Both the position numbers and the translations under genes were made by a program. A stretch of DNA of 64,000 nucleotides, taken from assembly GCA_022846075.1 (NCBI GenBank), contig AP025582.1, positions 1,426,001-1,490,000 of the forward strand, in the 5' to 3' direction. Positions 1 to 64,000 of the stretch are shown in pieces. The first letter of the stretch is position 1, and every line of letters begins with the position of its first letter. Source of the DNA: Oscillospiraceae bacterium. Lineage in GTDB: Bacteria > Bacillota > Clostridia > Oscillospirales > Oscillospiraceae. The notes under the pieces were generated by a model that did no database searches, had not been told where the DNA came from, and saw only the letters and a list, made by a program, of their open reading frames with translations.

Positions 1-498
1 CAGTTCTCCACCTATGCCGTGCCCAAGATCGCCGGTGAGATTCGCCGCTTCCTCCGGGACGACGGCACCGTAAAGGTGAGCCGGGGCCTGCGGGAGCGGG
101 GGGGCAGCATCCGGCAGGCCAGGGACAGGCTGCAAAACGATTTGGGGCGGGAGCCCACCCTCTCCGAGCTGGCGGAGGAGACGGGGCTGGAGGCGGAGGA
201 GATCGCCGCCGCCGAGACCGCCAACGCCCCCGTGGCCTCCCTTCAGATGGACCTGGGGGAGGGCCTTACCCTGGAACAGCTGGTAGGGGACGAGGGGATG
301 GAAGAGGGCGTCCTGGAAAAGCTGGCCCTCCGGGAGGCGGTGAAGAGCCTGCCCGACCGTGAGGGCCAGGTGGTGGCCCTGCGGTATTTCCGGGGCCTTA
401 CCCAGGACAAGACCGCCCGCATCCTGGGTGTGAGCCAGGTCCAGGTCTCCCGGATCGAACGCAAAGCCATGGCGAGACTGCGGGAGCTGCTGGAATGA
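1..498 (+). CDS. sigF: Sporulation RNA polymerase sigma factor SigF, 5'-truncated by the window edge
   Basis: The last 165 residues of a sigma-70 family sporulation factor; the frame is open from base 1, so the true start lies outside the window. Visible are the end of region 2.4 (FSTYAVPKIAGEIRRF), a region 3 of about 60 residues, and a region 4 helix-turn-helix (GVSQVQVSRIERKAMARL). The stretch RDDGTVKVSR just after region 2.4 matches sigma F better than sigma G of Bacillus, from family knowledge. Sigma F directs forespore transcription early in sporulation and is normally held by SpoIIAB; spoIIAA-spoIIAB would be expected just left of the window. A strong terminator begins on the stop codon, so this is the last gene of its operon. 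Confidence 0.87.
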   Translation, partial: QFSTYAVPKIAGEIRRFLRDDGTVKVSRGLRERGGSIRQARDRLQNDLGREPTLSELAEETGLEAEEIAAAETANAPVASLQMDLGEGLTLEQLVGDEGMEEGVLEKLALREAVKSLPDREGQVVALRYFRGLTQDKTARILGVSQVQVSRIERKAMARLRELLE

Positions 499-535
499 AA
501 CTGGGCTGTCAGCTTAAGCTGACAGCCCAGTTTTT
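498..535 (+). terminator. Rho-independent terminator of sigF
   Basis: Perfect 18-bp inverted repeat (498-515 with 516-533) followed by a T-run. The first base of the stem is the last base of the sigF stop codon. The A-rich 5' side makes it potentially bidirectional, also ending the convergent hydrolase gene. Confidence 0.9.
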
Positions 536-551
536 CCCTTAGGGGCCTTCG

Positions 552-1247
552 TTAAAATTGTTCCAGCGTCCACCGCTCCAAAAAGGCCAGCTGTTCCGGG
601 GTGTGGAACCAGTGTTCGCCCTGTTCCATGACGGTGAGACGGCAGGAGAAGCGGCGGGCGAAATCCTCCACCGCTGCCCGGTCCGTCAGGTGGTCCTGTC
701 CGGCGTAGAGGATGCTGGTGGGGAAGGGCCAGTGGACGACGGGGTGTTCCCAGGCGTAGGTCAGGTAGTCCCAGGACAAGGTCTGACCGAAATCGGTGGG
801 GATGGTCCCCTCGGCCTTGAGGCGCTCCTCCGTGACGCCCGCCCAGCCCATCATGGTTTGAATGAGCTTGGTCATGTCCAGAATAGGGGAGACAAAGAGG
901 CAGCGTTCCAGGTTCCTGTCCTGCATGGCCAGCATGCTGAACCAGGCGCCGATGCTGTTGGCGTAGAGAGAGGCCGCGGCCCAATTCGCGCCGACGTGAT
1001 CCATCACCCGCCGCAGCTCGGGGACCGCGTGCCAGGGGTCAAAAGAATCCGTCTCCTCTGCCCGCTCCCCGTGGCCGGGCAGGTCGACGCTCAACACCTG
1101 CCAGCCCCGGGGGCAGGCGGCGCCGCTGAAGGAGGCGGCCTCCTCCTTGCTGCCGCCCTGGCCGTGTACATAGAGAAAGACCCGCTCTGCGGGCGGCCCC
1201 CACAGAAGAGCCGGGACGCCGCCCAGGGTGATATGTTCCCGCCGCAT
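552..1247 (-). CDS. Alpha/beta-fold hydrolase
   Basis: A 231-residue single-domain alpha/beta hydrolase, probably a cytoplasmic esterase or peptidase-like enzyme (no signal peptide). In order: the oxyanion-hole motif HGQGG near residue 28, a nucleophile-elbow ANSIGA near residue 96 carrying the serine, an acid in AGQDH near residue 183 and the catalytic histidine in GEHW near residue 212. The elbow begins with Ala-Asn instead of the classical Gly-x. The ATG is preceded by AGGAGG at good spacing. It is monocistronic, convergent with sigF and divergent from the GT2 gene. Substrate cannot be told from sequence. Confidence 0.85.
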   Translation of the reverse strand: MRREHITLGGVPALLWGPPAERVFLYVHGQGGSKEEAASFSGAACPRGWQVLSVDLPGHGERAEETDSFDPWHAVPELRRVMDHVGANWAAASLYANSIGAWFSMLAMQDRNLERCLFVSPILDMTKLIQTMMGWAGVTEERLKAEGTIPTDFGQTLSWDYLTYAWEHPVVHWPFPTSILYAGQDHLTDRAAVEDFARRFSCRLTVMEQGEHWFHTPEQLAFLERWTLEQF

Positions 1248-1341
1248 AATGTTTCCTCCTGAGAAAGAATTGTTTTCATTTTACCATGGTTTTGAAAAAA
1301 AGACCAGGGGAGAGGGCGGCGTTTCTCAAGTGAAAGGCGGT

Positions 1342-1369
1342 GAAAAGGGAACCGGCAGGTTCCCTTTTT
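1342..1369. terminator. Hairpin with T-run in the hydrolase/GT2 divergent region
   Basis: Twelve-base arms (GAAAAGGGAACC with GGTTCCCTTTTT, four-base loop) form a terminator-like hairpin. It lies between two divergent genes and immediately upstream of the GT2 -10 box, so there is no obvious transcript for it to end on the plus strand; it could insulate or regulate the GT2 promoter. Confidence 0.5.
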
Positions 1370-1382
1370 CGTCCAAGAAGTG

Positions 1383-1388
1383 TATAAT
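1383..1388 (+). promoter_or_regulatory. Probable -10 box of the GT2 operon
   Basis: A perfect TATAAT hexamer 34 bases before the GTG start at 1422. The -35 hexamer would fall at the edge of the preceding hairpin and is not a good match, so strength is uncertain. Confidence 0.5.
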
Positions 1389-1421
1389 AAAACCAATACA
1401 CCAAAGAGGGAGTTGTACCCT

Positions 1422-2372
1422 GTGAAGGATATCTTATACATCGTGGTCCCCTGCTACAATGAGGAGGAGGTTTTGCCCGAGACCTCCCGCAGGCTCAAGG
1501 AGAAGCTAGACAGCCTCATGGCCGCTGGGACGATCTCGGAGAAGAGCCGTATCCTCTTCGTCAACGACGGCTCCAAGGATAAGACCTGGCCGCTTATCGA
1601 GGGCCTTCACGCCCAGGACCCGGTGTTTTCCGGGGTGGACCTGTCCCGGAACCGGGGGCACCAAAACGCCCTGCTGGCGGGGCTGATGACGGCCAAGGAC
1701 AAGTGCGACATGGCCATCTCCATGGACGCCGACCTCCAGGACGACGTGGACGCGGTGGATGCCATGGTAGACAAGTACTATGCCGGCTGCGACATCGTCT
1801 ACGGCGTGCGCTCGTCCCGGAAGAAGGACACCTTTTTCAAGCGGTTCACCGCCGAGGGGTTTTACCGGGTGATGAACTTTTTGGGGGCGGAGACCGTATT
1901 CAACCACGCCGACTACCGGCTGATGTCCAAGCGGGCGCTGGAAGGGCTGGCGGAGTTCAAGGAGGTGAACCTCTTCCTCCGGGGCATCGTGCCCATGATC
2001 GGTTACACCGCCGGGACGGTGGAGTATGAGCGGGGGGAGCGGTTCGCCGGGGAGAGTAAGTATCCGCTGAAGAAGATGCTCTCCTTCGCCATGGAGGGCA
2101 TCACCAGCCTGTCCACCAAGCCCATCCGGTTCATCACAGGGCTGGGCTTCCTTATTTTCCTGATCTCCATCATCATGCTCATCACCTTCGTTGTCAAGTG
2201 GGCTCTGGGCATGACGGTGGCGGGCTGGGCCAGCGTCATCTGCTCGGTGTGGGCCATCGGGGGGCTCATTCTGCTGTCCCTGGGGGTCATCGGGGAGTAC
2301 ATCGGGAAAATCTACCTGGAGACCAAGGCCCGGCCCCGGTTCCTCATCCGGGAGGTGCTGGACGATGAGTAA
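1422..2372 (+). CDS. GT2 family glycosyltransferase, polyprenyl-phosphate sugar transferase type
   Basis: A 316-residue inverting GT-A glycosyltransferase of the DPM1/GtrB type, which moves a nucleotide-sugar residue onto a polyprenyl phosphate at the inner membrane face. Visible: VPCYNEEEVL near the N-terminus, VNDGSKDKT, the metal-binding SMDADLQDD, and two C-terminal membrane helices (about residues 232-258 and 270-292) as in GtrB. The GTG at 1422 is chosen because AGAGGGAG lies 9 bases upstream and an earlier in-frame GTG at 1380 would overlap the -10 box. It overlaps gtrA by 8 bases; the pair is the usual flippase plus transferase set for decorating cell-wall polymers. Confidence 0.9.
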   Translation: MKDILYIVVPCYNEEEVLPETSRRLKEKLDSLMAAGTISEKSRILFVNDGSKDKTWPLIEGLHAQDPVFSGVDLSRNRGHQNALLAGLMTAKDKCDMAISMDADLQDDVDAVDAMVDKYYAGCDIVYGVRSSRKKDTFFKRFTAEGFYRVMNFLGAETVFNHADYRLMSKRALEGLAEFKEVNLFLRGIVPMIGYTAGTVEYERGERFAGESKYPLKKMLSFAMEGITSLSTKPIRFITGLGFLIFLISIIMLITFVVKWALGMTVAGWASVICSVWAIGGLILLSLGVIGEYIGKIYLETKARPRFLIREVLDDE

Positions 2373-2769
2373 GCTCATCGACGCCTCCGTCCCAAAGTTC
2401 CTATTGGTGGGGGTGGGGAACACCCTTCTCTCCATGGTGCTCATGTTTGCCCTGGAGGACTTGGGCTACTGGCCCTCCACCGCCATCGCCTACGTGGCCG
2501 GGGCGGTGATGAGCTTTTTCCTCAACCGGCGGTTCACCTTCAAGAGCGAGGAGGCCTTCGGCCGGTCGGCGGTGAAGTTTGCCCTCAATGTGGCGGTGTG
2601 CTACGTCCTGGCCTACGGCATCGCCCAGCCTTTGGGCGGGCTGATTCTGGGCTTTACGCCCCTGGACGCGGTTTGGCGGGAACGGCTCACCAAGCTGGGG
2701 GGCATGGGCCTGTACACCATTTTGAACTATTTCGGCCAGCGGTTTTTTGCCTTCAAGAAAGGGAAGTAG
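2365..2769 (+). CDS. GtrA family membrane protein
   Basis: A 134-residue protein with four predicted membrane helices and the GtrA-family arginine/phenylalanine-rich segment FFLNRRFTFKS near residue 50 and RFFAFKK at the C-terminus. GtrA proteins are proposed to flip polyprenyl-phosphate sugars made by the partner transferase. Start ATG lies inside the end of the GT2 gene (8-base overlap), indicating translational coupling. The sugar is unknown. Confidence 0.88.
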   Translation: MSKLIDASVPKFLLVGVGNTLLSMVLMFALEDLGYWPSTAIAYVAGAVMSFFLNRRFTFKSEEAFGRSAVKFALNVAVCYVLAYGIAQPLGGLILGFTPLDAVWRERLTKLGGMGLYTILNYFGQRFFAFKKGK

Positions 2770-2814
2770 GGGCGGGCTGCGTCCGTCCATCCACCTGCGG
2801 AAAAGGAGGGCTCC

Positions 2815-5403
2815 ATGAAAAAACGGGTTTTGGCGTATGTCCTGGTTCTGGCCCTGTGCGCGGGGCTGTGTCCCGCGCTGGCGGCGGAGGGGGAAGAGGT
2901 GTTTCAGCCTGGCGAACTTTGGTGGTACGCGGGATTGGACACGCTGAAGATCTCCGACGACCAGGGGGCCAGTTATGCCGAGCTTCCCGGGGTGCAGGAT
3001 TACTGCTGGCGCACCGGGCTGGCCCTCAACGATCTGGTCATGGTGACGCCGCTCTCCGGCGGCGGGGTCCGGGTGGAGGCACAGGGCCAGTGGTACGACG
3101 CCGGGGAGGACCGGCTGAAGGCCGGGGACGCGTTTCGGCGGGATTACTCCGCGGACGAGGTGGCTCGGGCCCTGGCCGGGGCCGTCCCCACCCCCATGCG
3201 GGTCCTGGCCGCCGACTCCGGCGGTGTGGCCCTGGGCGTCAGGGAGGTCAGAGACACCCCGGACTTCGATTTGGCGGCGGAGGCCTCCAGCGGGCAGTAT
3301 TTTCCCCCACCCGCTCAGAGCAGGGACCAGCTGCTTCGGACTGCCGACGGCGTCACTTGGGACATCGTGGATCTGCCGGAGCTGACCGGCATTGTTGACG
3401 GCTGGTATGACGGCTCCGCGTTCCATGTGATGGGCTATGAGACCGGATTTCGTTCCGCCGACGGCCTGAGCTGGACGGAAGAGCCCCTGGTCTACCGCCC
3501 CAGCACCCCGCTGGCCGCCGACCTGGGGCCTTATCACTTTGAGCTGGTGCGGAGCGAGAGCCCGGACGCGTTCGGCTATGAGGTATACATCATGGACAAG
3601 GTCTCCGGGGACACCGGCGCCCTGCTGCCCCATATGGGGCAGGGCATCCAGGACAAAGGCATGGAGGCAGGAGCCATCCAGGCCTGGTACGGCCCGGACG
3701 ACACGGTGTTTCTGGCGGTCTATGACCGTTACCGGATGGGACAGCTCGTGGTATGCATCAACTATCCCGTCTCTTCTCTGGACTGGGTGCTGGCAAATCA
3801 GAGCGTCCGGTTTCGGACGGTGGAGGTGCAGGCAGACAATGGTACGATCCGCCTGGGGACGGGCGGCAGCTGGTATTTGCCGCATGGACTGCTGAGGGAC
3901 GACGGCTCCGGCTGGAAACGGGTGGCGGACGTGCCCTGGAGGGTCAATATCGAGGTGCTGCCATACAATGGCAAGACCTTTATGGTCTACGACAAAACGG
4001 AAGGGGAGCAGCACCTCTACGTCTCCGTTGACGGCTTGTCCTGGACGGTGGTGGACACGCTGCGGCCCCGGGATATCAGAGCCATACAATACGATTACGT
4101 CGACTATGCCTTCGCCTGGACGGGAACAGAGTACATTGCCTGCCGGGAGGCGGCGGAGAGCCCGCACGGCATGATGGGCTCCAGCGGCGGCTGGTGGTAC
4201 GAGGGGAACACCTCGGTCTATTTTTTGAACGAACAATTTCAGCTTACCGGATCCCATGATTTTGGCTGTTTGGTACAGGCGGTTGGTTTCTATGACGGGG
4301 CCTACTATGCCCAGGTGGCCAACTCGGACGGGGGCCGGTACGGCTGGACCAGCTACAATGAGGACGGCAGCGAGTTTGAGCCAAAGGCTTTTAATCAATC
4401 CCTGGGCTCCACACTCTACCGCTCCGCCGACGGGGAGAGCTGGGAGGCCCTGCCGGATATCTATATGGATCTTGAACAGATCATGGTGGCTACCAACGTG
4501 CCCCTTCCTCCCTCCGCCGTTCCCACTGGGGACCCGGCAAAGCCCCTGCGCGGAGTGGCCCAGCTGGACGGCTGGCGCTTTGTGCTGGCGGAGGGCACGA
4601 GGTGGGATTACGACGAGGCGACAGAGGAGAGCACCTCTTATTTCGGTACTTGGGTCTATCTTTTGAAGGACAGGGCTATGGACTGGGTGGAGCTGCCCGA
4701 CCTGCGCCATGCCATTCTGGCCAGCTATATCATGCCGGGGGAATTGACCGCCCGGTATGACCCAGACGGCGCGGTGCGGGTGACGGTCACCGACCTCTAC
4801 ACGCCCTCGATGGAGTGTTCCGTCGCCTATGACCCGGCCTCCCTGGACTGGGTGAAGGAGCATATGGGGCAGCTGGGTTATCGGGCCGGTGAACGGGAGG
4901 AGCAAAACAAGCCCGGGGTGGCCGACATTATGCTTCTGGAGCTGCCCAACGGGGAGCGGGAGCTGCTCTACCGGACTCCGGCCAACGATGGACAGTATAT
5001 GTGGTACGACAGCGTGCCCTGGAGCAATTCCATCACCCTGCTGCCCTTCAGTGGTAAGGATTTTATGGTGCTGGACCAGGTGGACGGGAAGGTATACACC
5101 TCCGCCGATGGTGTGGCCTGGACGGCGGTGGAACAGGACTGGACCGGCGGAACAGAGTACGCCTTCGCCTGGACAGGGACGAGGTATCTGGCGTGTACCG
5201 GCGGCGATGAAGTGCTGTTCCTGGACGAGGGCTTTCACGAGACCGGCGCCTACCGCTTCGCCGCGCCAGTGACCGCCGTGGGCGCGCTGGATGGGACCTT
5301 ATACGCGCAGGCGGGGGAGACGCTTTACCGCTCCGCCGACGGGGAGACCTGGGAGCCTATCGACGTGCTCCAGGTCCGGGACGCTTTGGTGAGGACGAGA
5401 TGA
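2815..5403 (+). CDS. Secreted Asp-box (BNR-like) repeat protein
   Basis: An 862-residue exported protein of unknown function. A signal peptide is clear (KK start, hydrophobic core to about residue 22, cleavage near ALAAEG). At least six Asp-box-like motifs are spread along it: TADGVTW, SADGLSW, SVDGLSW, SADGESW, SADGVAW and SADGETW. Such motifs sit in beta-hairpins of beta-propeller proteins such as sialidases. There is a long internal duplication: the segment around residues 375-470 (PWRVNIEVLPYNGKTFMVYD ... YAFAWTGTEYIAC) is repeated around 735-800. No anchor, LPxTG or choline domain is seen and no sialidase arginine triad was recognised, so a catalytic role is not claimed. AAGGAGG precedes the ATG. 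It shares 4 bases with the next gene. Confidence 0.8.
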   Translation: MKKRVLAYVLVLALCAGLCPALAAEGEEVFQPGELWWYAGLDTLKISDDQGASYAELPGVQDYCWRTGLALNDLVMVTPLSGGGVRVEAQGQWYDAGEDRLKAGDAFRRDYSADEVARALAGAVPTPMRVLAADSGGVALGVREVRDTPDFDLAAEASSGQYFPPPAQSRDQLLRTADGVTWDIVDLPELTGIVDGWYDGSAFHVMGYETGFRSADGLSWTEEPLVYRPSTPLAADLGPYHFELVRSESPDAFGYEVYIMDKVSGDTGALLPHMGQGIQDKGMEAGAIQAWYGPDDTVFLAVYDRYRMGQLVVCINYPVSSLDWVLANQSVRFRTVEVQADNGTIRLGTGGSWYLPHGLLRDDGSGWKRVADVPWRVNIEVLPYNGKTFMVYDKTEGEQHLYVSVDGLSWTVVDTLRPRDIRAIQYDYVDYAFAWTGTEYIACREAAESPHGMMGSSGGWWYEGNTSVYFLNEQFQLTGSHDFGCLVQAVGFYDGAYYAQVANSDGGRYGWTSYNEDGSEFEPKAFNQSLGSTLYRSADGESWEALPDIYMDLEQIMVATNVPLPPSAVPTGDPAKPLRGVAQLDGWRFVLAEGTRWDYDEATEESTSYFGTWVYLLKDRAMDWVELPDLRHAILASYIMPGELTARYDPDGAVRVTVTDLYTPSMECSVAYDPASLDWVKEHMGQLGYRAGEREEQNKPGVADIMLLELPNGERELLYRTPANDGQYMWYDSVPWSNSITLLPFSGKDFMVLDQVDGKVYTSADGVAWTAVEQDWTGGTEYAFAWTGTRYLACTGGDEVLFLDEGFHETGAYRFAAPVTAVGALDGTLYAQAGETLYRSADGETWEPIDVLQVRDALVRTR

Positions 5404-6290
5404 TGGAATATATCCCCGCCAAGCACATCCTCATCCGCAACAAATCCACCGAATGGTTCGGCACCGACCACACGGTGAACCTGTACCGGGGCTGCTGTCA
5501 CGGCTGTATCTACTGTGACTCCAGAAGCGAGTGCTACCAAAACGACGATTTCGACATCGTGAAGGCCAAGGAAAACGCCCTGGAGCTTCTGCGGGACGAG
5601 CTGCGGCGAAAGGTGCGGCCCGCCTTCATCGGTATGGGCTCCATGTCCGATCCCTACAATCCCTTCGAGGGGGAGCTGGAGCTGACGAGAAAGGCCCTCA
5701 TGCTCATTTACGCCTACGGCTGCGGGGTAGCCGTGTGCACCAAGTCCGACCTCATTCTCCGGGACGCAGACCTATATGCGGATATCCAGACCCAGGCGCC
5801 GGTGGTGTGCAAGCTCACCATCACCACCACCGACGCCGCCCTGGCGGGCAAGGTGGAGCCCCATGTCTCCACTCCAGCCCGGCGGCTGCGGGCGGTGGAG
5901 GGCCTGTCCCAAAAGGGGGTCTTTACAGGGGTGGTGCTGATGCCGGTGCTGCCCTTCCTGGAAGACAGCGTGGAAAATGTGCTGGCCGTGGTGGACGCCG
6001 CCGCCGATGCCGGGGCCAGGTTTGTCTATCCCGCCTTCGGCATGACCATGCGGGACCGGCAGAGGACCCATTACTACGAACAGCTTGACCAAAAATTTCC
6101 TGGCGTGCGGCAGAAATATGAAAAGCAGTACGGGGAGCGGTACTCCTGCCCCAGCCCCAGGGCCAAGGCGTTGTGGGCGGCGTTTTCCCAGCGCTGCCGG
6201 GAGCGGGGGCTCCTCTATGAGATGCGGCATATTGTCTCAGCGGCCAAACGGCCCTATGAGGACAGCCAGCTGACCTTTTTTGATATGTAA
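5400..6290 (+). CDS. Radical SAM protein of the SPL (spore photoproduct lyase-like) type
   Basis: A 296-residue radical S-adenosylmethionine protein. The [4Fe-4S] motif CX3CX2C is at Cys32, Cys36 and Cys39 within YRGCCHGCIYC, followed by the GSMSDPYNPFE segment typical of the SPL/Rv2578c radical SAM group. Its reaction is not known; it lacks enough length to be called a spore photoproduct lyase with confidence, although it is in the same superfamily. The start ATG (or the adjacent ATG at 5403) overlaps the stop of the Asp-box gene as ATGATG, so the two are translationally coupled. A terminator follows at once, closing the operon that began at 1422. Confidence 0.85.
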   Translation: MMEYIPAKHILIRNKSTEWFGTDHTVNLYRGCCHGCIYCDSRSECYQNDDFDIVKAKENALELLRDELRRKVRPAFIGMGSMSDPYNPFEGELELTRKALMLIYAYGCGVAVCTKSDLILRDADLYADIQTQAPVVCKLTITTTDAALAGKVEPHVSTPARRLRAVEGLSQKGVFTGVVLMPVLPFLEDSVENVLAVVDAAADAGARFVYPAFGMTMRDRQRTHYYEQLDQKFPGVRQKYEKQYGERYSCPSPRAKALWAAFSQRCRERGLLYEMRHIVSAAKRPYEDSQLTFFDM

Positions 6291-6322
6291 GCGGGGATGG
6301 CGGATGCCATCTCCGCTTTTTT
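6291..6322 (+). terminator. Terminator after the radical SAM gene
   Basis: GC-rich 11-bp stem with one G-T pair (6291-6301 with 6306-6316), four-base loop and six T residues, starting on the base after the stop codon. Confidence 0.9.
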
Positions 6323-7110
6323 CAGCCCAGGACCTCGATCTCCCCGGCGCATACCAGGTAGAACCGGCGCTGGAGCTCGTTCCAGAGGATGAGGACGGTG
6401 CCGATGGAACCCACCACCGTCACGTTCTGAAGGATGAGGCCGCCCACCGTGAAAGTGGTCAGGCGGCTCAGGTTCCGGGCGGAAAGCTCGCTGAGGAGCC
6501 CGGAGGCGCAGCCAGCGGGATCGCCGCCGTGAGCGGTGCTGGAACAGGTGCCGCTCTCGGGTGTCAGGGCCCGCAGGATGGCTCTCTGGGCCCGGCGGCC
6601 GTTGACCTCGTTATCCTCCTCGCTCCCTTGGTCCAGGAGTTGGAAGGCCGCGGCCTTCAGGGCGCAGACGTTGATCTGGTCCGCCGACTGCAGGATAACG
6701 CTCCGGGAACCGGCGGCGGAGAAGGCCGGGCCCTCCACCTCCAGCAAGTCGTTGCTGCAAGGGGAGAAGCGCAGGAAGGTGCCCGAGGCGGAGACGATGT
6801 TGTCGGAGGGGCCGTCGGGCTGGACCGGCGCCGCCGCAGTGTCACTGAGGCTGCCGCCCACGGAGGCGGAACCGGTGAGGAAGAGGAAGCTGTCAAAGTC
6901 CACCAGCTCGTTGAGGGCCGGGTCACACAGGAGTTGGAGGGCGCTGACCATGGAGCTCTTACAGCAGCGGTCCCCGGGACACGGGGCGGGGACGGGAGGG
7001 CGGCAGGGGAAGGGGGGCGGCGTGGGAATGGGGCAGGAGGGGGCCAGGGAGGCGCAGAACTCCTCCGCGGAGATGGGGCTCTGCCCATCAAAACAATTCA
7101 TGCGGGACAT
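6322..7110 (-). CDS. Unrecognised protein with a Cys/Pro-rich N-terminal segment
   Basis: A 262-residue protein I do not recognise. The first 50 residues are rich in proline and cysteine (PTPPPFPCRPPVPAPCPG then CC), suggesting a disordered or cross-linked segment; the rest is a mixed alpha/beta sequence with a hydrophobic stretch near residues 220-245 (GLILQNVTVVGSIGTVLIL). No signal peptide. The ATG at 7110 is preferred over the GTG at 7119 because GGAG lies 8 bases before it. A spore-coat role would be compatible with the Cys/Pro content in a spore former, but this is only a guess. It is divergent from the 7317 gene and convergent with the radical SAM gene. Confidence 0.6.
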   Translation of the reverse strand: MSRMNCFDGQSPISAEEFCASLAPSCPIPTPPPFPCRPPVPAPCPGDRCCKSSMVSALQLLCDPALNELVDFDSFLFLTGSASVGGSLSDTAAAPVQPDGPSDNIVSASGTFLRFSPCSNDLLEVEGPAFSAAGSRSVILQSADQINVCALKAAAFQLLDQGSEEDNEVNGRRAQRAILRALTPESGTCSSTAHGGDPAGCASGLLSELSARNLSRLTTFTVGGLILQNVTVVGSIGTVLILWNELQRRFYLVCAGEIEVLG

Positions 7111-7247
7111 ATGATCCACTCCAATGTTGGATTTGGCGCGGGGGTGTGAGGCCCGCGCAGTCCATTGTATGGCCCATCTGGCCGGCTGGTGAAAGCTGTC
7201 CTGTCAAGGCGAATTATGAATTGTTCTTTAATTTCCGCCTATTTACC

Positions 7248-7276
7248 TTGCGCCGGAGGGCAAAAGAGGTTAGAAT
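7248..7276 (+). promoter_or_regulatory. Sigma-A promoter of the 7317 gene
   Basis: TTGCGC (7248-7253) and TAGAAT (7271-7276) are separated by exactly 17 bases, 41 bases before the ATG. The position rules out in-frame starts upstream, including an ATG overlapping the -10 box. Confidence 0.7.
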
Positions 7277-7316
7277 GAATACAGAAATCCAAATCGAAAA
7301 CAGGAGGGAATACCCT

Positions 7317-7712
7317 ATGGCTTTTTTTGACACCTTTAAGGACAAGGCGATGGACCTGGCCCAGACGGGCGTGGCGAAATCCAAGCAGCTGGCAGAGATC
7401 GCCAAGCTGAACCTGGCCAACGCCGGAGAAGAGGACAATATCAAAAAGGCATATATCGAGCTGGGCAAGCTTTATTACGCCGAGCGCGGCATGGCCCCCG
7501 AGGCTGCCTACGCCGCACTGTGCGAGAAGGTCACCGCCGCCAAGGTGAATATCGAGGAGAACAAGGCGCGGATCGATGAGCTCAAGACCGAGGACGGCAT
7601 CCTGGAGGATGATCCGGTCATCATGGAGGTCCACCCCGAGGAGCCTGTGACGCCTCCTGCGCCCCCCGCCGGGGATGACAACGTGCCCCCCGAGGAGCCG
7701 CCCCAGTTCTAA
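7317..7712 (+). CDS. Small helical protein with acidic Pro-rich tail, unrecognised family
   Basis: A 131-residue soluble protein. Residues 1-90 are strongly helical and Lys/Ala/Glu-rich (MAFFDTFKDKAMDLAQTG ... NIEENKARIDELK), compatible with a coiled coil; residues 95-131 are acidic and proline-rich, likely disordered. No catalytic motif. The ATG at 7317 follows AGGAGGG by 8 bases. It has its own promoter and a strong terminator, so it is monocistronic. Function unknown. Confidence 0.75.
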   Translation: MAFFDTFKDKAMDLAQTGVAKSKQLAEIAKLNLANAGEEDNIKKAYIELGKLYYAERGMAPEAAYAALCEKVTAAKVNIEENKARIDELKTEDGILEDDPVIMEVHPEEPVTPPAPPAGDDNVPPEEPPQF

Positions 7713-7721
7713 GAGAACACA

Positions 7722-7755
7722 AAAAGCCCCCACACAGCCGTGTGGGGGCTTTTTT
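7722..7755. terminator. Bidirectional terminator between convergent genes
   Basis: Fourteen-base arms around CCCCCACAC/GTGTGGGGG with A-run on one side and T-run on the other. It serves the 7317 gene and, on the minus strand, the GGDEF/EAL gene ending at 7766. Confidence 0.9.
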
Positions 7756-7765
7756 GATGTCTGAT

Positions 7766-10700
7766 TCACCGCCCTGACTGGAGCCATGCCTCCCGGAGCT
7801 GGGCGAGGACTTCCTCACTGGGCGGCGTAGGCTGGAGCTTGGGGCGGCTGAGGTAGTAACCCTGGAGATAGTCGGCGCCCAGGGCCACCACGGTACGCAT
7901 CTCGTCGGCGGTCTCCACCCCCTCGGCGATGACCTTGATGCCCATGCTCCGGCAAAGGCCCACCAGGTTGCGGAAAATGGCCTGGCGGTTTTCATCTTGG
8001 TCGATGTTTCGGACGATGCTCATGTCCATCTTGACATATTGGGGCTGAATGCTGAGCAGGAGGGCATCGTTGCTGTATCCGGTGCCGAAATCGTCCAGGG
8101 CCACCTTTTGATGGTACTGGCGGCAGCGCTGGAACTTGGCGGCGTTGGCGGTGTCGTTCATCTCGTCGTTTTCCGTCAGCTCGATAACGGTGCGCTCCAA
8201 ATAGGGGCCGAAACGGGCGTCATAGATGGCGGTCTCCTCGGGGGTCATGGACTGGCTGGGGATGGAGTTGAGGAAGATGAGGGCTCCCTCGGCCTTGTCA
8301 CTCAGGGCGTCAAAGGCCTCGATCCCGCGGCACCAGGTCAGCCACTCCACCTGGTGGAGCTTGGACTGGGTGCGGGCGATGCGCAGCAAGTCCTGGGGCG
8401 AGGACAAAATCGTGGAGCGAGGACGCATAAGGCCCTCATACCCCATGATTGTGCCGTTGGAGCAGTCCACCAGGGGTTGAAAGACAAAGTCCACCGCCTG
8501 GGTCTCCAAAATACGGTCCAGCTCGGCGTTGTTGTACAAAAGGAAGGAGTTTTCATGGTAGGCTTGGAGGTCGAAGTCCCGGATGGTGCCCTTGAGGGAG
8601 TGCTTGGCCTCGTACATGGCAAAGTCCGCGAAACGGACCAGCTCCTCCAATACGGTGCTGTCGTCGGGGTACCAGGCCACGCCGGCGGAGGCGCGGAGAC
8701 GGCAGGACTCCCCGCTGGGGAGGAGGATGGAGGTGCTGGTGAAGGCCTCCTGAAGCCGGTCGATGACCTGCTGGAGCTCGGCGCGGCTGGTGTATCCGCT
8801 GAAAAAGAGATAGAACTCGTCGCCTGAGATGCGGGCCACGACGCAGCGGTCGGCGGAAAAGCGCCGAAGCACGTTGGCGGCGCCTCGGATGTACTCGTCA
8901 CCGTAATCGTGGCCATAGGTGTCGTTGATGGACTTGAGATTGTCCAGATCCAGCATCATCATGGCCCCCACGCCCAGAGCCCCCGGCTTCTGGGTGAGCT
9001 TCTCCAGGTGGGCGTAGAAGGCGCGGCGGTTGAGCAGGCTGGTCAGCAGGTCGTGGTCCCGCTCATACTCGATGCGGCGGCGCTCCAGCCGGGACTCGGT
9101 GACGTCCACCAAAGCGCCCAGAACGAGATCGCCGCCCTCCTGGGTCACCTGGATCTGCACCCAGCGGGGTGCGCCGGTGACCAGGTCGGTGAGGTGGAGG
9201 ATGGCCGCCTCGCCGTCCCCGCTCTTCTCCTCCACACACATGGAGAGGCTCTGGAGCAGCTCCAGAAAGGCGGGGACATCCAGGGGGATCTCCGGGCTGG
9301 GAAGGCCCAGGAGGGAGTAAAAGTCCTCGGTGTAATAGAGAAAGTTGTGGCTCAGGCTCAGCTGGAAGGCGGCCAGGGGGACATGGGCCATCCTGACGAT
9401 GCGGGACAGCCGGGAGGAGGATTCCGCCACGTCGTGGCTCAGCCCTTCGATGGCGCTGGAGAGGTCGTCGATCTCCAGGATCTTGGTGGGCTCCAGATGG
9501 ACCGGCTTGCTGGGGTCCAGGGTGCGGACCTTCCGGGCCAGGGTCCGCAGGGGGCGGGTGAAGCTGACGCCGGCGATCAGGGAGATGGTAATGCCCAGAA
9601 TCAGGGTGGAGAGGGTCAGAAGAATCATCTGGCTGCGGACGTGGGCGGTAAAGTCCAGCAGGTCGCCGCTCTTGATTGCCGCGACCAGGGCCCAGTGCTG
9701 GGTCTCAAAGGGGGCGTTGACGTTGTAGAGCTTCAAATAGCGAACACTGCAATAGACATCCCCGGCGTTGTGTCCTTGGGCGGGAATGGCCATGTGGAGG
9801 TCTCCGTATACGTTCTTGCCGTCCAGCTGGAAGGTGCCGGACTCACCGAAGATCCACCGGGCCGTGGGACCTGAGGTGGATACCGTGCGGAAGGTGATAG
9901 GCTGGTCCCCCGCCGCGGGGGCCTCGTCCGCGATGGCCAGCAGGTAGGCTCCGTTGGAACCGCCGGAGAGCTCGGTGTAGGGAAGCTGCTGGCGCAGGTA
10001 GTCCACCGACAGCTCGATGCCCAGGACCCCGTACGGAAGTCCCTGCGCGTCCAACAGCGGTTGGCTGTATGTAATGACCGTGGTCTGGTCATTTTTCAGG
10101 GTGTGGGGCGGGCTCCAGTAGCCCAAGTCCTGGAGGGAGGCGCCGGGGTTTTCGGCGGCGGCCGTGATGGGGGCGTAAAAGGTGTCGGCGTCCCTGTCCA
10201 CGGAGAGGGTGGGGGCCCAGTTGATGTCCATGGTGAGCCCCAGGCGGTCCACCAGGTCCGCCGAGCAGCGCTTGAGGAGCAGATCGGCGTTGGTGGAGGA
10301 GATGGAAGAGGGGTCCATATCCCGCAGGTACAGGCAGGCCTTGTTTAGGACGCTCCCGTCCGCCGGGGCGGCGAGGGCGTCCGGGCCGTTGAAAACGACG
10401 AAGGCGCCGTTGACCGAGTTGCGGCGCATGGTGGAGATCAGGGGGTCCGCCAGCCGGGCCAGCAGGTCCACCGTCTGGTCACTGTTGGGGATCAGATCGG
10501 CGGAGGTGAGGCCCTGGGTGGCCAAGAAATCGGAGACGATGGCCTCCACCATATTCTGGGTCCACTCCAGCTCCGACCAGCGCTGGAGCATGTCGTTTTC
10601 CAGATAGTTTGTGCGGTTGGAAATCTGCTCGTCGAAGATATCCACGGCGTTCTGGTCCAGCTGGTTGAGGACGCCGCCCTGGAAGAGGAAGGCGGCGAAC

Positions 10701-10783
10701 AGGGCGCACTGGAACACCAGCGTGGCGATCAGAAAGGTGGATACGCGAAACAGAAAGGATTTTCCGCGCTGGGGATTGCGCAT
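7766..10783 (-). CDS. Membrane Cache-HAMP-PAS-GGDEF-EAL cyclic di-GMP enzyme
   Basis: A 1005-residue bifunctional-type c-di-GMP protein. Order: membrane helix (about 11-33), a large extracytoplasmic Cache-type sensor (35-365), second membrane helix (about 380-405), HAMP-like linker, PAS region (about 455-560), GGDEF domain with the signature RISGDEF near 653, and EAL domain starting at DFVFQPLVD near 760. EAL residues seen: GYEGLMR (EGL instead of EAL), LTEND, LDDFGTGYS and AEGVET. The SGDEF form is common in active cyclases, and the EAL metal ligands look present, so either activity is possible. It follows the solute-binding lipoprotein gene by 48 bases on the same strand, suggesting the lipoprotein feeds its external sensor. 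Confidence 0.9.
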   Translation of the reverse strand: MRNPQRGKSFLFRVSTFLIATLVFQCALFAAFLFQGGVLNQLDQNAVDIFDEQISNRTNYLENDMLQRWSELEWTQNMVEAIVSDFLATQGLTSADLIPNSDQTVDLLARLADPLISTMRRNSVNGAFVVFNGPDALAAPADGSVLNKACLYLRDMDPSSISSTNADLLLKRCSADLVDRLGLTMDINWAPTLSVDRDADTFYAPITAAAENPGASLQDLGYWSPPHTLKNDQTTVITYSQPLLDAQGLPYGVLGIELSVDYLRQQLPYTELSGGSNGAYLLAIADEAPAAGDQPITFRTVSTSGPTARWIFGESGTFQLDGKNVYGDLHMAIPAQGHNAGDVYCSVRYLKLYNVNAPFETQHWALVAAIKSGDLLDFTAHVRSQMILLTLSTLILGITISLIAGVSFTRPLRTLARKVRTLDPSKPVHLEPTKILEIDDLSSAIEGLSHDVAESSSRLSRIVRMAHVPLAAFQLSLSHNFLYYTEDFYSLLGLPSPEIPLDVPAFLELLQSLSMCVEEKSGDGEAAILHLTDLVTGAPRWVQIQVTQEGGDLVLGALVDVTESRLERRRIEYERDHDLLTSLLNRRAFYAHLEKLTQKPGALGVGAMMMLDLDNLKSINDTYGHDYGDEYIRGAANVLRRFSADRCVVARISGDEFYLFFSGYTSRAELQQVIDRLQEAFTSTSILLPSGESCRLRASAGVAWYPDDSTVLEELVRFADFAMYEAKHSLKGTIRDFDLQAYHENSFLLYNNAELDRILETQAVDFVFQPLVDCSNGTIMGYEGLMRPRSTILSSPQDLLRIARTQSKLHQVEWLTWCRGIEAFDALSDKAEGALIFLNSIPSQSMTPEETAIYDARFGPYLERTVIELTENDEMNDTANAAKFQRCRQYHQKVALDDFGTGYSNDALLLSIQPQYVKMDMSIVRNIDQDENRQAIFRNLVGLCRSMGIKVIAEGVETADEMRTVVALGADYLQGYYLSRPKLQPTPPSEEVLAQLREAWLQSGR

Positions 10784-10831
10784 GGGCCGTCACCAGCCTT
10801 TCCAATGATAGGATCAGGAAAAGTAAAAAGC

Positions 10832-12295
10832 TCAGCCGGCGGCCTGGGCGGCGGAGAGATCGGCCTTGAGCTGGTCAAACCAGCCCTGGAAGTTGGCGTC
10901 GGTGTCATACCGGGCCACGGCGTCGGCCAGGGAGGTCCCCTGGGCGGTCAGGGCCAGGATGGCCTGCCGGTCGGCGTCCGCCTTTTCACTCATGGACTTC
11001 TCCAGCACGCTGCGGCAGGCGTTTCCGCCGTCGAAGGCGGGGGTGGTGTAGCAAGTGCAGGCGTTGAGCTGATCCAGACCGGCGCTCAGCGTGTCCCGCA
11101 TCCGGCCGGCGGCGGTGTCATCCGCCTTGCCGCTGAGGGCGCTCTCCAGCACGGGCAGGGTGAGGGCCTCGTTGGTGACGGGGAGGTAGCCGGAGCCGGC
11201 GGAGAAGGCGGCGTTGCGCTCAGGGTCCGTGAACCACTTGAGGAAGACGGTGGAGGCATACTCCACGGCGGGGTCGGAGGCGATGACGCACATGCCCGCA
11301 CCCTGCTGGACGGCGTAGGGCTCGCCCCCGTCAAAGATGGGGGCGGGGTAGACCGCGTAGTCGATGGGATAGCTCTCCAGGTCATTGATGGTGACCTCGG
11401 TGGGGAAGTAGGTGGAGCCGGAGGAGGAGCCTACCAGGGCGATGATGGCGCCGGTATGGGCGGCGTCGGTGCGGAAGTTGCCCTGGGCGGAGAACCAGCC
11501 GTTGATGTAGGGGACATAGTAGTTGTCCCACAGCTTGCGGAAGACGGCCTCGTCGGCGTTGATGGTCACGCCGTCCTTCCCGCGGGCGAAGAGCTCCACC
11601 CCCAGCTGGCGGCTGCCGATAATGAAGTAGTTGGCCATGGCGTCCCGGCCGAAGAAGGCCTTGCCGTCATCCGGCTCGGGGGTGAGGGAGTCGGTCCACT
11701 CATAATAGGTCCGGGCGGTGCGGGTGACCCCTTCGATGGTCTCCAGATCGCTGAGGCTGGCGCCGGTGGCGGTGGAGAAGGCGGCCCAGTCGGTGGCGTT
11801 GAGCATCAAAAGCTCCACCGATTTGGCGATGGGGAAGACCTTGAGGGTGCCGTCGTCAGTGAGGTGCCCCTCGGCAATGAACTCGGGGCGGTAGGCGGCC
11901 AGCTCCTCCTCGGAGAGGTAAGGGGTCAGGTCGGCCAGCAGACCCAGCTTATCCACCTGGTAGGCGGTGTCCGCGTAGGCGGCAAAGATATCAGGGGTCT
12001 CGCTGGCACCCACCTTGTGGGCGGCGGCGTCCAGCACCTTGGCGGTCAGCTCGTTGACGTTGCCCTGGCTGAAGGCCTCCACCACGATGCCCGTGTCCTG
12101 GCCCACAGTCTCGTTGAACTCGGTAACCAGGCTGTCGAAGGCGTCCTTCTGAGGGCCGTTGTAGTAGTGCCAGATCTCCAGCGAGACAGGGGACTCCGGG
12201 TCCAGCTTGGGCAGGGCGGGCGCCTTGGGGGAACAGCCGGAGAGGGCCGTCAGGGACAGGGCGGCGGCGAGGGTGAGGCAGGCGAGCTTTTTCAT
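10832..12295 (-). CDS. Extracellular solute-binding lipoprotein (ABC family 1 type)
   Basis: A 487-residue lipoprotein. Signal peptide with lipobox LTALSGC near residue 20; mature protein has the features of family-1 sugar/oligosaccharide binding proteins: LEIWHYYNGPQKDAFDSLV, a central FARGKDGVTINADEAVFRKL, and a hinge region with FLKWFTDPERNAAFSAGSG YLP. ATG 12295 is chosen because the signal peptide begins there; an upstream in-frame start would place charged residues before it. No ABC permease or ATPase is nearby, and the only downstream gene is the Cache-GGDEF-EAL protein, so it may be a ligand-sensing partner and not a transporter component (inference). Confidence 0.87.
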   Translation of the reverse strand: MKKLACLTLAAALSLTALSGCSPKAPALPKLDPESPVSLEIWHYYNGPQKDAFDSLVTEFNETVGQDTGIVVEAFSQGNVNELTAKVLDAAAHKVGASETPDIFAAYADTAYQVDKLGLLADLTPYLSEEELAAYRPEFIAEGHLTDDGTLKVFPIAKSVELLMLNATDWAAFSTATGASLSDLETIEGVTRTARTYYEWTDSLTPEPDDGKAFFGRDAMANYFIIGSRQLGVELFARGKDGVTINADEAVFRKLWDNYYVPYINGWFSAQGNFRTDAAHTGAIIALVGSSSGSTYFPTEVTINDLESYPIDYAVYPAPIFDGGEPYAVQQGAGMCVIASDPAVEYASTVFLKWFTDPERNAAFSAGSGYLPVTNEALTLPVLESALSGKADDTAAGRMRDTLSAGLDQLNACTCYTTPAFDGGNACRSVLEKSMSEKADADRQAILALTAQGTSLADAVARYDTDANFQGWFDQLKADLSAAQAAG

Positions 12296-12337
12296 GATAC
12301 AAGACCCCTTCACATGATTCGGTTTTCGGTTACTGTC

Positions 12338-12353
12338 CACCGATCAATCGGTG
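12338..12353. promoter_or_regulatory. Palindrome in the leader of the solute-binding gene
   Basis: CACCGAT-CA-ATCGGTG, a perfect 7-bp-arm palindrome about 25 bases downstream of the proposed -10 box and 43 bases before the ATG. Size and place suit an operator, but no regulator is identified. Confidence 0.4.
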
Positions 12354-12377
12354 CAAGGGCGGACAATGAAAAAAACT

Positions 12378-12391
12378 ATTATATCATTATA
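12378..12391 (-). promoter_or_regulatory. Two consecutive TATAAT boxes before the solute-binding gene
   Basis: On the minus strand TATAAT occurs at 12391-12386 and again at 12383-12378. No convincing -35 hexamer is present; the upstream DNA is a 20-bp tandem repeat. Likely promoter of the lipoprotein plus GGDEF/EAL operon. Confidence 0.45.
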
Positions 12392-12426
12392 CATGGGAAT
12401 AATTCCTTATACATGGGAATAATTCC
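12387..12426. repeat. Perfect 20-bp tandem duplication
   Basis: The unit TTATACATGGGAATAATTCC occurs twice without spacer. Each copy contains the near-palindrome GGAATAATTCC. It lies between the NlpC/P60 terminator and the -10 boxes of the solute-binding gene, where -35 and activator sites would be. Confidence 0.85.
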
Positions 12427-12432
12427 TTTGTC

Positions 12433-12465
12433 AAAAAAAGACGCCACCCAAAGGGTGGCGTCTTT
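12433..12465 (-). terminator. Terminator of the NlpC/P60 gene
   Basis: Perfect 13-bp stem (12437-12449 with 12453-12465), three-base loop, and a seven-T run on the minus strand. It separates the hydrolase from the solute-binding operon. Confidence 0.9.
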
Positions 12466-12481
12466 CAACACAAGAAAGAGA

Positions 12482-13393
12482 TCAGAAAATACGGCGGGCG
12501 TACACATAGGTATTGTTGTAGTAATTGGAATTAAGGCTGTCGAACTGCACGGCGTATGTGTTGGTGGAGGCATGGATGAACTGGCCGTCGCCCACATAGA
12601 TGCCCACGTGAGAGACGGGGGTGGAGACCCGGCCGTTGTTGAAAAAGACCAGGTCGCCGGCCTGAAGCTCACTGCGGGAGACCGCGGTGCCGTTGTTGAG
12701 CTGGGCGCTGGCGGTGCGGTTCAGGGTATAGCCGAAATGGGCGTATACGTACTTGGTAAAGCCGGAGCAGTCAAAGCTGTTGGGGCCGTTGCCGCCCCAG
12801 ACATAGGGCTTGCCCAGGAACTGCTTGGCGTACTCCACGATCTGCTGGCCCAGGCTGGAGGAGGAAGCGGTCACGGTATCGTCTCCCCGGGAGCCCGCGG
12901 AGTCCTTGCAGGTGACCATATAATCGCTGGACACATAACCGTTCATGCCGTTGTAGGAGATTTTGTACCAGCCGGCGTCGATGCCGGTGATGGTGACCAC
13001 ATCCCCGTTGTTCAGGGAGAAGATGTGGGTATACTCGGTACCGGGGCCGGTGCGCACGTTGAGGGTGCCGCCGGTGGTCTGGACAAGGCCGTAGCCGATG
13101 GTCACGTCCGCCTGATTGGCCACGGTCAGATACTCGCCGGACATGTAGCCCTCCACAGACTTGTAGTCCACCTTGTACCAGCCGTTGCCGGCGTCCTCCA
13201 GAACCACCACGGTGTCCCCGCTGGGGGCGGTGGCCAGGATGGCGGCGTCGGTGCTGGCCTCGGCGCGCATGCGCAGGGCGTCGGCGGTCACGGTGCCCAC
13301 CCCGAGACTGGCGGCGGAGGCGCCTACCACACACAGAGCGGAGAGAGCGGCGGTCATCACAGCGCCACGCAGGAACTTACCGGAAAAGGACAT
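12482..13393 (-). CDS. Secreted SH3b-SH3b-NlpC/P60 peptidoglycan hydrolase
   Basis: A 303-residue exported cell-wall endopeptidase. Signal peptide at residues 1-28 (ending GASAAS); two bacterial SH3 domains (about 33-92 and 100-160, with GTLNVRTGPGTEY in the second); a Ser/Thr linker; and a C-terminal NlpC/P60 cysteine peptidase domain (about 180-303). Catalytic Cys lies in FDCSGF, His in SHVGIYVGD, and the third polar residue in FIHAS. Such enzymes cleave gamma-D-Glu-diamino acid bonds in stem peptides. ATG 13393 has AGGTAGG 9 bases upstream; an ATG at 13402 abuts the same site and is less likely. Monocistronic with a strong terminator. Confidence 0.92.
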   Translation of the reverse strand: MSFSGKFLRGAVMTAALSALCVVGASAASLGVGTVTADALRMRAEASTDAAILATAPSGDTVVVLEDAGNGWYKVDYKSVEGYMSGEYLTVANQADVTIGYGLVQTTGGTLNVRTGPGTEYTHIFSLNNGDVVTITGIDAGWYKISYNGMNGYVSSDYMVTCKDSAGSRGDDTVTASSSSLGQQIVEYAKQFLGKPYVWGGNGPNSFDCSGFTKYVYAHFGYTLNRTASAQLNNGTAVSRSELQAGDLVFFNNGRVSTPVSHVGIYVGDGQFIHASTNTYAVQFDSLNSNYYNNTYVYARRIF

Positions 13394-13440
13394 GGGACTC
13401 ATCCTACCTTTCTATATCTCTTCTCTTTTGTGTGAGGAAC

Positions 13441-13734
13441 TTACTTGCCGGAGAGAGCCCGCTCCAGCCAGATGGAGCCCACGTCCATGGCGGCATAGAG
13501 GCTGTCCTTCTCGCTCTTCTTCACCACCCGGTCCCGGCTTTTCAGATCGGGGTCGGTGAGCTGGAGCTGGACGGAGACCTTGGTGGCCACGTCCAGATCG
13601 CCTTCCTTTTTCGTGGAAAGGATCTGAAGGGCGATGATATATTTGTCGGCCATGCTGCCGTAGTAGATCAGGTTATCCTTCCTGCGAAGGGGGTGGCCCT
13701 TATAGACCAGAGGGATATCTTTCATGTCAGGCAT
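13441..13734 (-). CDS. Small conserved-looking protein of unknown function
   Basis: A 97-residue soluble protein, beta-rich by appearance (YKGHPLRRKDNLIYYGSMADKY, IIALQILSTKK, KVSVQLQLTD) with a helical C-terminus. No motif recognised. Support for being real: AAAGGAGG 6 bases before the ATG and an excellent sigma-A promoter upstream. It precedes the NlpC/P60 gene on the same strand with 47 bases between, so they may be cotranscribed. Confidence 0.75.
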   Translation of the reverse strand: MPDMKDIPLVYKGHPLRRKDNLIYYGSMADKYIIALQILSTKKEGDLDVATKVSVQLQLTDPDLKSRDRVVKKSEKDSLYAAMDVGSIWLERALSGK

Positions 13735-13781
13735 CGAATGCCTCCTTTATGTTACTGTTATGTTTCAACGCTTGTAACCGA

Positions 13782-13810
13782 ATTGTAACACATTGATACC
13801 AAAGTGTCAA
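13782..13810 (-). promoter_or_regulatory. Strong sigma-A promoter for the 13441 gene
   Basis: On the minus strand TTGACA (13810-13805), 17-base spacer, TACAAT (13787-13782), 48 bases before the ATG. Confidence 0.85.
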
Positions 13811-13842
13811 CGCCTGTTTGGAAAGAAAAGGTCGAGAAATAT

Positions 13843-13871
13843 TTGCCAAACCGATACGGGGCCAGTATACT
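13843..13871 (+). promoter_or_regulatory. Sigma-A promoter of the PIG-V-like gene
   Basis: TTGCCA (13843-13848), 17-base spacer, TATACT (13866-13871). Transcription would start near 13878, which excludes the in-frame ATG at 13880 as a start. It is divergent from the promoter at 13782-13810. Confidence 0.8.
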
Positions 13872-13894
13872 AACATCATATGGGAGAGATGCGC

Positions 13895-15175
13895 ATGATG
13901 ACACTTTGGACCCTGGCCGCCACACTTCTCTTTTTGGCGGCTTTTGGAGGGCTGGTCCTGCGCTGGCTGGCCTTCAGCGGGGCGGAGATCCCCGCCCCGT
14001 TTTCCGATCCGCTCCCCTCCAGGATGGGGAAAAAACCGGAGCGGACAGACCTGTGGAAGGTATTTCTGGCGGCCCTTTTGTTCCGCCTGGCCCTGGCCCT
14101 GGGGAGCCTGCTGCTCTACAACACCCTCTCCGGCGGGGCGGTGGGGCTGAGGGGACTGCCGGAGCTGTGGAGCCGGTGGGACGCCCCCCACTATATCAAG
14201 TTGGTGGAATTGGGCTACGGGGGTTATCTGGAGGATGGACAACCCCTGTTCCTGGTGTTTTATCCCCTCTATGTGTGGATCACCAGGGCGCTTACCCTGG
14301 TGATCCCGGATACCGCCCTGGCCGGGATGGCGGTGAGCTTTCTCTGCTTTGCCTGGGGATGTGTCTACCTCTACCGGCTGGCGGCGGAGGAATACGGGGC
14401 GAAGGCCGCCCGCCGGACACTGGTCCTGCTGTGGGCCTATCCCTTCTCCTTCTTCTTCGGCGGCATCATGACCGAGAGCCTTTTCCTTCTCACCACCGCG
14501 GCGGGGCTCTACCACATCCGCCGCCACCAGTGGGGCAAGGCTGCGGTCTGGGGGTTTCTGGCCGCTTTGACCCGGATGCAGGGGGTCCTGCTGGTGGGGG
14601 CGGCGGCGGCGGAGCTGGTCAATGGGGTCAAACCCTTCCGGTCTCGGGGAGCGGAAAGGGGACGGGCTTTCCTGGAGATCGGGAAGAAGCTGCCTCTGCT
14701 CTGCGTCCCCCTCCTGGGCAGTCTGGCCTATTTCGCCCTCAACGCCCACGTCACGGGGGATCCCTTCGCCTTCACGAAAATGCAGGCCCACTGGAGCCAG
14801 GGCTTCCAGTGGTTCCCCGGGGTGCTGGGGTATCTGGCGAAAAACGCCCTGACCTGGCCCAGCGTGACCACCCGGTGGGAGATGTGGATCCCGGAGCTGC
14901 TGCTCTTTCCTGTTTTCGCCCTGCTGCTGTGGCGGAGCTGGAAAAAGCACCGGAGCATGTTTACCCTGTACGGCTTCGTCTATTTTATCCTGAACTACTG
15001 CCTCTCCTGGCTTTTGAGCGCCGGGCGCTACCTCTCCTGTGCGGTACCCTGTTTCCTTTTCGCCGCCGATGAGCTGGAGGGGAAGCCCAAGAGGACGGCG
15101 GCTCTGGTGGCCGTGATGTCGGTTCTCCAGGCGGTGTTTTTGTACCGCTACCTATGCTGGGGGCAGGTAATGTAA
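13895..15175 (+). CDS. PIG-V-like polytopic mannosyltransferase
   Basis: A 426-residue integral membrane protein with roughly ten hydrophobic helices. The early extracytoplasmic loop SRWDAPHYIKLVELGY resembles the PIG-V/GPI-mannosyltransferase II signature (WDAxxY), and FFFGGIMTESLFLL and ALTRMQGVLL are further PIG-V-like stretches. These GT-C enzymes use polyprenyl-phosphate mannose to glycosylate outside the membrane. The start at 13895 (or 13898) has GGGAGAG at 6-9 bases. The lipid-sugar donor could come from the GT2 enzyme at 1422, which is inference. Downstream is the tautomerase. Confidence 0.8.
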   Translation: MMTLWTLAATLLFLAAFGGLVLRWLAFSGAEIPAPFSDPLPSRMGKKPERTDLWKVFLAALLFRLALALGSLLLYNTLSGGAVGLRGLPELWSRWDAPHYIKLVELGYGGYLEDGQPLFLVFYPLYVWITRALTLVIPDTALAGMAVSFLCFAWGCVYLYRLAAEEYGAKAARRTLVLLWAYPFSFFFGGIMTESLFLLTTAAGLYHIRRHQWGKAAVWGFLAALTRMQGVLLVGAAAAELVNGVKPFRSRGAERGRAFLEIGKKLPLLCVPLLGSLAYFALNAHVTGDPFAFTKMQAHWSQGFQWFPGVLGYLAKNALTWPSVTTRWEMWIPELLLFPVFALLLWRSWKKHRSMFTLYGFVYFILNYCLSWLLSAGRYLSCAVPCFLFAADELEGKPKRTAALVAVMSVLQAVFLYRYLCWGQVM

Positions 15176-15244
15176 GCGAGGATAAAAGGATGCGGGAACT
15201 GAGAGGCTTTGGGCGGAACAGTAGGAAAGGGGAGAAAAAGGAAT

Positions 15245-15679
15245 ATGCCGACGTACATGGTGTTTTCGGCGCCGGGGGCGCTGACGGCGGAGCAGGAACA
15301 GCGGGTGGCCGAGGCCATCACTGCCGCCCACGCCAAGTCCACCGGGGCGCCCCGGTACTACGTCCAGGTGATCCTGGGAGCGGGGGAGGGCTGCCGCCGC
15401 TTTGTGGGGGGACAGCCCAGCCAAAAACAGTTGTGGATCCGGGGGGACATCCGGGCGGGCCGGAGCGACGAACAGCTCAAGGACCTGCTTCTGGAACTGA
15501 TGCGGGGGGTAGCCCGGGCGGCGGAGATAGACGAGGAGGACGTGTGGATCGACCTCAATGAGGTGAGGCCCACCGCCATCCTGAAATTTCGGACCGTCTT
15601 TCCGCCCGCCGGGCGGGAGAAGGAGTGGGAGGAAAGTCTTTCCGCCCCTCTGCGGGAAAAGCTGGGCATCACACCCTGA
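15245..15679 (+). CDS. Tautomerase superfamily protein, cis-CaaD-like
   Basis: A 144-residue member of the tautomerase superfamily, probably of the cis-3-chloroacrylate dehalogenase-like group (long, fused two-unit form). Starting at ATG 15245 gives the essential N-terminal proline after Met removal (PTYMVF). Numbered from that proline, His28 is present exactly where cis-CaaD has His28, and the RGDIRAGRS stretch (Arg69, Arg72) matches the substrate-binding arginines; the Tyr103 of cis-CaaD is not obvious. Real substrate unknown. It lies 69 bases after the PIG-V gene and ends at a strong shared terminator. Confidence 0.8.
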   Translation: MPTYMVFSAPGALTAEQEQRVAEAITAAHAKSTGAPRYYVQVILGAGEGCRRFVGGQPSQKQLWIRGDIRAGRSDEQLKDLLLELMRGVARAAEIDEEDVWIDLNEVRPTAILKFRTVFPPAGREKEWEESLSAPLREKLGITP

Positions 15680-15685
15680 TCGAAT

Positions 15686-15728
15686 AAAAACCGGGCGGCC
15701 CCTTGTAAAAAGGGGCCGCCCGGTTTTT
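15686..15728. terminator. Bidirectional terminator between the tautomerase and Gpi18-like genes
   Basis: Seventeen-base arms around CCGGGCGGCCCC with A-run and T-run on the two sides; overlaps the stop codon of the minus-strand gene. Confidence 0.92.
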
Positions 15729-17061
15729 AGTTTCGGGTGAGGGTCCGCCAGAGCGTGTACACCGCGGCGGCTAACGCCGCCAGCATCAGCAGCCCCTCGC
15801 CCAGCTGGGTCCAGGTGAAGCCGAACAGGGAGAGGACCATGACGTAGCGGGTCATGAGGTAGGCGTGATAGCCACCCAAAGAGGCCAGCTCCGCCGCGGC
15901 CGCGGCGGGCGCGTGGGCGGGAGTGACGCAGGCCCACACCACCAGCAGGACCCCGCCCAGGAAGAAATAGCGCTCGTGCATATAGGGCAGGAAGAAGGGG
16001 ATGCCCAGGCTCAGGGCGGCCCCGGCCAGCAAAAGGGCGGCGTTGTCCGCATCCTTGCGTTTCCAAAAAAGGAGGGCCAAAACGGCCAGCATGAAGAAGA
16101 AGGCCAGCAGGATGCCGGTTTTGGCGGCTCCGGCCCCCAGCTCGGCGCGGTAGGGGATCAGGGTGAACACGGAGGGGGAGTTGTAATTGATGGTCTGCCA
16201 GCCCACGCTGGAGCTGGCCTGATCCAGATAGACGCTGAGAATGTCCCGCACCGGCTTGCCCGCCAGAAGGGCAGGGGCCATGGTCAAAACGAAGGTGCCG
16301 GGAAAGACGAAGAGGTGGCGGAACTTGACCCGGCCGGTGAACCACAGGGCGCACCACAGGGGGATGATAAAAATGGCCTGGAGCTTGAAGGAGAAGGCCA
16401 GGGCCAGAAGGGCCAGGGAGGACTTGGGCTTCTCCTCCAAAGCGCAGGCCAGGGCGTGGAGACACAGCGCCCCCCACACGGCGTCGCACTGTCCCCAGCA
16501 GGCGCCGTTGAGGACGACGGTGGGGAGGAGGAGCAGGGCGGAAAAGCAGATTAGGGGCGCCTTGGGGCGCTTCGTCAGGCCCCGTACCAGCCGCAGCCCG
16601 CCCCAAGCCAGCAAAACGTCGAAGAGAACGGAAAAGAGCTTGATAAGGTAGAGGTCAGGGAGGGGGAGGTAAGAGATCAGGGCCAAAAGATAGAGGTATG
16701 GGACGTTGTAGTTGCCCACCGGGTCCTTCAAGGCGGCAAAGCCGCCGTTCTGCCGGAAGTGCTCCACCCAGTGGGAGAGGAAGTCCTGATAGTCCAAAGA
16801 GGCGTAGGAGAAGAGGAAAGCGCGCAAAAATAGGGCCAGGCCGATGGGCAGCAGCATCGTGAGGAGGGCGTCACGCCCATACCCCGCCCGGTGGAGAAGA
16901 AAAAGGGCCAATGCCCCCAGCGCCAGGAGGCAGACCGGGAGGAACATCTGGCTGAGAAGGCCGCCGGGCAGGGTATAGCCCCGGAGGGCGGCCAGGGCGG
17001 CGAAGAGGAGTCCCAGGGCGGCGCAGGGACGGGTCAATTCCTTTTTCAAAACAAAAAGCAC
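15727..17061 (-). CDS. Gpi18-like polytopic mannosyltransferase
   Basis: A 444-residue membrane protein with about ten to twelve helices. The loops DYQDFLSHWVEHFRQNGG near residue 90 and LNGACWGQCDAVWG near 185 match the Gpi18/COG5542 mannosyltransferase pattern, including the WGQCD(A/S) motif; INYNSPSVFTL and FFLPYMHERYFF are also typical of the family. It would use a polyprenyl-phosphate sugar donor. The GTG start has no good Shine-Dalgarno site; the GGGG immediately before it could serve only a later TTG at 17049, so the start is uncertain by a few codons. It is separated from rpoB by a divergent intergenic region. Confidence 0.82.
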   Translation of the reverse strand: MLFVLKKELTRPCAALGLLFAALAALRGYTLPGGLLSQMFLPVCLLALGALALFLLHRAGYGRDALLTMLLPIGLALFLRAFLFSYASLDYQDFLSHWVEHFRQNGGFAALKDPVGNYNVPYLYLLALISYLPLPDLYLIKLFSVLFDVLLAWGGLRLVRGLTKRPKAPLICFSALLLLPTVVLNGACWGQCDAVWGALCLHALACALEEKPKSSLALLALAFSFKLQAIFIIPLWCALWFTGRVKFRHLFVFPGTFVLTMAPALLAGKPVRDILSVYLDQASSSVGWQTINYNSPSVFTLIPYRAELGAGAAKTGILLAFFFMLAVLALLFWKRKDADNAALLLAGAALSLGIPFFLPYMHERYFFLGGVLLVVWACVTPAHAPAAAAAELASLGGYHAYLMTRYVMVLSLFGFTWTQLGEGLLMLAALAAAVYTLWRTLTRN

Positions 17062-17073
17062 CCCCGAAAATGA

Positions 17074-17097
17074 AAAAAATCTGGATTTCTCCAGATC
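17074..17097 (-). terminator. Terminator-like hairpin in the leader of the Gpi18-like gene
   Basis: On the minus strand ATCTGGA-GAAA-TCCAGAT followed by seven T. A 7-bp stem with a GNRA-type loop, 13 bases upstream of the GTG start. It could be an attenuator for the gene or a terminator for antisense transcription from the rpoB region. Confidence 0.5.
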
Positions 17098-17112
17098 AAA
17101 GGATAAAAATCA

Positions 17113-17141
17113 TTGACTTATGCGGTGTTGCATGGTATACT
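17113..17141 (+). promoter_or_regulatory. Sigma-A promoter of rpoBC
   Basis: TTGACT (17113-17118), 17-base spacer, TATACT (17136-17141). Predicted start near 17148 leaves an mRNA leader of about 240 bases before rpoB. No known riboswitch or ribosomal-protein leader was recognised in that leader. Confidence 0.8.
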
Positions 17142-17388
17142 GAAATGCTTCTATCTGCCAGTTTGCCCTATTTCTCCATCATCCTATCGTGTGGTCAGTG
17201 TATCACAGACGGGCCGGACTTGCAAGACTGGCGGAACGCTTTTTAACAACCGCTCCGGGCGTTCTAAGAAAGAAAACAGGCGCCCCCTTGTGCGGTTTGA
17301 CGGAAAAAGTATGACGGACGGCGGAGGATCAAGGCCTGACAAGGGCTTTTCCCTGCCGGAAATACGAAAAACGAGGTGTGATTTCTAC

Positions 17389-21096
<3,708 letters not shown>

Positions 21097-21114
21097 GAGA
21101 GGGAGGACGACAAT

Positions 21115-24906
<3,792 letters not shown>

Positions 24907-24917
24907 GAGAAGAATAG

Positions 24918-24956
24918 GAGACGGCAGCATCAAAAGATGCCGCCGTCTCTCTTTTT
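24918..24956 (+). terminator. Terminator of rpoBC
   Basis: Fourteen-base arms (24918-24931 with 24936-24949) with one mismatch, AAAA loop, T-rich tail. Confidence 0.9.
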
Positions 24957-24980
24957 CTTTAAAAAATTTCGGACAGCCCC

Positions 24981-25009
24981 TTTACAAATCGAACCTGCTT
25001 TGCTATAAT
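24981..25009 (+). promoter_or_regulatory. Promoter of tRNA-Arg(CCG)
   Basis: TTTACA (24981-24986), 17-base spacer, TATAAT (25004-25009), 19 bases before the mature tRNA 5' end. Confidence 0.85.
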
Positions 25010-25028
25010 AATCAAGCACGTTTGAGAT

Positions 25029-25105
25029 GCGTCCGTAGTTCAATTGGATAGAGCGTCAGATTCCGGTTCTGAATGTTGGGGGTTCGAGTCCCTCCGGGCG
25101 TACCA
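25029..25105 (+). tRNA. tRNA-Arg (anticodon CCG)
   Basis: Cloverleaf folds: acceptor GCGTCCG with CGGGCGT, anticodon stem TCAGA/TCTGA enclosing loop TTCCGGT, so anticodon CCG decoding CGG; T-arm loop TTCGAGT. The 3' CCA is encoded (25103-25105). Own promoter and terminator. Confidence 0.95.
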
Positions 25106-25111
25106 TGGGAA

Positions 25112-25157
25112 AAGTCCTTGAAATTACTGCATTTACAGTGATTTCAAGGATTTTTTA
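25112..25157 (+). terminator. Terminator after tRNA-Arg(CCG)
   Basis: Long hairpin TCCTTGAAAT-ACTG with CAGT-ATTTCAAGGA followed by six T. The remaining 160 bases up to the next gene are AT-rich and hold nothing recognisable apart from the ribosome site at 25307-25316. Confidence 0.85.
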
Positions 25158-25320
25158 TATCCAGTATGCATTTTGCTAAGGGTTTTATGGGGCATATTTG
25201 TAGGTTTGTTGCTGGGAAAGGTGCTGGAAAAGGTATTTTACTTTACATAGCAGGAAAAATGAATCATATTCACCGACGGTTGATGCTCCCATGGCCGTTT
25301 GGGTTTGGAGGGAGGATGTT

Positions 25321-26436
25321 ATGATGTGGAAGAGAATTGGGAAAATCCTGTTGGCGTTTTTGTTGCTGCTGGCTGCCCTGGTAGGAGGGTATGCCGCCTA
25401 TTTGCTGCTGACCTACGACCGGATCGAGGACCGCCAGGTGGTGGAGGTGGAGAACACCGCCCGGACCGAGGGGGTCACGGCAAGGGTGGGGGAGACCTAT
25501 ACCGCCGTCACCTATAATGTGGGGTTCGGCGCCTACTCCGATGATTACAGCTTCTTCATGGATGGCGGAAAATACGCCCGGGCCATGAGCGAGGCGGCGG
25601 TTCGGGAAAACATTGGAGGAGATATCGCCCTTCTGGAGGGAGAAGACCCGGACCTGGTCCTGCTCCAGGAGGTGGACCGGGGCTCCACCCGGAGCTATCA
25701 GGTGGACGAGCATGAGCTGTTCCGGGAGGCGATGGGGGTGTATGCTGTCAACCATGGGGTGAATTACCACTCAGCCTACCTCTTTTATCCCCTGACACAG
25801 CCCCATGGAGCGTCTCTGTCAGGCCTGTCCACCTTTTCCCGGCTGGAAATGACCGGCGCGCTGCGGCGGAGCCTTCCCGTCAGTACCTCTCTCTATAAGT
25901 TCATCGACCTGGACCGCTGCTATGTGGTCACCCGGATCCCGGTGGACGACGGGAAGGAGCTGGCGGTCTACAACGTCCACCTCTCCGCCTATACGGAGGA
26001 CGAGAGCATCGTAAAGGCCCAGATCGCCATGCTGAGCGGGGATCTGGAACAGGATGTGGCGGCGGGCAACTACGTGGTGTGCGGGGGAGACTTCAATCAG
26101 AACCTGCTGGGGGATTCTCCGGCGGTCTTTGGGACGGACGCCAGCGCCGAAAACTGGGCCAAGCCCTTTCCCAAGGAGCTTCTGCCCAAAGGGATCAGCG
26201 TGGCCTGGGACCGGCTGGACCGGGCGGAGGTCGAAAGCCTGGCCCCCTCCTGCCGCAACGCCGACGCCCCCTACGAGGCGGGGGTCAGCTTTGTGACCAT
26301 GGTGGATGGGTTCCTTCTGTCGGACAACGTGGCGATTTTGGAGCTGGAGACCGTGGACAACGGGTTCCTATATTCCGATCATAACCCGGTCCGGCTGCGC
26401 TTCACGCTGAGGGAGACGGAGGGGGGAAGAGGATGA
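25321..26436 (+). CDS. Membrane-anchored endonuclease/exonuclease/phosphatase family protein
   Basis: A 371-residue protein with one N-terminal membrane helix (about residues 8-30) and an extracytoplasmic EEP (DNase I-like) domain. Motifs: TAVTYNVGFGA at the domain start, LVLLQEVDRGS with the metal-binding Glu, AVYNVHLSAY, VVCGGDFNQNLLGD with the catalytic Asp/Asn pair, and a C-terminal YSDHNPV with the general His. The fold hydrolyses phosphodiesters or phosphomonoesters; substrate unknown. Start at 25321 (or the adjacent ATG 25324) after GGAGGGAGG; the longer frame from 25291 has no ribosome site. It overlaps dus by four bases (ATGA). Confidence 0.87.
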   Translation: MMWKRIGKILLAFLLLLAALVGGYAAYLLLTYDRIEDRQVVEVENTARTEGVTARVGETYTAVTYNVGFGAYSDDYSFFMDGGKYARAMSEAAVRENIGGDIALLEGEDPDLVLLQEVDRGSTRSYQVDEHELFREAMGVYAVNHGVNYHSAYLFYPLTQPHGASLSGLSTFSRLEMTGALRRSLPVSTSLYKFIDLDRCYVVTRIPVDDGKELAVYNVHLSAYTEDESIVKAQIAMLSGDLEQDVAAGNYVVCGGDFNQNLLGDSPAVFGTDASAENWAKPFPKELLPKGISVAWDRLDRAEVESLAPSCRNADAPYEAGVSFVTMVDGFLLSDNVAILELETVDNGFLYSDHNPVRLRFTLRETEGGRG

Positions 26437-27392
26437 AGTTTTATTTTGCCCCTATGGAGGGTGTTACGGATCACACATTCCGAAACATCCACCACAAGTA
26501 TTTTCCGGGCCTGGACCGGTACTTTACCCCCTTTTTGTCTCCGACCCAGGACGGCCGCTTCACCGGGAAAAAGGTAAAAGATGTGCGGCCCGAGGAAAAC
26601 AGGGGCTTGAATGTGGTTCCCCAGCTCCTGACCAAGCGGCCCGAGGACTTCCTGTGGGCGGCCCGGGCGCTGGCCGACCTGGGATACCGGGAGGTCAACC
26701 TGAACCTGGGCTGTCCCTCCGGAACGGTGGTGGCGAAGGGGAAGGGGAGCGGGATGCTGGCCGACCCGGAGGGCCTGGAGCGTTTTTTCGATGAAATATT
26801 TGCCAAGACTCCGGTGGCGGTCTCCGTCAAGACCCGCCTTGGGATGAGGGAGGAGGGAGAATTTCCCCGCCTGCTGGAAATCTTCAACCGCTATCCCATC
26901 GCGGAGCTCACGGTCCACGTCCGGGTGCGGGAGGACTTTTACCGCCTTCCCGCAAGGTTGGATGCCTTTACACTTCCTCTGGCCCAGAGCAAGGCCCCGG
27001 TGTGCTACAACGGCGATCTGACCACGGCGGCCAATTTTTCCACCTTTCAGTCCCGGTTCCCGGATACCCCGGCGGCGATGCTGGGCCGGGGGCTGGTGGC
27101 CGATCCGGCACTGGTGCGCCGGATCCAGGGAGGTCCCTCCGCGGACCGGGAGACACTGAAACAGTATCATGACGAGCTGTATGAGAGCTATTGCGTTGCC
27201 TTTCAAAGCGAGCGCAACGCCCTGTGCCGGATGAAAGAAATCTGGTTTTACCACATCTGCCTCTTTGAAGGGGCGGAAAAAATCGAAAAAAAGCTGAGAA
27301 AAACCACCGACCCCGGAGAATACCGGGCGTTGGCGGCCAGGATCTTTGGGGAGCTGCCCCTCCGGGCGGAGGGAGCCCTCCCCAAATGGTGA
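26433..27392 (+). CDS. dus: tRNA-dihydrouridine synthase
   Basis: A 319-residue FMN-dependent enzyme that reduces uridines in the tRNA D-loop. It shows the Dus N-terminal block FYFAPMEGVTDHTFR, the active-site NLNLGCPSGTVV with catalytic Cys near residue 92, SVKTRLGM, and the phosphate-binding VCYNGDLTT and AMLGRGLVADP. Length is normal. Which Dus paralogue it is cannot be judged. Translationally coupled to the EEP gene; terminator follows directly. Confidence 0.93.
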   Translation: MKFYFAPMEGVTDHTFRNIHHKYFPGLDRYFTPFLSPTQDGRFTGKKVKDVRPEENRGLNVVPQLLTKRPEDFLWAARALADLGYREVNLNLGCPSGTVVAKGKGSGMLADPEGLERFFDEIFAKTPVAVSVKTRLGMREEGEFPRLLEIFNRYPIAELTVHVRVREDFYRLPARLDAFTLPLAQSKAPVCYNGDLTTAANFSTFQSRFPDTPAAMLGRGLVADPALVRRIQGGPSADRETLKQYHDELYESYCVAFQSERNALCRMKEIWFYHICLFEGAEKIEKKLRKTTDPGEYRALAARIFGELPLRAEGALPKW

Positions 27393-27423
27393 GAAGGCGG
27401 GGCATTGCCCCGCCTTCTTTTTT
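27393..27423. terminator. Terminator after dus
   Basis: Perfect 11-bp stem GAAGGCGGGGC/GCCCCGCCTTC with ATT loop and T-run, adjacent to the stop codon and 5 bases from the end of the convergent kinase gene. Confidence 0.92.
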
Positions 27424-27427
27424 CATG

Positions 27428-30400
27428 TTATAGACCACCCAGCACTTTCCCTAAGGTGGAGCGCAGCATATCCATGTCGATGGGCTTGGCCAGATGAGCG
27501 GTCATTCCGGCGGCCTGGGAGGCCTGTACGTCCTCCGCGAAGGCATTGGCGGTCATGGCGACGATGGGGATGACGGCTGCGTCGGGACGGGGGAGGGCCC
27601 GGACGGCCCGGGTCGTCTCGTAACCGTTCATCACCGGCATCTGGATATCCATCAGGATGGCGTCGTAGGTCCCCGGAGGAGCCTCTTGGAAGGCACGGAG
27701 GGCCTGGGCTCCATCCGTTTTGACCACGGAGTCGGCCCCTTCCATCAAAAGCAGCTCTTTGAGGATCTCGGCGTTGATGCTGTTGTCCTCGGCAACCAGG
27801 AACATCCGGCCCTTCAGGCCGTAGCAGCCTCCGGGGGCAGCCGGGTTTCCGGCGCTGGATCGGGGCTCAGCCTCCTCGGCCGCGGCCTCGAATTCCAGCT
27901 CCACGTGAAAGGTGGAGCCGCGGCCCGGGCTGCTCTCCACAGTGATCCGTCCGCCCATCAGGTCCACCAATCCCTTGGTAATGCTCAAGCCCAGCCCTGT
28001 CCCCTCGATATGGGCCACGGCGGCGCTGCGTGTGAAGGGGTCAAAGAGGTGGGCGAGAAAGTCCTCCGACATGCCTACGCCGGTATCCCGGACGGTAAAG
28101 CGGTATCGGGCGCGGCCCGGGCCGCTGTCCGGCGGGATCTCCTCCACCAGGAATTCCACCCGCCCGCCCTCGGGGGTAAACTTGACGGCGTTGGAGAGCA
28201 GATTGAGCAGGATCTGGTTCAGGCGCAGGGCGTCTCCCCGGAAGCGGGGGTGCTCCACCTGCCCGGTGCGGATGGTGAAGTCCAGCCCGGCCACCCGGGC
28301 CTGGGGGGTCATAATGGCGGAGAGCTGGTCCATCAGCTCAGGCAGAAAGATGGACATATGGTTCAATGTGATCTTGGCCCGTTCGATCTTGCTCATGTCC
28401 AGCACGTCGTTGATCAGGCTGAGCAGGTGCTTGGAGGCGAGGGAGATCTTTTGCAGGTAGTCCGCCACCCGCGTCTGGTCGTCCAGGTGGGCCACCGCCA
28501 GAGCCGTCATCCCCATGATGGCGTTCATGGGGGTGCGGATGTCGTGGCTCATGGCGGAGAGGAAGTCGCTCTTGGCCTGGTTGGCCTCCTCCGCTTGTGC
28601 CAGCGCATTTTTCAACGCCTCCTTGGTCTCCCGTTCCGCCGCCAGGATGTCGGTCACGTCGGCCCGCACCAGGCAGACGGTCCGGTGGCTGTCATCGCCC
28701 CACAGGACGTTGACCTGCTTATACCGAAGGCCGCTTTTCGACGATCGGTAGGGAAAGACAAAGTCGTAGCCCGCGGGCCGCTCAGCCAGCCTGGTCAGGA
28801 TGGTTTTCAGCCGGAACTGCTCCAGGGCCTCCTCTTTGTTTTCCTCCAGGCCGTATTGGCTGGCAAACTCTCCAACGGAGGAGTCGTAATCCTCCACGGT
28901 ATGGGGAGGCAGGTTCTCCAGCACGGACTGCCTGGTATAGAGGGTGAAGCGGCCGCTGTTGAGGTCGATGAAGCCCGCCAGTTCGAAGGTGTAGGCGATC
29001 ATATTCAGCAGGCCCCGCTGCTCCCGCACCGAGTCGGTGATGTCGGCGCACACCAGACAGACCCGGCCCAGGCGCAGGTCGATGGCCGAGACGGTCATGT
29101 TCTTATTGTGAATGCTGCCGCCCTCGTCGGTCAGGGAGTAAGAGAAGGTATAGGGGCCGTCCTCCGTCAGCCGTCGGCGGATCTCCTCCGGCCGGAGATT
29201 GGCCTCATACTGCGCCTTGTCCCTGGGCACGATCCTTGTGCGGGCCATCTCGGCCGCGCGCTTGGAGTGGGAGCCCTGGGCCGGAGGCGGGCAGCAGGCG
29301 TTTTTGTTGCAGACCAATACCATATAGTGGTCCTTGCTGAGGTCCAGATCGATGACATAGTCATAGCTGGTCACGGTGAGCTGGTGCAGGATGCGGTCGG
29401 AGATGGTCTGCTCCGTCACGTCCGTCACCGTCAGGATGCCGGTGACGTCGCCGGTGTCGGGGGCCTCTATCATATTCACCTTGAACTGGACGTAGCGGCC
29501 GTGCTCGTCCTTCGGCAGCCGGATGAAACAGGTCAAGGACTTTTCCGTCTCGTTGCGGCGGTAGGCCTCCAGAGAGGGGCCGTCCAGGAAGGTGTCCAGG
29601 AAGGCCTGCCGGTCCGCCTCCTCCACCACCAGGCCGGCGAGGCCGGTGAAAAAGTCCATCCGGTTGGAGCCGAAGGTTTCCAGTAGGCCGGAGTCTGTCT
29701 GATCGCTAATCTCCAGGATCCGGCTCTGGGAGATGTTGCAGTGGCCCAGCACCAGGGTGTCCGGGCCGGGCTTGCGGTAGTGCTGGAAAATCAGCTCTTC
29801 ATACTGGCGGCGCAGGGCCTCCTTTTCCTCCACCGCTTTGCTGATGTCGGTATAGATGGAGTAGATCCTGCGGGTCCCGTCCGGGGCCTGCCGGACCGAG
29901 AGGGTGTCCTTGACCCAGACATAACCCCCGTCGCCCCGCCTGAACCGGGCGGTAAGCTCACAGTGGCCTGAGCCGCGTTCCATATACGCCAGGAGCTTTT
30001 CGCGGTTTTCGGCGACGTCCTCGGGGTGGATCCCCCCAAAGACGTTGTTTTCGTACAGCTCTTTCGCCTCTTCCAAGGTCATGTGGGTCATGGCGGCGAA
30101 TCCGTTGGAGATGAACTCCGGCGTCATGGTGCCGTCCGGGTCACAGCGGATCACGGAGATGCCGCCGGGCAGGTTTTCCATCACCGTCCGGAAATCCATG
30201 TCCAGCCGTTCCTTCTCCTGGCGGAGGTGGACCTCCTCGGTGATGTCGCGGATGGACTGGATGTAGGCGGGGATTCCGTTCCAGTCGGTCCTGCGGAAAT
30301 GGGAGGTATAGAACCGGTCCGTTCCCTCCACCGCGATCTCATATTCCTGGTCCTCGTCCCGGCCCTTCCCCAGCGTGCAGAAGGGGCAGGGGGTGCTTCT

Positions 30401-31357
30401 GCCGTGCAGGGCCGCGTAGCATTTATCCCCCACCCGGTGAGGGCGGCTGGAGAAGAGCTCTCTGGACTCGTTGACGTAGAGCAGCTCGTAGCTCTCCTGG
30501 TCGATCACATAGATGCCGTCCGCCGCCTCGTTGGCGATGGACTGGAACAGCCGGGCCTCCGGGGACATGCCGGTGATCACGGTGTAAAACACGATGGGCC
30601 CCGACAAAGGCCCCATCCGGCGGCCGCTGAGGTGGAGCCAGATGAGGCTGCCGTCCTTGTGGCGCACCCGGTAGGAGAGATCCAGGGGCTCGCCGCTGGC
30701 GATGGCGCCCCTCGACGCCGCCAGCACCCGGGGCCGGTCCGGCTCATATACCATATCCAAAGCGCTGTGCCGGGTCAGCTGGGCGTACTCCTCCCGGGTG
30801 TGTCCCGAGAGGGCGGGGACGCCGTCGGAATAGAAGAGGGGGATGGAGCGCTGTCCTTCAATACGGTAGCTGGCGATGCCGCCGGGGATGGCGTTGACCA
30901 GGTGGCTCAGCTGCAGCTGGGTGTCCTTGAGGGTGGAGATGTTGTGAAAGACGCACTGGATCAGGGGAAAGCCGTCCTCCTTGCCGATCTGTTTGGCCTG
31001 GATGTGGACCCAGACCACGCTGCCGTCCCGGTGCAGCTTGCGGAACTCGAAGTCCGCCACCGTGTGGTCCCGGATGGCCTCCCGGAGCTTTCCGGTCACC
31101 ATGGCGGTGTCCTCGGGATAGGTCAGCTGTGCTGCGTCACCCTGGATCAGCGTGCGGTATTCCTCTACGGTATACCCTGACAGCTCCGGGACGCCGTCGG
31201 AGAAGTAGACAGTCTCAAAGATGTCCGAGACCTTGTAGATGGCGACGCCGCCCGGGATGGCGTTGATGATGTTCTGCATCTTTTCGCTGGTGTCGGTCAA
31301 TTCCTGTTCCAGCGAGGAGATGAACTGGTCCCTGGAGAGCCCGTCCGTTTCCCTCAC
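27428..31357 (-). CDS. Multi-PAS hybrid sensor histidine kinase with receiver
   Basis: A 1309-residue soluble hybrid kinase (no membrane helix seen). Order: four PAS units in the first 515 residues, marked by the repeats NAIPGGVAIY, NAIPGGIASY, a Cys-containing unit (CYAALHG ... PCPFC near 325-340) and ENLPGGISVI; two further sensor-like segments to about 900; HisKA with SHDIRTPMNA (His near 937); HATPase with NLLSNAVKFTPEGG, DTGVGMS and GTGLGLSI; a C-terminal receiver with VAEDNSINAEI, phosphoacceptor Asp in ILMDIQMP near 1232 and Lys in HLAKPID. GTG start at 31357 overlaps the Hpt stop. Last gene of the operon that begins at 37538. Input signal unknown. Confidence 0.93.
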   Translation of the reverse strand: MRETDGLSRDQFISSLEQELTDTSEKMQNIINAIPGGVAIYKVSDIFETVYFSDGVPELSGYTVEEYRTLIQGDAAQLTYPEDTAMVTGKLREAIRDHTVADFEFRKLHRDGSVVWVHIQAKQIGKEDGFPLIQCVFHNISTLKDTQLQLSHLVNAIPGGIASYRIEGQRSIPLFYSDGVPALSGHTREEYAQLTRHSALDMVYEPDRPRVLAASRGAIASGEPLDLSYRVRHKDGSLIWLHLSGRRMGPLSGPIVFYTVITGMSPEARLFQSIANEAADGIYVIDQESYELLYVNESRELFSSRPHRVGDKCYAALHGRSTPCPFCTLGKGRDEDQEYEIAVEGTDRFYTSHFRRTDWNGIPAYIQSIRDITEEVHLRQEKERLDMDFRTVMENLPGGISVIRCDPDGTMTPEFISNGFAAMTHMTLEEAKELYENNVFGGIHPEDVAENREKLLAYMERGSGHCELTARFRRGDGGYVWVKDTLSVRQAPDGTRRIYSIYTDISKAVEEKEALRRQYEELIFQHYRKPGPDTLVLGHCNISQSRILEISDQTDSGLLETFGSNRMDFFTGLAGLVVEEADRQAFLDTFLDGPSLEAYRRNETEKSLTCFIRLPKDEHGRYVQFKVNMIEAPDTGDVTGILTVTDVTEQTISDRILHQLTVTSYDYVIDLDLSKDHYMVLVCNKNACCPPPAQGSHSKRAAEMARTRIVPRDKAQYEANLRPEEIRRRLTEDGPYTFSYSLTDEGGSIHNKNMTVSAIDLRLGRVCLVCADITDSVREQRGLLNMIAYTFELAGFIDLNSGRFTLYTRQSVLENLPPHTVEDYDSSVGEFASQYGLEENKEEALEQFRLKTILTRLAERPAGYDFVFPYRSSKSGLRYKQVNVLWGDDSHRTVCLVRADVTDILAAERETKEALKNALAQAEEANQAKSDFLSAMSHDIRTPMNAIMGMTALAVAHLDDQTRVADYLQKISLASKHLLSLINDVLDMSKIERAKITLNHMSIFLPELMDQLSAIMTPQARVAGLDFTIRTGQVEHPRFRGDALRLNQILLNLLSNAVKFTPEGGRVEFLVEEIPPDSGPGRARYRFTVRDTGVGMSEDFLAHLFDPFTRSAAVAHIEGTGLGLSITKGLVDLMGGRITVESSPGRGSTFHVELEFEAAAEEAEPRSSAGNPAAPGGCYGLKGRMFLVAEDNSINAEILKELLLMEGADSVVKTDGAQALRAFQEAPPGTYDAILMDIQMPVMNGYETTRAVRALPRPDAAVIPIVAMTANAFAEDVQASQAAGMTAHLAKPIDMDMLRSTLGKVLGGL

Positions 31358-31725
31358 ATCGTCTCGCCCTCCTTTAAAAGCGTCCAGAGTTCTCTCGCCC
31401 TCTGGAATTCGGCCGTGACGGTTTGGTACATCAGGGGATAGTCGGTCCGGGGTTCTCCTGTGCGCAGCGGCTCCACCATGGCGCCCACCGCCTTGTAAAG
31501 GGGCGTCAGCCCCAGGTTCGCGGCGACTCCCTTCAGGGTGTGGGCCGCCGAGAAGGCGCCGGAAAGGTCCCCGGAATCCAGGGCCCGGCCCAGGAGGTCC
31601 AGGTTTTCATCCTGGAACAGCATCCCCAGCAGTCTGATATACAGCGCCTCATTTCCCATAAAGCGCTCCATGGTGATCTTGTAGTCTCCTCCATAGGCCC
31701 CGAAGGCCTCTTCAAACCGTCCCAT
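31354..31725 (-). CDS. Histidine phosphotransfer (Hpt) domain protein
   Basis: A 123-residue stand-alone Hpt protein. The phosphorylatable histidine lies in AAHTLKGVAANLG near residue 62, within a four-helix bundle pattern. It would shuttle phosphate between the receivers of the two flanking hybrid kinases. It starts 3 bases after the upstream kinase and overlaps the downstream kinase start by four bases, so the three are translationally linked. Confidence 0.92.
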   Translation of the reverse strand: MGRFEEAFGAYGGDYKITMERFMGNEALYIRLLGMLFQDENLDLLGRALDSGDLSGAFSAAHTLKGVAANLGLTPLYKAVGAMVEPLRTGEPRTDYPLMYQTVTAEFQRARELWTLLKEGETM

Positions 31726-31728
31726 CCG

Positions 31729-34700
31729 TCAATCTTCCTTTCCGAAAATGAAGTCAAACAGGGTTTGATAAAGCCGGTCCGGCTCGATGGGCTTGGCCAG
31801 GTGGGCGTTCATGCCTGCGGCCTTGCTCTTTTCAATGTCGTCGTCAAAGGCGTTGGCGGTCATGGCGATGATGGGGACGGTCCTGGCGTCGCCGTTGGTG
31901 AGATGGCGGATGTTGTTGGCCGCCGTCAGTCCATCCATCTGGGGCATCCGGATGTCCATCAGGATCGCGTCATAATACCCTTGTGTGCTTTTGCTGAACA
32001 GCTCCAGCGCGCGCAGGCCGTTCTGCGCCGTGTCCACCTGGAAGCCCCTGCTTTTCAGAAGCATGGTGGCCACCTCCGTGTTGATGGCGTTGTCCTCCAC
32101 CAAAAGCACCCGCTTGCCCGTAAAATCGTACTCGGCTGCGGGCGCCGCGGCTTCCTCTTCCTTTTCTCCAAGCGCTTTGGAGAAGGCGGAAACCAGGGTG
32201 GACTTGAACATGGGCTTGCTCATCAGCAGGTTGACGCCCGCCAGCTTGGCCTCGTGCTCGATGGTGACCCAGTCGTAGGCCGTCATGATGATGATGGTGA
32301 CCTCCGGCCCAACGATCTTTCGGATGTGCCGGGCGGTCTCGATGCCGTCCATCCCCGGCATCTTCCAGTCGATGAGGATCAGGTCGTAATATTTGTTTTG
32401 GTCCCACAGGCTCTTGACCCGGTCGATGGCCTTGGGGCCGCTGTCCACCCATTCGGCCGCCATCCCCATCTCGTGGAGGGTGACCACCGCGCTTTCGCAG
32501 ACGGCCACGTCGTCGTCCACCACCAGGGTCTTTAAGTGGGAGAAGTTGTAATCGTGCTTTTTGGGGTGGCGGCGCTGCTTTTCCTCCTCGGAGATGCCCA
32601 GCTTCACATCCACGGTGAACTCGGTGCCCAGGCCCCGGATGGAGCGCACCGTGATCTTTCCGCCCATCATATCCACGATGTTTTTGGAGATGGCAAGGCC
32701 CAGCCCCGTACCGCCAAAAAGGGCGGTGGTCCCGGTGGACTCCTGGGAGAAGGGCTCGAAGATGTGGGGCAAAAATTCCTCGCTCATGCCCACCCCCGTG
32801 TCGTTGACGATGAAGCGCAGGGTGGTGCTGTCTTTCCCCCGCTTGTGCTGGGCGGCGGAGAAGGTGACCTTGCCCCCCTCCGGGGTGAACTTGATGGCGT
32901 TGGAGAGGATGTTGAGCAGGACCTGCTGGAGCTTCATGGCGTCGCCGATATAGTAATCGTCCAGCACCGGGTCCACGATGCACTCGTATTCCACGTCCTT
33001 GGCCACGGCCTGGGCGTAGCAGATGGAGTTGAGCCCGGTCAGAAACTCCTCGGTGGGGATCCGCTCGCTCTTGAGCAGCATCTTACCGCTCTCGATCCGG
33101 CTCATGTCCAGAATGTCGTTGATGAGGGAGAGGAGGAACCGGGAGGAGATGCCGATCTTGGAGAGGCAGTCCGCCACCTGGTCGTCGTCGCCGATGGACT
33201 GGGCCGCGATGGTGCTCATGCCGATGATGGCGTTCATGGGGGTGCGGATCTCATGGCTCATGCGGGAGAGGAAGTCCGACTTGGCGGCGCTGGCCTGCTC
33301 GGCCGCCGCCAGGGCGGAGGCCAGCTCCGCCTTCTGCTTCTGCTCCTGGCGGACCACGTCGGTGACGTCGGTGCGGGTCATGCAGGCCCGGCCCATCTCC
33401 TTGTCGATGTAAAAGACCTGGAACCGTTTGACCCGGAGCTCTCCCGCCTGCCGCATCTCCAGAATGAAGTTGTAGGAGTCCTGCCGGGCCAGCCGGTCCT
33501 TCATATACGAAAAGTCCAGATAGCGCAGGAAGGTGTCCTGGTCCCGTTCGTTCATGACCCGGGCGGCCACATTGCGGATCTCCGTCTGAAAATCTCCCCG
33601 GGGCGGGATGGTCTCTTCCTGTGCCTGGTCCCGGGCCACCGTGTGATAGTCGCCCTGGACCAGGTCGATCTCGGCGATGACGTCGTAGTCCAGCCGGGCG
33701 ATCCGCTTCAGCAGGAATTCCTGGAGCTTTTGCTCCGTGACGTCCTCCGTGTAAAAAAACGCGATGATGTCGTCGGCCTCCGGGTTCAGGCGGGTGCGGA
33801 AGCTGGTGCGGCTCCAGAAAGAGCCGCCGCCGTTCCGCCTGCGCAGAAATTCAAAGTGGTAGTCCGTCTTTCCGGCTGCGTAGTCGCGCAGAACCTTGGC
33901 CCGGTCCAGGGTCCTGCGGATGGTTTCCCCATAGGCGGGGTCGATCGCGGAGGCGGCCAGCCATTCAATGGTATCCGTATAGGTGTCTCCCACTTCGGCG
34001 ATGGCCACGTCCGAGGTGGACAGATAGCTCTCCATCCGGTCCTTGGTGACGTTGATGGCCCCCTGGATGCTCCCTTCGGTGGTGGACAATTCCGCAAAGT
34101 AGGTCAGCTCCTGCTCATAGCGCTCCCTGACCCGCTCCTGAAGCTGCTTGACATCCGTGATGTCGATGCAGACCGAGAGGATGGCTTTTCGGCCGTCCTC
34201 GGCGGTCACGGTCCGCCCGGTGTCGTGGACCCAGATGTATGACCCGTCTTTTTTCTTCATCCGGTACTCTACGACGTACTCGTTCCGCTGGGAGAGCTGC
34301 TCGTCCACGGCTGTGTCCACCTGGTCCCGGTCGTCGGGGTGCATGCAGTTGGTGATCAGGCCGCCGATGTCGGAAACAAAATCCGCCTCGTCCCGGTAGC
34401 CCAGGTAGTCCAGCATCCTTCGGTTGACGAAGTAATAGGGGAAGCCCTCCTCCAGATAGCCGCCCATCATTCCGCCGGCCAGGGAATCGTTGAGCAGTTC
34501 CTGCCGGGTCTGGGCGATGTGTTCCAAAACCAAAGCCTGGGGGTAATGCTCCCCGCCCTTCTGGTTATGGCTGGGCTCGGCGACGTGGAGGCTTTTGATC
34601 CGCCAGTCCCCGCCGGTCTCCTCCAGGATGAAGAAGCCCCGCAGGCGCCAGGTGTAGTAGCTGTTCTTCAGCTTCAGCTCCACGGTGTAATTGCACATGC

Positions 34701-34944
34701 GCTCACCCAGCCGTTGTGCCTGGAGAGGGAGGAGCTCCATCTGAAAGGGCTCCGGGATCTCCCGGATATCCTGCCGGATGTAGGCGGCCATCTCATCCCT
34801 GCCCTGGGCGGATTCCCGCTCGCCGGTGCCTACGAAGCCCACGTCCTCCGTCAGGAGGGCCGCTGCCCCGTCCGCGTCGCGCCGCTGGAACCAGGCGCCT
34901 AAAAAGGCCTGGATGACCTCCATGGCCGCCGTTTGCTCCCGCAT
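31729..34944 (-). CDS. SnoaL-PAS hybrid histidine kinase with two receivers
   Basis: A 1071-residue hybrid kinase. Residues 1-130 look like a SnoaL/NTF2-like domain (VIQAFLGAWFQRRDADGA, GRDEMAAYIRQD), followed by a PAS domain (about 165-290, ending KAILSVCIDITD), two more sensor segments, HisKA with SHEIRTPMNA (His near 563), HATPase with NILSNAIKFTPEGG, DTGVGMS, GTGLGLAI, then receiver 1 (VVDDDVAVCES, Asp in LILIDWKMPG near 860, Lys in MSKPM) and receiver 2 (VEDNAINTEV, Asp in ILMDIRMP near 993, Lys in LAKPIE). ATG 34944 is chosen because AAAGGA is 8 bases upstream; that site overlaps the end of the previous gene. No membrane segment seen. Confidence 0.92.
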   Translation of the reverse strand: MREQTAAMEVIQAFLGAWFQRRDADGAAALLTEDVGFVGTGERESAQGRDEMAAYIRQDIREIPEPFQMELLPLQAQRLGERMCNYTVELKLKNSYYTWRLRGFFILEETGGDWRIKSLHVAEPSHNQKGGEHYPQALVLEHIAQTRQELLNDSLAGGMMGGYLEEGFPYYFVNRRMLDYLGYRDEADFVSDIGGLITNCMHPDDRDQVDTAVDEQLSQRNEYVVEYRMKKKDGSYIWVHDTGRTVTAEDGRKAILSVCIDITDVKQLQERVRERYEQELTYFAELSTTEGSIQGAINVTKDRMESYLSTSDVAIAEVGDTYTDTIEWLAASAIDPAYGETIRRTLDRAKVLRDYAAGKTDYHFEFLRRRNGGGSFWSRTSFRTRLNPEADDIIAFFYTEDVTEQKLQEFLLKRIARLDYDVIAEIDLVQGDYHTVARDQAQEETIPPRGDFQTEIRNVAARVMNERDQDTFLRYLDFSYMKDRLARQDSYNFILEMRQAGELRVKRFQVFYIDKEMGRACMTRTDVTDVVRQEQKQKAELASALAAAEQASAAKSDFLSRMSHEIRTPMNAIIGMSTIAAQSIGDDDQVADCLSKIGISSRFLLSLINDILDMSRIESGKMLLKSERIPTEEFLTGLNSICYAQAVAKDVEYECIVDPVLDDYYIGDAMKLQQVLLNILSNAIKFTPEGGKVTFSAAQHKRGKDSTTLRFIVNDTGVGMSEEFLPHIFEPFSQESTGTTALFGGTGLGLAISKNIVDMMGGKITVRSIRGLGTEFTVDVKLGISEEEKQRRHPKKHDYNFSHLKTLVVDDDVAVCESAVVTLHEMGMAAEWVDSGPKAIDRVKSLWDQNKYYDLILIDWKMPGMDGIETARHIRKIVGPEVTIIIMTAYDWVTIEHEAKLAGVNLLMSKPMFKSTLVSAFSKALGEKEEEAAAPAAEYDFTGKRVLLVEDNAINTEVATMLLKSRGFQVDTAQNGLRALELFSKSTQGYYDAILMDIRMPQMDGLTAANNIRHLTNGDARTVPIIAMTANAFDDDIEKSKAAGMNAHLAKPIEPDRLYQTLFDFIFGKED

Positions 34945-34949
34945 ATGAC

Positions 34950-37538
34950 TCATCCTTTCCATAGGCAGCATCCGCCCTTGTGGTTGGCCTTGGCGCAGTA
35001 CAGCGCTTGGTCGGCCTGATCCACAGCCTCGGCCATTGTGCCCGCCCCGTCCCAAAGGACGAGCCCGGCGGAGCAGGTGGCCTGGATCCTGCCGCTGCGG
35101 CAGTCCCGCTGGACCGCCCTGCAGATCTCCTCGCCCTTTTTCAGGGCGGTTGCCTCCGAACTCATCCGTTTGATGACCGCGACAAACTCGTCCCCGCCCA
35201 GACGGCAGAGAAAGTCCCCCTCTCTGGTGTGGGAGCGCAATAGGTCGCTAAAGGTCTTGATGATCTGGTCCCCCTCCTGGTGTCCGAAGGTATCGTTGAT
35301 CTCCTTGAGGTGGTCCAGATCGAAGAGGTAGACCGCGATAGGGGTGTCCTCCATCCGCAGGGAGGAGGCGGCGGCGTCCAGCCCCCGGCGGTTCAGGAGC
35401 CCGGTCAGGTAGTCTCGAAAAGCCTCGTCCCGGAGCGCGCGCTCCCGCCGCCAGGCTGCGGCGTTCTGGATCACTCGCAGGGTCCGCCGCCGGAGGCTCT
35501 CCTGTTGGTGGGGCTTACTTTCAAAATCGTTGGCGCCCAGCTGAAGGGCCGTCAGCTCGCAGGAGGAGCCGGCGGGGCCGGTGGCAATGATGGGGACCTC
35601 CCAAACCGACCGCTCCCGCAGGAGGGTCTGGAGCAGCGTGGGATCCCCCATCCCCGGCAGGGTCATGCTCAGGATGACTGCCGCCAGTTTGCCCTTGTGC
35701 CGATTCAGGCAGTCCATGGCCGCGGTCTCATTCTCTGCCTCGGCGATTTGGAACTGGTCCTCAAAGGTGCCGCGGACCGTGGCGCGGTACTGGGGATCCT
35801 CGTCCACCACCAGGAGCACCCGCTCAGGCAGCTCGTCCTTGGATTTCCACGCCTCTTCCAGTTCGAGGGCGGCGATCTCCTCCTGCTTTTTCAAAAGCTC
35901 CTGGAACTCTCCGCAGGGCATGGGCTTGGCAAAGTAGTAACCCTGCACGTAGTCGCAGCCGATCTCCCGCAGGCGCTCCAGCTGGCTGCGGGTCTCCACA
36001 CCCTCGGCCACCACGTCCAGATGCATCCAGCGGGCCAGGTCCATGATGAAGCGCAGGGCCCCCTGGCTTTTCGGCTTGGCCGTCTCATTCTGGATGAATT
36101 TCATGTCCAGCTTCAAAACGTCGATGGGCATCTCGTTGAGCATATTCAGGGAGGAGTAGCCGCTGCCGAAGTCGTCCATTTCGATGATGAAGCCCAGCTC
36201 CCGCAACCTGCTCACCGTGAGGATGATCTGGCTGGGATTTTCCGTATAGGCGCTCTCTGTGATCTCCAGATGGAGGCGGGAGGGGGGCAGGCCGTATTTC
36301 TCCACCGTATGGGTCAGGATATCGGCCAGGTCGGCGTTGTAGATGTCGGCCCGGGACACATTCACCGAAATGGAGATGGGGGGCAGGCCACGGTCGTCCC
36401 AATCCCGGAGGATGGCGCAGGCCCGGTCCCAGATGTACTGATCCAGCTTTGTGATGAAGCCGTTCTTTTCAAAGAGCGGGATGAACTCGCCGGGAAGCTG
36501 CAGGCCCCACTCGGGGTGGTTCCAGCGCACCAGGGCCTCCGCCCCGGCCAGGCGCTCGTCGGCGATGCGGTATTTGGGCTGCAGATAGACCTCGAACTGA
36601 CCCCCGGCCAGAGCCGATTCCATATTGTCCGTGATGGCCTGCTGGCGCAGCAGCTTGCCGCGGAGGGCGTCGTCATAGGTGGCGAAGTATTTGCCGTACT
36701 GGCCCTTGATGCTGTGGGCCGCCAAAATGGCCCGGTCACACATCTGCTCGACGGAGAGGCTCTTGTCCTCAATGGGATAGATCCCCCATTTGATGACCAC
36801 GGTCATGGGCTTGGACAGGGCATTGATCTCCTCGGCGGATTCGATAAACATATCGTCGGTATAATCCCAGTCCCGCTCCAGCAGGCAGACAAACTGGTCG
36901 GCCTGGATCCGGCCGCAGATCCCGTGACGCCCCGCGTGCCGCAAAAGCAGGTCCGCCAGGTCGCACAGGAGCTTGTCGCCCGCGGGGAGGCCAAAGACGT
37001 CATTGACCAATTTGAAATTTTCGATGTCAGAGCACAGAAGGTCATAGCGCTGCTCCGGGTGCTGGGCGAAGGCCTCCCGCACCTTTTGATAGAAAAACTC
37101 CTTGCTGTACAGCTGGGTCAGCCGGTCGTACTGGACCAGGTTGATCATGGCGGCCGTCTCCCGCAGGCTGATGATGCTGGCGATCCGGTGCAGGATGATC
37201 TGGGGCTTATAGGGCTTGATGACGAAATCCGTGGCGCCGTGGGACAGGGCGGTGACCTCGTCCTCCTCGCTGTCGCTGTTGGTGGTCACGATGACGGGGA
37301 TGGAGGAGAGGACGGGGTCGGCCTTGACGATGGACAGGAAGGTGTAGCCGTCCATGACGGGCATGATGATGTCCAGCAGGATGAGGGAGACCGTGTCCTG
37401 CTCCCGCTCCAGGACGGAGAGGGCCTCCTGGCCGTTTTCCGCCTCCAGCATGGTATATTCGGGAGACAGGATCTCCTCCAGCATCATCCGATTGATCGCG
37501 TTGTCTTCCACCACGAGGATCTTCTTTTTTGTGATCAT
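34950..37538 (-). CDS. REC-GGDEF-EAL-REC-GGDEF response regulator
   Basis: An 862-residue regulator with five domains. REC1 (residues 1-125) has VEDNAINRMM and phosphoacceptor Asp in LILLDIIMP near 54. A GGDEF-like domain follows (about 130-300) but its signature reads RIQADQF, so it should be inactive. The EAL domain (310-560) keeps GAEALVRW, LEITES, DDFGSGYSS and VAEGVET and is probably an active phosphodiesterase. A second receiver (575-690) has Ser in place of Asp (VILSMTLPG), a pseudoreceiver. The terminal GGDEF (700-862) has RLGGDEF and DLDHLKEINDTFGH and looks active. Start at 37538 fits AGAGGG at 9 bases; ATG 37547 abuts that site. First gene of the signalling operon. Confidence 0.92.
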   Translation of the reverse strand: MITKKKILVVEDNAINRMMLEEILSPEYTMLEAENGQEALSVLEREQDTVSLILLDIIMPVMDGYTFLSIVKADPVLSSIPVIVTTNSDSEEDEVTALSHGATDFVIKPYKPQIILHRIASIISLRETAAMINLVQYDRLTQLYSKEFFYQKVREAFAQHPEQRYDLLCSDIENFKLVNDVFGLPAGDKLLCDLADLLLRHAGRHGICGRIQADQFVCLLERDWDYTDDMFIESAEEINALSKPMTVVIKWGIYPIEDKSLSVEQMCDRAILAAHSIKGQYGKYFATYDDALRGKLLRQQAITDNMESALAGGQFEVYLQPKYRIADERLAGAEALVRWNHPEWGLQLPGEFIPLFEKNGFITKLDQYIWDRACAILRDWDDRGLPPISISVNVSRADIYNADLADILTHTVEKYGLPPSRLHLEITESAYTENPSQIILTVSRLRELGFIIEMDDFGSGYSSLNMLNEMPIDVLKLDMKFIQNETAKPKSQGALRFIMDLARWMHLDVVAEGVETRSQLERLREIGCDYVQGYYFAKPMPCGEFQELLKKQEEIAALELEEAWKSKDELPERVLLVVDEDPQYRATVRGTFEDQFQIAEAENETAAMDCLNRHKGKLAAVILSMTLPGMGDPTLLQTLLRERSVWEVPIIATGPAGSSCELTALQLGANDFESKPHQQESLRRRTLRVIQNAAAWRRERALRDEAFRDYLTGLLNRRGLDAAASSLRMEDTPIAVYLFDLDHLKEINDTFGHQEGDQIIKTFSDLLRSHTREGDFLCRLGGDEFVAVIKRMSSEATALKKGEEICRAVQRDCRSGRIQATCSAGLVLWDGAGTMAEAVDQADQALYCAKANHKGGCCLWKG

Positions 37539-37622
37539 CCTACTCATCCCTCTGTCCCGCCTGCGGCGCCCATCATTTTAACTTGCCCTGTATCCAAATC
37601 CTGTTTGAAGTATATTTAAATA

Positions 37623-37651
37623 AGTATAGCAAAGTGTGGTAAAAATAGCAA
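37623..37651 (-). promoter_or_regulatory. Promoter of the signalling operon
   Basis: On the minus strand TTGCTA (37651-37646), 17-base spacer, TATACT (37628-37623), about 85 bases before the first gene. Confidence 0.7.
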
Positions 37652-37711
37652 TGAACTTAGCCGAACGCAGGGGGAAAAGGGAAAAATTTTATATGAAAAT
37701 CCTGGCACGTC

Positions 37712-37746
37712 CATAAAATAAAACGGGCGGGGCAGCAGCCCCACCC
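37712..37746 (-). terminator. Terminator of the LMW phosphatase gene
   Basis: On the minus strand GGGTGGGGC-TGCT-GCCCCGCCC with one G-T pair, followed by GTTTTATTTTAT; three bases past the stop codon. Confidence 0.85.
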
Positions 37747-37748
37747 TC

Positions 37749-38195
37749 TCAATGCGGTGTCAGCGTTTTCAGCAGTTGACTGCACCCCTCCCAGACATCG
37801 GAAAAGGTTGCCTCAAAATCCCCGGTGTACCAGGGGTCGGCGATGTCCCTGGGGCTGTCGCTCCAGTCCAGGAGACGGTGGATCTTTTCCCCGCTTCCCG
37901 CGATGCGGGCCATGCCCCGCAGGTTGGCGGCATCCATGCCGATGAGCAGGTCGTAAAGGCCGGCGTCCCGCCGGGTCATCTGCCGGGCCCGGTGGGGGAC
38001 CAGGGGGATGCCGTGGGCGGCCAGGACCCGCCGGGTGCCTGGGTGGACCCCATTCCCAATCTCCTCCGTACTGGTGGCGGCAGAAGACACCTCGATTTCT
38101 GCAAGGCCATTTTCCTTTACAAGGTGGATCATCACGCTCTCGGCCATGGGGGAGCGGCAGATATTGCCGTGGCAGACGAAAAGGACCCTGGTCAT
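37749..38195 (-). CDS. Low-molecular-weight protein-tyrosine phosphatase
   Basis: A 148-residue LMW-PTP. The P-loop CHGNICRSP starts at Cys8 (CX5R), and the general-acid Asp lies in DPWYTGDF near residue 120. It removes phosphate from tyrosine (some members from arginine) in proteins. Start overlaps the stop of the macro-domain gene by four bases (ATGA), so both are made together. Confidence 0.93.
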
Positions 38196-38710
38196 CCGCG
38201 CTCCTCCAGCGCCCTCAGGGCATGGTCATAAACGGCCCAATCGGGCTCTGAGTGGCAGACGATAGTGACTTCCTGCACGTGCCGGCACTCGTCAAGGGCC
38301 TCCCGCAGGGCGGTCAGGGCGATGGGGGCCGCCCGGCGGATGGGGAAGTGGTAGGCCCCGGTGCTGATGGAGGGGAAGGCCACCGTCTCACAGCCGTGGG
38401 CGTCGGCCAGCAGAAGGCTGCTGCGGTAGCAGCTGGCCAGAAGGGCGTCCTCGTTCTGATCCCCGCCGTGCCACACGGGGCCGGGGGTGTGGATGACAAA
38501 GCGGGCGGGAAGGCGGTAGCCTTTGGTGAGCTTGGCCTCGCCGGTGGCACAGCCGCCCAGGGTGCGGCACTCGGCCAGCAGTTCGGGGCCCGCCTCCCGG
38601 TGGATGGCCCCGTCTACCCCGCCGCCGCCCAGAAGGGAGGTGTTGGCGGCGTTGACGATGGCGTCGGCGTGGAACTGGGTGATGTCACCCTGATCGATAT
38701 AGATGGGCAT
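38192..38710 (-). CDS. Macro-domain protein, O-acetyl-ADP-ribose deacetylase type
   Basis: A 172-residue single macro domain (MacroD/YmdB type). Visible: [19 protein letters not shown], the ADP-ribose-binding [10 protein letters not shown], and the phosphate-loop [10 protein letters not shown]. Such proteins hydrolyse O-acetyl-ADP-ribose or mono-ADP-ribose on proteins. ATG 38710 is chosen since AAAGGAG sits 8 bases before it; an upstream TTG overlaps that site. Coupled to the LMW phosphatase gene downstream. Confidence 0.92.
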
Positions 38711-38745
38711 GAGAGCCGTCTCCTTTCCTGACAAGCAAAAGTGCC

Positions 38746-39816
38746 TTACGAAAATGTCACGTCACTGTTGAGGGGGACGACGCACACATAGCTGCGGCCC
38801 TGCCCCAGGACCAAGGGGGCGCCGTCGGCGGTGTAGTAGCGCAGTTGGCCGTTGGGGAAACCCTTTTCCCAACGGATGGGGACATACTGCCCGCCGCAGG
38901 CGAACCAGCCCTCGCCCCCGGTAAGGTCCACCGTGATGCGTCCGTACTCATCCCCGGGGATGTTGGCGCACCGGGTCTTCAGGATGAGCAGGTTGGTCAC
39001 CCCCACCTGCTCACCGCTGTTGCCGTCCACATAGGGCTGGCCGTATTCGGAGACTAGGTAAAGCCCGGTGTCGGCGTCATAGGTGAAAAGGCCCGTTTTA
39101 TAGTCGGAGAAGGGGACGGTGACACTCTGGGCCGCCTCCCCGCCCGGGGCGCCGTCTTCGGCGAAGGCCATGTCGTAAGTATAGCCCTCCTGGTGCTGCT
39201 GGCGGAAGGAGTAGGAGGGGAAGAGAGTGGTGATGGCCTCCCCGGAGGTGACCACGCTGTGCTCATACCCCAGATTTTTCCGCCGCCACTGGTCCCGCCA
39301 GAAGAGGGTGCCCTCGTAGGGGCCGTTGACGCAGTCCAGGGCGGTGACGCCCCAGGATTTGATCTTGCTGTACGCGTCGGGACTGCCTCCGGCGTGGAGA
39401 TAGACGGCGTCGTGCCCCAGGGCCAGCTCCAGGTAATAGGGCCGGGAGGAGCGCACCGAGCCGATGGTGCCCACGCCCTCCACGCTCTGGTAGACCCCCA
39501 GCATCCGGGTGATGCCGCCCTCGGCCAGCACCTCATAGATGATATCGGCCTGAGAGACCCCAAGCTGGGGCAGGGCCTTCTTCAGGTTGTTGAGCATGAT
39601 GGCCACGGGCCGGTCGTCGGGGGAGCCGTGCTCCAGCGGAAGGCCGGTGAGGGGGTTTACCGGGCCGTCGTATGGGGTGGGCTCCGGCTCCGGCGTGGGC
39701 GAGGCCGCCGGGGAAGGGGGGGCGGGGGATGGGGAGGCCCCGGCCTCGGGGCCTTTCCCGCAGGCGGAGAGCAGGAGGATCAGGGCGAGGGCCAGGGACA
39801 GTGTTTTTCGGGACAT
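38746..39816 (-). CDS. DUF3048 (YerB-like) lipoprotein
   Basis: A 356-residue lipoprotein. Lipobox LLLSACG at Cys19, a Pro/Ser/Glu-rich linker to about residue 50, then the DUF3048 domain: [38 protein letters not shown], and [28 protein letters not shown]. The C-terminal part carries the second DUF3048 module with VTNLLILK and [10 protein letters not shown]. Bacillus YerB is the named relative; biochemical role unclear. AAGGAGGG is 7 bases before the ATG. Confidence 0.9.
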
Positions 39817-39897
39817 GGGAATTCCCTCCTTATCAGAGCCATCATACCCCCCGGGGCGCTGGGCTGTCAAGCGGCGGGAGAGCCCCTTTCGATTTGC

Positions 39898-39926
39898 TTG
39901 CCTTTCCGGGGAATTGCCGTTATAAT
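39898..39926 (+). promoter_or_regulatory. Promoter of the 39968-42041 operon
   Basis: TTGCCT (39898-39903), 17-base spacer, perfect TATAAT (39921-39926), about 40 bases before the start. Confidence 0.7.
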
Positions 39927-39967
39927 GTCATAATGTACTAAAATTTCGAATGAACGAGGTGTTCCCT

Positions 39968-40615
39968 ATGCCCCCAATTTTGATGATACTGCTTCTTCTG
40001 GCGGTGGTCTACTTCCTTACCATGCGCAAAAAGAAAAAGCAGGAGGACAAGAAGCCGGAGCGGCCCAAGTTCTCCCCCATCCCAGTGACGGTGGAGGAGG
40101 GCTGCTGGTCCTGCACGCCGGAGGAGCTGCTGGACAACGTGTCCCTGGCCACCTATCAGACCGGCACCATGGCCCTGCCCGCCTATATTTACGGGGCGGG
40201 ATACGTCCCCCAGGACAAGCGCCACTGGGTCACCCTCACCGCCAGTGAGGAGGGGAAGCTCACGGAGGTGGTCATCACCTGGTGCCTGGACGACGAGCAG
40301 GACATCCGAAAGGGGGCCTCCAACTACGCCGGCACCTTCCTGGCGGTGCTGGCCAACGAGGAGTGCGACCAGATCATCTGGGAGATAAACCGCCTGACCA
40401 GCCAGCATGAGCAGGGGATCCACGACGAGCTGACCCGGTACAGCCCCAACAGCCGGGTCTATGTCTCGGTGGGGGACGACGAAAAGCGGATCATCACCAT
40501 CGTTATCAGCCCCATCACCCCGGGGGAGCTGGCCAACTACCGGGCGGAAAAAGAGGCCCAGGCCGCCATCAAGGCCGCCCAGGAGGCGGAGGCCAAGGCG
40601 AAGACAAAGGAGTAA
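39968..40615 (+). CDS. Membrane-anchored protein of unknown function
   Basis: A 215-residue protein with one N-terminal membrane helix (PPILMILLLLAVVYFLTM) followed by a basic stop-transfer (RKKKKQ), so the rest should be cytoplasmic. The soluble part is mixed alpha/beta (RHWVTLTASEEGKLTEVVIT, EKRIITIVISPITP) with an Ala/Lys/Glu-rich helical tail. No family recognised. ATG 39968 follows GAGGTG by 6 bases. First gene of an operon with the DUF4364 and CmpB-like genes (gaps 6 and 4 bases). Confidence 0.72.
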   Translation: MPPILMILLLLAVVYFLTMRKKKKQEDKKPERPKFSPIPVTVEEGCWSCTPEELLDNVSLATYQTGTMALPAYIYGAGYVPQDKRHWVTLTASEEGKLTEVVITWCLDDEQDIRKGASNYAGTFLAVLANEECDQIIWEINRLTSQHEQGIHDELTRYSPNSRVYVSVGDDEKRIITIVISPITPGELANYRAEKEAQAAIKAAQEAEAKAKTKE

Positions 40616-40621
40616 CCTTCT

Positions 40622-41158
40622 ATGGCCCAATACGGTTTCATCCACGACAAACTGGATATCAAGATGCTGGAGCTCTATCTGGTGTCCCGGCTGGCTGGCC
40701 CGGTGGACTTCGACGTCCTCACCGACCTGGTGATGCGCCACGAGGGGGTGGACTACTTCGCCTTCGCCGAGGCCACGGCCGAGCTGGTGGAGAGCGGGCA
40801 CCTGGAGCTGGAGGAGGACCGGTACGCCATTACGGAGAAGGGGCGGGCCAACTCCGCCGCCTGTGAGAGCAGCCTGCCCTATTCCGTGCGCCGCCGGTGC
40901 AACCGGGACCTGGCCCCGGTGAACGCCGCCCTGCGCCGCAACGCCCAGGTCCGGGGGGAGACCCGGGTCAACGGAGACGGCTCCGTGGTGGCCCGGATGA
41001 CCCTGGACGACGACGGGGGCAATCTTCTCACCGTCGAGCTGCTCTGCCCGTCCAAGGCCCAGGCGGAGCGGCTGATCGAGAGTTTCCGAGCCCGCCCGGA
41101 GCGGGTCTACAATGATGTGCTGGAGGCTTTGGCCGTCCCCAGTGAACCTGAGGAGTGA
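40622..41158 (+). CDS. DUF4364 family protein with winged-helix N-terminus
   Basis: A 178-residue protein matching DUF4364: a winged helix-turn-helix (about residues 1-75: LDIKMLELYLVSRLAG, FDVLTDLVM, ELVESGHLELEEDRYAITEKG) and a C-terminal beta-rich domain (about 105-165). It may be a DNA-binding or ligand-sensing regulator, though no target is known. AAAGGAG precedes the ATG. Middle gene of a three-gene operon. Confidence 0.85.
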   Translation: MAQYGFIHDKLDIKMLELYLVSRLAGPVDFDVLTDLVMRHEGVDYFAFAEATAELVESGHLELEEDRYAITEKGRANSAACESSLPYSVRRRCNRDLAPVNAALRRNAQVRGETRVNGDGSVVARMTLDDDGGNLLTVELLCPSKAQAERLIESFRARPERVYNDVLEALAVPSEPEE

Positions 41159-41162
41159 ATCC

Positions 41163-42041
41163 ATGTCGGAACCGATCGTTTTTGGCCTCCCCATCAGTCT
41201 GGCCTTCCTCTATTTTATCGTCTATTCCTGCCTGGGCTGGTGTATGGAGACAGTGTACTGCTCCGTCCTGGAGCGGCGGTTCGTCCCCCGGGGCTTTCTG
41301 TACGGCCCCATGTGCCCCATCTACGGGGTGGGGGTGCTGATGATGATCTGCTGGTTCCAGCCTCTCATGGACAGCCCCGTGCTCTTCTATCTGGTGGCCA
41401 CCGTGTGCATGTCGGCCTGGGAGTACTTCGTGGGCTGGTTCCTGGAAACCACCACCCATGTCAAGTACTGGGATTACAGCATGTATAAGTTCAACATCAA
41501 AGGGCGCATCTGCCTTTGGGTGTGTCTGATGTGGGGCGTTTTGTCCTTCCTGGTCCTCTATTTTGTCCACCCCCTGGTGGCGGGACAGCTGGACCGCATC
41601 CCCCTCATCCCCCGGTACATCCTGGATGGGGTGCTGCTGGGCATCCTTATTGCCGATACCACCGCCACCATCTATCAGCTGGCCCGCACCAGCCAGCTCC
41701 TGGCCAAGCTCCAGCAGGCCGGGGACGAGCTGCGGGTCCAGGCCCACCTGGGCCGGGCGGAGCTTTCCGACTATCTGGAGGAGGCCCGCTCCAACTTCTC
41801 CGACCGGCTGGACGATCTGCTTCCCGATGACCTGGATGAGGCCAGCCGGGCTCTCAAGGTCCGTTACGATGAGCTGATGGCCCACACCGAACGCCTCAGC
41901 CGCCGGTTCCGGGCCCATTACAGCCACATGACCGCCGCCGGCCGTTCGGACGCGCTGGAGAGCGTAAAGCGTATGGGAGAACAGCTCAAGGAGAAGCTGG
42001 ACGAGAACAAACGCGCCAGAAAAAACAGTGGAAAATCCTAA
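41163..42041 (+). CDS. Putative ABC transporter permease, CmpB-like (PF06541 type)
   Basis: A 292-residue membrane protein. The N-terminal 170 residues hold four to five helices with the family-typical YSCLGWCMETVYCSVLERRF and PRGFLYGPMCPIYGVG. The C-terminal 110 residues are a charged helical, coiled-coil-like tail that is cytoplasmic. The family is annotated as putative ABC permease without firm experimental support. ATG 41163 follows GAGGAG; the upstream frame overlaps the DUF4364 gene and lacks a ribosome site. A terminator follows. Confidence 0.85.
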   Translation: MSEPIVFGLPISLAFLYFIVYSCLGWCMETVYCSVLERRFVPRGFLYGPMCPIYGVGVLMMICWFQPLMDSPVLFYLVATVCMSAWEYFVGWFLETTTHVKYWDYSMYKFNIKGRICLWVCLMWGVLSFLVLYFVHPLVAGQLDRIPLIPRYILDGVLLGILIADTTATIYQLARTSQLLAKLQQAGDELRVQAHLGRAELSDYLEEARSNFSDRLDDLLPDDLDEASRALKVRYDELMAHTERLSRRFRAHYSHMTAAGRSDALESVKRMGEQLKEKLDENKRARKNSGKS

Positions 42042-42055
42042 ATATGGAGATATTG

Positions 42056-42099
42056 GCCCGGGCCGTGGACACAGTTCCGCGGTCCGGGCTCTGTTATTT
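42056..42099 (+). terminator. Terminator of the 39968-42041 operon
   Basis: Thirteen-base arms (42056-42068 with 42077-42089) containing two G-T pairs, eight-base loop, and a T-rich tail. Confidence 0.75.
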
Positions 42100-42471
42100 A
42101 TTGAAGATAATTAAATTGCAAGTTATGTATACTAAACCGGCCGTATAAGAATAGTGGAATATAGGCTTTCCTGGTGTGGAAAAGAATGTGGAAAAGTGGA
42201 AAAACCACTGGGAGAGCGTGGGGGAGAGTCGGTGGAAAAGTCGGTGGGAAATGTGAATAACTTTTTGTAGAATGAATTATCCGCCTTCGTTATGTCAAAT
42301 TTCGAGCAGAAAATTAAGTTCTGAAAAAGGAGAAAAACAGGAGTTTTCGAACCCTTTTACGGATATGTCCCAAAGGCATGGCGTCCTGGCCCGAAATCAG
42401 GAATACAGGTTGTATTTTTGTTGAGTAAAGGGCCGCCCGGCGGCACATACTGGCAGAAAGGGAGGGATACC
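42100..42471. other. AT-rich intergenic region upstream of tepA
   Basis: No gene is supported. It holds a TATACT (42128-42133) without a good -35, the GTGGAAAAG-rich cluster at 42175-42260, and the tepA ribosome site GGGAGGG at its end. The base composition is clearly lower in GC than the flanking genes. Confidence 0.6.
42175..42260. promoter_or_regulatory. Cluster of DnaA-box-like 9-mers
   Basis: On the minus strand three exact matches to the bacterial DnaA-box consensus TTWTNCACA: TTTTCCACA at 42183-42175 and at 42195-42187 (starts 12 bases apart), and TTATTCACA at 42260-42252. Near matches at 42196-42204 and 42231-42239 (GTGGAAAA cores). No dnaA or dnaN gene is in the window. Confidence 0.45.
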
Positions 42472-43188
42472 ATGGAAGAACAGGAACAGCGCCAGGAAGA
42501 GCGGCGGGATATCGAGGAGTTCGGCTCTTCGCTGATCAAGACCCGGCGGGGAACCATCCATACGCTGACCATCGTGGGGCAGGTGGAGGGCCACCAACTG
42601 CTGCCGCCCACGGCCAAGACCACCAAGTACGAGCACGTGCTGCCCCTGCTGGCCCTGATCGAGGAGAGCGACGAGGTGGACGGCCTGCTGGTGCTCCTCA
42701 ACACGGTGGGAGGAGACATCGAGGCGGGGCTCGGCATCGCGGAGATGATCGCCGGGATGAAGAAGCCCACGGTGTCTCTGGTGCTGGGGGGCGGCCACTC
42801 CATTGGGGTGCCGCTTGCGGTGGCGGCCAAGACCTCCTTTATCGCCCCATCGGCGGCCATGACCATCCACCCGGTGCGGCTGAGCGGGACGGTTATCGGA
42901 GTGAGCCAGATGTTTCACTATTTCGAGCGGACCCAGGAGCGGATCCTGCAGTTTGTCACCCGCAACAGCGGGGTCAATCGGGAGGATTTTATCAAGCTGA
43001 TGCTCAATACCGGGGAACTGACGGGGGACATCGGCAGCGTGCTCTACGGGGAAGAGGCGGTGTCCCTGGGCCTGATCGACCGTTTGGGAGGGCTGTCCGA
43101 CGCTCTGGAGTGTCTGCACGGGCAGATCGAGGCGCGGAAAAAGGAAACGGGGCCGGAAGAGCCCCGGGAAGAGGAGAGCGGGGGATGA
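42472..43188 (+). CDS. tepA: ClpP-like serine protease, TepA/YmfB type
   Basis: A 238-residue ClpP-fold protein of the TepA (YmfB) branch. The oxyanion segment NTVGGDIEAGL, the nucleophile motif GGGHSIGVPLA (Ser near residue 107) and the His-containing AMTIHPVRLSG (His near 132) are all present, so it is probably an active cytoplasmic peptidase. In Bacillus tepA lies directly before spoIIIE; here uppP is inserted between them and ftsK. ATG 42472 follows GGGAGGG. A terminator overlaps the stop codon. Confidence 0.88.
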   Translation: MEEQEQRQEERRDIEEFGSSLIKTRRGTIHTLTIVGQVEGHQLLPPTAKTTKYEHVLPLLALIEESDEVDGLLVLLNTVGGDIEAGLGIAEMIAGMKKPTVSLVLGGGHSIGVPLAVAAKTSFIAPSAAMTIHPVRLSGTVIGVSQMFHYFERTQERILQFVTRNSGVNREDFIKLMLNTGELTGDIGSVLYGEEAVSLGLIDRLGGLSDALECLHGQIEARKKETGPEEPREEESGG

Positions 43189-43201
43189 CCCCCGCTTTTT
43201 C
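43177..43201 (+). terminator. Terminator overlapping the tepA stop codon
   Basis: AGCGGGGG-ATGA-CCCCCGCT followed by TTTTTC; the loop contains the TGA stop. Confidence 0.85.
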
Positions 43202-43400
43202 TCTGCCGTAAAAAGATTCTGGAAATACCGGAGGGATTGTGTTAATATAAATACGTATGTCCTATCCGGAGCAGCGCGCGAAATGACCAGCGGTCCTTCG
43301 GCGGCGGAAATGGCATGGGCCCATGTCTCCCCGCTTTTTGAAACCGCCGCCTATTCCGCGGATTGCGCCGGGGATGATACTGATTTTGGAGGGAAACAAA

Positions 43401-44246
43401 TTGACATATTTATCGTCCGTCCTGATGGGCGTTTTGCAGGGCATCGCGGAGTTCCTGCCCATCTCCAGCTCCGGCCATCTGGCCCTGTTCCAGCATTTCT
43501 TCGGCATGGAGGACTTCGAGTCCACCCAGCTTTTCTTCACTGTCATGCTCCACTTCGGCACGCTGGTCTCGGTATTCATCTACTACTGGCATGATATCGT
43601 CGACATGATCCGGGAGTTTTTTTTGGCGATCGGCGACCTCTTTTCCCGCCGGGGAACCCGGCAGAAAGCCCAGACCCCGCCCGCCCGGCGGATGGTCCTC
43701 CTCATCATTGTGGCCACCCTGCCCCTGTTCGTGGTGCTCCCGGTGAAGGACCTCATTGAGGCGGCCACCGGGAACGTGGTCTTTGTCTCTCTGGCGCTGA
43801 TCGCCACCGGCTTCCTGCTCTTTTTCTCCGACCGGTTTGCCCGGGGCCGCAAGACCGCCCGCACCGCCACCCTGGCGGACGCGGTGCTGGTGGGCTGCGC
43901 CCAGGCGGTGGGGACCCTCCCCGGCATCTCCCGCTCCGGTATGACCATTTCCGCCGGGATGCTCCGGGGCTACGACCGCACCTTCGCCGTCCGGTTCTCC
44001 TTTCTTATGTCCCTGCCCGCCGTTTTCGGCGCCACCCTCCTGGAGCTGAAGGACGCTTTGGAGGTGGGGCTGGATCCGGCCATCCTGCCCTATTGCGCCG
44101 TCGGCATGGTGGTGGCCGGGGTGGTGGGTTATTTCGCCATCCGCCTGGTCAACCTGCTGGCCGACAAAGGCAAGTTCGGCGCCTTCGCCTACTACTGCTG
44201 GGCGGTGGGCCTGGTGTCCCTTGTGGCGGGATTTTTGGTGAAATAA
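43401..44246 (+). CDS. uppP: Undecaprenyl-diphosphatase UppP (BacA family)
   Basis: A 281-residue polytopic phosphatase that recycles undecaprenyl pyrophosphate outside the membrane for cell-wall synthesis. Family motifs are intact: EFLPISSSGHL near residue 20 and PGISRSGMT near 170, with seven to eight helices. The start is TTG at 43401, with GGAGGG 7 bases upstream; this gives the usual UppP beginning LTYLSSVLMGVLQGIAEF. Extending upstream would add a Pro-rich non-family segment. Confidence 0.95.
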   Translation: MTYLSSVLMGVLQGIAEFLPISSSGHLALFQHFFGMEDFESTQLFFTVMLHFGTLVSVFIYYWHDIVDMIREFFLAIGDLFSRRGTRQKAQTPPARRMVLLIIVATLPLFVVLPVKDLIEAATGNVVFVSLALIATGFLLFFSDRFARGRKTARTATLADAVLVGCAQAVGTLPGISRSGMTISAGMLRGYDRTFAVRFSFLMSLPAVFGATLLELKDALEVGLDPAILPYCAVGMVVAGVVGYFAIRLVNLLADKGKFGAFAYYCWAVGLVSLVAGFLVK

Positions 44247-44348
44247 GCCCGCCAGCCTGGGCCGCAGGGGGAGCCTGTGCTTGGGTTTCCCCGGGCGGCG
44301 GACAAGCCCTGTACAAAAGATCGACTTTACCACCCCTGAAAGGATTTG

Positions 44349-47033
44349 ATGACCATGGCCACCACACAAAAGAAGACCAGTGCCAATACCCGGAAACCCT
44401 CCGGCTCCTCCAGCCGTTCGGGGGGCTCCAGGAGCGGTTCCAGCCGGAAAAAGGCCCCGGAGGTGAAGCCCATCCGCCGGGAGATCGGGGCGCTGGTATG
44501 CCTGCTGCTGGCTGTTTTTTCCGCTTTGGGTTATTTTCAGGTGGAGGCCATTTTCATTGACTTTTTCTGCGGTACGATGAAGGGGCTCATCGGATATGGC
44601 TATTGGCTCCTGCCCCCGGCCCTTCTCGTCTCCAGCGCCATTCTGGCCTTCCACCGGGGCCGCCCCGTGCGGCTGCGGGTATGGTGCGCCATGCTGATGC
44701 CTGTCCTGGCCGGCGGTTTCCTCCATATGCTGCTGGCCAAAGGGAATTATGTCTGGGACATCAAGCTCTTCGGCACCCTCTGGACGGAGGGGAAGGCCCT
44801 GGCCTCCGGCGGTGTGATCTCCGGTCTGCTGTCCCAGGCCCTCATCGCCGTGTTCAGCAAGATCGGCGCCGGGATCATCTTTGTCCTGGCCGTGGCGGGC
44901 CTGCTGATGGGTGCCTGCCGGATCACCCCCATGGATATCCTGGACTGGTTCAAGGACCGGCCCCATCCGGAGTATGAGGAGGAAGAGCTCCCCGAGCCGG
45001 AGCCCGCCCCCAAGCAGAGCCGCCCCGCCCCCATCCAGCGGGAGAAGCGCCGCCCTGCCATCGACATCCCCGTGGACGACGGCCCAAGGCCCCAGGAGGA
45101 GCCTCAGAGCGAGCCGGAGCCGGTGAAGAAGGGCCTGTTTGACCGCAGGCCCAAGGTGCCCACCCCGGACCAGCTTCTCACCGGTGCCGCCGCCCAGCCC
45201 GAGGAGCCCGCCGCCGCCCAGGAGCCCCCCGTGCCCCCGGTGACGCCCCCCGAGCCCTTCCCGCTGCCCAAGGAGGAGATCCTGGAGCAGGTGTCCAAAC
45301 CCGCTGAACCGGCCCCCGCCATGCCCGAGATCGTCCGGGAGCCGGCGGTGCCTAAGCTGAAGAAGGGGGACGCCGCCGAGGCGGCCGCCCAGGTCACCCA
45401 GGAGGTGGCCGAGGCATTGAGCCAGGCTGCCCCCGCCTATCAATACCCCCCCGTGTCCCTTCTGCGGGAGGGGGAGGAGACCGATTCCGCCGGGGTGTCC
45501 GGGGAACTGCGGGCCAACCAGACCCGGCTCACCGACACCATCCACTCCTTCGGCATCGACGCCAGCATCGTCAACGTCACCCGGGGCCCCTCGGTCACCC
45601 GGTATGAATTGGAGCTGGACCAGGGTGTGCGCCTCAATAAGCTCACCAACCTGGCCGACGACATCGCACTGGCCCTGGGGGCCTCCGGCGTGCGCATCGC
45701 CCCTATTCCGGACAAGATCTCCATGGTGGGCATCGAGGTGCCCAACAAGCTGGTCTCCCCGGTGCAGATCCATGATGTCATCGACTCCAAGCAGTTCCGG
45801 GACCACAGCTCCAAGGTGGCCTTCGCCCTGGGCAAGGACATCGGCGGCAACTGCATCGTGGGCAACATCGCCAAGCTGCCCCACCTGCTCATCGCCGGTA
45901 CCACCGGCTCCGGTAAGTCGGTGTGCACCAACTCCCTCATTATCTCCCTCCTCTATAAGGCCACCCCCGAGGAGGTCCGCCTCATCATGGTGGACCCCAA
46001 GATGGTGGAGCTGGGCATCTACAACGGCATCCCCCATCTGCTCATCCCCGTGGTCACCGACCCCAAGAAGGCCGCCGGGGCCCTCCAGTGGGCGGTCACC
46101 GAGATGATGAAGCGCTACCGGGCCTTCTCCGAGGTGGGGGTCCGGGATTTGGCGTCTTACAATTCCATGGCCGTCAAAACAGAGGGAATGACCAAAATGC
46201 CCCAGGTGGTGGTGGTCATCGACGAGCTGGCCGACCTGATGCTGGTGGCCGCCAAGGAGGTGGAGGAGTCCATCTGCCGGGTGGCCCAGATGGGCCGCGC
46301 CGCCGGGATGCATCTCATCATCGCCACCCAGCGGCCCTCCGCCGACGTGATCACCGGCCTGATGAAGGCCAACATCCCCTCCCGCATCGCCTTCGCCGTG
46401 GCCTCCTCCCTGGAGTCCCGCATCATTCTGGATCAGACCGGCGCGGAAAAGCTGGTGGGCCGGGGGGATATGCTCTACTTCCCCCTGGGCTCCGGCAAGC
46501 CCACCCGGGTCCAGGGCTGCCTTATCTCCGACGAAGAGGTGGCCAGCGTAGTGGAGTTTGTGAAGGAGAGCGGCTCGGCCCAGTACGACGAGGCCGTCCT
46601 TCACGAGATCGAGCAGAACGTGGCAGACAAGGAGAAGGGGAGCAAGGGTGTGGGCGGCTCCGCCCCCGAGGACGTGGATGACGCCTACGACGAGCTGCTC
46701 CCCTCCGCCATCGAGGTGGTGGTGGAGACGGGCATGGCCTCCGTCTCCATGCTCCAGCGACGGCTGAAGCTGGGCTATTCCAGGGCCGCCCGGCTGGTGG
46801 ACCAGATGGAGGAGAAAGGGATCGTCGGTCCCTTCGAGGGTTCCAAGCCCCGGCAGGTGTTGATCACCAAGGACCAGTGGCAGGAGATGCAGTACAAGCA
46901 GGGCATGGTGGATCTGGCCCCCGACGCTCCGCCCATTTCCGAGCCGGTGCCCGAGGAGCTGGAATTTGAGGGGGACGCCATCCCTCAAAGCCGTGATCTG
47001 CCGCCCTTCGATATGGACGGCGAGGATTTTTGA
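44349..47033 (+). CDS. ftsK: DNA translocase FtsK/SpoIIIE
   Basis: An 894-residue DNA pump that moves chromosome DNA through the closing septum. Order: Ser/Arg-rich N-terminus, four to five membrane helices (about 45-195), a long Pro/Glu-rich linker (about 200-370), alpha domain, RecA-like motor with Walker A GTTGSGKS near 515 and Walker B VVVIDELADL near 622, and a C-terminal gamma winged helix (SVSMLQRRLKLGYSRAARLVDQME) that reads KOPS/SRS-type sites. In a spore former this may be SpoIIIE. Start ATG 44349 or 44355; AAAGGA lies 4 or 10 bases upstream. Confidence 0.95.
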   Translation: MTMATTQKKTSANTRKPSGSSSRSGGSRSGSSRKKAPEVKPIRREIGALVCLLLAVFSALGYFQVEAIFIDFFCGTMKGLIGYGYWLLPPALLVSSAILAFHRGRPVRLRVWCAMLMPVLAGGFLHMLLAKGNYVWDIKLFGTLWTEGKALASGGVISGLLSQALIAVFSKIGAGIIFVLAVAGLLMGACRITPMDILDWFKDRPHPEYEEEELPEPEPAPKQSRPAPIQREKRRPAIDIPVDDGPRPQEEPQSEPEPVKKGLFDRRPKVPTPDQLLTGAAAQPEEPAAAQEPPVPPVTPPEPFPLPKEEILEQVSKPAEPAPAMPEIVREPAVPKLKKGDAAEAAAQVTQEVAEALSQAAPAYQYPPVSLLREGEETDSAGVSGELRANQTRLTDTIHSFGIDASIVNVTRGPSVTRYELELDQGVRLNKLTNLADDIALALGASGVRIAPIPDKISMVGIEVPNKLVSPVQIHDVIDSKQFRDHSSKVAFALGKDIGGNCIVGNIAKLPHLLIAGTTGSGKSVCTNSLIISLLYKATPEEVRLIMVDPKMVELGIYNGIPHLLIPVVTDPKKAAGALQWAVTEMMKRYRAFSEVGVRDLASYNSMAVKTEGMTKMPQVVVVIDELADLMLVAAKEVEESICRVAQMGRAAGMHLIIATQRPSADVITGLMKANIPSRIAFAVASSLESRIILDQTGAEKLVGRGDMLYFPLGSGKPTRVQGCLISDEEVASVVEFVKESGSAQYDEAVLHEIEQNVADKEKGSKGVGGSAPEDVDDAYDELLPSAIEVVVETGMASVSMLQRRLKLGYSRAARLVDQMEEKGIVGPFEGSKPRQVLITKDQWQEMQYKQGMVDLAPDAPPISEPVPEELEFEGDAIPQSRDLPPFDMDGEDF

Positions 47034-47147
47034 TGGCGGTGCCTCGGCTGGCGGAGCGCGCCGTTCTGCTCCTGGGCGGGGGCAGATCGGTGGACTTTGC
47101 CCAAGGTCAGGAGCCTAAAAAATTTTGATTCTTTTGGAAAAAAGAAC

Positions 47148-47176
47148 TTGCATTTTGCCGCTCACTATGCTAATAT
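47148..47176 (+). promoter_or_regulatory. Promoter of tRNA-Arg(ACG)
   Basis: TTGCAT (47148-47153), 17-base spacer, TAATAT (47171-47176), 25 bases before the tRNA. Confidence 0.7.
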
Positions 47177-47201
47177 TAATAAGCTGTCGGTGAGACGGTA
47201 T

Positions 47202-47278
47202 GCGGCTGTAGCTCAGCTGGATAGAGTGACTGGCTACGAACCAGTAGGTCGGGGGTTCGAGTCCCTCCAGCCGTACCA
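47202..47278 (+). tRNA. tRNA-Arg (anticodon ACG)
   Basis: Acceptor GCGGCTG with CAGCCGT, anticodon stem ACTGG/CCAGT enclosing loop CTACGAA, so anticodon ACG (inosine-modified, CGU/CGC/CGA). 3' CCA encoded at 47276-47278. It marks the left border of the AT-rich accessory region. Confidence 0.95.
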
Positions 47279-47285
47279 AATGAAT

Positions 47286-47344
47286 GAGGCCTTGGGTATT
47301 GAACAGTTTTCTTAGACTGTCTAATACTCAAGGCCTTGTTTTTT
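47286..47344 (+). terminator. Terminator after tRNA-Arg(ACG)
   Basis: Long interrupted stem GGCCTTGGGTATT ... ACAGT with ACTGT ... AATACTCAAGGCC, followed by TTGTTTTTTG. Confidence 0.85.
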
Positions 47345-47345
47345 G

Positions 47346-47376
47346 CCAGAAAGCCTGATGAAATCAGGCTTTCTGG
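47346..47376. terminator. Second hairpin after the tRNA
   Basis: Perfect 14-bp stem CCAGAAAGCCTGAT/ATCAGGCTTTCTGG with GAA loop, then a T-rich stretch. Confidence 0.7.
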
Positions 47377-47458
47377 TATTTTGCGTTTTTCTTAGTTTAC
47401 TATTGTACGTTTATAAAAACATGAAATTGGGAGTCGAAAAAGGAAAATGAATCGGTTT

Positions 47459-48688
47459 TGAACCCTGCTTATATCTTTATCCTATCTTGCTTTTCTTGGC
47501 GTCATACAGTGCTTCAAACTTGTCAGGCGTCTTATACGCTAATGTGCTGTGGGGCCTCTGAGTGTTGTAGAAAATAATGTAGCTATCAATGCTCTCCCGG
47601 AATTGCCGCTCTGACTTGTACTGAGTACGGTAAATCTCTTCCCGCTTCATCGAGGCAAAAAATGATTCCGCAACAGCATTGTCATGGGGCCGACCTGATT
47701 TGGAAAATGATTGGACAACCTTGTTCATTCGCAGTAGTTTTCGAAACGCCTTGGAAGTATACTGGGCCCCTTGGTCACTGTGAAAAGTCAGCTCTTGCGG
47801 TGTACCTCTGCGCTGAAGCGCTCGCTTAAAGGTTGAGGTAATTAGGTAAGTGCTGTTTTTAGGTGACACCCCATGTGCAATCACTTTTCGAGAAAAGAGG
47901 TCCAAGATGACGCAGACGTATATGTACTTTTCATTGACCTTAAAACAGGTGACGTCACTGATCCAAACGAGATTTGGCTCCGATACTTGAAATTGTCGTT
48001 GCAGGATATTTTGCTTTTTCTTCATTCTAATACTCTTTTGATAGTCCCGCTTAGAATAAATACTGACACTCTGCAGCCCCATTTCCCGCATCAGCTCCGC
48101 CACATATTTAGGAGAAGTTCGAATACCTCGGTCTGCCAACACAACAGCTATTTTATTGGCACCGAACCGTTGCTGACTCTCATCAAAGACCTTCTGGATA
48201 TGCACCTTCACCTCTGCCCGACGTTTGTCATAGGCAGTGACATCCTTTCGGCGGAAGATGTGGTTATAGAAAGTACCGCGAGAAACACACAAAGCTTCGC
48301 ATAAGGTATGGACGCTGTATTGGCCGTATAACTTGGCAAGTTCTTGTAGTTTTTCTTGTAACGGAGCGGATGCAGTACAATTGACTTTTTGCAGGATTTC
48401 AAGTTTCTGCTCCAGCTTTTGGAGTTTTTGCTTCATCTTAATGAACTCTTGCTGACTGACCTCATAGCCTGATGCCGTGGTAGTCATGGTGTATGGTTTG
48501 ATCCAAGTATAAAAAGTACTCCGTGGAATGCCTGACGATGCGCAGATTTCCGCGGCACACTCCCCAGCTTGATATCGAGCTACCAATGCTTGCTTTTCTT
48601 CTGTACTTATGCTCATGATTGTATGTCTCCTTAAATAATTTAATACGACAATTAAACCAGCAAGGATAAAATGGAATTCTCACAAACA
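47459..48688 (-). mobile_element. IS3-family insertion sequence (ends approximate)
   Basis: One transposase gene fills the element. Ends are proposed only from size and from the pattern TG ... CA: TGAACCC... at 47459 and ...CACAAACA at 48688, with a weak inverted match (TTTATCC followed by a CTTGCT-like core) inside both ends. No target duplication is obvious, so the exact borders are not established. Confidence 0.55.
47477..48616 (-). CDS. IS3-family transposase
   Basis: A 379-residue transposase in one open frame. N-terminal helix-turn-helix (EKQALVARYQAGE ... IPRSTFYTWIKPY), a Lys/Gln-rich coiled coil (about 55-80), HTH_21-like segment (QYSVHTLCEALCVSRGTFYNH ... RRFGANKI-like), and an rve/DDE integrase core with Asp in WISDVTCF, Asp in FHSDQGAQY and Glu in NAVAESFFASMK. 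Most IS3 elements split this into orfA and orfB joined by a -1 frameshift; here they appear already fused. AAGGAGA precedes the ATG. Catalytic residues are intact, so it may be active. Confidence 0.93.
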   Translation of the reverse strand: MSISTEEKQALVARYQAGECAAEICASSGIPRSTFYTWIKPYTMTTTASGYEVSQQEFIKMKQKLQKLEQKLEILQKVNCTASAPLQEKLQELAKLYGQYSVHTLCEALCVSRGTFYNHIFRRKDVTAYDKRRAEVKVHIQKVFDESQQRFGANKIAVVLADRGIRTSPKYVAELMREMGLQSVSIYSKRDYQKSIRMKKKQNILQRQFQVSEPNLVWISDVTCFKVNEKYIYVCVILDLFSRKVIAHGVSPKNSTYLITSTFKRALQRRGTPQELTFHSDQGAQYTSKAFRKLLRMNKVVQSFSKSGRPHDNAVAESFFASMKREEIYRTQYKSERQFRESIDSYIIFYNTQRPHSTLAYKTPDKFEALYDAKKSKIG

Positions 48689-48694
48689 CTTTAA

Positions 48695-49177
48695 GTTATT
48701 TTTGAATTAAGCCTACGGTGTTCAGCGATGAAAAAACTCAAAGCGGCTGTGGAGAATTTTAACGGAACATTTATTGAAAGCAACTTTGAAGATAGCCTAA
48801 ACATCCTTTCCAGCGACGAAAGCAAGAGAGAGAAACTATTGTTATCCGGTCTATGATGTATACTTTGAGAAATGATTCCACATTTTGATTAATATCATGC
48901 ACGAAAAGCGAGACTTAGAAGACAATAAACATTGTTGATAATTGGATATAACTTCAAATAAAAAGCCGAGAATAGTCGAAACTATTGCTATATTATACAT
49001 TCAAAATGATGACGTTGAGTACAAAAAGCAAGAATTCTCTCGAATTATGGGTAACTAAAGCTATCTTTGTTAAAATACGTCTGGTATAATATCTTTATAG
49101 ACAATTCCTCCAACTTCATTGGATTATATAACTATGAAATTATTTCAACTATTGAAAAAATAGCCGTGTCTTTCTAG
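48695..49177 (+). pseudogene. Frameshifted remnant of an unidentified gene
   Basis: Three short open segments in different frames read like protein: one from 48695 to 48856 containing KLKAAVENFNGTFIESN and SLNILSSDESKREKLLLSGL; one ending at 49058 with IVETIAILYIQNDDVEYKK; and one from 49055 to 49177 with YVWYNIFIDNSSNFIGLYNY. Residue composition is normal and stops fall close to each frame change, as in a decayed gene. I do not recognise the family. The left end abuts the insertion sequence, which may have removed the 5' part. Confidence 0.35.
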
Positions 49178-49260
49178 CTAAATAAATATGTTTTGTTTAG
49201 CATGAGGGCCACAATTTCCGTTTTCTACGTTACTTTCCACGCGGTTATCTTCGAAATATA

Positions 49261-49292
49261 GACATACACCAGAAAATAATTTTCTGACATAC
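49261..49292. promoter_or_regulatory. Possible operator upstream of the SIR2 gene
   Basis: Perfect palindrome CAGAAAAT-A-ATTTTCTG (49270-49286) flanked on both sides by the direct repeat GACATAC (49261-49267 and 49286-49292), 27 bases before the SIR2 start. No regulator gene is adjacent. Confidence 0.35.
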
Positions 49293-49318
49293 CTCAAAAG
49301 GAAGATGGGGGAGTAAAA

Positions 49319-50305
49319 ATGGATCAAGACGCCATTTTCAAGGCAATTCAAAGCTCTGTCTCCAATACTCCTTTGATTTTGGTTGGCAGCGGCGCGTCCG
49401 CCCCCCATGGACTGCCCAGCATGGATGTATTGGGGCGGCATCTTGTTCATCAACTTGGTGGTAAGTATCAGGGCACTCCTTGTTGGGATATTTTTGAGGA
49501 AAATATTGCAGATGGACAGGATTTAGAAACGGCGCTTACAGGCATTGAGCTTACAACCGAGGTGCTGGAGGATATCAGATGTGAGACTTGGAATCTGATT
49601 TCTGCCAGGGACTTGGAATTGTTTGGTCAGCTTTTGTTTAGTCATAAAACCTTGCCTTTAACCCAACTCTTAAAGAAATTCTATCAGGCACATCCTAGAC
49701 GGATCGACGTTATTACCACAAATTATGACCGCCTGATTGAATACGCCTGTGACTTGGCTGAGATTCCGGTTACAGTTGGGTTTAACGGGCAGTATTTGAA
49801 GCGATTCTCTGGCAACTTTTCTAATAAAGACGCCGTGAATCTGCTTAAAGTACATGGCTCATTGGATGTTTTCCGGGATACACATGGAGGAGTGGTGTCT
49901 GCTTCGATGTTATCAGAACTTCCGCCTGGGTTGGTTCCAGAAATCATTACGCCGGGATCCTCTAAATATGCTGCTATTTTGCACGGTACACCCCGGGAAC
50001 TGCTACTGGCTGCGGACGAGCGCATCAAGCAGGCTAGAGCATTCCTTTGTATTGGGTATGGGTTCAATGATTCGCAGATACAGGAGGGAATCCTCACACG
50101 CATTCGGGCGGGAGTTCCCATTATATCTATTACAAAAAAGGTATCAGATTTGGCCGCACATTTACTGGCAAACAATGCACAAAATTATCTTACTATTCAG
50201 CAGGCATCCGATCCTGACAAAACAGAGGTCTGTATGAACCGCTTCATAGAGGTTCTGGATGGAGTATTTTGGACCATTGACGGCTTTATGAACATCATCG
50301 ACTAA
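49319..50305 (+). CDS. SIR2-family NADase-type defence effector
   Basis: A 328-residue SIR2 (SIR2_2-like) protein with no other domain. NAD-binding and catalytic motifs: LVGSGASAPHG near residue 21, ITTNYDRLIEYA near 137, the catalytic His in LLKVHGSLDVF near 179, and CIGYGFNDSQIQ near 246. It lacks the zinc-binding cysteines of protein deacetylases, as in defence sirtuins that hydrolyse NAD+. The partner HerA ATPase gene starts 17 bases downstream. In reported SIR2-HerA systems the two form a large complex and phage infection triggers NAD+ loss. Codon use and GC are unlike the neighbouring core genes, suggesting transfer. Confidence 0.9.
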   Translation: MDQDAIFKAIQSSVSNTPLILVGSGASAPHGLPSMDVLGRHLVHQLGGKYQGTPCWDIFEENIADGQDLETALTGIELTTEVLEDIRCETWNLISARDLELFGQLLFSHKTLPLTQLLKKFYQAHPRRIDVITTNYDRLIEYACDLAEIPVTVGFNGQYLKRFSGNFSNKDAVNLLKVHGSLDVFRDTHGGVVSASMLSELPPGLVPEIITPGSSKYAAILHGTPRELLLAADERIKQARAFLCIGYGFNDSQIQEGILTRIRAGVPIISITKKVSDLAAHLLANNAQNYLTIQQASDPDKTEVCMNRFIEVLDGVFWTIDGFMNIID

Positions 50306-50322
50306 AGGAGTGGAAAAAACTT

Positions 50323-52020
50323 ATGGGGATATTTTCTTTCGATGAAATGTGCCCATTAGGGCGGATACAGAGTGTAGATACTGCCAATGTCGTCGTATGT
50401 GTAGAGGATCCCGCTCAACTCTCCCAGCTTCAGGTCAATCATTTGGTGGCAATTCGGTCCTCAAAAACCGGCCAAGCGTTGATTGGCATGGTCAACAAAA
50501 TCATGCGCAAGTTCATCGAAGGGCTTGATGAGGAGGGGGGCGAGGATTTTTCTGCGGATATCGTGAAGATTACTTTAATTGGAACGCTATTAGATCGGGA
50601 CGGGAGCCGTAAGAATGTATTTAAGCGTACCCTGGAATCTGTCCCGGAAATTGACTCTCAGTGTTTTCTGATGACAGGCGATGTACTTACCGCATTCATG
50701 AGTGTGATTTCAGGTGCGGATTCTGGGATGGAACACCCCCTTTGTATCGGCCGCTATACCATGAATGAAGGAGCTCTAGCCTGGCTGGACGGAAATAAGC
50801 TGTTCCAGCGCCATGCTGTCATTGTAGGAAGCACAGGCTCTGGAAAATCTTATACTGTAGCGGCGCTAATCGAGAAAATTGCAGAATTATCCTCCTGCAA
50901 TGCGATTCTCTTTGATATTCATGGTGAATACACTCCAATTGTCGGGGAAAATATTCATCATTATAAAATTGCCGGGCCAGCAGATCGGCCGACAGATGGC
51001 ATTATGTTTCTCCCATACTGGCTATTGACCTATGAGGAAATGTTGGCCTTAATGTTGGATCGCTCTGATACCAATGCTCCTAATCAGGCGATGGTATTTA
51101 GCCAAGCGGTGATGGAAGGAAAACGATTTTTGCTTGATGAATCAGGACGTTCAGTTCTGTCCCAGACTATTACGTTGGATAGTCCGGTCCCTTACAAAAT
51201 GGAACAGCTCCTAAAATTGCTACATCACAAAAATAAAGAGATGGTGCCTGGGACAGGTGGAAAAGAGAAACAGGGAGATTTCTACGGGAAACTCTCCCGC
51301 TTTATCCAACGATTAGAGGCAAAAACAACCGATAAGCGGCTAAATTTTATGTTTGCAGATGACGATGAATTGCTGGCTTTTGACTACATGGACAGTCTAT
51401 GCCTTCGTCTGATGTCTTCGGCAAGTCGAGGCGGTGGAGTGAAAATCATAGATTTCTCGGAAGTGCCATCCGACATCCTGCCGCTGATTGTGTCTCTTTT
51501 GGCACGAATCGTATTTTCTGTCCAGCAATGGATGGATCGAGATAAGCTCAGCCCTTTGGCAATTTTTTGTGATGAAGCGCATCTGTATATTCCGGCTACA
51601 GCTCAGCCTGGAGTGGAACTTTCCAGTCTGCAAAGCTTTGAACGGATTGCGAAAGAAGGTAGAAAATACGGGATTGGCCTTGTCATAGTAAGCCAACGGC
51701 CCTCCGAGGTAAACCGGACAGTATTAAGTCAAAGCAGCAACTTTATTGCAATGCGGCTGACAAATGCGGATGATCAGTCTGTGATTAAAAAACTGTTGCC
51801 TGACAGTATCGGTAATTTTGCGGATTTACTGCCTGTCTTGGATATAGGTGAGGCAATCGCGGTGGGGGATGCCTCACTGTTGCCAAGTCGAATTCTTGTT
51901 GATGAACCAGAACAGAAGCCCAACAGCGCTACTGTAAGGTTTTGGGATGAATGGAGTCGGGATACTTCTCCAGATGCGATTGGTGTTGCAGTACAGGCCA
52001 TGAGGCAACAAGGCAGGTAA
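50323..52020 (+). CDS. HerA-type ATPase/translocase, partner of SIR2
   Basis: A 565-residue HerA/VirB4-superfamily ATPase. N-terminal HAS-barrel (about 1-100: GRIQSVDTANVVVCVEDPAQL), Walker A GSTGSGKS near residue 168, a DIHGEYTPIVG motif after it, Walker B LAIFCDEAHLYIP near 415, the sensor VIVSQRPSEVN near 455, and an arginine-finger region FIAMRLTNADDQ. Prokaryotic HerA forms hexamers that translocate DNA. Next to a stand-alone SIR2 protein it defines a SIR2-HerA defence module. AAAGGAG is 12 bases before the ATG. GC content is low as for the SIR2 gene. Confidence 0.9.
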   Translation: MGIFSFDEMCPLGRIQSVDTANVVVCVEDPAQLSQLQVNHLVAIRSSKTGQALIGMVNKIMRKFIEGLDEEGGEDFSADIVKITLIGTLLDRDGSRKNVFKRTLESVPEIDSQCFLMTGDVLTAFMSVISGADSGMEHPLCIGRYTMNEGALAWLDGNKLFQRHAVIVGSTGSGKSYTVAALIEKIAELSSCNAILFDIHGEYTPIVGENIHHYKIAGPADRPTDGIMFLPYWLLTYEEMLALMLDRSDTNAPNQAMVFSQAVMEGKRFLLDESGRSVLSQTITLDSPVPYKMEQLLKLLHHKNKEMVPGTGGKEKQGDFYGKLSRFIQRLEAKTTDKRLNFMFADDDELLAFDYMDSLCLRLMSSASRGGGVKIIDFSEVPSDILPLIVSLLARIVFSVQQWMDRDKLSPLAIFCDEAHLYIPATAQPGVELSSLQSFERIAKEGRKYGIGLVIVSQRPSEVNRTVLSQSSNFIAMRLTNADDQSVIKKLLPDSIGNFADLLPVLDIGEAIAVGDASLLPSRILVDEPEQKPNSATVRFWDEWSRDTSPDAIGVAVQAMRQQGR

Positions 52021-52180
52021 AGATCGACATATCTTTTTTAGAAATTAAAGTCAGCTAAGCCCTTTGGGGGAACGTATTTTAGTCTGAAAACGTGGCTTCT
52101 TAGCCAGACGGGGGGTTTCTTTGCTTTCGAGGCGGATCCGCTGTTCTGGGTTCTGCCCCGAGAAGGATGGGGGATATGGA

Positions 52181-52205
52181 TATCATTTTTGCGCAGTAGG
52201 GACAA
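52181..52205. repeat. Direct repeat copy 1 (TTTTGCGCAGTAG type)
   Basis: Matches 52403-52427 at 22 of 25 positions. Immediately followed by a 20-bp-arm palindrome. Confidence 0.75.
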
Positions 52206-52247
52206 AAAAGAAGGAATTTTGTCATTCGACAAAATTCCTTCTTTTTT
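52204..52247. terminator. Perfect 20-bp inverted repeat, terminator-like
   Basis: Arms 52204-52223 and 52228-52247 with ATTC loop; A-run and T-run at the two ends make it a bidirectional terminator, probably used by the SIR2-HerA operon. Confidence 0.8.
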
Positions 52248-52254
52248 GGGTTCC

Positions 52255-52271
52255 GTGCCGCAATGCGGCAC
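52255..52271. repeat. Short perfect palindrome
   Basis: GTGCCGCA-A-TGCGGCAC. Further small hairpins follow: GCCGC-TTTTA-GCGGC near 52332-52346 and CCCCGC-TGT-GCGGGG near 52374-52388. Confidence 0.7.
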
Positions 52272-52402
52272 TCCACCCGATTTGATTTCATCCGCGGACG
52301 GGCGAAATGAATTCGCCCTGCGGAAATTCTCCGCCGCTTTTAGCGGCTACGAATTTACGGTACACTTGCGCCGCCCCGCTGTGCGGGGCCCCATTTCCCC
52401 AA

Positions 52403-52427
52403 TATCAATTTTGCGCAGTAGTGGCAA
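52403..52427. repeat. Direct repeat copy 2 (TTTTGCGCAGTAG type)
   Basis: Second copy of the 25-base repeat, again followed at once by a long palindrome (52430-52473). Confidence 0.75.
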
Positions 52428-52429
52428 GG

Positions 52430-52480
52430 GTTAGGACAAAGTAGATGCGGTACCGCATTTATTTTGTCCTAACTTTTTTG
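52430..52480. terminator. Compound hairpin with T-run
   Basis: Outer arms GTTAGGACAAA/TTTGTCCTAAC and inner arms ATGCGG/CCGCAT, followed by TTTTTTG. Confidence 0.75.
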
Positions 52481-52552
52481 TTTATGGCGTTCGGCTGGCT
52501 GGAGGACGAATCATGCTGTGATAGGAAGAAAACTCGCTGCCTGAAAATCTAT

Positions 52553-52591
52553 ATTAAAAAACGGACAACATCTTTTGATGTTGTCCGTTTT
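52553..52591 (-). terminator. Terminator of the DUF4177 gene
   Basis: Perfect 15-bp stem AAAACGGACAACATC/GATGTTGTCCGTTTT, four-base loop, T-run on the minus strand. Confidence 0.85.
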
Positions 52592-52674
52592 CTCTTTCGC
52601 GGTCATGCTGCCATGCCCTCATGTTCAAAAAGACCCAAAGGAATAAAAAACCAGCCCTTACCGGACCTTTATGT

Positions 52675-52851
52675 TTACTCGACCTCTCTTTTGAAGAAAA
52701 AGAAACCGTCTTTGCGCTGAATAAGCTCCCAGCCGTCGGCCCCCAGCTCATTGAGCTGCACCTCAAATTCCTGTGCGGTCTTTTCATATTGCTTCGTATT
52801 CATGGCCAAAGCTGTCGCAAACGTGACAACTTTATATTCATATTTTTTCAT
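52675..52851 (-). CDS. DUF4177 family small protein
   Basis: A 58-residue protein of the DUF4177 type: it opens KKYEYKVVTF, has a central helix, and carries the hallmark LNELGADGWELIQ before a final beta-strand (GFFFFKREVE). Function unknown. ATG 52851 is the family-consistent start, with GAGGGA upstream; an in-frame start at 52893 adds a non-family extension. Confidence 0.82.
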   Translation of the reverse strand: MKKYEYKVVTFATALAMNTKQYEKTAQEFEVQLNELGADGWELIQRKDGFFFFKREVE

Positions 52852-52917
52852 CAAAAATCCCTCATTCAAATGTGAATTTATCAAACCGAACATTTTGACA
52901 AAAGACGGGATGGACTT

Positions 52918-53595
52918 TTATTCCCTCCCATTTGGAACCAGGCGGTATACCATACAGGGCCGCCCGCCGGTGTCGTAATTCATGCGGTCTAAGACCTGGC
53001 CCTTCTGGACCATGTAATTGAGATACCGCCGGGCCGTCACCGCGGAGACTCCGACCTTGGCGCCCAGCTCTTCGCAGGTCAGCTCCCCGCCGGCCTGGCC
53101 CAAGGCCTGCCGCAGAAGCGCCAGGGTCTTTTCCTGAAGCCCTTTGGGGGCGGCCTCAGAGGCGGGGGAGGAGAAGAGGAGCTTGTCGATGTCCGACTGG
53201 CTGACCCGCTCCAGGTGATCCATGGCCTCCCGGCGCTGGACAAAGCCCTCCAGAGCTTGCTGAAAGCGCTCGGCGGTAAAAGGCTTGACCAGATAATCGG
53301 TGACGCCCAGTTTCATAAGAGCGTCCAAAGTCTCCCGCTCATGGGCGGCGGTCACCATGACGGCGTCCACTGCGGAGCCCTGGGCCCGCAGCTCCCGCAG
53401 CAGGTCCAGACCGGAGAGGACCGGCATGTACACATCCAGGATCAGCAGATCCGCCGGATGGGTGGTCAGCCAGGCCAGGGCGTCCCGGCCGTTGCTGAAC
53501 TCCCGCTCCACCCGGAACCGGCTGTCCCGCTGCGTGTAGGTCCGGTTCAGCATGGAGACCATGGGGTTATCCTCGACGATGACGACGCGGTACAA
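52918..53595 (-). CDS. DcuR/CitB-type response regulator
   Basis: A 225-residue response regulator. Receiver (1-120): VVIVEDNPMV, phosphoacceptor Asp in LLILDVYMPV near 50, Lys in DYLVKPF near 101. The C-terminal 65 residues form a winged/HTH DNA-binding domain (LTCEELGAKVGVSAVTARRYLNYM) as in CitB/DcuR regulators of C4-dicarboxylate or citrate use. The start is TTG 53595, with AAAGGAG 7 bases upstream; this site overlaps the kinase stop codon, so the pair is coupled. No dicarboxylate transporter is nearby. Confidence 0.92.
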   Translation of the reverse strand: MYRVVIVEDNPMVSMLNRTYTQRDSRFRVEREFSNGRDALAWLTTHPADLLILDVYMPVLSGLDLLRELRAQGSAVDAVMVTAAHERETLDALMKLGVTDYLVKPFTAERFQQALEGFVQRREAMDHLERVSQSDIDKLLFSSPASEAAPKGLQEKTLALLRQALGQAGGELTCEELGAKVGVSAVTARRYLNYMVQKGQVLDRMNYDTGGRPCMVYRLVPNGRE

Positions 53596-53599
53596 AAAC

Positions 53600-55192
53600 T
53601 CACTCCTTTCGGAAGCTGACAAAGAAGGAGGTGCCTACCCCGGGCTCCGACTCGGCACGGATGTCCCCCTGGTAGGCCTCCACCACTTCATGGACGAGGG
53701 AGAGGCCGGTGCCCCGGCCGCGCCCCTTCGTGGAGACCCCGGGCTGGAACAGGGAGGAGGCCACCTCGGGATTCAGCCCCGGCCCCGTGTCCTCCACGCA
53801 GATGAGCAGGCCGCCCGGCTCCTCCCGGAGGCTGACGGTAATCTCCTTAACGCCCCGGACGGTCTGGTTCAGGGCGTCCACGGCGTTTTCGATGAGGTTG
53901 CCCAGAATGGTGACGTAGGCGTCCGGGGGCAGATAGTCCTGGTCGGCGGACAGGGCGCTGCCCGGGCCCAGGGTCAGGCGGATGCCCAGCTCGGCGCATC
54001 GGCTGGTCTTGCCCACCAGCAGGGCGGCCACCGACGGGTCCTGGATGCGCTCCAGGATAGAGCCCACGGCCTGGCGCTGGATGCTGGTCACGTCCAGGAT
54101 GTATTCCTCCGCCTTGTCGGTCTGGCCGATCTGGATGAGGCCCAGGATGACGTGAAGTTTGTTCATGAATTCATGGGTATAGGCCCGCATGGCCTCCACC
54201 ATATGGCGCACGCCGGTCAGGTCCTCGGCCAAGCGGGTCACCTCGGTGCGGTTGCGGAAGATGGCCACCGCTCCCACCACCTGCCCGGCCTCCCAGATGG
54301 GCATCCGGTCGGCCAGCACACGCACCCGCTTGAGAGAGCGCAGAGGGATGTTGTATTCCGACTGCCGGCTGGTGAGGACCCGGTCCAGGGTGGAGCGGGG
54401 ATAGACGGTGTGAAGAGGCTTTCCCACGGCGCTGTCCGGGGGGAGGCCCAGCATATCCGTGGCGGCCTGGTTGATGAAGATGATTTTCTGGTCCCGGTCA
54501 ATGGCCAGAACTCCCTCCTCCAGTGCCTCCAGAATGTCCTCCCGCTGGTGGAAGAGGAGGGAGAAGGTCTCCGGCTCGTAGCCCATGAGGGAGTCACGGA
54601 TGCGTTTGGAGAGCTTGGCGGACAGAAGGGTTCCTAGTGCCACCGTGACGGCGGCGATGAGGAGGAAGGACAGGGCCGTGTGGAGGACCGACTGGGACCG
54701 GCTGCGGAGATTGACCCCCACCATGACAAAGCCCAGCAGGTCTCCCTCGGGGCCCAGCACCGGGGCGTAGGCACACCGCTCGGCCCCGGAGACCCCGGTG
54801 TCGTCGGAGGTGAAAGCCCCCTCTCCGGCGAGGATCCGGGCCTGGTCCGAACCGGCGTAGGGCCGGCCGATGTATGAGCGGTCCGGGTAGTAGTACTGGA
54901 CAGAGTGTGTATCCGCCACCACGATCACGTCGATGTCGCTGATCTGGGCGGTGGCGGAGTCCAGGAAGTCCCAGAGCTCGGCGGTGGGGGAGCCTCCGAC
55001 CAGGTCCCGGGCCACCGCGGGCACCCGGGAGACCACCTGGGCGGAGTTCATCAGGTTGCGGTCAAGCACCTGTTTTTCCTGCCGCAGGGTGAGAAAGAGA
55101 GTGGCCCCCAGGGCCAGCAGGACGGTGAGGGAGATGGCCAGCAGGTTGACGCCGAAAATCTGGGCGCGGATGGAGGCTCTGCGCTGTCTCAT
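53600..55192 (-). CDS. DcuS/CitA-type sensor histidine kinase
   Basis: A 530-residue membrane sensor kinase. Two membrane helices (about 12-35 and 168-190) enclose a periplasm-facing PDC/Cache sensor of about 130 residues (IDVIVVADTHSVQYYYPDRSYIGRP), the CitA/DcuS layout. A cytoplasmic PAS follows (about 225-325), then the DcuS-type phosphorylation site AYTHEFMNKLHVILGLIQ (His near 338), and HATPase with NLIENAVDAL, DTGPGL and GRGTGLSLV. Ligand is likely a carboxylate but untested. ATG 55192 follows a GGGGGG six bases away. Divergent from the atp operon. Confidence 0.93.
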   Translation of the reverse strand: MRQRRASIRAQIFGVNLLAISLTVLLALGATLFLTLRQEKQVLDRNLMNSAQVVSRVPAVARDLVGGSPTAELWDFLDSATAQISDIDVIVVADTHSVQYYYPDRSYIGRPYAGSDQARILAGEGAFTSDDTGVSGAERCAYAPVLGPEGDLLGFVMVGVNLRSRSQSVLHTALSFLLIAAVTVALGTLLSAKLSKRIRDSLMGYEPETFSLLFHQREDILEALEEGVLAIDRDQKIIFINQAATDMLGLPPDSAVGKPLHTVYPRSTLDRVLTSRQSEYNIPLRSLKRVRVLADRMPIWEAGQVVGAVAIFRNRTEVTRLAEDLTGVRHMVEAMRAYTHEFMNKLHVILGLIQIGQTDKAEEYILDVTSIQRQAVGSILERIQDPSVAALLVGKTSRCAELGIRLTLGPGSALSADQDYLPPDAYVTILGNLIENAVDALNQTVRGVKEITVSLREEPGGLLICVEDTGPGLNPEVASSLFQPGVSTKGRGRGTGLSLVHEVVEAYQGDIRAESEPGVGTSFFVSFRKE

Positions 55193-55229
55193 ATCGTTCC
55201 CCCCGATTCTTTTGGCACGATCCACCGCT

Positions 55230-55258
55230 ATTATAATGCGAATGGCGGGCGGGGGCAA
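55230..55258 (-). promoter_or_regulatory. Promoter of the two-component operon
   Basis: On the minus strand TTGCCC (55258-55253), 17-base spacer, TATAAT (55235-55230), about 38 bases before the kinase ATG. Confidence 0.7.
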
Positions 55259-55369
55259 GCATTACCCACGGGACGGGCCTGAGAAGGTTTTATTTTTTTA
55301 ACTTTCAAAAGGCTACCCAAGCCGGAGAGAAGTGCTTAGAATGGAGCACTGCAAGGGAGATGATGCCGA

Positions 55370-56053
55370 TTGGATGCCCTCAAGCAAGCCCTGACCGAGG
55401 ATCTGGGGGGAACTCCGTCCGTCTCGGTCTTTGGGCTGTTCCAAGTGCCGGAGTCGGTGGTGGTGACCTGGATCATCATGGCGGCGCTGGTGCTGGCCTC
55501 GGTGCTGTTGACCCGCCGCCTGCGGCGGGTCCCCGGGAAGGCGCAGACGGTGCTGGAGATGGGTGTGAGCTTTCTCAATGACTTCTGTAAGGAGAATCTG
55601 GGGGAGCATTGGCGGCCCTTCGCCCCCTGGATCGGCACCGTGGCGCTGTACATCACGGCGGCCAACCTCAGCGGGCTGTTCGGCCTGGCGCCCCCCACCC
55701 GGGATCTGACCATCACGGCGGCCCTGGCCCTGATGAGCATGGTCCTCATCTACGGCGGCCAGTTCCGCTACCGGGGTCTGAAGGGCGGGCTGAAAAAGTT
55801 CGCCCAGCCCAGCCCCGTGCTGCTGCCCATCAACCTGATGGAGGTGGCCATCCGCCCCCTGTCGCTGTGTATGCGGCTCTTCGGCAACGTGCTGGCCTCC
55901 TTCGTCATCATGGAGATGATCAAGGTCATGGCCCCGGCCATCGTCCCCATCCCCTTCAGCCTGTACTTCGACGTGTTCGACGGGCTGATCCAAACCCTGG
56001 TGTTCGTGTTCCTGACCACCCTCTTTTTGGGGGAAGCCATTCAAGATGAATAG
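55370..56053 (+). CDS. atpB: ATP synthase F0 subunit a
   Basis: A 227-residue F0 subunit a with five to six helices. The essential Arg is in the segment IRPLSLCMRLFGN near residue 165-175. It forms the ion half-channels against the c-ring. Start is TTG 55370 (AAGGGAG upstream); no ATG in this frame fits the family start. A TAGAAT at 55337-55342 may be the operon -10 but its -35 is poor. First gene of the complete atpBEFHAGDC operon; no atpI is present upstream. Confidence 0.95.
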   Translation: MDALKQALTEDLGGTPSVSVFGLFQVPESVVVTWIIMAALVLASVLLTRRLRRVPGKAQTVLEMGVSFLNDFCKENLGEHWRPFAPWIGTVALYITAANLSGLFGLAPPTRDLTITAALALMSMVLIYGGQFRYRGLKGGLKKFAQPSPVLLPINLMEVAIRPLSLCMRLFGNVLASFVIMEMIKVMAPAIVPIPFSLYFDVFDGLIQTLVFVFLTTLFLGEAIQDE

Positions 56054-56072
56054 AATTTAGGAGGAATTTACT

Positions 56073-56288
56073 ATGCTTACAGTGATCGGAGCAGCCATCG
56101 CAGTCTTTACCGGCATCGGCGCCGGCGTGGGGATCGGCCTTGCCACCGGCAAGACCTCAGAGGCCATCGCCCGCCAGCCCGAGGCGGCGGGACAGATCAG
56201 AAGCACCTTTATTCTGGGCGCCGCCCTGGCCGAAGCCACCGCCATTTACGGCTTCATCACGGCCCTGGCCCTGATCTTCCTGAAATAA
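56073..56288 (+). CDS. atpE: ATP synthase F0 subunit c
   Basis: A 71-residue c-ring proteolipid with two helices joined by the polar loop ARQPEAAG. The ion-binding Glu is in ALAEATAIYG near residue 53. Sodium-type rings usually have Gln in helix 1 (GVGQG) and Ser or Thr after the Glu; here helix 1 reads GVGIG and Ala follows Glu, so proton coupling is more likely. AGGAGG precedes the ATG. Confidence 0.95.
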   Translation: MLTVIGAAIAVFTGIGAGVGIGLATGKTSEAIARQPEAAGQIRSTFILGAALAEATAIYGFITALALIFLK

Positions 56289-56312
56289 TCCAAGGGAAAG
56301 AGGGCGGGCAGT

Positions 56313-56801
56313 ATGCTCAATATCAGTCTGACCGGGATGCTCTGGACGGTGGTCAACCTCCTCGTCCTCTACGTCCTGTTGAAAAAATTTCTCTGGGCCC
56401 CGGTGACGGCCATGATCGAGGCCCGCCAGAAGGAGATCGAGGACGGTCTGGCGGGGGCGGCGGCCAAGGAGCAGGCGTCCCAGGCCAAGCTGGAGGAATA
56501 TGACCTCCGCCTGGCCCAGGCCGGGCAGGAGGCCGCCCAGCTGGTGGCCCAGGCCAGGGACCGGGGCCAGCGGGAGTATGAGGCCATCCTGGCCAAGGCC
56601 CGGGACGACGCGGGCAGAGTGACCGACGAGGCCCGGCAGAGGGTCCGCCAGGAGCGGGAGGAGATGCTCCAGGGGGCCCGGGGGGAGGTGGCCTCGCTGG
56701 CGCTCCTGTGCGCCGCCAAGGTGGCGGGGAAGGAGCTGGACGGGGACGCGGACCGGGCCCTGGTGGAGGACTTCCTGGCCGGGACGGGTGACGGGACATG
56801 A
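56313..56801 (+). CDS. atpF: ATP synthase F0 subunit b
   Basis: A 162-residue peripheral-stalk subunit: one N-terminal membrane helix (LWTVVNLLVLYVLLKKFLW), then a long Ala/Glu/Arg/Gln coiled coil. Stop overlaps atpH start by 4 bases. Confidence 0.93.
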   Translation: MLNISLTGMLWTVVNLLVLYVLLKKFLWAPVTAMIEARQKEIEDGLAGAAAKEQASQAKLEEYDLRLAQAGQEAAQLVAQARDRGQREYEAILAKARDDAGRVTDEARQRVRQEREEMLQGARGEVASLALLCAAKVAGKELDGDADRALVEDFLAGTGDGT

Positions 56802-57319
56802 AGGAGCTCGCCGCCCGCTACGCCCAGGCCCTCTATCCGCTCTGCCCGGAGGAGGAGACCCTCCGGGCCGCCGCCGGTCTCCTCACCGGCTCGGCGGAGC
56901 TGTGGGGGGGCTGCACCGACCCCACCATCCGCCCGGAGGCAAAAAAGCGGGTCCTTGCCCGGGTGCTGGCCGATGTCCCGGAACCTCTGCTCCACTTTTT
57001 TGACCTCCTGTGTGACAAGGGCCGCATGGCCCTGCTGCCCGAGATCCTGGAGGAGTTCCACACCCTGGCCCTGGCCGAGCGGGGAATAGGCCGCTGCCTC
57101 ATGACCTGCGCCCGGGTCCCGGACCCGGACCAGCAGCGGCGGCTGCGGGCAAAGATGGCCCGGCTCCACCACAAGTCCGACGTGGAGCTGGACATCCGGC
57201 TGGACCCGGCCTTGATCGGCGGGTTCATTCTGGAGATGGACGGCGTGAGATATGACCAAAGCGTCCGGGGGCGGCTCACGGCCCTGGAGTGGCGGCTGGA
57301 AGGCAGGCGAGAGGTATGA
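56798..57319 (+). CDS. atpH: ATP synthase F1 subunit delta
   Basis: A 173-residue delta subunit, weakly conserved as usual: N-terminal helical bundle beginning [15 protein letters not shown] and the C-terminal [20 protein letters not shown] typical of OSCP/delta. Identified by place between atpF and atpA as well. Overlaps both neighbours by four bases. Confidence 0.92.
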
Positions 57320-58836
57320 AGGCACGCGCAGAAGAGATCGTCTCCGTCCTTCGGGAGGAGATCGCGCATTACGACGCCCGGGGCGGCCGGGCCGAGACCG
57401 GTACCGTGCTGGAGGTGGGCGACGGCATCGCCACCGTCCACGGCCTGGACCGGGCGGTGTACGGCGAGCTGGTGGAATTTGAGACCGGGGTCCGGGGCAT
57501 GGTGCTGGATTTAAAGCGGGACACCGTGGGCTGCGCCCTGCTGGGCGGGGAGGTCGGACTGAAGGAGGGCTCCCTGGTCAAGCGGACCGGGAAACCCGCC
57601 GGGATCCCCGTGGGAGACGGCATGGTGGGCCGGGTGGTGGACGCCCTGGGGGCCCCCATCGACGGCGGCGGCCCCATCGGGGCCGTTGAGACCCGCCCCA
57701 TCGAGCGGGAGGCCAGCGGGGTGGTGACGAGGGAGCCTGTCACCGTCCCCATGCAGACGGGCATCCTGGCCATCGACGCCATGGTGCCCATCGGCCGGGG
57801 CCAGCGGGAGCTGATCATCGGCGACCGGCAGACGGGCAAGACGGCCATCGCCGTAGACGCAATCCTGAACCAGCAGGGACAGGACATGGTCTGCATCTAC
57901 GTAGCCATCGGCCAGAAGGCCAGCTCCGTGGCCCGGGTGCGGGACACCCTGGAGGCCCACGGGGCCATGGACTACTCCATCATCGTCTCGGCCACCGCCA
58001 GCGACCCGGCCCCCCTCCAATATGTGGCCCCCTACGCCGGGGCCGCCATCGGCGAGTATTTCATGAGCAAGGGCAGGGACGTGCTCATCGTCTACGACGA
58101 CCTGTCCAAGCACGCGGTGGCCTACCGGACCCTGTCCCTGCTCCTGAAGCGCTCGCCCGGGCGGGAGGCCTATCCCGGCGACGTGTTCTACCTTCACTCC
58201 CGGCTGCTGGAGCGATCCTGCCGCCTGACCAAGGAATACGGCGGCGGCTCCATGACCGCCCTGCCCATCATCGAGACCCTGGCGGGGGACGTGTCGGCCT
58301 ACATCCCCACCAACGTCATTTCCATCACCGACGGGCAGATCTATCTGGAGACCGATCTCTTTTTCTCCGGCCAGCGACCCGCCGTCAACGTGGGCCTGTC
58401 CGTCTCCCGGGTGGGGGGCGCGGCCCAGACCAGGGCCATCAAGAAAAGCGCGGGCACCCTGCGCATCGACCTGGCCCGGTTTCGGGAGCTGGAGGTCTTT
58501 ACCCAGTTTTCCTCCGACCTGGACAGGAGCACCCAGCAGTCCTTGGACCACGGCCGCAGGCTGCTGGAGGTGCTGAAGCAGCCCTTGTACCATCCCATGA
58601 GCGTGGCCCGGCAGGCGGTTATCCTTTACATTTCCACCAACGGGCTGCTGTCCGACGTGCCCATGGACCGGGTGGCGGAGTTCACCCGGGATTTCGCCGA
58701 CCAGCTGGAAACCGCCCATGGGGACGTGATGGAGGCCATCGGCCAAAGCGGGGACCTCTCCGGGCCATCCATCGAGGCCGTCCGCGCCGCCCTGGAGGAA
58801 TATAAAAAGCAGGTGAGCCCCACATGGCAGGGATGA
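57316..58836 (+). CDS. atpA: ATP synthase F1 subunit alpha
   Basis: A 506-residue alpha subunit with P-loop GDRQTGKT near residue 172, GQREL before it, [13 protein letters not shown] near 370, and the helical C-terminus. Non-catalytic nucleotide site. ATG 57316 overlaps the atpH stop (ATGA); upstream in-frame starts lie inside atpH. Confidence 0.97.
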
Positions 58837-59702
58837 AAGAGGTCCGGGACCACATCAAAAGCGTGGAAGAGACCCTGAAGATCACAAACGCCATGTACCT
58901 CATCGCCTCCTCCAGCCTGCGCAAGGCCCGGAAACAGCTGGAGGACACGCTGCCCTACTTTGAAAAGATCTCCTCCACTATCTCCGACATCCTCCACCAC
59001 TCCCCGGACATCCACCACGCCTATTTCGACCAGCGGGCGGACAAGGTGGGGCGGCAGGTGGGCTATATCGTGATCACCGGTGACAAGGGACTGGCGGGGG
59101 CTTACAACCACAACGTCCTCAAATTGGCGGAGGAGTCCATGTGCGTCCAGTGCGCGCCCACGCTGTTCGTCATCGGGCAGATGGGCCGGGCCTATTTTTC
59201 GGGGAAGGGGATTCCCATCGACGGGGAGTTCCTCTACACGGCCCAGGACCCCACCATGGCCCGGGCCAGGGAGATCGGCAACACCTTTGTGGACCTCTTT
59301 TTGAACGGCCAGCTGGACGAGGTGTGGATCGTCTATACCAAAATGGTGAATCCCCTGTTGCTGGAGCCGGTGTGCACCAAGCTCCTGCCCCTGGAGCGGG
59401 ACCTCTTTCCCTGGCAGCGGAGGCCCTCGGAGCACTACACCAAGACGGTGGCCTACCTCCCGTCGGAGAGCGTGGTGCTGGACCAGATCGTCCCCGGCTA
59501 CTTGAAGGGGATGATCTTCGGCGCCCTGGTGGAGTCCTATTGCAGTGAGCAGAACGCCCGGATGACAGCTATGGACTCGGCCACGGAAAACGCCAGGAAA
59601 CTGCTCAAGGATTTGAACCTGACCTATAACCGGGCGCGCCAGAGCGCCATCACCCAGGAAATCTCCGAGATCGTGGGAGGCGCGGCGGCGGAGGACCAGT
59701 AA
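58824..59702 (+). CDS. atpG: ATP synthase F1 subunit gamma
   Basis: A 292-residue rotor shaft: N-terminal helix [20 protein letters not shown], Rossmann-like core ([18 protein letters not shown]) and C-terminal helix [22 protein letters not shown]. Overlaps atpA by 13 bases. The following 117 bases to atpD are not coding. Confidence 0.96.
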
Positions 59703-59726
59703 CCGCGGCGGTCCCCGCAGGGGACA

Positions 59727-59772
59727 GCTTCGCCTGGTGGCCTTCCCCTGGGGGAAGGCCACCAGGCGAAGC
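59727..59772. repeat. 22-bp perfect palindrome between atpG and atpD (REP-like)
   Basis: Arms 59727-59748 and 59751-59772 are exact reverse complements, separated by two bases. No T-run follows, so it is not a standard terminator. It is the only large gap inside the atp operon and resembles an interspersed palindromic element. Confidence 0.85.
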
Positions 59773-59777
59773 CGTGA

Positions 59778-61615
<1,838 letters not shown>

Positions 61616-61637
61616 GGCGGGGGATTGCGCGATACGG

Positions 61638-61674
61638 AAAAAGTCCTGGAATGTATCATTCCAGGGCTTTTTTA
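61638..61674 (+). terminator. Terminator of the atp operon
   Basis: Stem AAAAGTCCTGGAAT/ATTCCAGGGCTTTT with TGTATC loop and T-run; one mismatch. Confidence 0.88.
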
Positions 61675-61679
61675 TGATC

Positions 61680-62009
61680 TCAAAGCCGGCAGAGGCTATC
61701 CAGCACGGCATCTCTGAAATGCAGATGAGACAGGCCATTGCTGTTGAACAGCCCGGCCAGCTCCGTGACGAAACTTAAGCGGCCGGAGATATCCGGAACG
61801 GTGTCCAGGACGGCCGTGATGCCCGGCTGTCTCCATAGACACTGGAGCCCGTAGGTCTGGCGCCGGCCGGCCGGCTCAGCCTCCACCTGCGTGCAGATCA
61901 CTTGGTAGAACACTCTGCCGGCAGCCAGATCCATACAGCCTGCTCCACTCGAACGGTCCCTCCATGTCGGAAAGATTTCCTGGAGATCAGATCTCTGCTC
62001 TTTCAACAT
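61680..62009 (-). CDS. DUF6514-like small protein
   Basis: A 109-residue soluble protein. The order YGLQCLW, a central DTVPDISGRLSFVTELAGLFNSNGLSHLHFRDAVLD and a short C-terminus fit DUF6514, a family seen in Oscillospiraceae with unknown function (family call from memory, not searched). AGGAGG precedes the ATG. Divergent from the XRE regulator across about 200 bases, which suggests shared control. Confidence 0.65.
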   Translation of the reverse strand: MLKEQRSDLQEIFPTWRDRSSGAGCMDLAAGRVFYQVICTQVEAEPAGRRQTYGLQCLWRQPGITAVLDTVPDISGRLSFVTELAGLFNSNGLSHLHFRDAVLDSLCRL

Positions 62010-62130
62010 AAAATTTCCTCCTGTGGTAACATTGTGCCAAATTTGACTTCCTAATTCCTAAAAAATGTGATATAGTATTTTGTCAGTGGGACTAACACAT
62101 TTTTTGGAACTTCTTCATTTTATCCATAAG

Positions 62131-62159
62131 TTGACATTTGTTCAATACCCAAATATGGC
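62131..62159 (+). promoter_or_regulatory. Possible promoter of the XRE gene
   Basis: Perfect TTGACA (62131-62136), 17-base spacer, poor -10 TATGGC (62154-62159), 50 bases before the start. Confidence 0.4.
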
Positions 62160-62209
62160 GGTATTGAAGCATGAATGATAACATATGTTGTGTTTTGGAG
62201 GCATAGAGG

Positions 62210-62659
62210 ATGATTGCATTGAGGCTGAAACAAGTGAAACAAGAGCGGAGTCTGACCAACGCGGATATTTCCGATTTGACTCAAATCCCTATGTCGACCA
62301 TCATTCGCTTAGTCTGCGGACAGACAAAGAACCCGACCTGGGATGTGATGCTGGCCATCTCCAGGGGATTGGATATCCCGCTGGATGAATTTTCCGGCCA
62401 GCAGAACCTTCGGATTATCCGGGAGCCGGAGATGAGTCATATGCAGAAATACCGCACGCTGAACAGTGTCGGAAAAGAGGCTGTGGACGAATATTTGGAA
62501 GCAGAGTATCAGGGGTGGCTGGAGACGCTGGCCCGGAAAGAGTTATTTTCCCATAAAAAGACCGTCGACCAGATCTATTCCATGAGCATGGAGGACATTG
62601 AAAAGATGGAGGCCTACATGAAAACGCTGGAAAAGGGGAGAGACAGACCGGGGGTTTGA
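62210..62659 (+). CDS. XRE-family transcriptional regulator
   Basis: A 149-residue protein with an N-terminal HTH_3 domain (RLKQVKQERSLTNADISDLT, MSTIIRLVCGQTKNPTWDVMLAISRGLDIPLDEF) and a helical C-terminus that could bind a partner or peptide. GGAGG-rich ribosome site. Likely acts on its own promoter and the divergent DUF6514 gene (inference). Confidence 0.88.
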   Translation: MIALRLKQVKQERSLTNADISDLTQIPMSTIIRLVCGQTKNPTWDVMLAISRGLDIPLDEFSGQQNLRIIREPEMSHMQKYRTLNSVGKEAVDEYLEAEYQGWLETLARKELFSHKKTVDQIYSMSMEDIEKMEAYMKTLEKGRDRPGV

Positions 62660-62728
62660 CCTTTTGTTCGGAATGGGCTACAATAAGGCCAATCGGCGCA
62701 AAGCCCATGTTGCAAAGGAGCCAGACAT

Positions 62729-63349
62729 ATGGCGGGAAGAATCTTCGATCCGGACAATATCGTGTTCCATCCCCTGGGGAAGCTGGCGGACGTATTGATG
62801 CTCAGCCTTCTGTGGCTGGCCACCAGCCTGCCCCTTTTCACCCTGGGACCCGCCACCGCGGCCCTTTATGACGTCTCGGTGAAATGCCTGCGCCAGGAGG
62901 AAACCAGCCCGTACAGCCGGTATCTGGCCTCCTTTCGGCTGAACTTCAAGGTGGGAGCGCTGGCCACTCTGACCGTGTTGGCGGAGGGGGCGTTGCTGTG
63001 GTTCCTCCGGGGCAGGCTCCTGGCCTTTGCCTTGGCGGAGCCGGCCGGGGTCGCGGTGTACGGAGCCTTCTGTGTGGCGGCGGTTTTCCTGGTGGGCTCC
63101 ATGAGCTATTATTTTCCCGTCCTGTCCCGGTTCACTTTTGGGGTGGGCGGGCTGATCTCCGTCTCCCTGCGGCTGGCCGCGGCCCATCTGCCCACCACCA
63201 TGCTGCTGGGGGTCCTGAGCCTGGGCGCCATCCTGCTGTGCGTGAACTTCGTGTTCCCGGTGATGGTGGTGCCCGCCGTCGGGGCGCTGTTGTCCTCTTT
63301 TCTTTTGGAACGGATCTTCAGGCCCCTCATGGAGGGGCAGGGGGAGTGA
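62729..63349 (+). CDS. DUF624 (YesL-like) membrane protein
   Basis: A 206-residue polytopic protein with five to six helices. The N-terminus NIVFHPLGKLADVLMLSLLWLATSLPLFTLGPATAALY matches YesL/DUF624, a family often next to sugar ABC transporters. No transporter is adjacent here. AAAGGAG precedes the ATG. Confidence 0.85.
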   Translation: MAGRIFDPDNIVFHPLGKLADVLMLSLLWLATSLPLFTLGPATAALYDVSVKCLRQEETSPYSRYLASFRLNFKVGALATLTVLAEGALLWFLRGRLLAFALAEPAGVAVYGAFCVAAVFLVGSMSYYFPVLSRFTFGVGGLISVSLRLAAAHLPTTMLLGVLSLGAILLCVNFVFPVMVVPAVGALLSSFLLERIFRPLMEGQGE

Positions 63350-63436
63350 GTTGGCAGAGGGGGCTCCCAGCGCTGTTTTCCGCCTTGTTATGGAGAGGCT
63401 CTTTTACCGGTGTTGCCATATGCGCCCAGATGATAA

Positions 63437-63477
63437 AAACCGTGCCCGCGGAATACCCGCAGGCACGGTTTCTTTTC
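63437..63477. terminator. Terminator between the DUF624 and SGNH genes
   Basis: Stem AAACCGTGCC-CGCGG/CCGC-AGGCACGGTTT with one mismatch, then TCTTTTC; serves the convergent genes. Confidence 0.8.
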
Positions 63478-63479
63478 GA

Positions 63480-64000
63480 TCAGGTGAGCGTCGGGACAAG
63501 CCCGGCAAGGCCCTTGGCCAGCGTGGCGTGGCCCCGGCGGGTCAGGTGCATAAAGTCGATCTGGTTGAACTCGCAGCCCAGCTCGTTGGCGTCCAGGAAG
63601 TGACAGCCGGTCTCGTCGGCCACCCGGCGGAACTCCCCGGGCACCCGGCGGGATTTTTCCACGCAGGTGGTGCCCATGGTCCCCATCTCGTCGGCCACCG
63701 GGGAGGTGAGGACCCCCTCGCCGATGATGGGCGGGGCCACGATCAGGATGTTGGGGGTCCCAGCCGGGCCCCAGCAGTCCACCCCCTGGGCCTTCTGGAT
63801 CAAGCGGCGCATCCCCAGCCCGATGGCGAAGGGGTTGACGTGGAAGCGTTCCTTGGTGTCGTTGGTGCCCAGCATGATGACCAGGAGGGACACCGGCTCA
63901 TGGCTTTTCAGACAGGGGTAAATATAGTCCAGGGCGGAAAGGTGCTCATAGAGGGGATCGTCAAAGACGGTGGTGCGGCCGGAGAGCCCCTCCTCCACCA
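63480..64000 (-). CDS. SGNH/GDSL hydrolase, N-terminus cut by the window edge
   Basis: The C-terminal 173 residues of an SGNH esterase. The N-terminal GDS block is outside the window. Visible are the arylesterase-like VEEGLSGRTTVFDDPL, the block III Asn in LVIMLGTNDTKERF, and the block V catalytic pair in IDFMHLTRRGHATLAK (Asp and His). Cytoplasmic by what is seen; substrate unknown. The frame remains open to base 64000, so the GTG at 63998 is an internal valine. Confidence 0.88.
   Translation of the reverse strand, partial: VEEGLSGRTTVFDDPLYEHLSALDYIYPCLKSHEPVSLLVIMLGTNDTKERFHVNPFAIGLGMRRLIQKAQGVDCWGPAGTPNILIVAPPIIGEGVLTSPVADEMGTMGTTCVEKSRRVPGEFRRVADETGCHFLDANELGCEFNQIDFMHLTRRGHATLAKGLAGLVPTLT

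Follow-up and report, generated by a model that had tools for sequence, protein, structure and literature searches.

The four closely packed genes A-B-C-D, which run from position 37538 to 27428 on the minus strand of the 64,000-nt stretch of Oscillospiraceae DNA analyzed here (the window), are likely to encode a cytoplasmic phosphorelay that sets c-di-GMP, and to have been gained together as one block. Gene A (34950..37538, minus strand) encodes a REC1-GGDEF1-EAL-REC2-GGDEF2 protein with a degenerate GGDEF1 and Ser for Asp in REC2, as assigned from domain matches, with the start taken from orthologs. It is followed on the same strand by gene B (31729..34944), a SnoaL_3-PAS-HisKA-HATPase-REC-REC hybrid kinase whose start was chosen by eye from Shine-Dalgarno spacing; gene C (31354..31725), a standalone Hpt with His62 recognized by domain match and Hpt alignment; and gene D (27428..31357), a multi-PAS HisKA-HATPase-REC hybrid kinase with a GTG start, assigned from domain matches. 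ORFs and domain matches thus bore out the composition given in a preliminary description of this DNA, including two hybrid kinases with three receivers in total and an Hpt protein.

The tight spacing claimed there was likewise found in the sequence, with junctions of +5, +3, and -4 nt. In detail, the stop codon of A (34952-34950) and the start of B (34944) are separated by a 5-nt gap, while an alternative B start at 34953 would give a 4-nt ATGA overlap with A; the B/C junction is a 3-nt gap, and C and D share a 4-nt GTGA overlap. The start of A proposed earlier, 37538, fits better than that of the longest ORF (37547), because residue 1 of the orthologs in L012, L171, and L172 and of the paralog in the same genome (L094) aligns at query residue 4. 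Residue numbers below were counted from the long ORFs, so that the numbering of A (P0001) starts at 37547. The operon is flanked by a low-molecular-weight phosphatase gene (37749..38195, minus strand) and a Dus-family gene (26433..27392, plus strand), the right and left borders, respectively, of the putative insertion.

Transcription signals were then evaluated in 12 kb on both strands. The 210-nt gap upstream of A holds the sole two sigma-70-like matches, both on the minus strand; a weak promoter candidate, TTGCTA-17-TATACT, whose -10 element is preceded by TG (37623..37651, minus strand), lies about 85 nt before the A start. The single promoter claimed previously would fit the position of these matches, but their count is no higher than in shuffled sequences (2 observed vs. 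a shuffle mean of 2.6), and terminator-like sites were also at chance level (9 observed vs. 8.5 in shuffles). A 13-pair hairpin (27391..27419) lies where D and the Dus-family gene converge, with a T run on the plus strand only. A single transcript is suggested mainly because there is no space between the genes inside the operon. At gathering scores, the Rfam scan of the window returned two tRNAs and no match on the operon. A, B, and D matched 114, 155, and 116 NCBIfam families, respectively; no equivalog reached its cut-off among the 25 matches listed for each of them, nor was one found for C. Elsewhere in the window, a 2534-aa minus-strand ORF (17329-24933) lies opposite an rpoC-like gene (21115-24906); it gave no Pfam match at E ≤0.001 and is most likely a spurious shadow ORF.

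The domains of A span residues 10-122 (REC1), 309-542 (EAL), about 577-690 (REC2), and 709-857 (GGDEF2), with the degenerate GGDEF1 between REC1 and EAL. REC1 (37182..37520, minus strand, as for all domains of A) retains Asp59, the phospho-acceptor expected of a terminal regulator, and the EAL domain (35922..36623) retains both phosphodiesterase motifs, EAL and DDFG. GGDEF1 (36720..37133) reads RIQAD at its motif, whereas GGDEF2 (34977..35423) has an intact GGDEF with an RxxD (REGD) ahead of it, so that only one of the two GGDEF domains of A keeps the motif. REC2 (35478..35819) carries Ser627 in place of Asp in the alignment, and is a pseudo-receiver that shows receiver strands and helices in the structural model. 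The REC-GGDEF-EAL-REC-GGDEF architecture described earlier was therefore confirmed, but the degeneracy of REC2 and GGDEF1 had been overlooked. The candidate view of five working receivers in the operon was rejected, as the phospho-Asp is kept in four of five. Among 22 related A proteins, the GGDEF1 motif is missing in all and the DDFG of the EAL domain is present in all, one of them (L053) reading ESL for EAL. In GGDEF-EAL enzymes elsewhere, a degenerate GGDEF can bind GTP as an allosteric site. From its sequence, A is read as a single genuine receiver that controls an intact EAL domain, followed by a PleD-like pseudo-receiver/cyclase tail.

For the kinases, the HisKA His was located at His601 in B and His938 in D, each accompanied by a HATPase domain, and the phospho-Asp of the fused receivers at Asp896 and Asp1034 in B and Asp1237 in D. 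C is a separate Hpt of 123 aa with an HxLKG motif carrying His62, which is invariant in all 25 aligned Hpts. On the Kyte-Doolittle scale, no 19-residue segment of B or D exceeds 1.6. The SnoaL_3 domain at the N-terminus of B is an unusual candidate sensor; scans of four B orthologs (L011, L012, L014, L171) and of two paralogs from the same genome revealed it in all of the former and in neither of the latter. A PAS segment of D (window 30377-30421) contains Cys313, Cys324, and Cys327 (C-x10-C-x2-C, ending in PCPFC) and is a candidate site for metal binding or redox chemistry.

The phosphotransfer, its direction and partners, the enzyme activities, the signals, and any bias between c-di-GMP breakdown and synthesis are what we infer as follows. 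The hybrid kinases B and D would autophosphorylate on the HisKA His and pass the phosphate via their own receivers to His62 of the Hpt C, which would in turn phosphorylate Asp59 in REC1 of A. Phosphorylated REC1 would then alter the phosphodiesterase activity of the EAL domain, the most conserved output, with the degenerate GGDEF1 probably acting as an allosteric GTP site; with REC2 as a PleD-like adaptor, REC1 would also alter the activity of the cyclase GGDEF2, whose RxxD is of the product-inhibition type. The four genes would have been acquired as a single block at a site between two genes that converge. A complete His-Asp-His-Asp relay leading to c-di-GMP turnover, as claimed earlier, is the best reading of the domains and key residues, although one receiver and one GGDEF are degenerate. 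One functional unit is further supported by the conserved gene order and the apparent block gain presented below.

A quite possible alternative, to which we give somewhat less than an even chance, is that the Hpt C acts as a common node, which receives phosphate from several hybrid kinases of the cell and passes it to REC1 of both A and a second protein, A', making a many-to-one core rather than a closed module. The genome contains 20 GGDEF and 9 EAL matches, and at least nine hybrid kinases were counted in the regions read, a minimum drawn from part of the 28 HisKA places, vs. only two Hpts, the number detected both by Pfam at E ≤1 and by a 25-row alignment used at E ≤10; these numbers make Hpt sharing plausible. 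Further, another cluster, located at about 2200-2214 kb (L094:4215-18327), encodes A', a REC-GGDEF-EAL protein 66% identical to A over residues 4-552, with two hybrid kinases behind it and a PAS-GGDEF protein, but no Hpt, and the first helices of the receivers are similar by eye. However, similar receivers need not share a partner, the searches may have passed over divergent Hpts, some of the kinases could be served by the second Hpt (L091), and some hybrid kinases may function without any Hpt. A' also groups in the tree with family f23 sequences (86/90) rather than beside A, and may be a separate acquisition. The lack of an Hpt within this A'-B'-D' cluster also counts against the relay reading, as the kinases may transfer phosphate directly to REC.

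Two further elements of the c-di-GMP network were observed in this genome. The other Hpt (L091:7438-9829) adjoins a REC-HD-GYP-GGDEF protein. The sole c-di-GMP-I riboswitch match (L168:9910-9998; 3128909-3128997 of the genome, minus strand) directly precedes a 1258-aa ORF with DUF11 and Flg_new matches, a signal-peptide-like start, and an LPQTG plus hydrophobic tail at its end. The product is likely a wall-anchored surface protein and plausibly an end point of c-di-GMP signalling; no PilZ domain was found in the genome at E ≤0.001.

The conservation of the REC2-GGDEF2 tail bears on whether the relay described above also governs synthesis. Among 11 aligned A proteins with REC2, the phospho-site is Ser in nine, Arg in one (L175), and Asp in one (L176); the nine close A proteins (own, L011, L012, L169, L170, L171, L172, L173, and L174) all have Ser. 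Within these nine, mean pairwise identity is 0.42 for REC2 vs. 0.71 for REC1, and 14 of 114 REC2 columns are invariant, including D582, E583, D584, S627, and K678; by this alignment, the altered site itself is kept while REC2 drifts fast. That A is just a phosphodiesterase, its GGDEF2 being inactive or dispensable and the relay leading to breakdown only, appears rather unlikely: the EAL motifs are kept and GGDEF2 is absent in three of the nine close A proteins, which nevertheless retain REC2 (L171, L172, L174), but wherever present among the nine it keeps both GGDEF and RxxD (6/6). L174, whose frame holds a stop, was counted among the three without GGDEF2, given that its match stops short of this domain and that the locus yielded no additional domain ORF.

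The arrangement of the operon was then compared among genomes by the synteny survey suggested earlier, and the A-B-C-D order recurred in five others, L011 (Intestinibacillus massiliensis), L012, L014, L171, and L172, with operon proteins 51-69% identical to those studied here; A is shorter in L014, L171, and L172. In L170 and L173, the Hpt adjoins A instead. A four-gene order common to five other genomes indicated that the arrangement is more than chance. In an even draw of the order, relatives of A at E ≤1e-100 were found in 35 of 394 genomes, and matches extending from about residue 5 to at least residue 855 in four of 394, own included (G000, G156, G362, G285). Within the genus, the search with A at E ≤1e-40 in 16 genomes found, besides its own, only G010 (41-42% identity) and G013 (34%), and an Hpt match occurred in nine of 15 genus-mates at ≤37% identity, vs. 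54% in another family.

Consistently, an empty site was found in seven of the 15 genus-mates (G001, G002, G003, G005, G007, G009, G014), where the phosphatase and Dus-family flank genes are convergent neighbours with 28-55 nt between the aligned parts. G004 and G013 have the two flank genes on a single contig, differently oriented and about 2.4-2.6 kb from each other; in the remaining six genus-mates, the pair is split between contigs or at least one member gave no match at the threshold. Given the empty site, and with no close relatives detected in those genomes of the genus that were searched, the operon was probably gained as one block. Its GC content (0.623, vs. 0.610 for the window) gives no compositional sign of transfer, which points to a donor of similar composition or to an ancient gain. 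A tree built from the A core joins A to L012 and L015 (82/91) and A' to G082 and G150 (86/90), by which placement A' as a plain duplicate of A was rejected, weakly. Seven of the 18 inner branches of this tree are open and row G129 is very long; it is therefore the distribution and the empty site, rather than this tree, that argue for transfer. That the four genes are chance neighbours, with B and D serving other regulators, is very unlikely: two-component genes tend to cluster and kinase and regulator genes often adjoin (PMC4558063), but the order is identical in five other genomes, in whose fetched stretches neither flank gene was found, and the genes were apparently gained as one block.

To place the operon among its relatives, the best 80 of 308 confirmed standalone Hpt candidates, ranked by likeness to C, were analyzed with up to 10 kb fetched per side; L050, in which no standalone Hpt ORF was called, was left out, giving 79 loci. 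Clusters were defined as same-strand ORFs that match one of eight domain models and lie <400 nt apart, those cut by contig ends, and L013 with its broken frames, being counted as they stand. Among these nearest relatives of C, the Hpt cluster contained a c-di-GMP domain in 52 of 79 loci, a receiver-linked c-di-GMP enzyme in 51 (mostly REC-HD-GYP), a hybrid kinase in 28, and both of the latter two in 22. The Hpt stood alone in 18 of 79 and had no c-di-GMP domain in its cluster in 27, so the link between Hpt and c-di-GMP is usual and not universal. Around the same 79 Hpts, 65 c-di-GMP ORFs lay within 4 kb (561 kb; 0.116 per kb) and seven beyond 5 kb (562 kb; 0.012 per kb), a near density about tenfold that far off, the control being this near/far comparison around the Hpt and not random genes. 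The records of the 22 loci with both carry 21 Bacillota names, that of L031 included, and one "uncultured bacterium".

These counts do not support the claim that the module is unusually complete for a Firmicute, as a receiver-linked c-di-GMP enzyme is present in 51 of the 79 clusters and a hybrid kinase as well in 22. They indicate that the general module is common near the Hpt family of C, the EAL/GGDEF form being less so: among the same 79 loci from the best 80 of 308, a GGDEF/EAL-bearing receiver output together with a hybrid kinase was found in only five (L011, L012, L014, L051, L066), three of which are orthologs of the operon. This low share speaks for the earlier claim, as does a 2010 survey, in whose account two-component genes of Firmicutes occur mostly in pairs and only five tetrads include a phosphotransfer protein (PMC3018481).

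The operon is ordinary in kind; what sets it apart is a pseudo-receiver with a conserved Ser, its apparent gain as a block, and a possible Hpt hub. If the relay reading is true, the operon would be a compact complete relay that could be rebuilt in a test tube, would suggest that such relays are common in Clostridia and can be gained whole, and would provide, in its conserved Ser pseudo-receiver, an example on which the working of these domains could be studied. More speculatively, and improbable as a whole, a self-contained relay operon may move as a block between gut Clostridia and rewire the host, its Hpt becoming the hub of resident hybrid kinases and its "serine receiver", in which the triad, Ser, and Lys are kept while the rest drifts, serving as a built-in sensor for a ligand or a metal, placed between the phosphodiesterase and the cyclase.

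In the open literature, no paper about an Hpt-to-c-di-GMP relay in Clostridia was found by title or abstract, and the word GGDEF is absent from the main text of the 2010 survey (PMC3018481). Four of the five tetrads with a phosphotransfer protein given in that survey comprise two kinases, a regulator, and that protein, but in the order HK>RR>PP>HK, compared with RR>HK>PP>HK in the operon. The Hno network of Shewanella oneidensis, as described in PMC6335343, is alike in that two kinases, HnoK and HnoS, converge on an EAL response regulator, HnoB, which degrades c-di-GMP; the operon differs by its separate Hpt and by one output protein with both EAL and GGDEF, and no H-NOX match to Pfam was found in the four operon proteins or six flanking proteins. 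In Pseudomonas aeruginosa, one standalone Hpt, HptB, serves four hybrid kinases (PMC6335343), but it feeds HsbR, whereas the operon unites kinases, Hpt, and c-di-GMP enzyme. The pseudo-receiver of Caulobacter ShkA is a precedent for c-di-GMP binding (PMC7010744); it sits in a hybrid kinase, while REC2 of A sits in an output protein and its ligand binding is putative.

The closest comparison for the tail of A is Caulobacter PleD, which consists of a receiver, a pseudo-receiver, and a cyclase, and in which phosphorylation of the receiver, acting via the pseudo-receiver, permits dimerization and cyclase activity (PMC12632262). REC2-GGDEF2 (571-857) aligns with PleD 149-446, and in the AlphaFold model of A, built from six sequences, REC2 shows the strand-helix order of a receiver, so that alignment and model place a pseudo-receiver directly ahead of a GGDEF as in PleD. 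The model has a mean pLDDT of 78.7 but a pTM of 0.42, and does not fix the domain packing. Its Foldseek matches are mainly GGDEF-EAL and EAL structures, and PleD, only at rank 49 and with a poor whole-length superposition, counts against the reading given here. A also departs from the PleD make-up of receiver, pseudo-receiver, and GGDEF alone, because the degenerate GGDEF and EAL intervene between REC1 and the pseudo-receiver, and REC2 has Ser for Asp with the acidic triad and Lys kept. We read A as PleD-like in layout, with a phosphodiesterase cassette separating its receiver from its pseudo-receiver.
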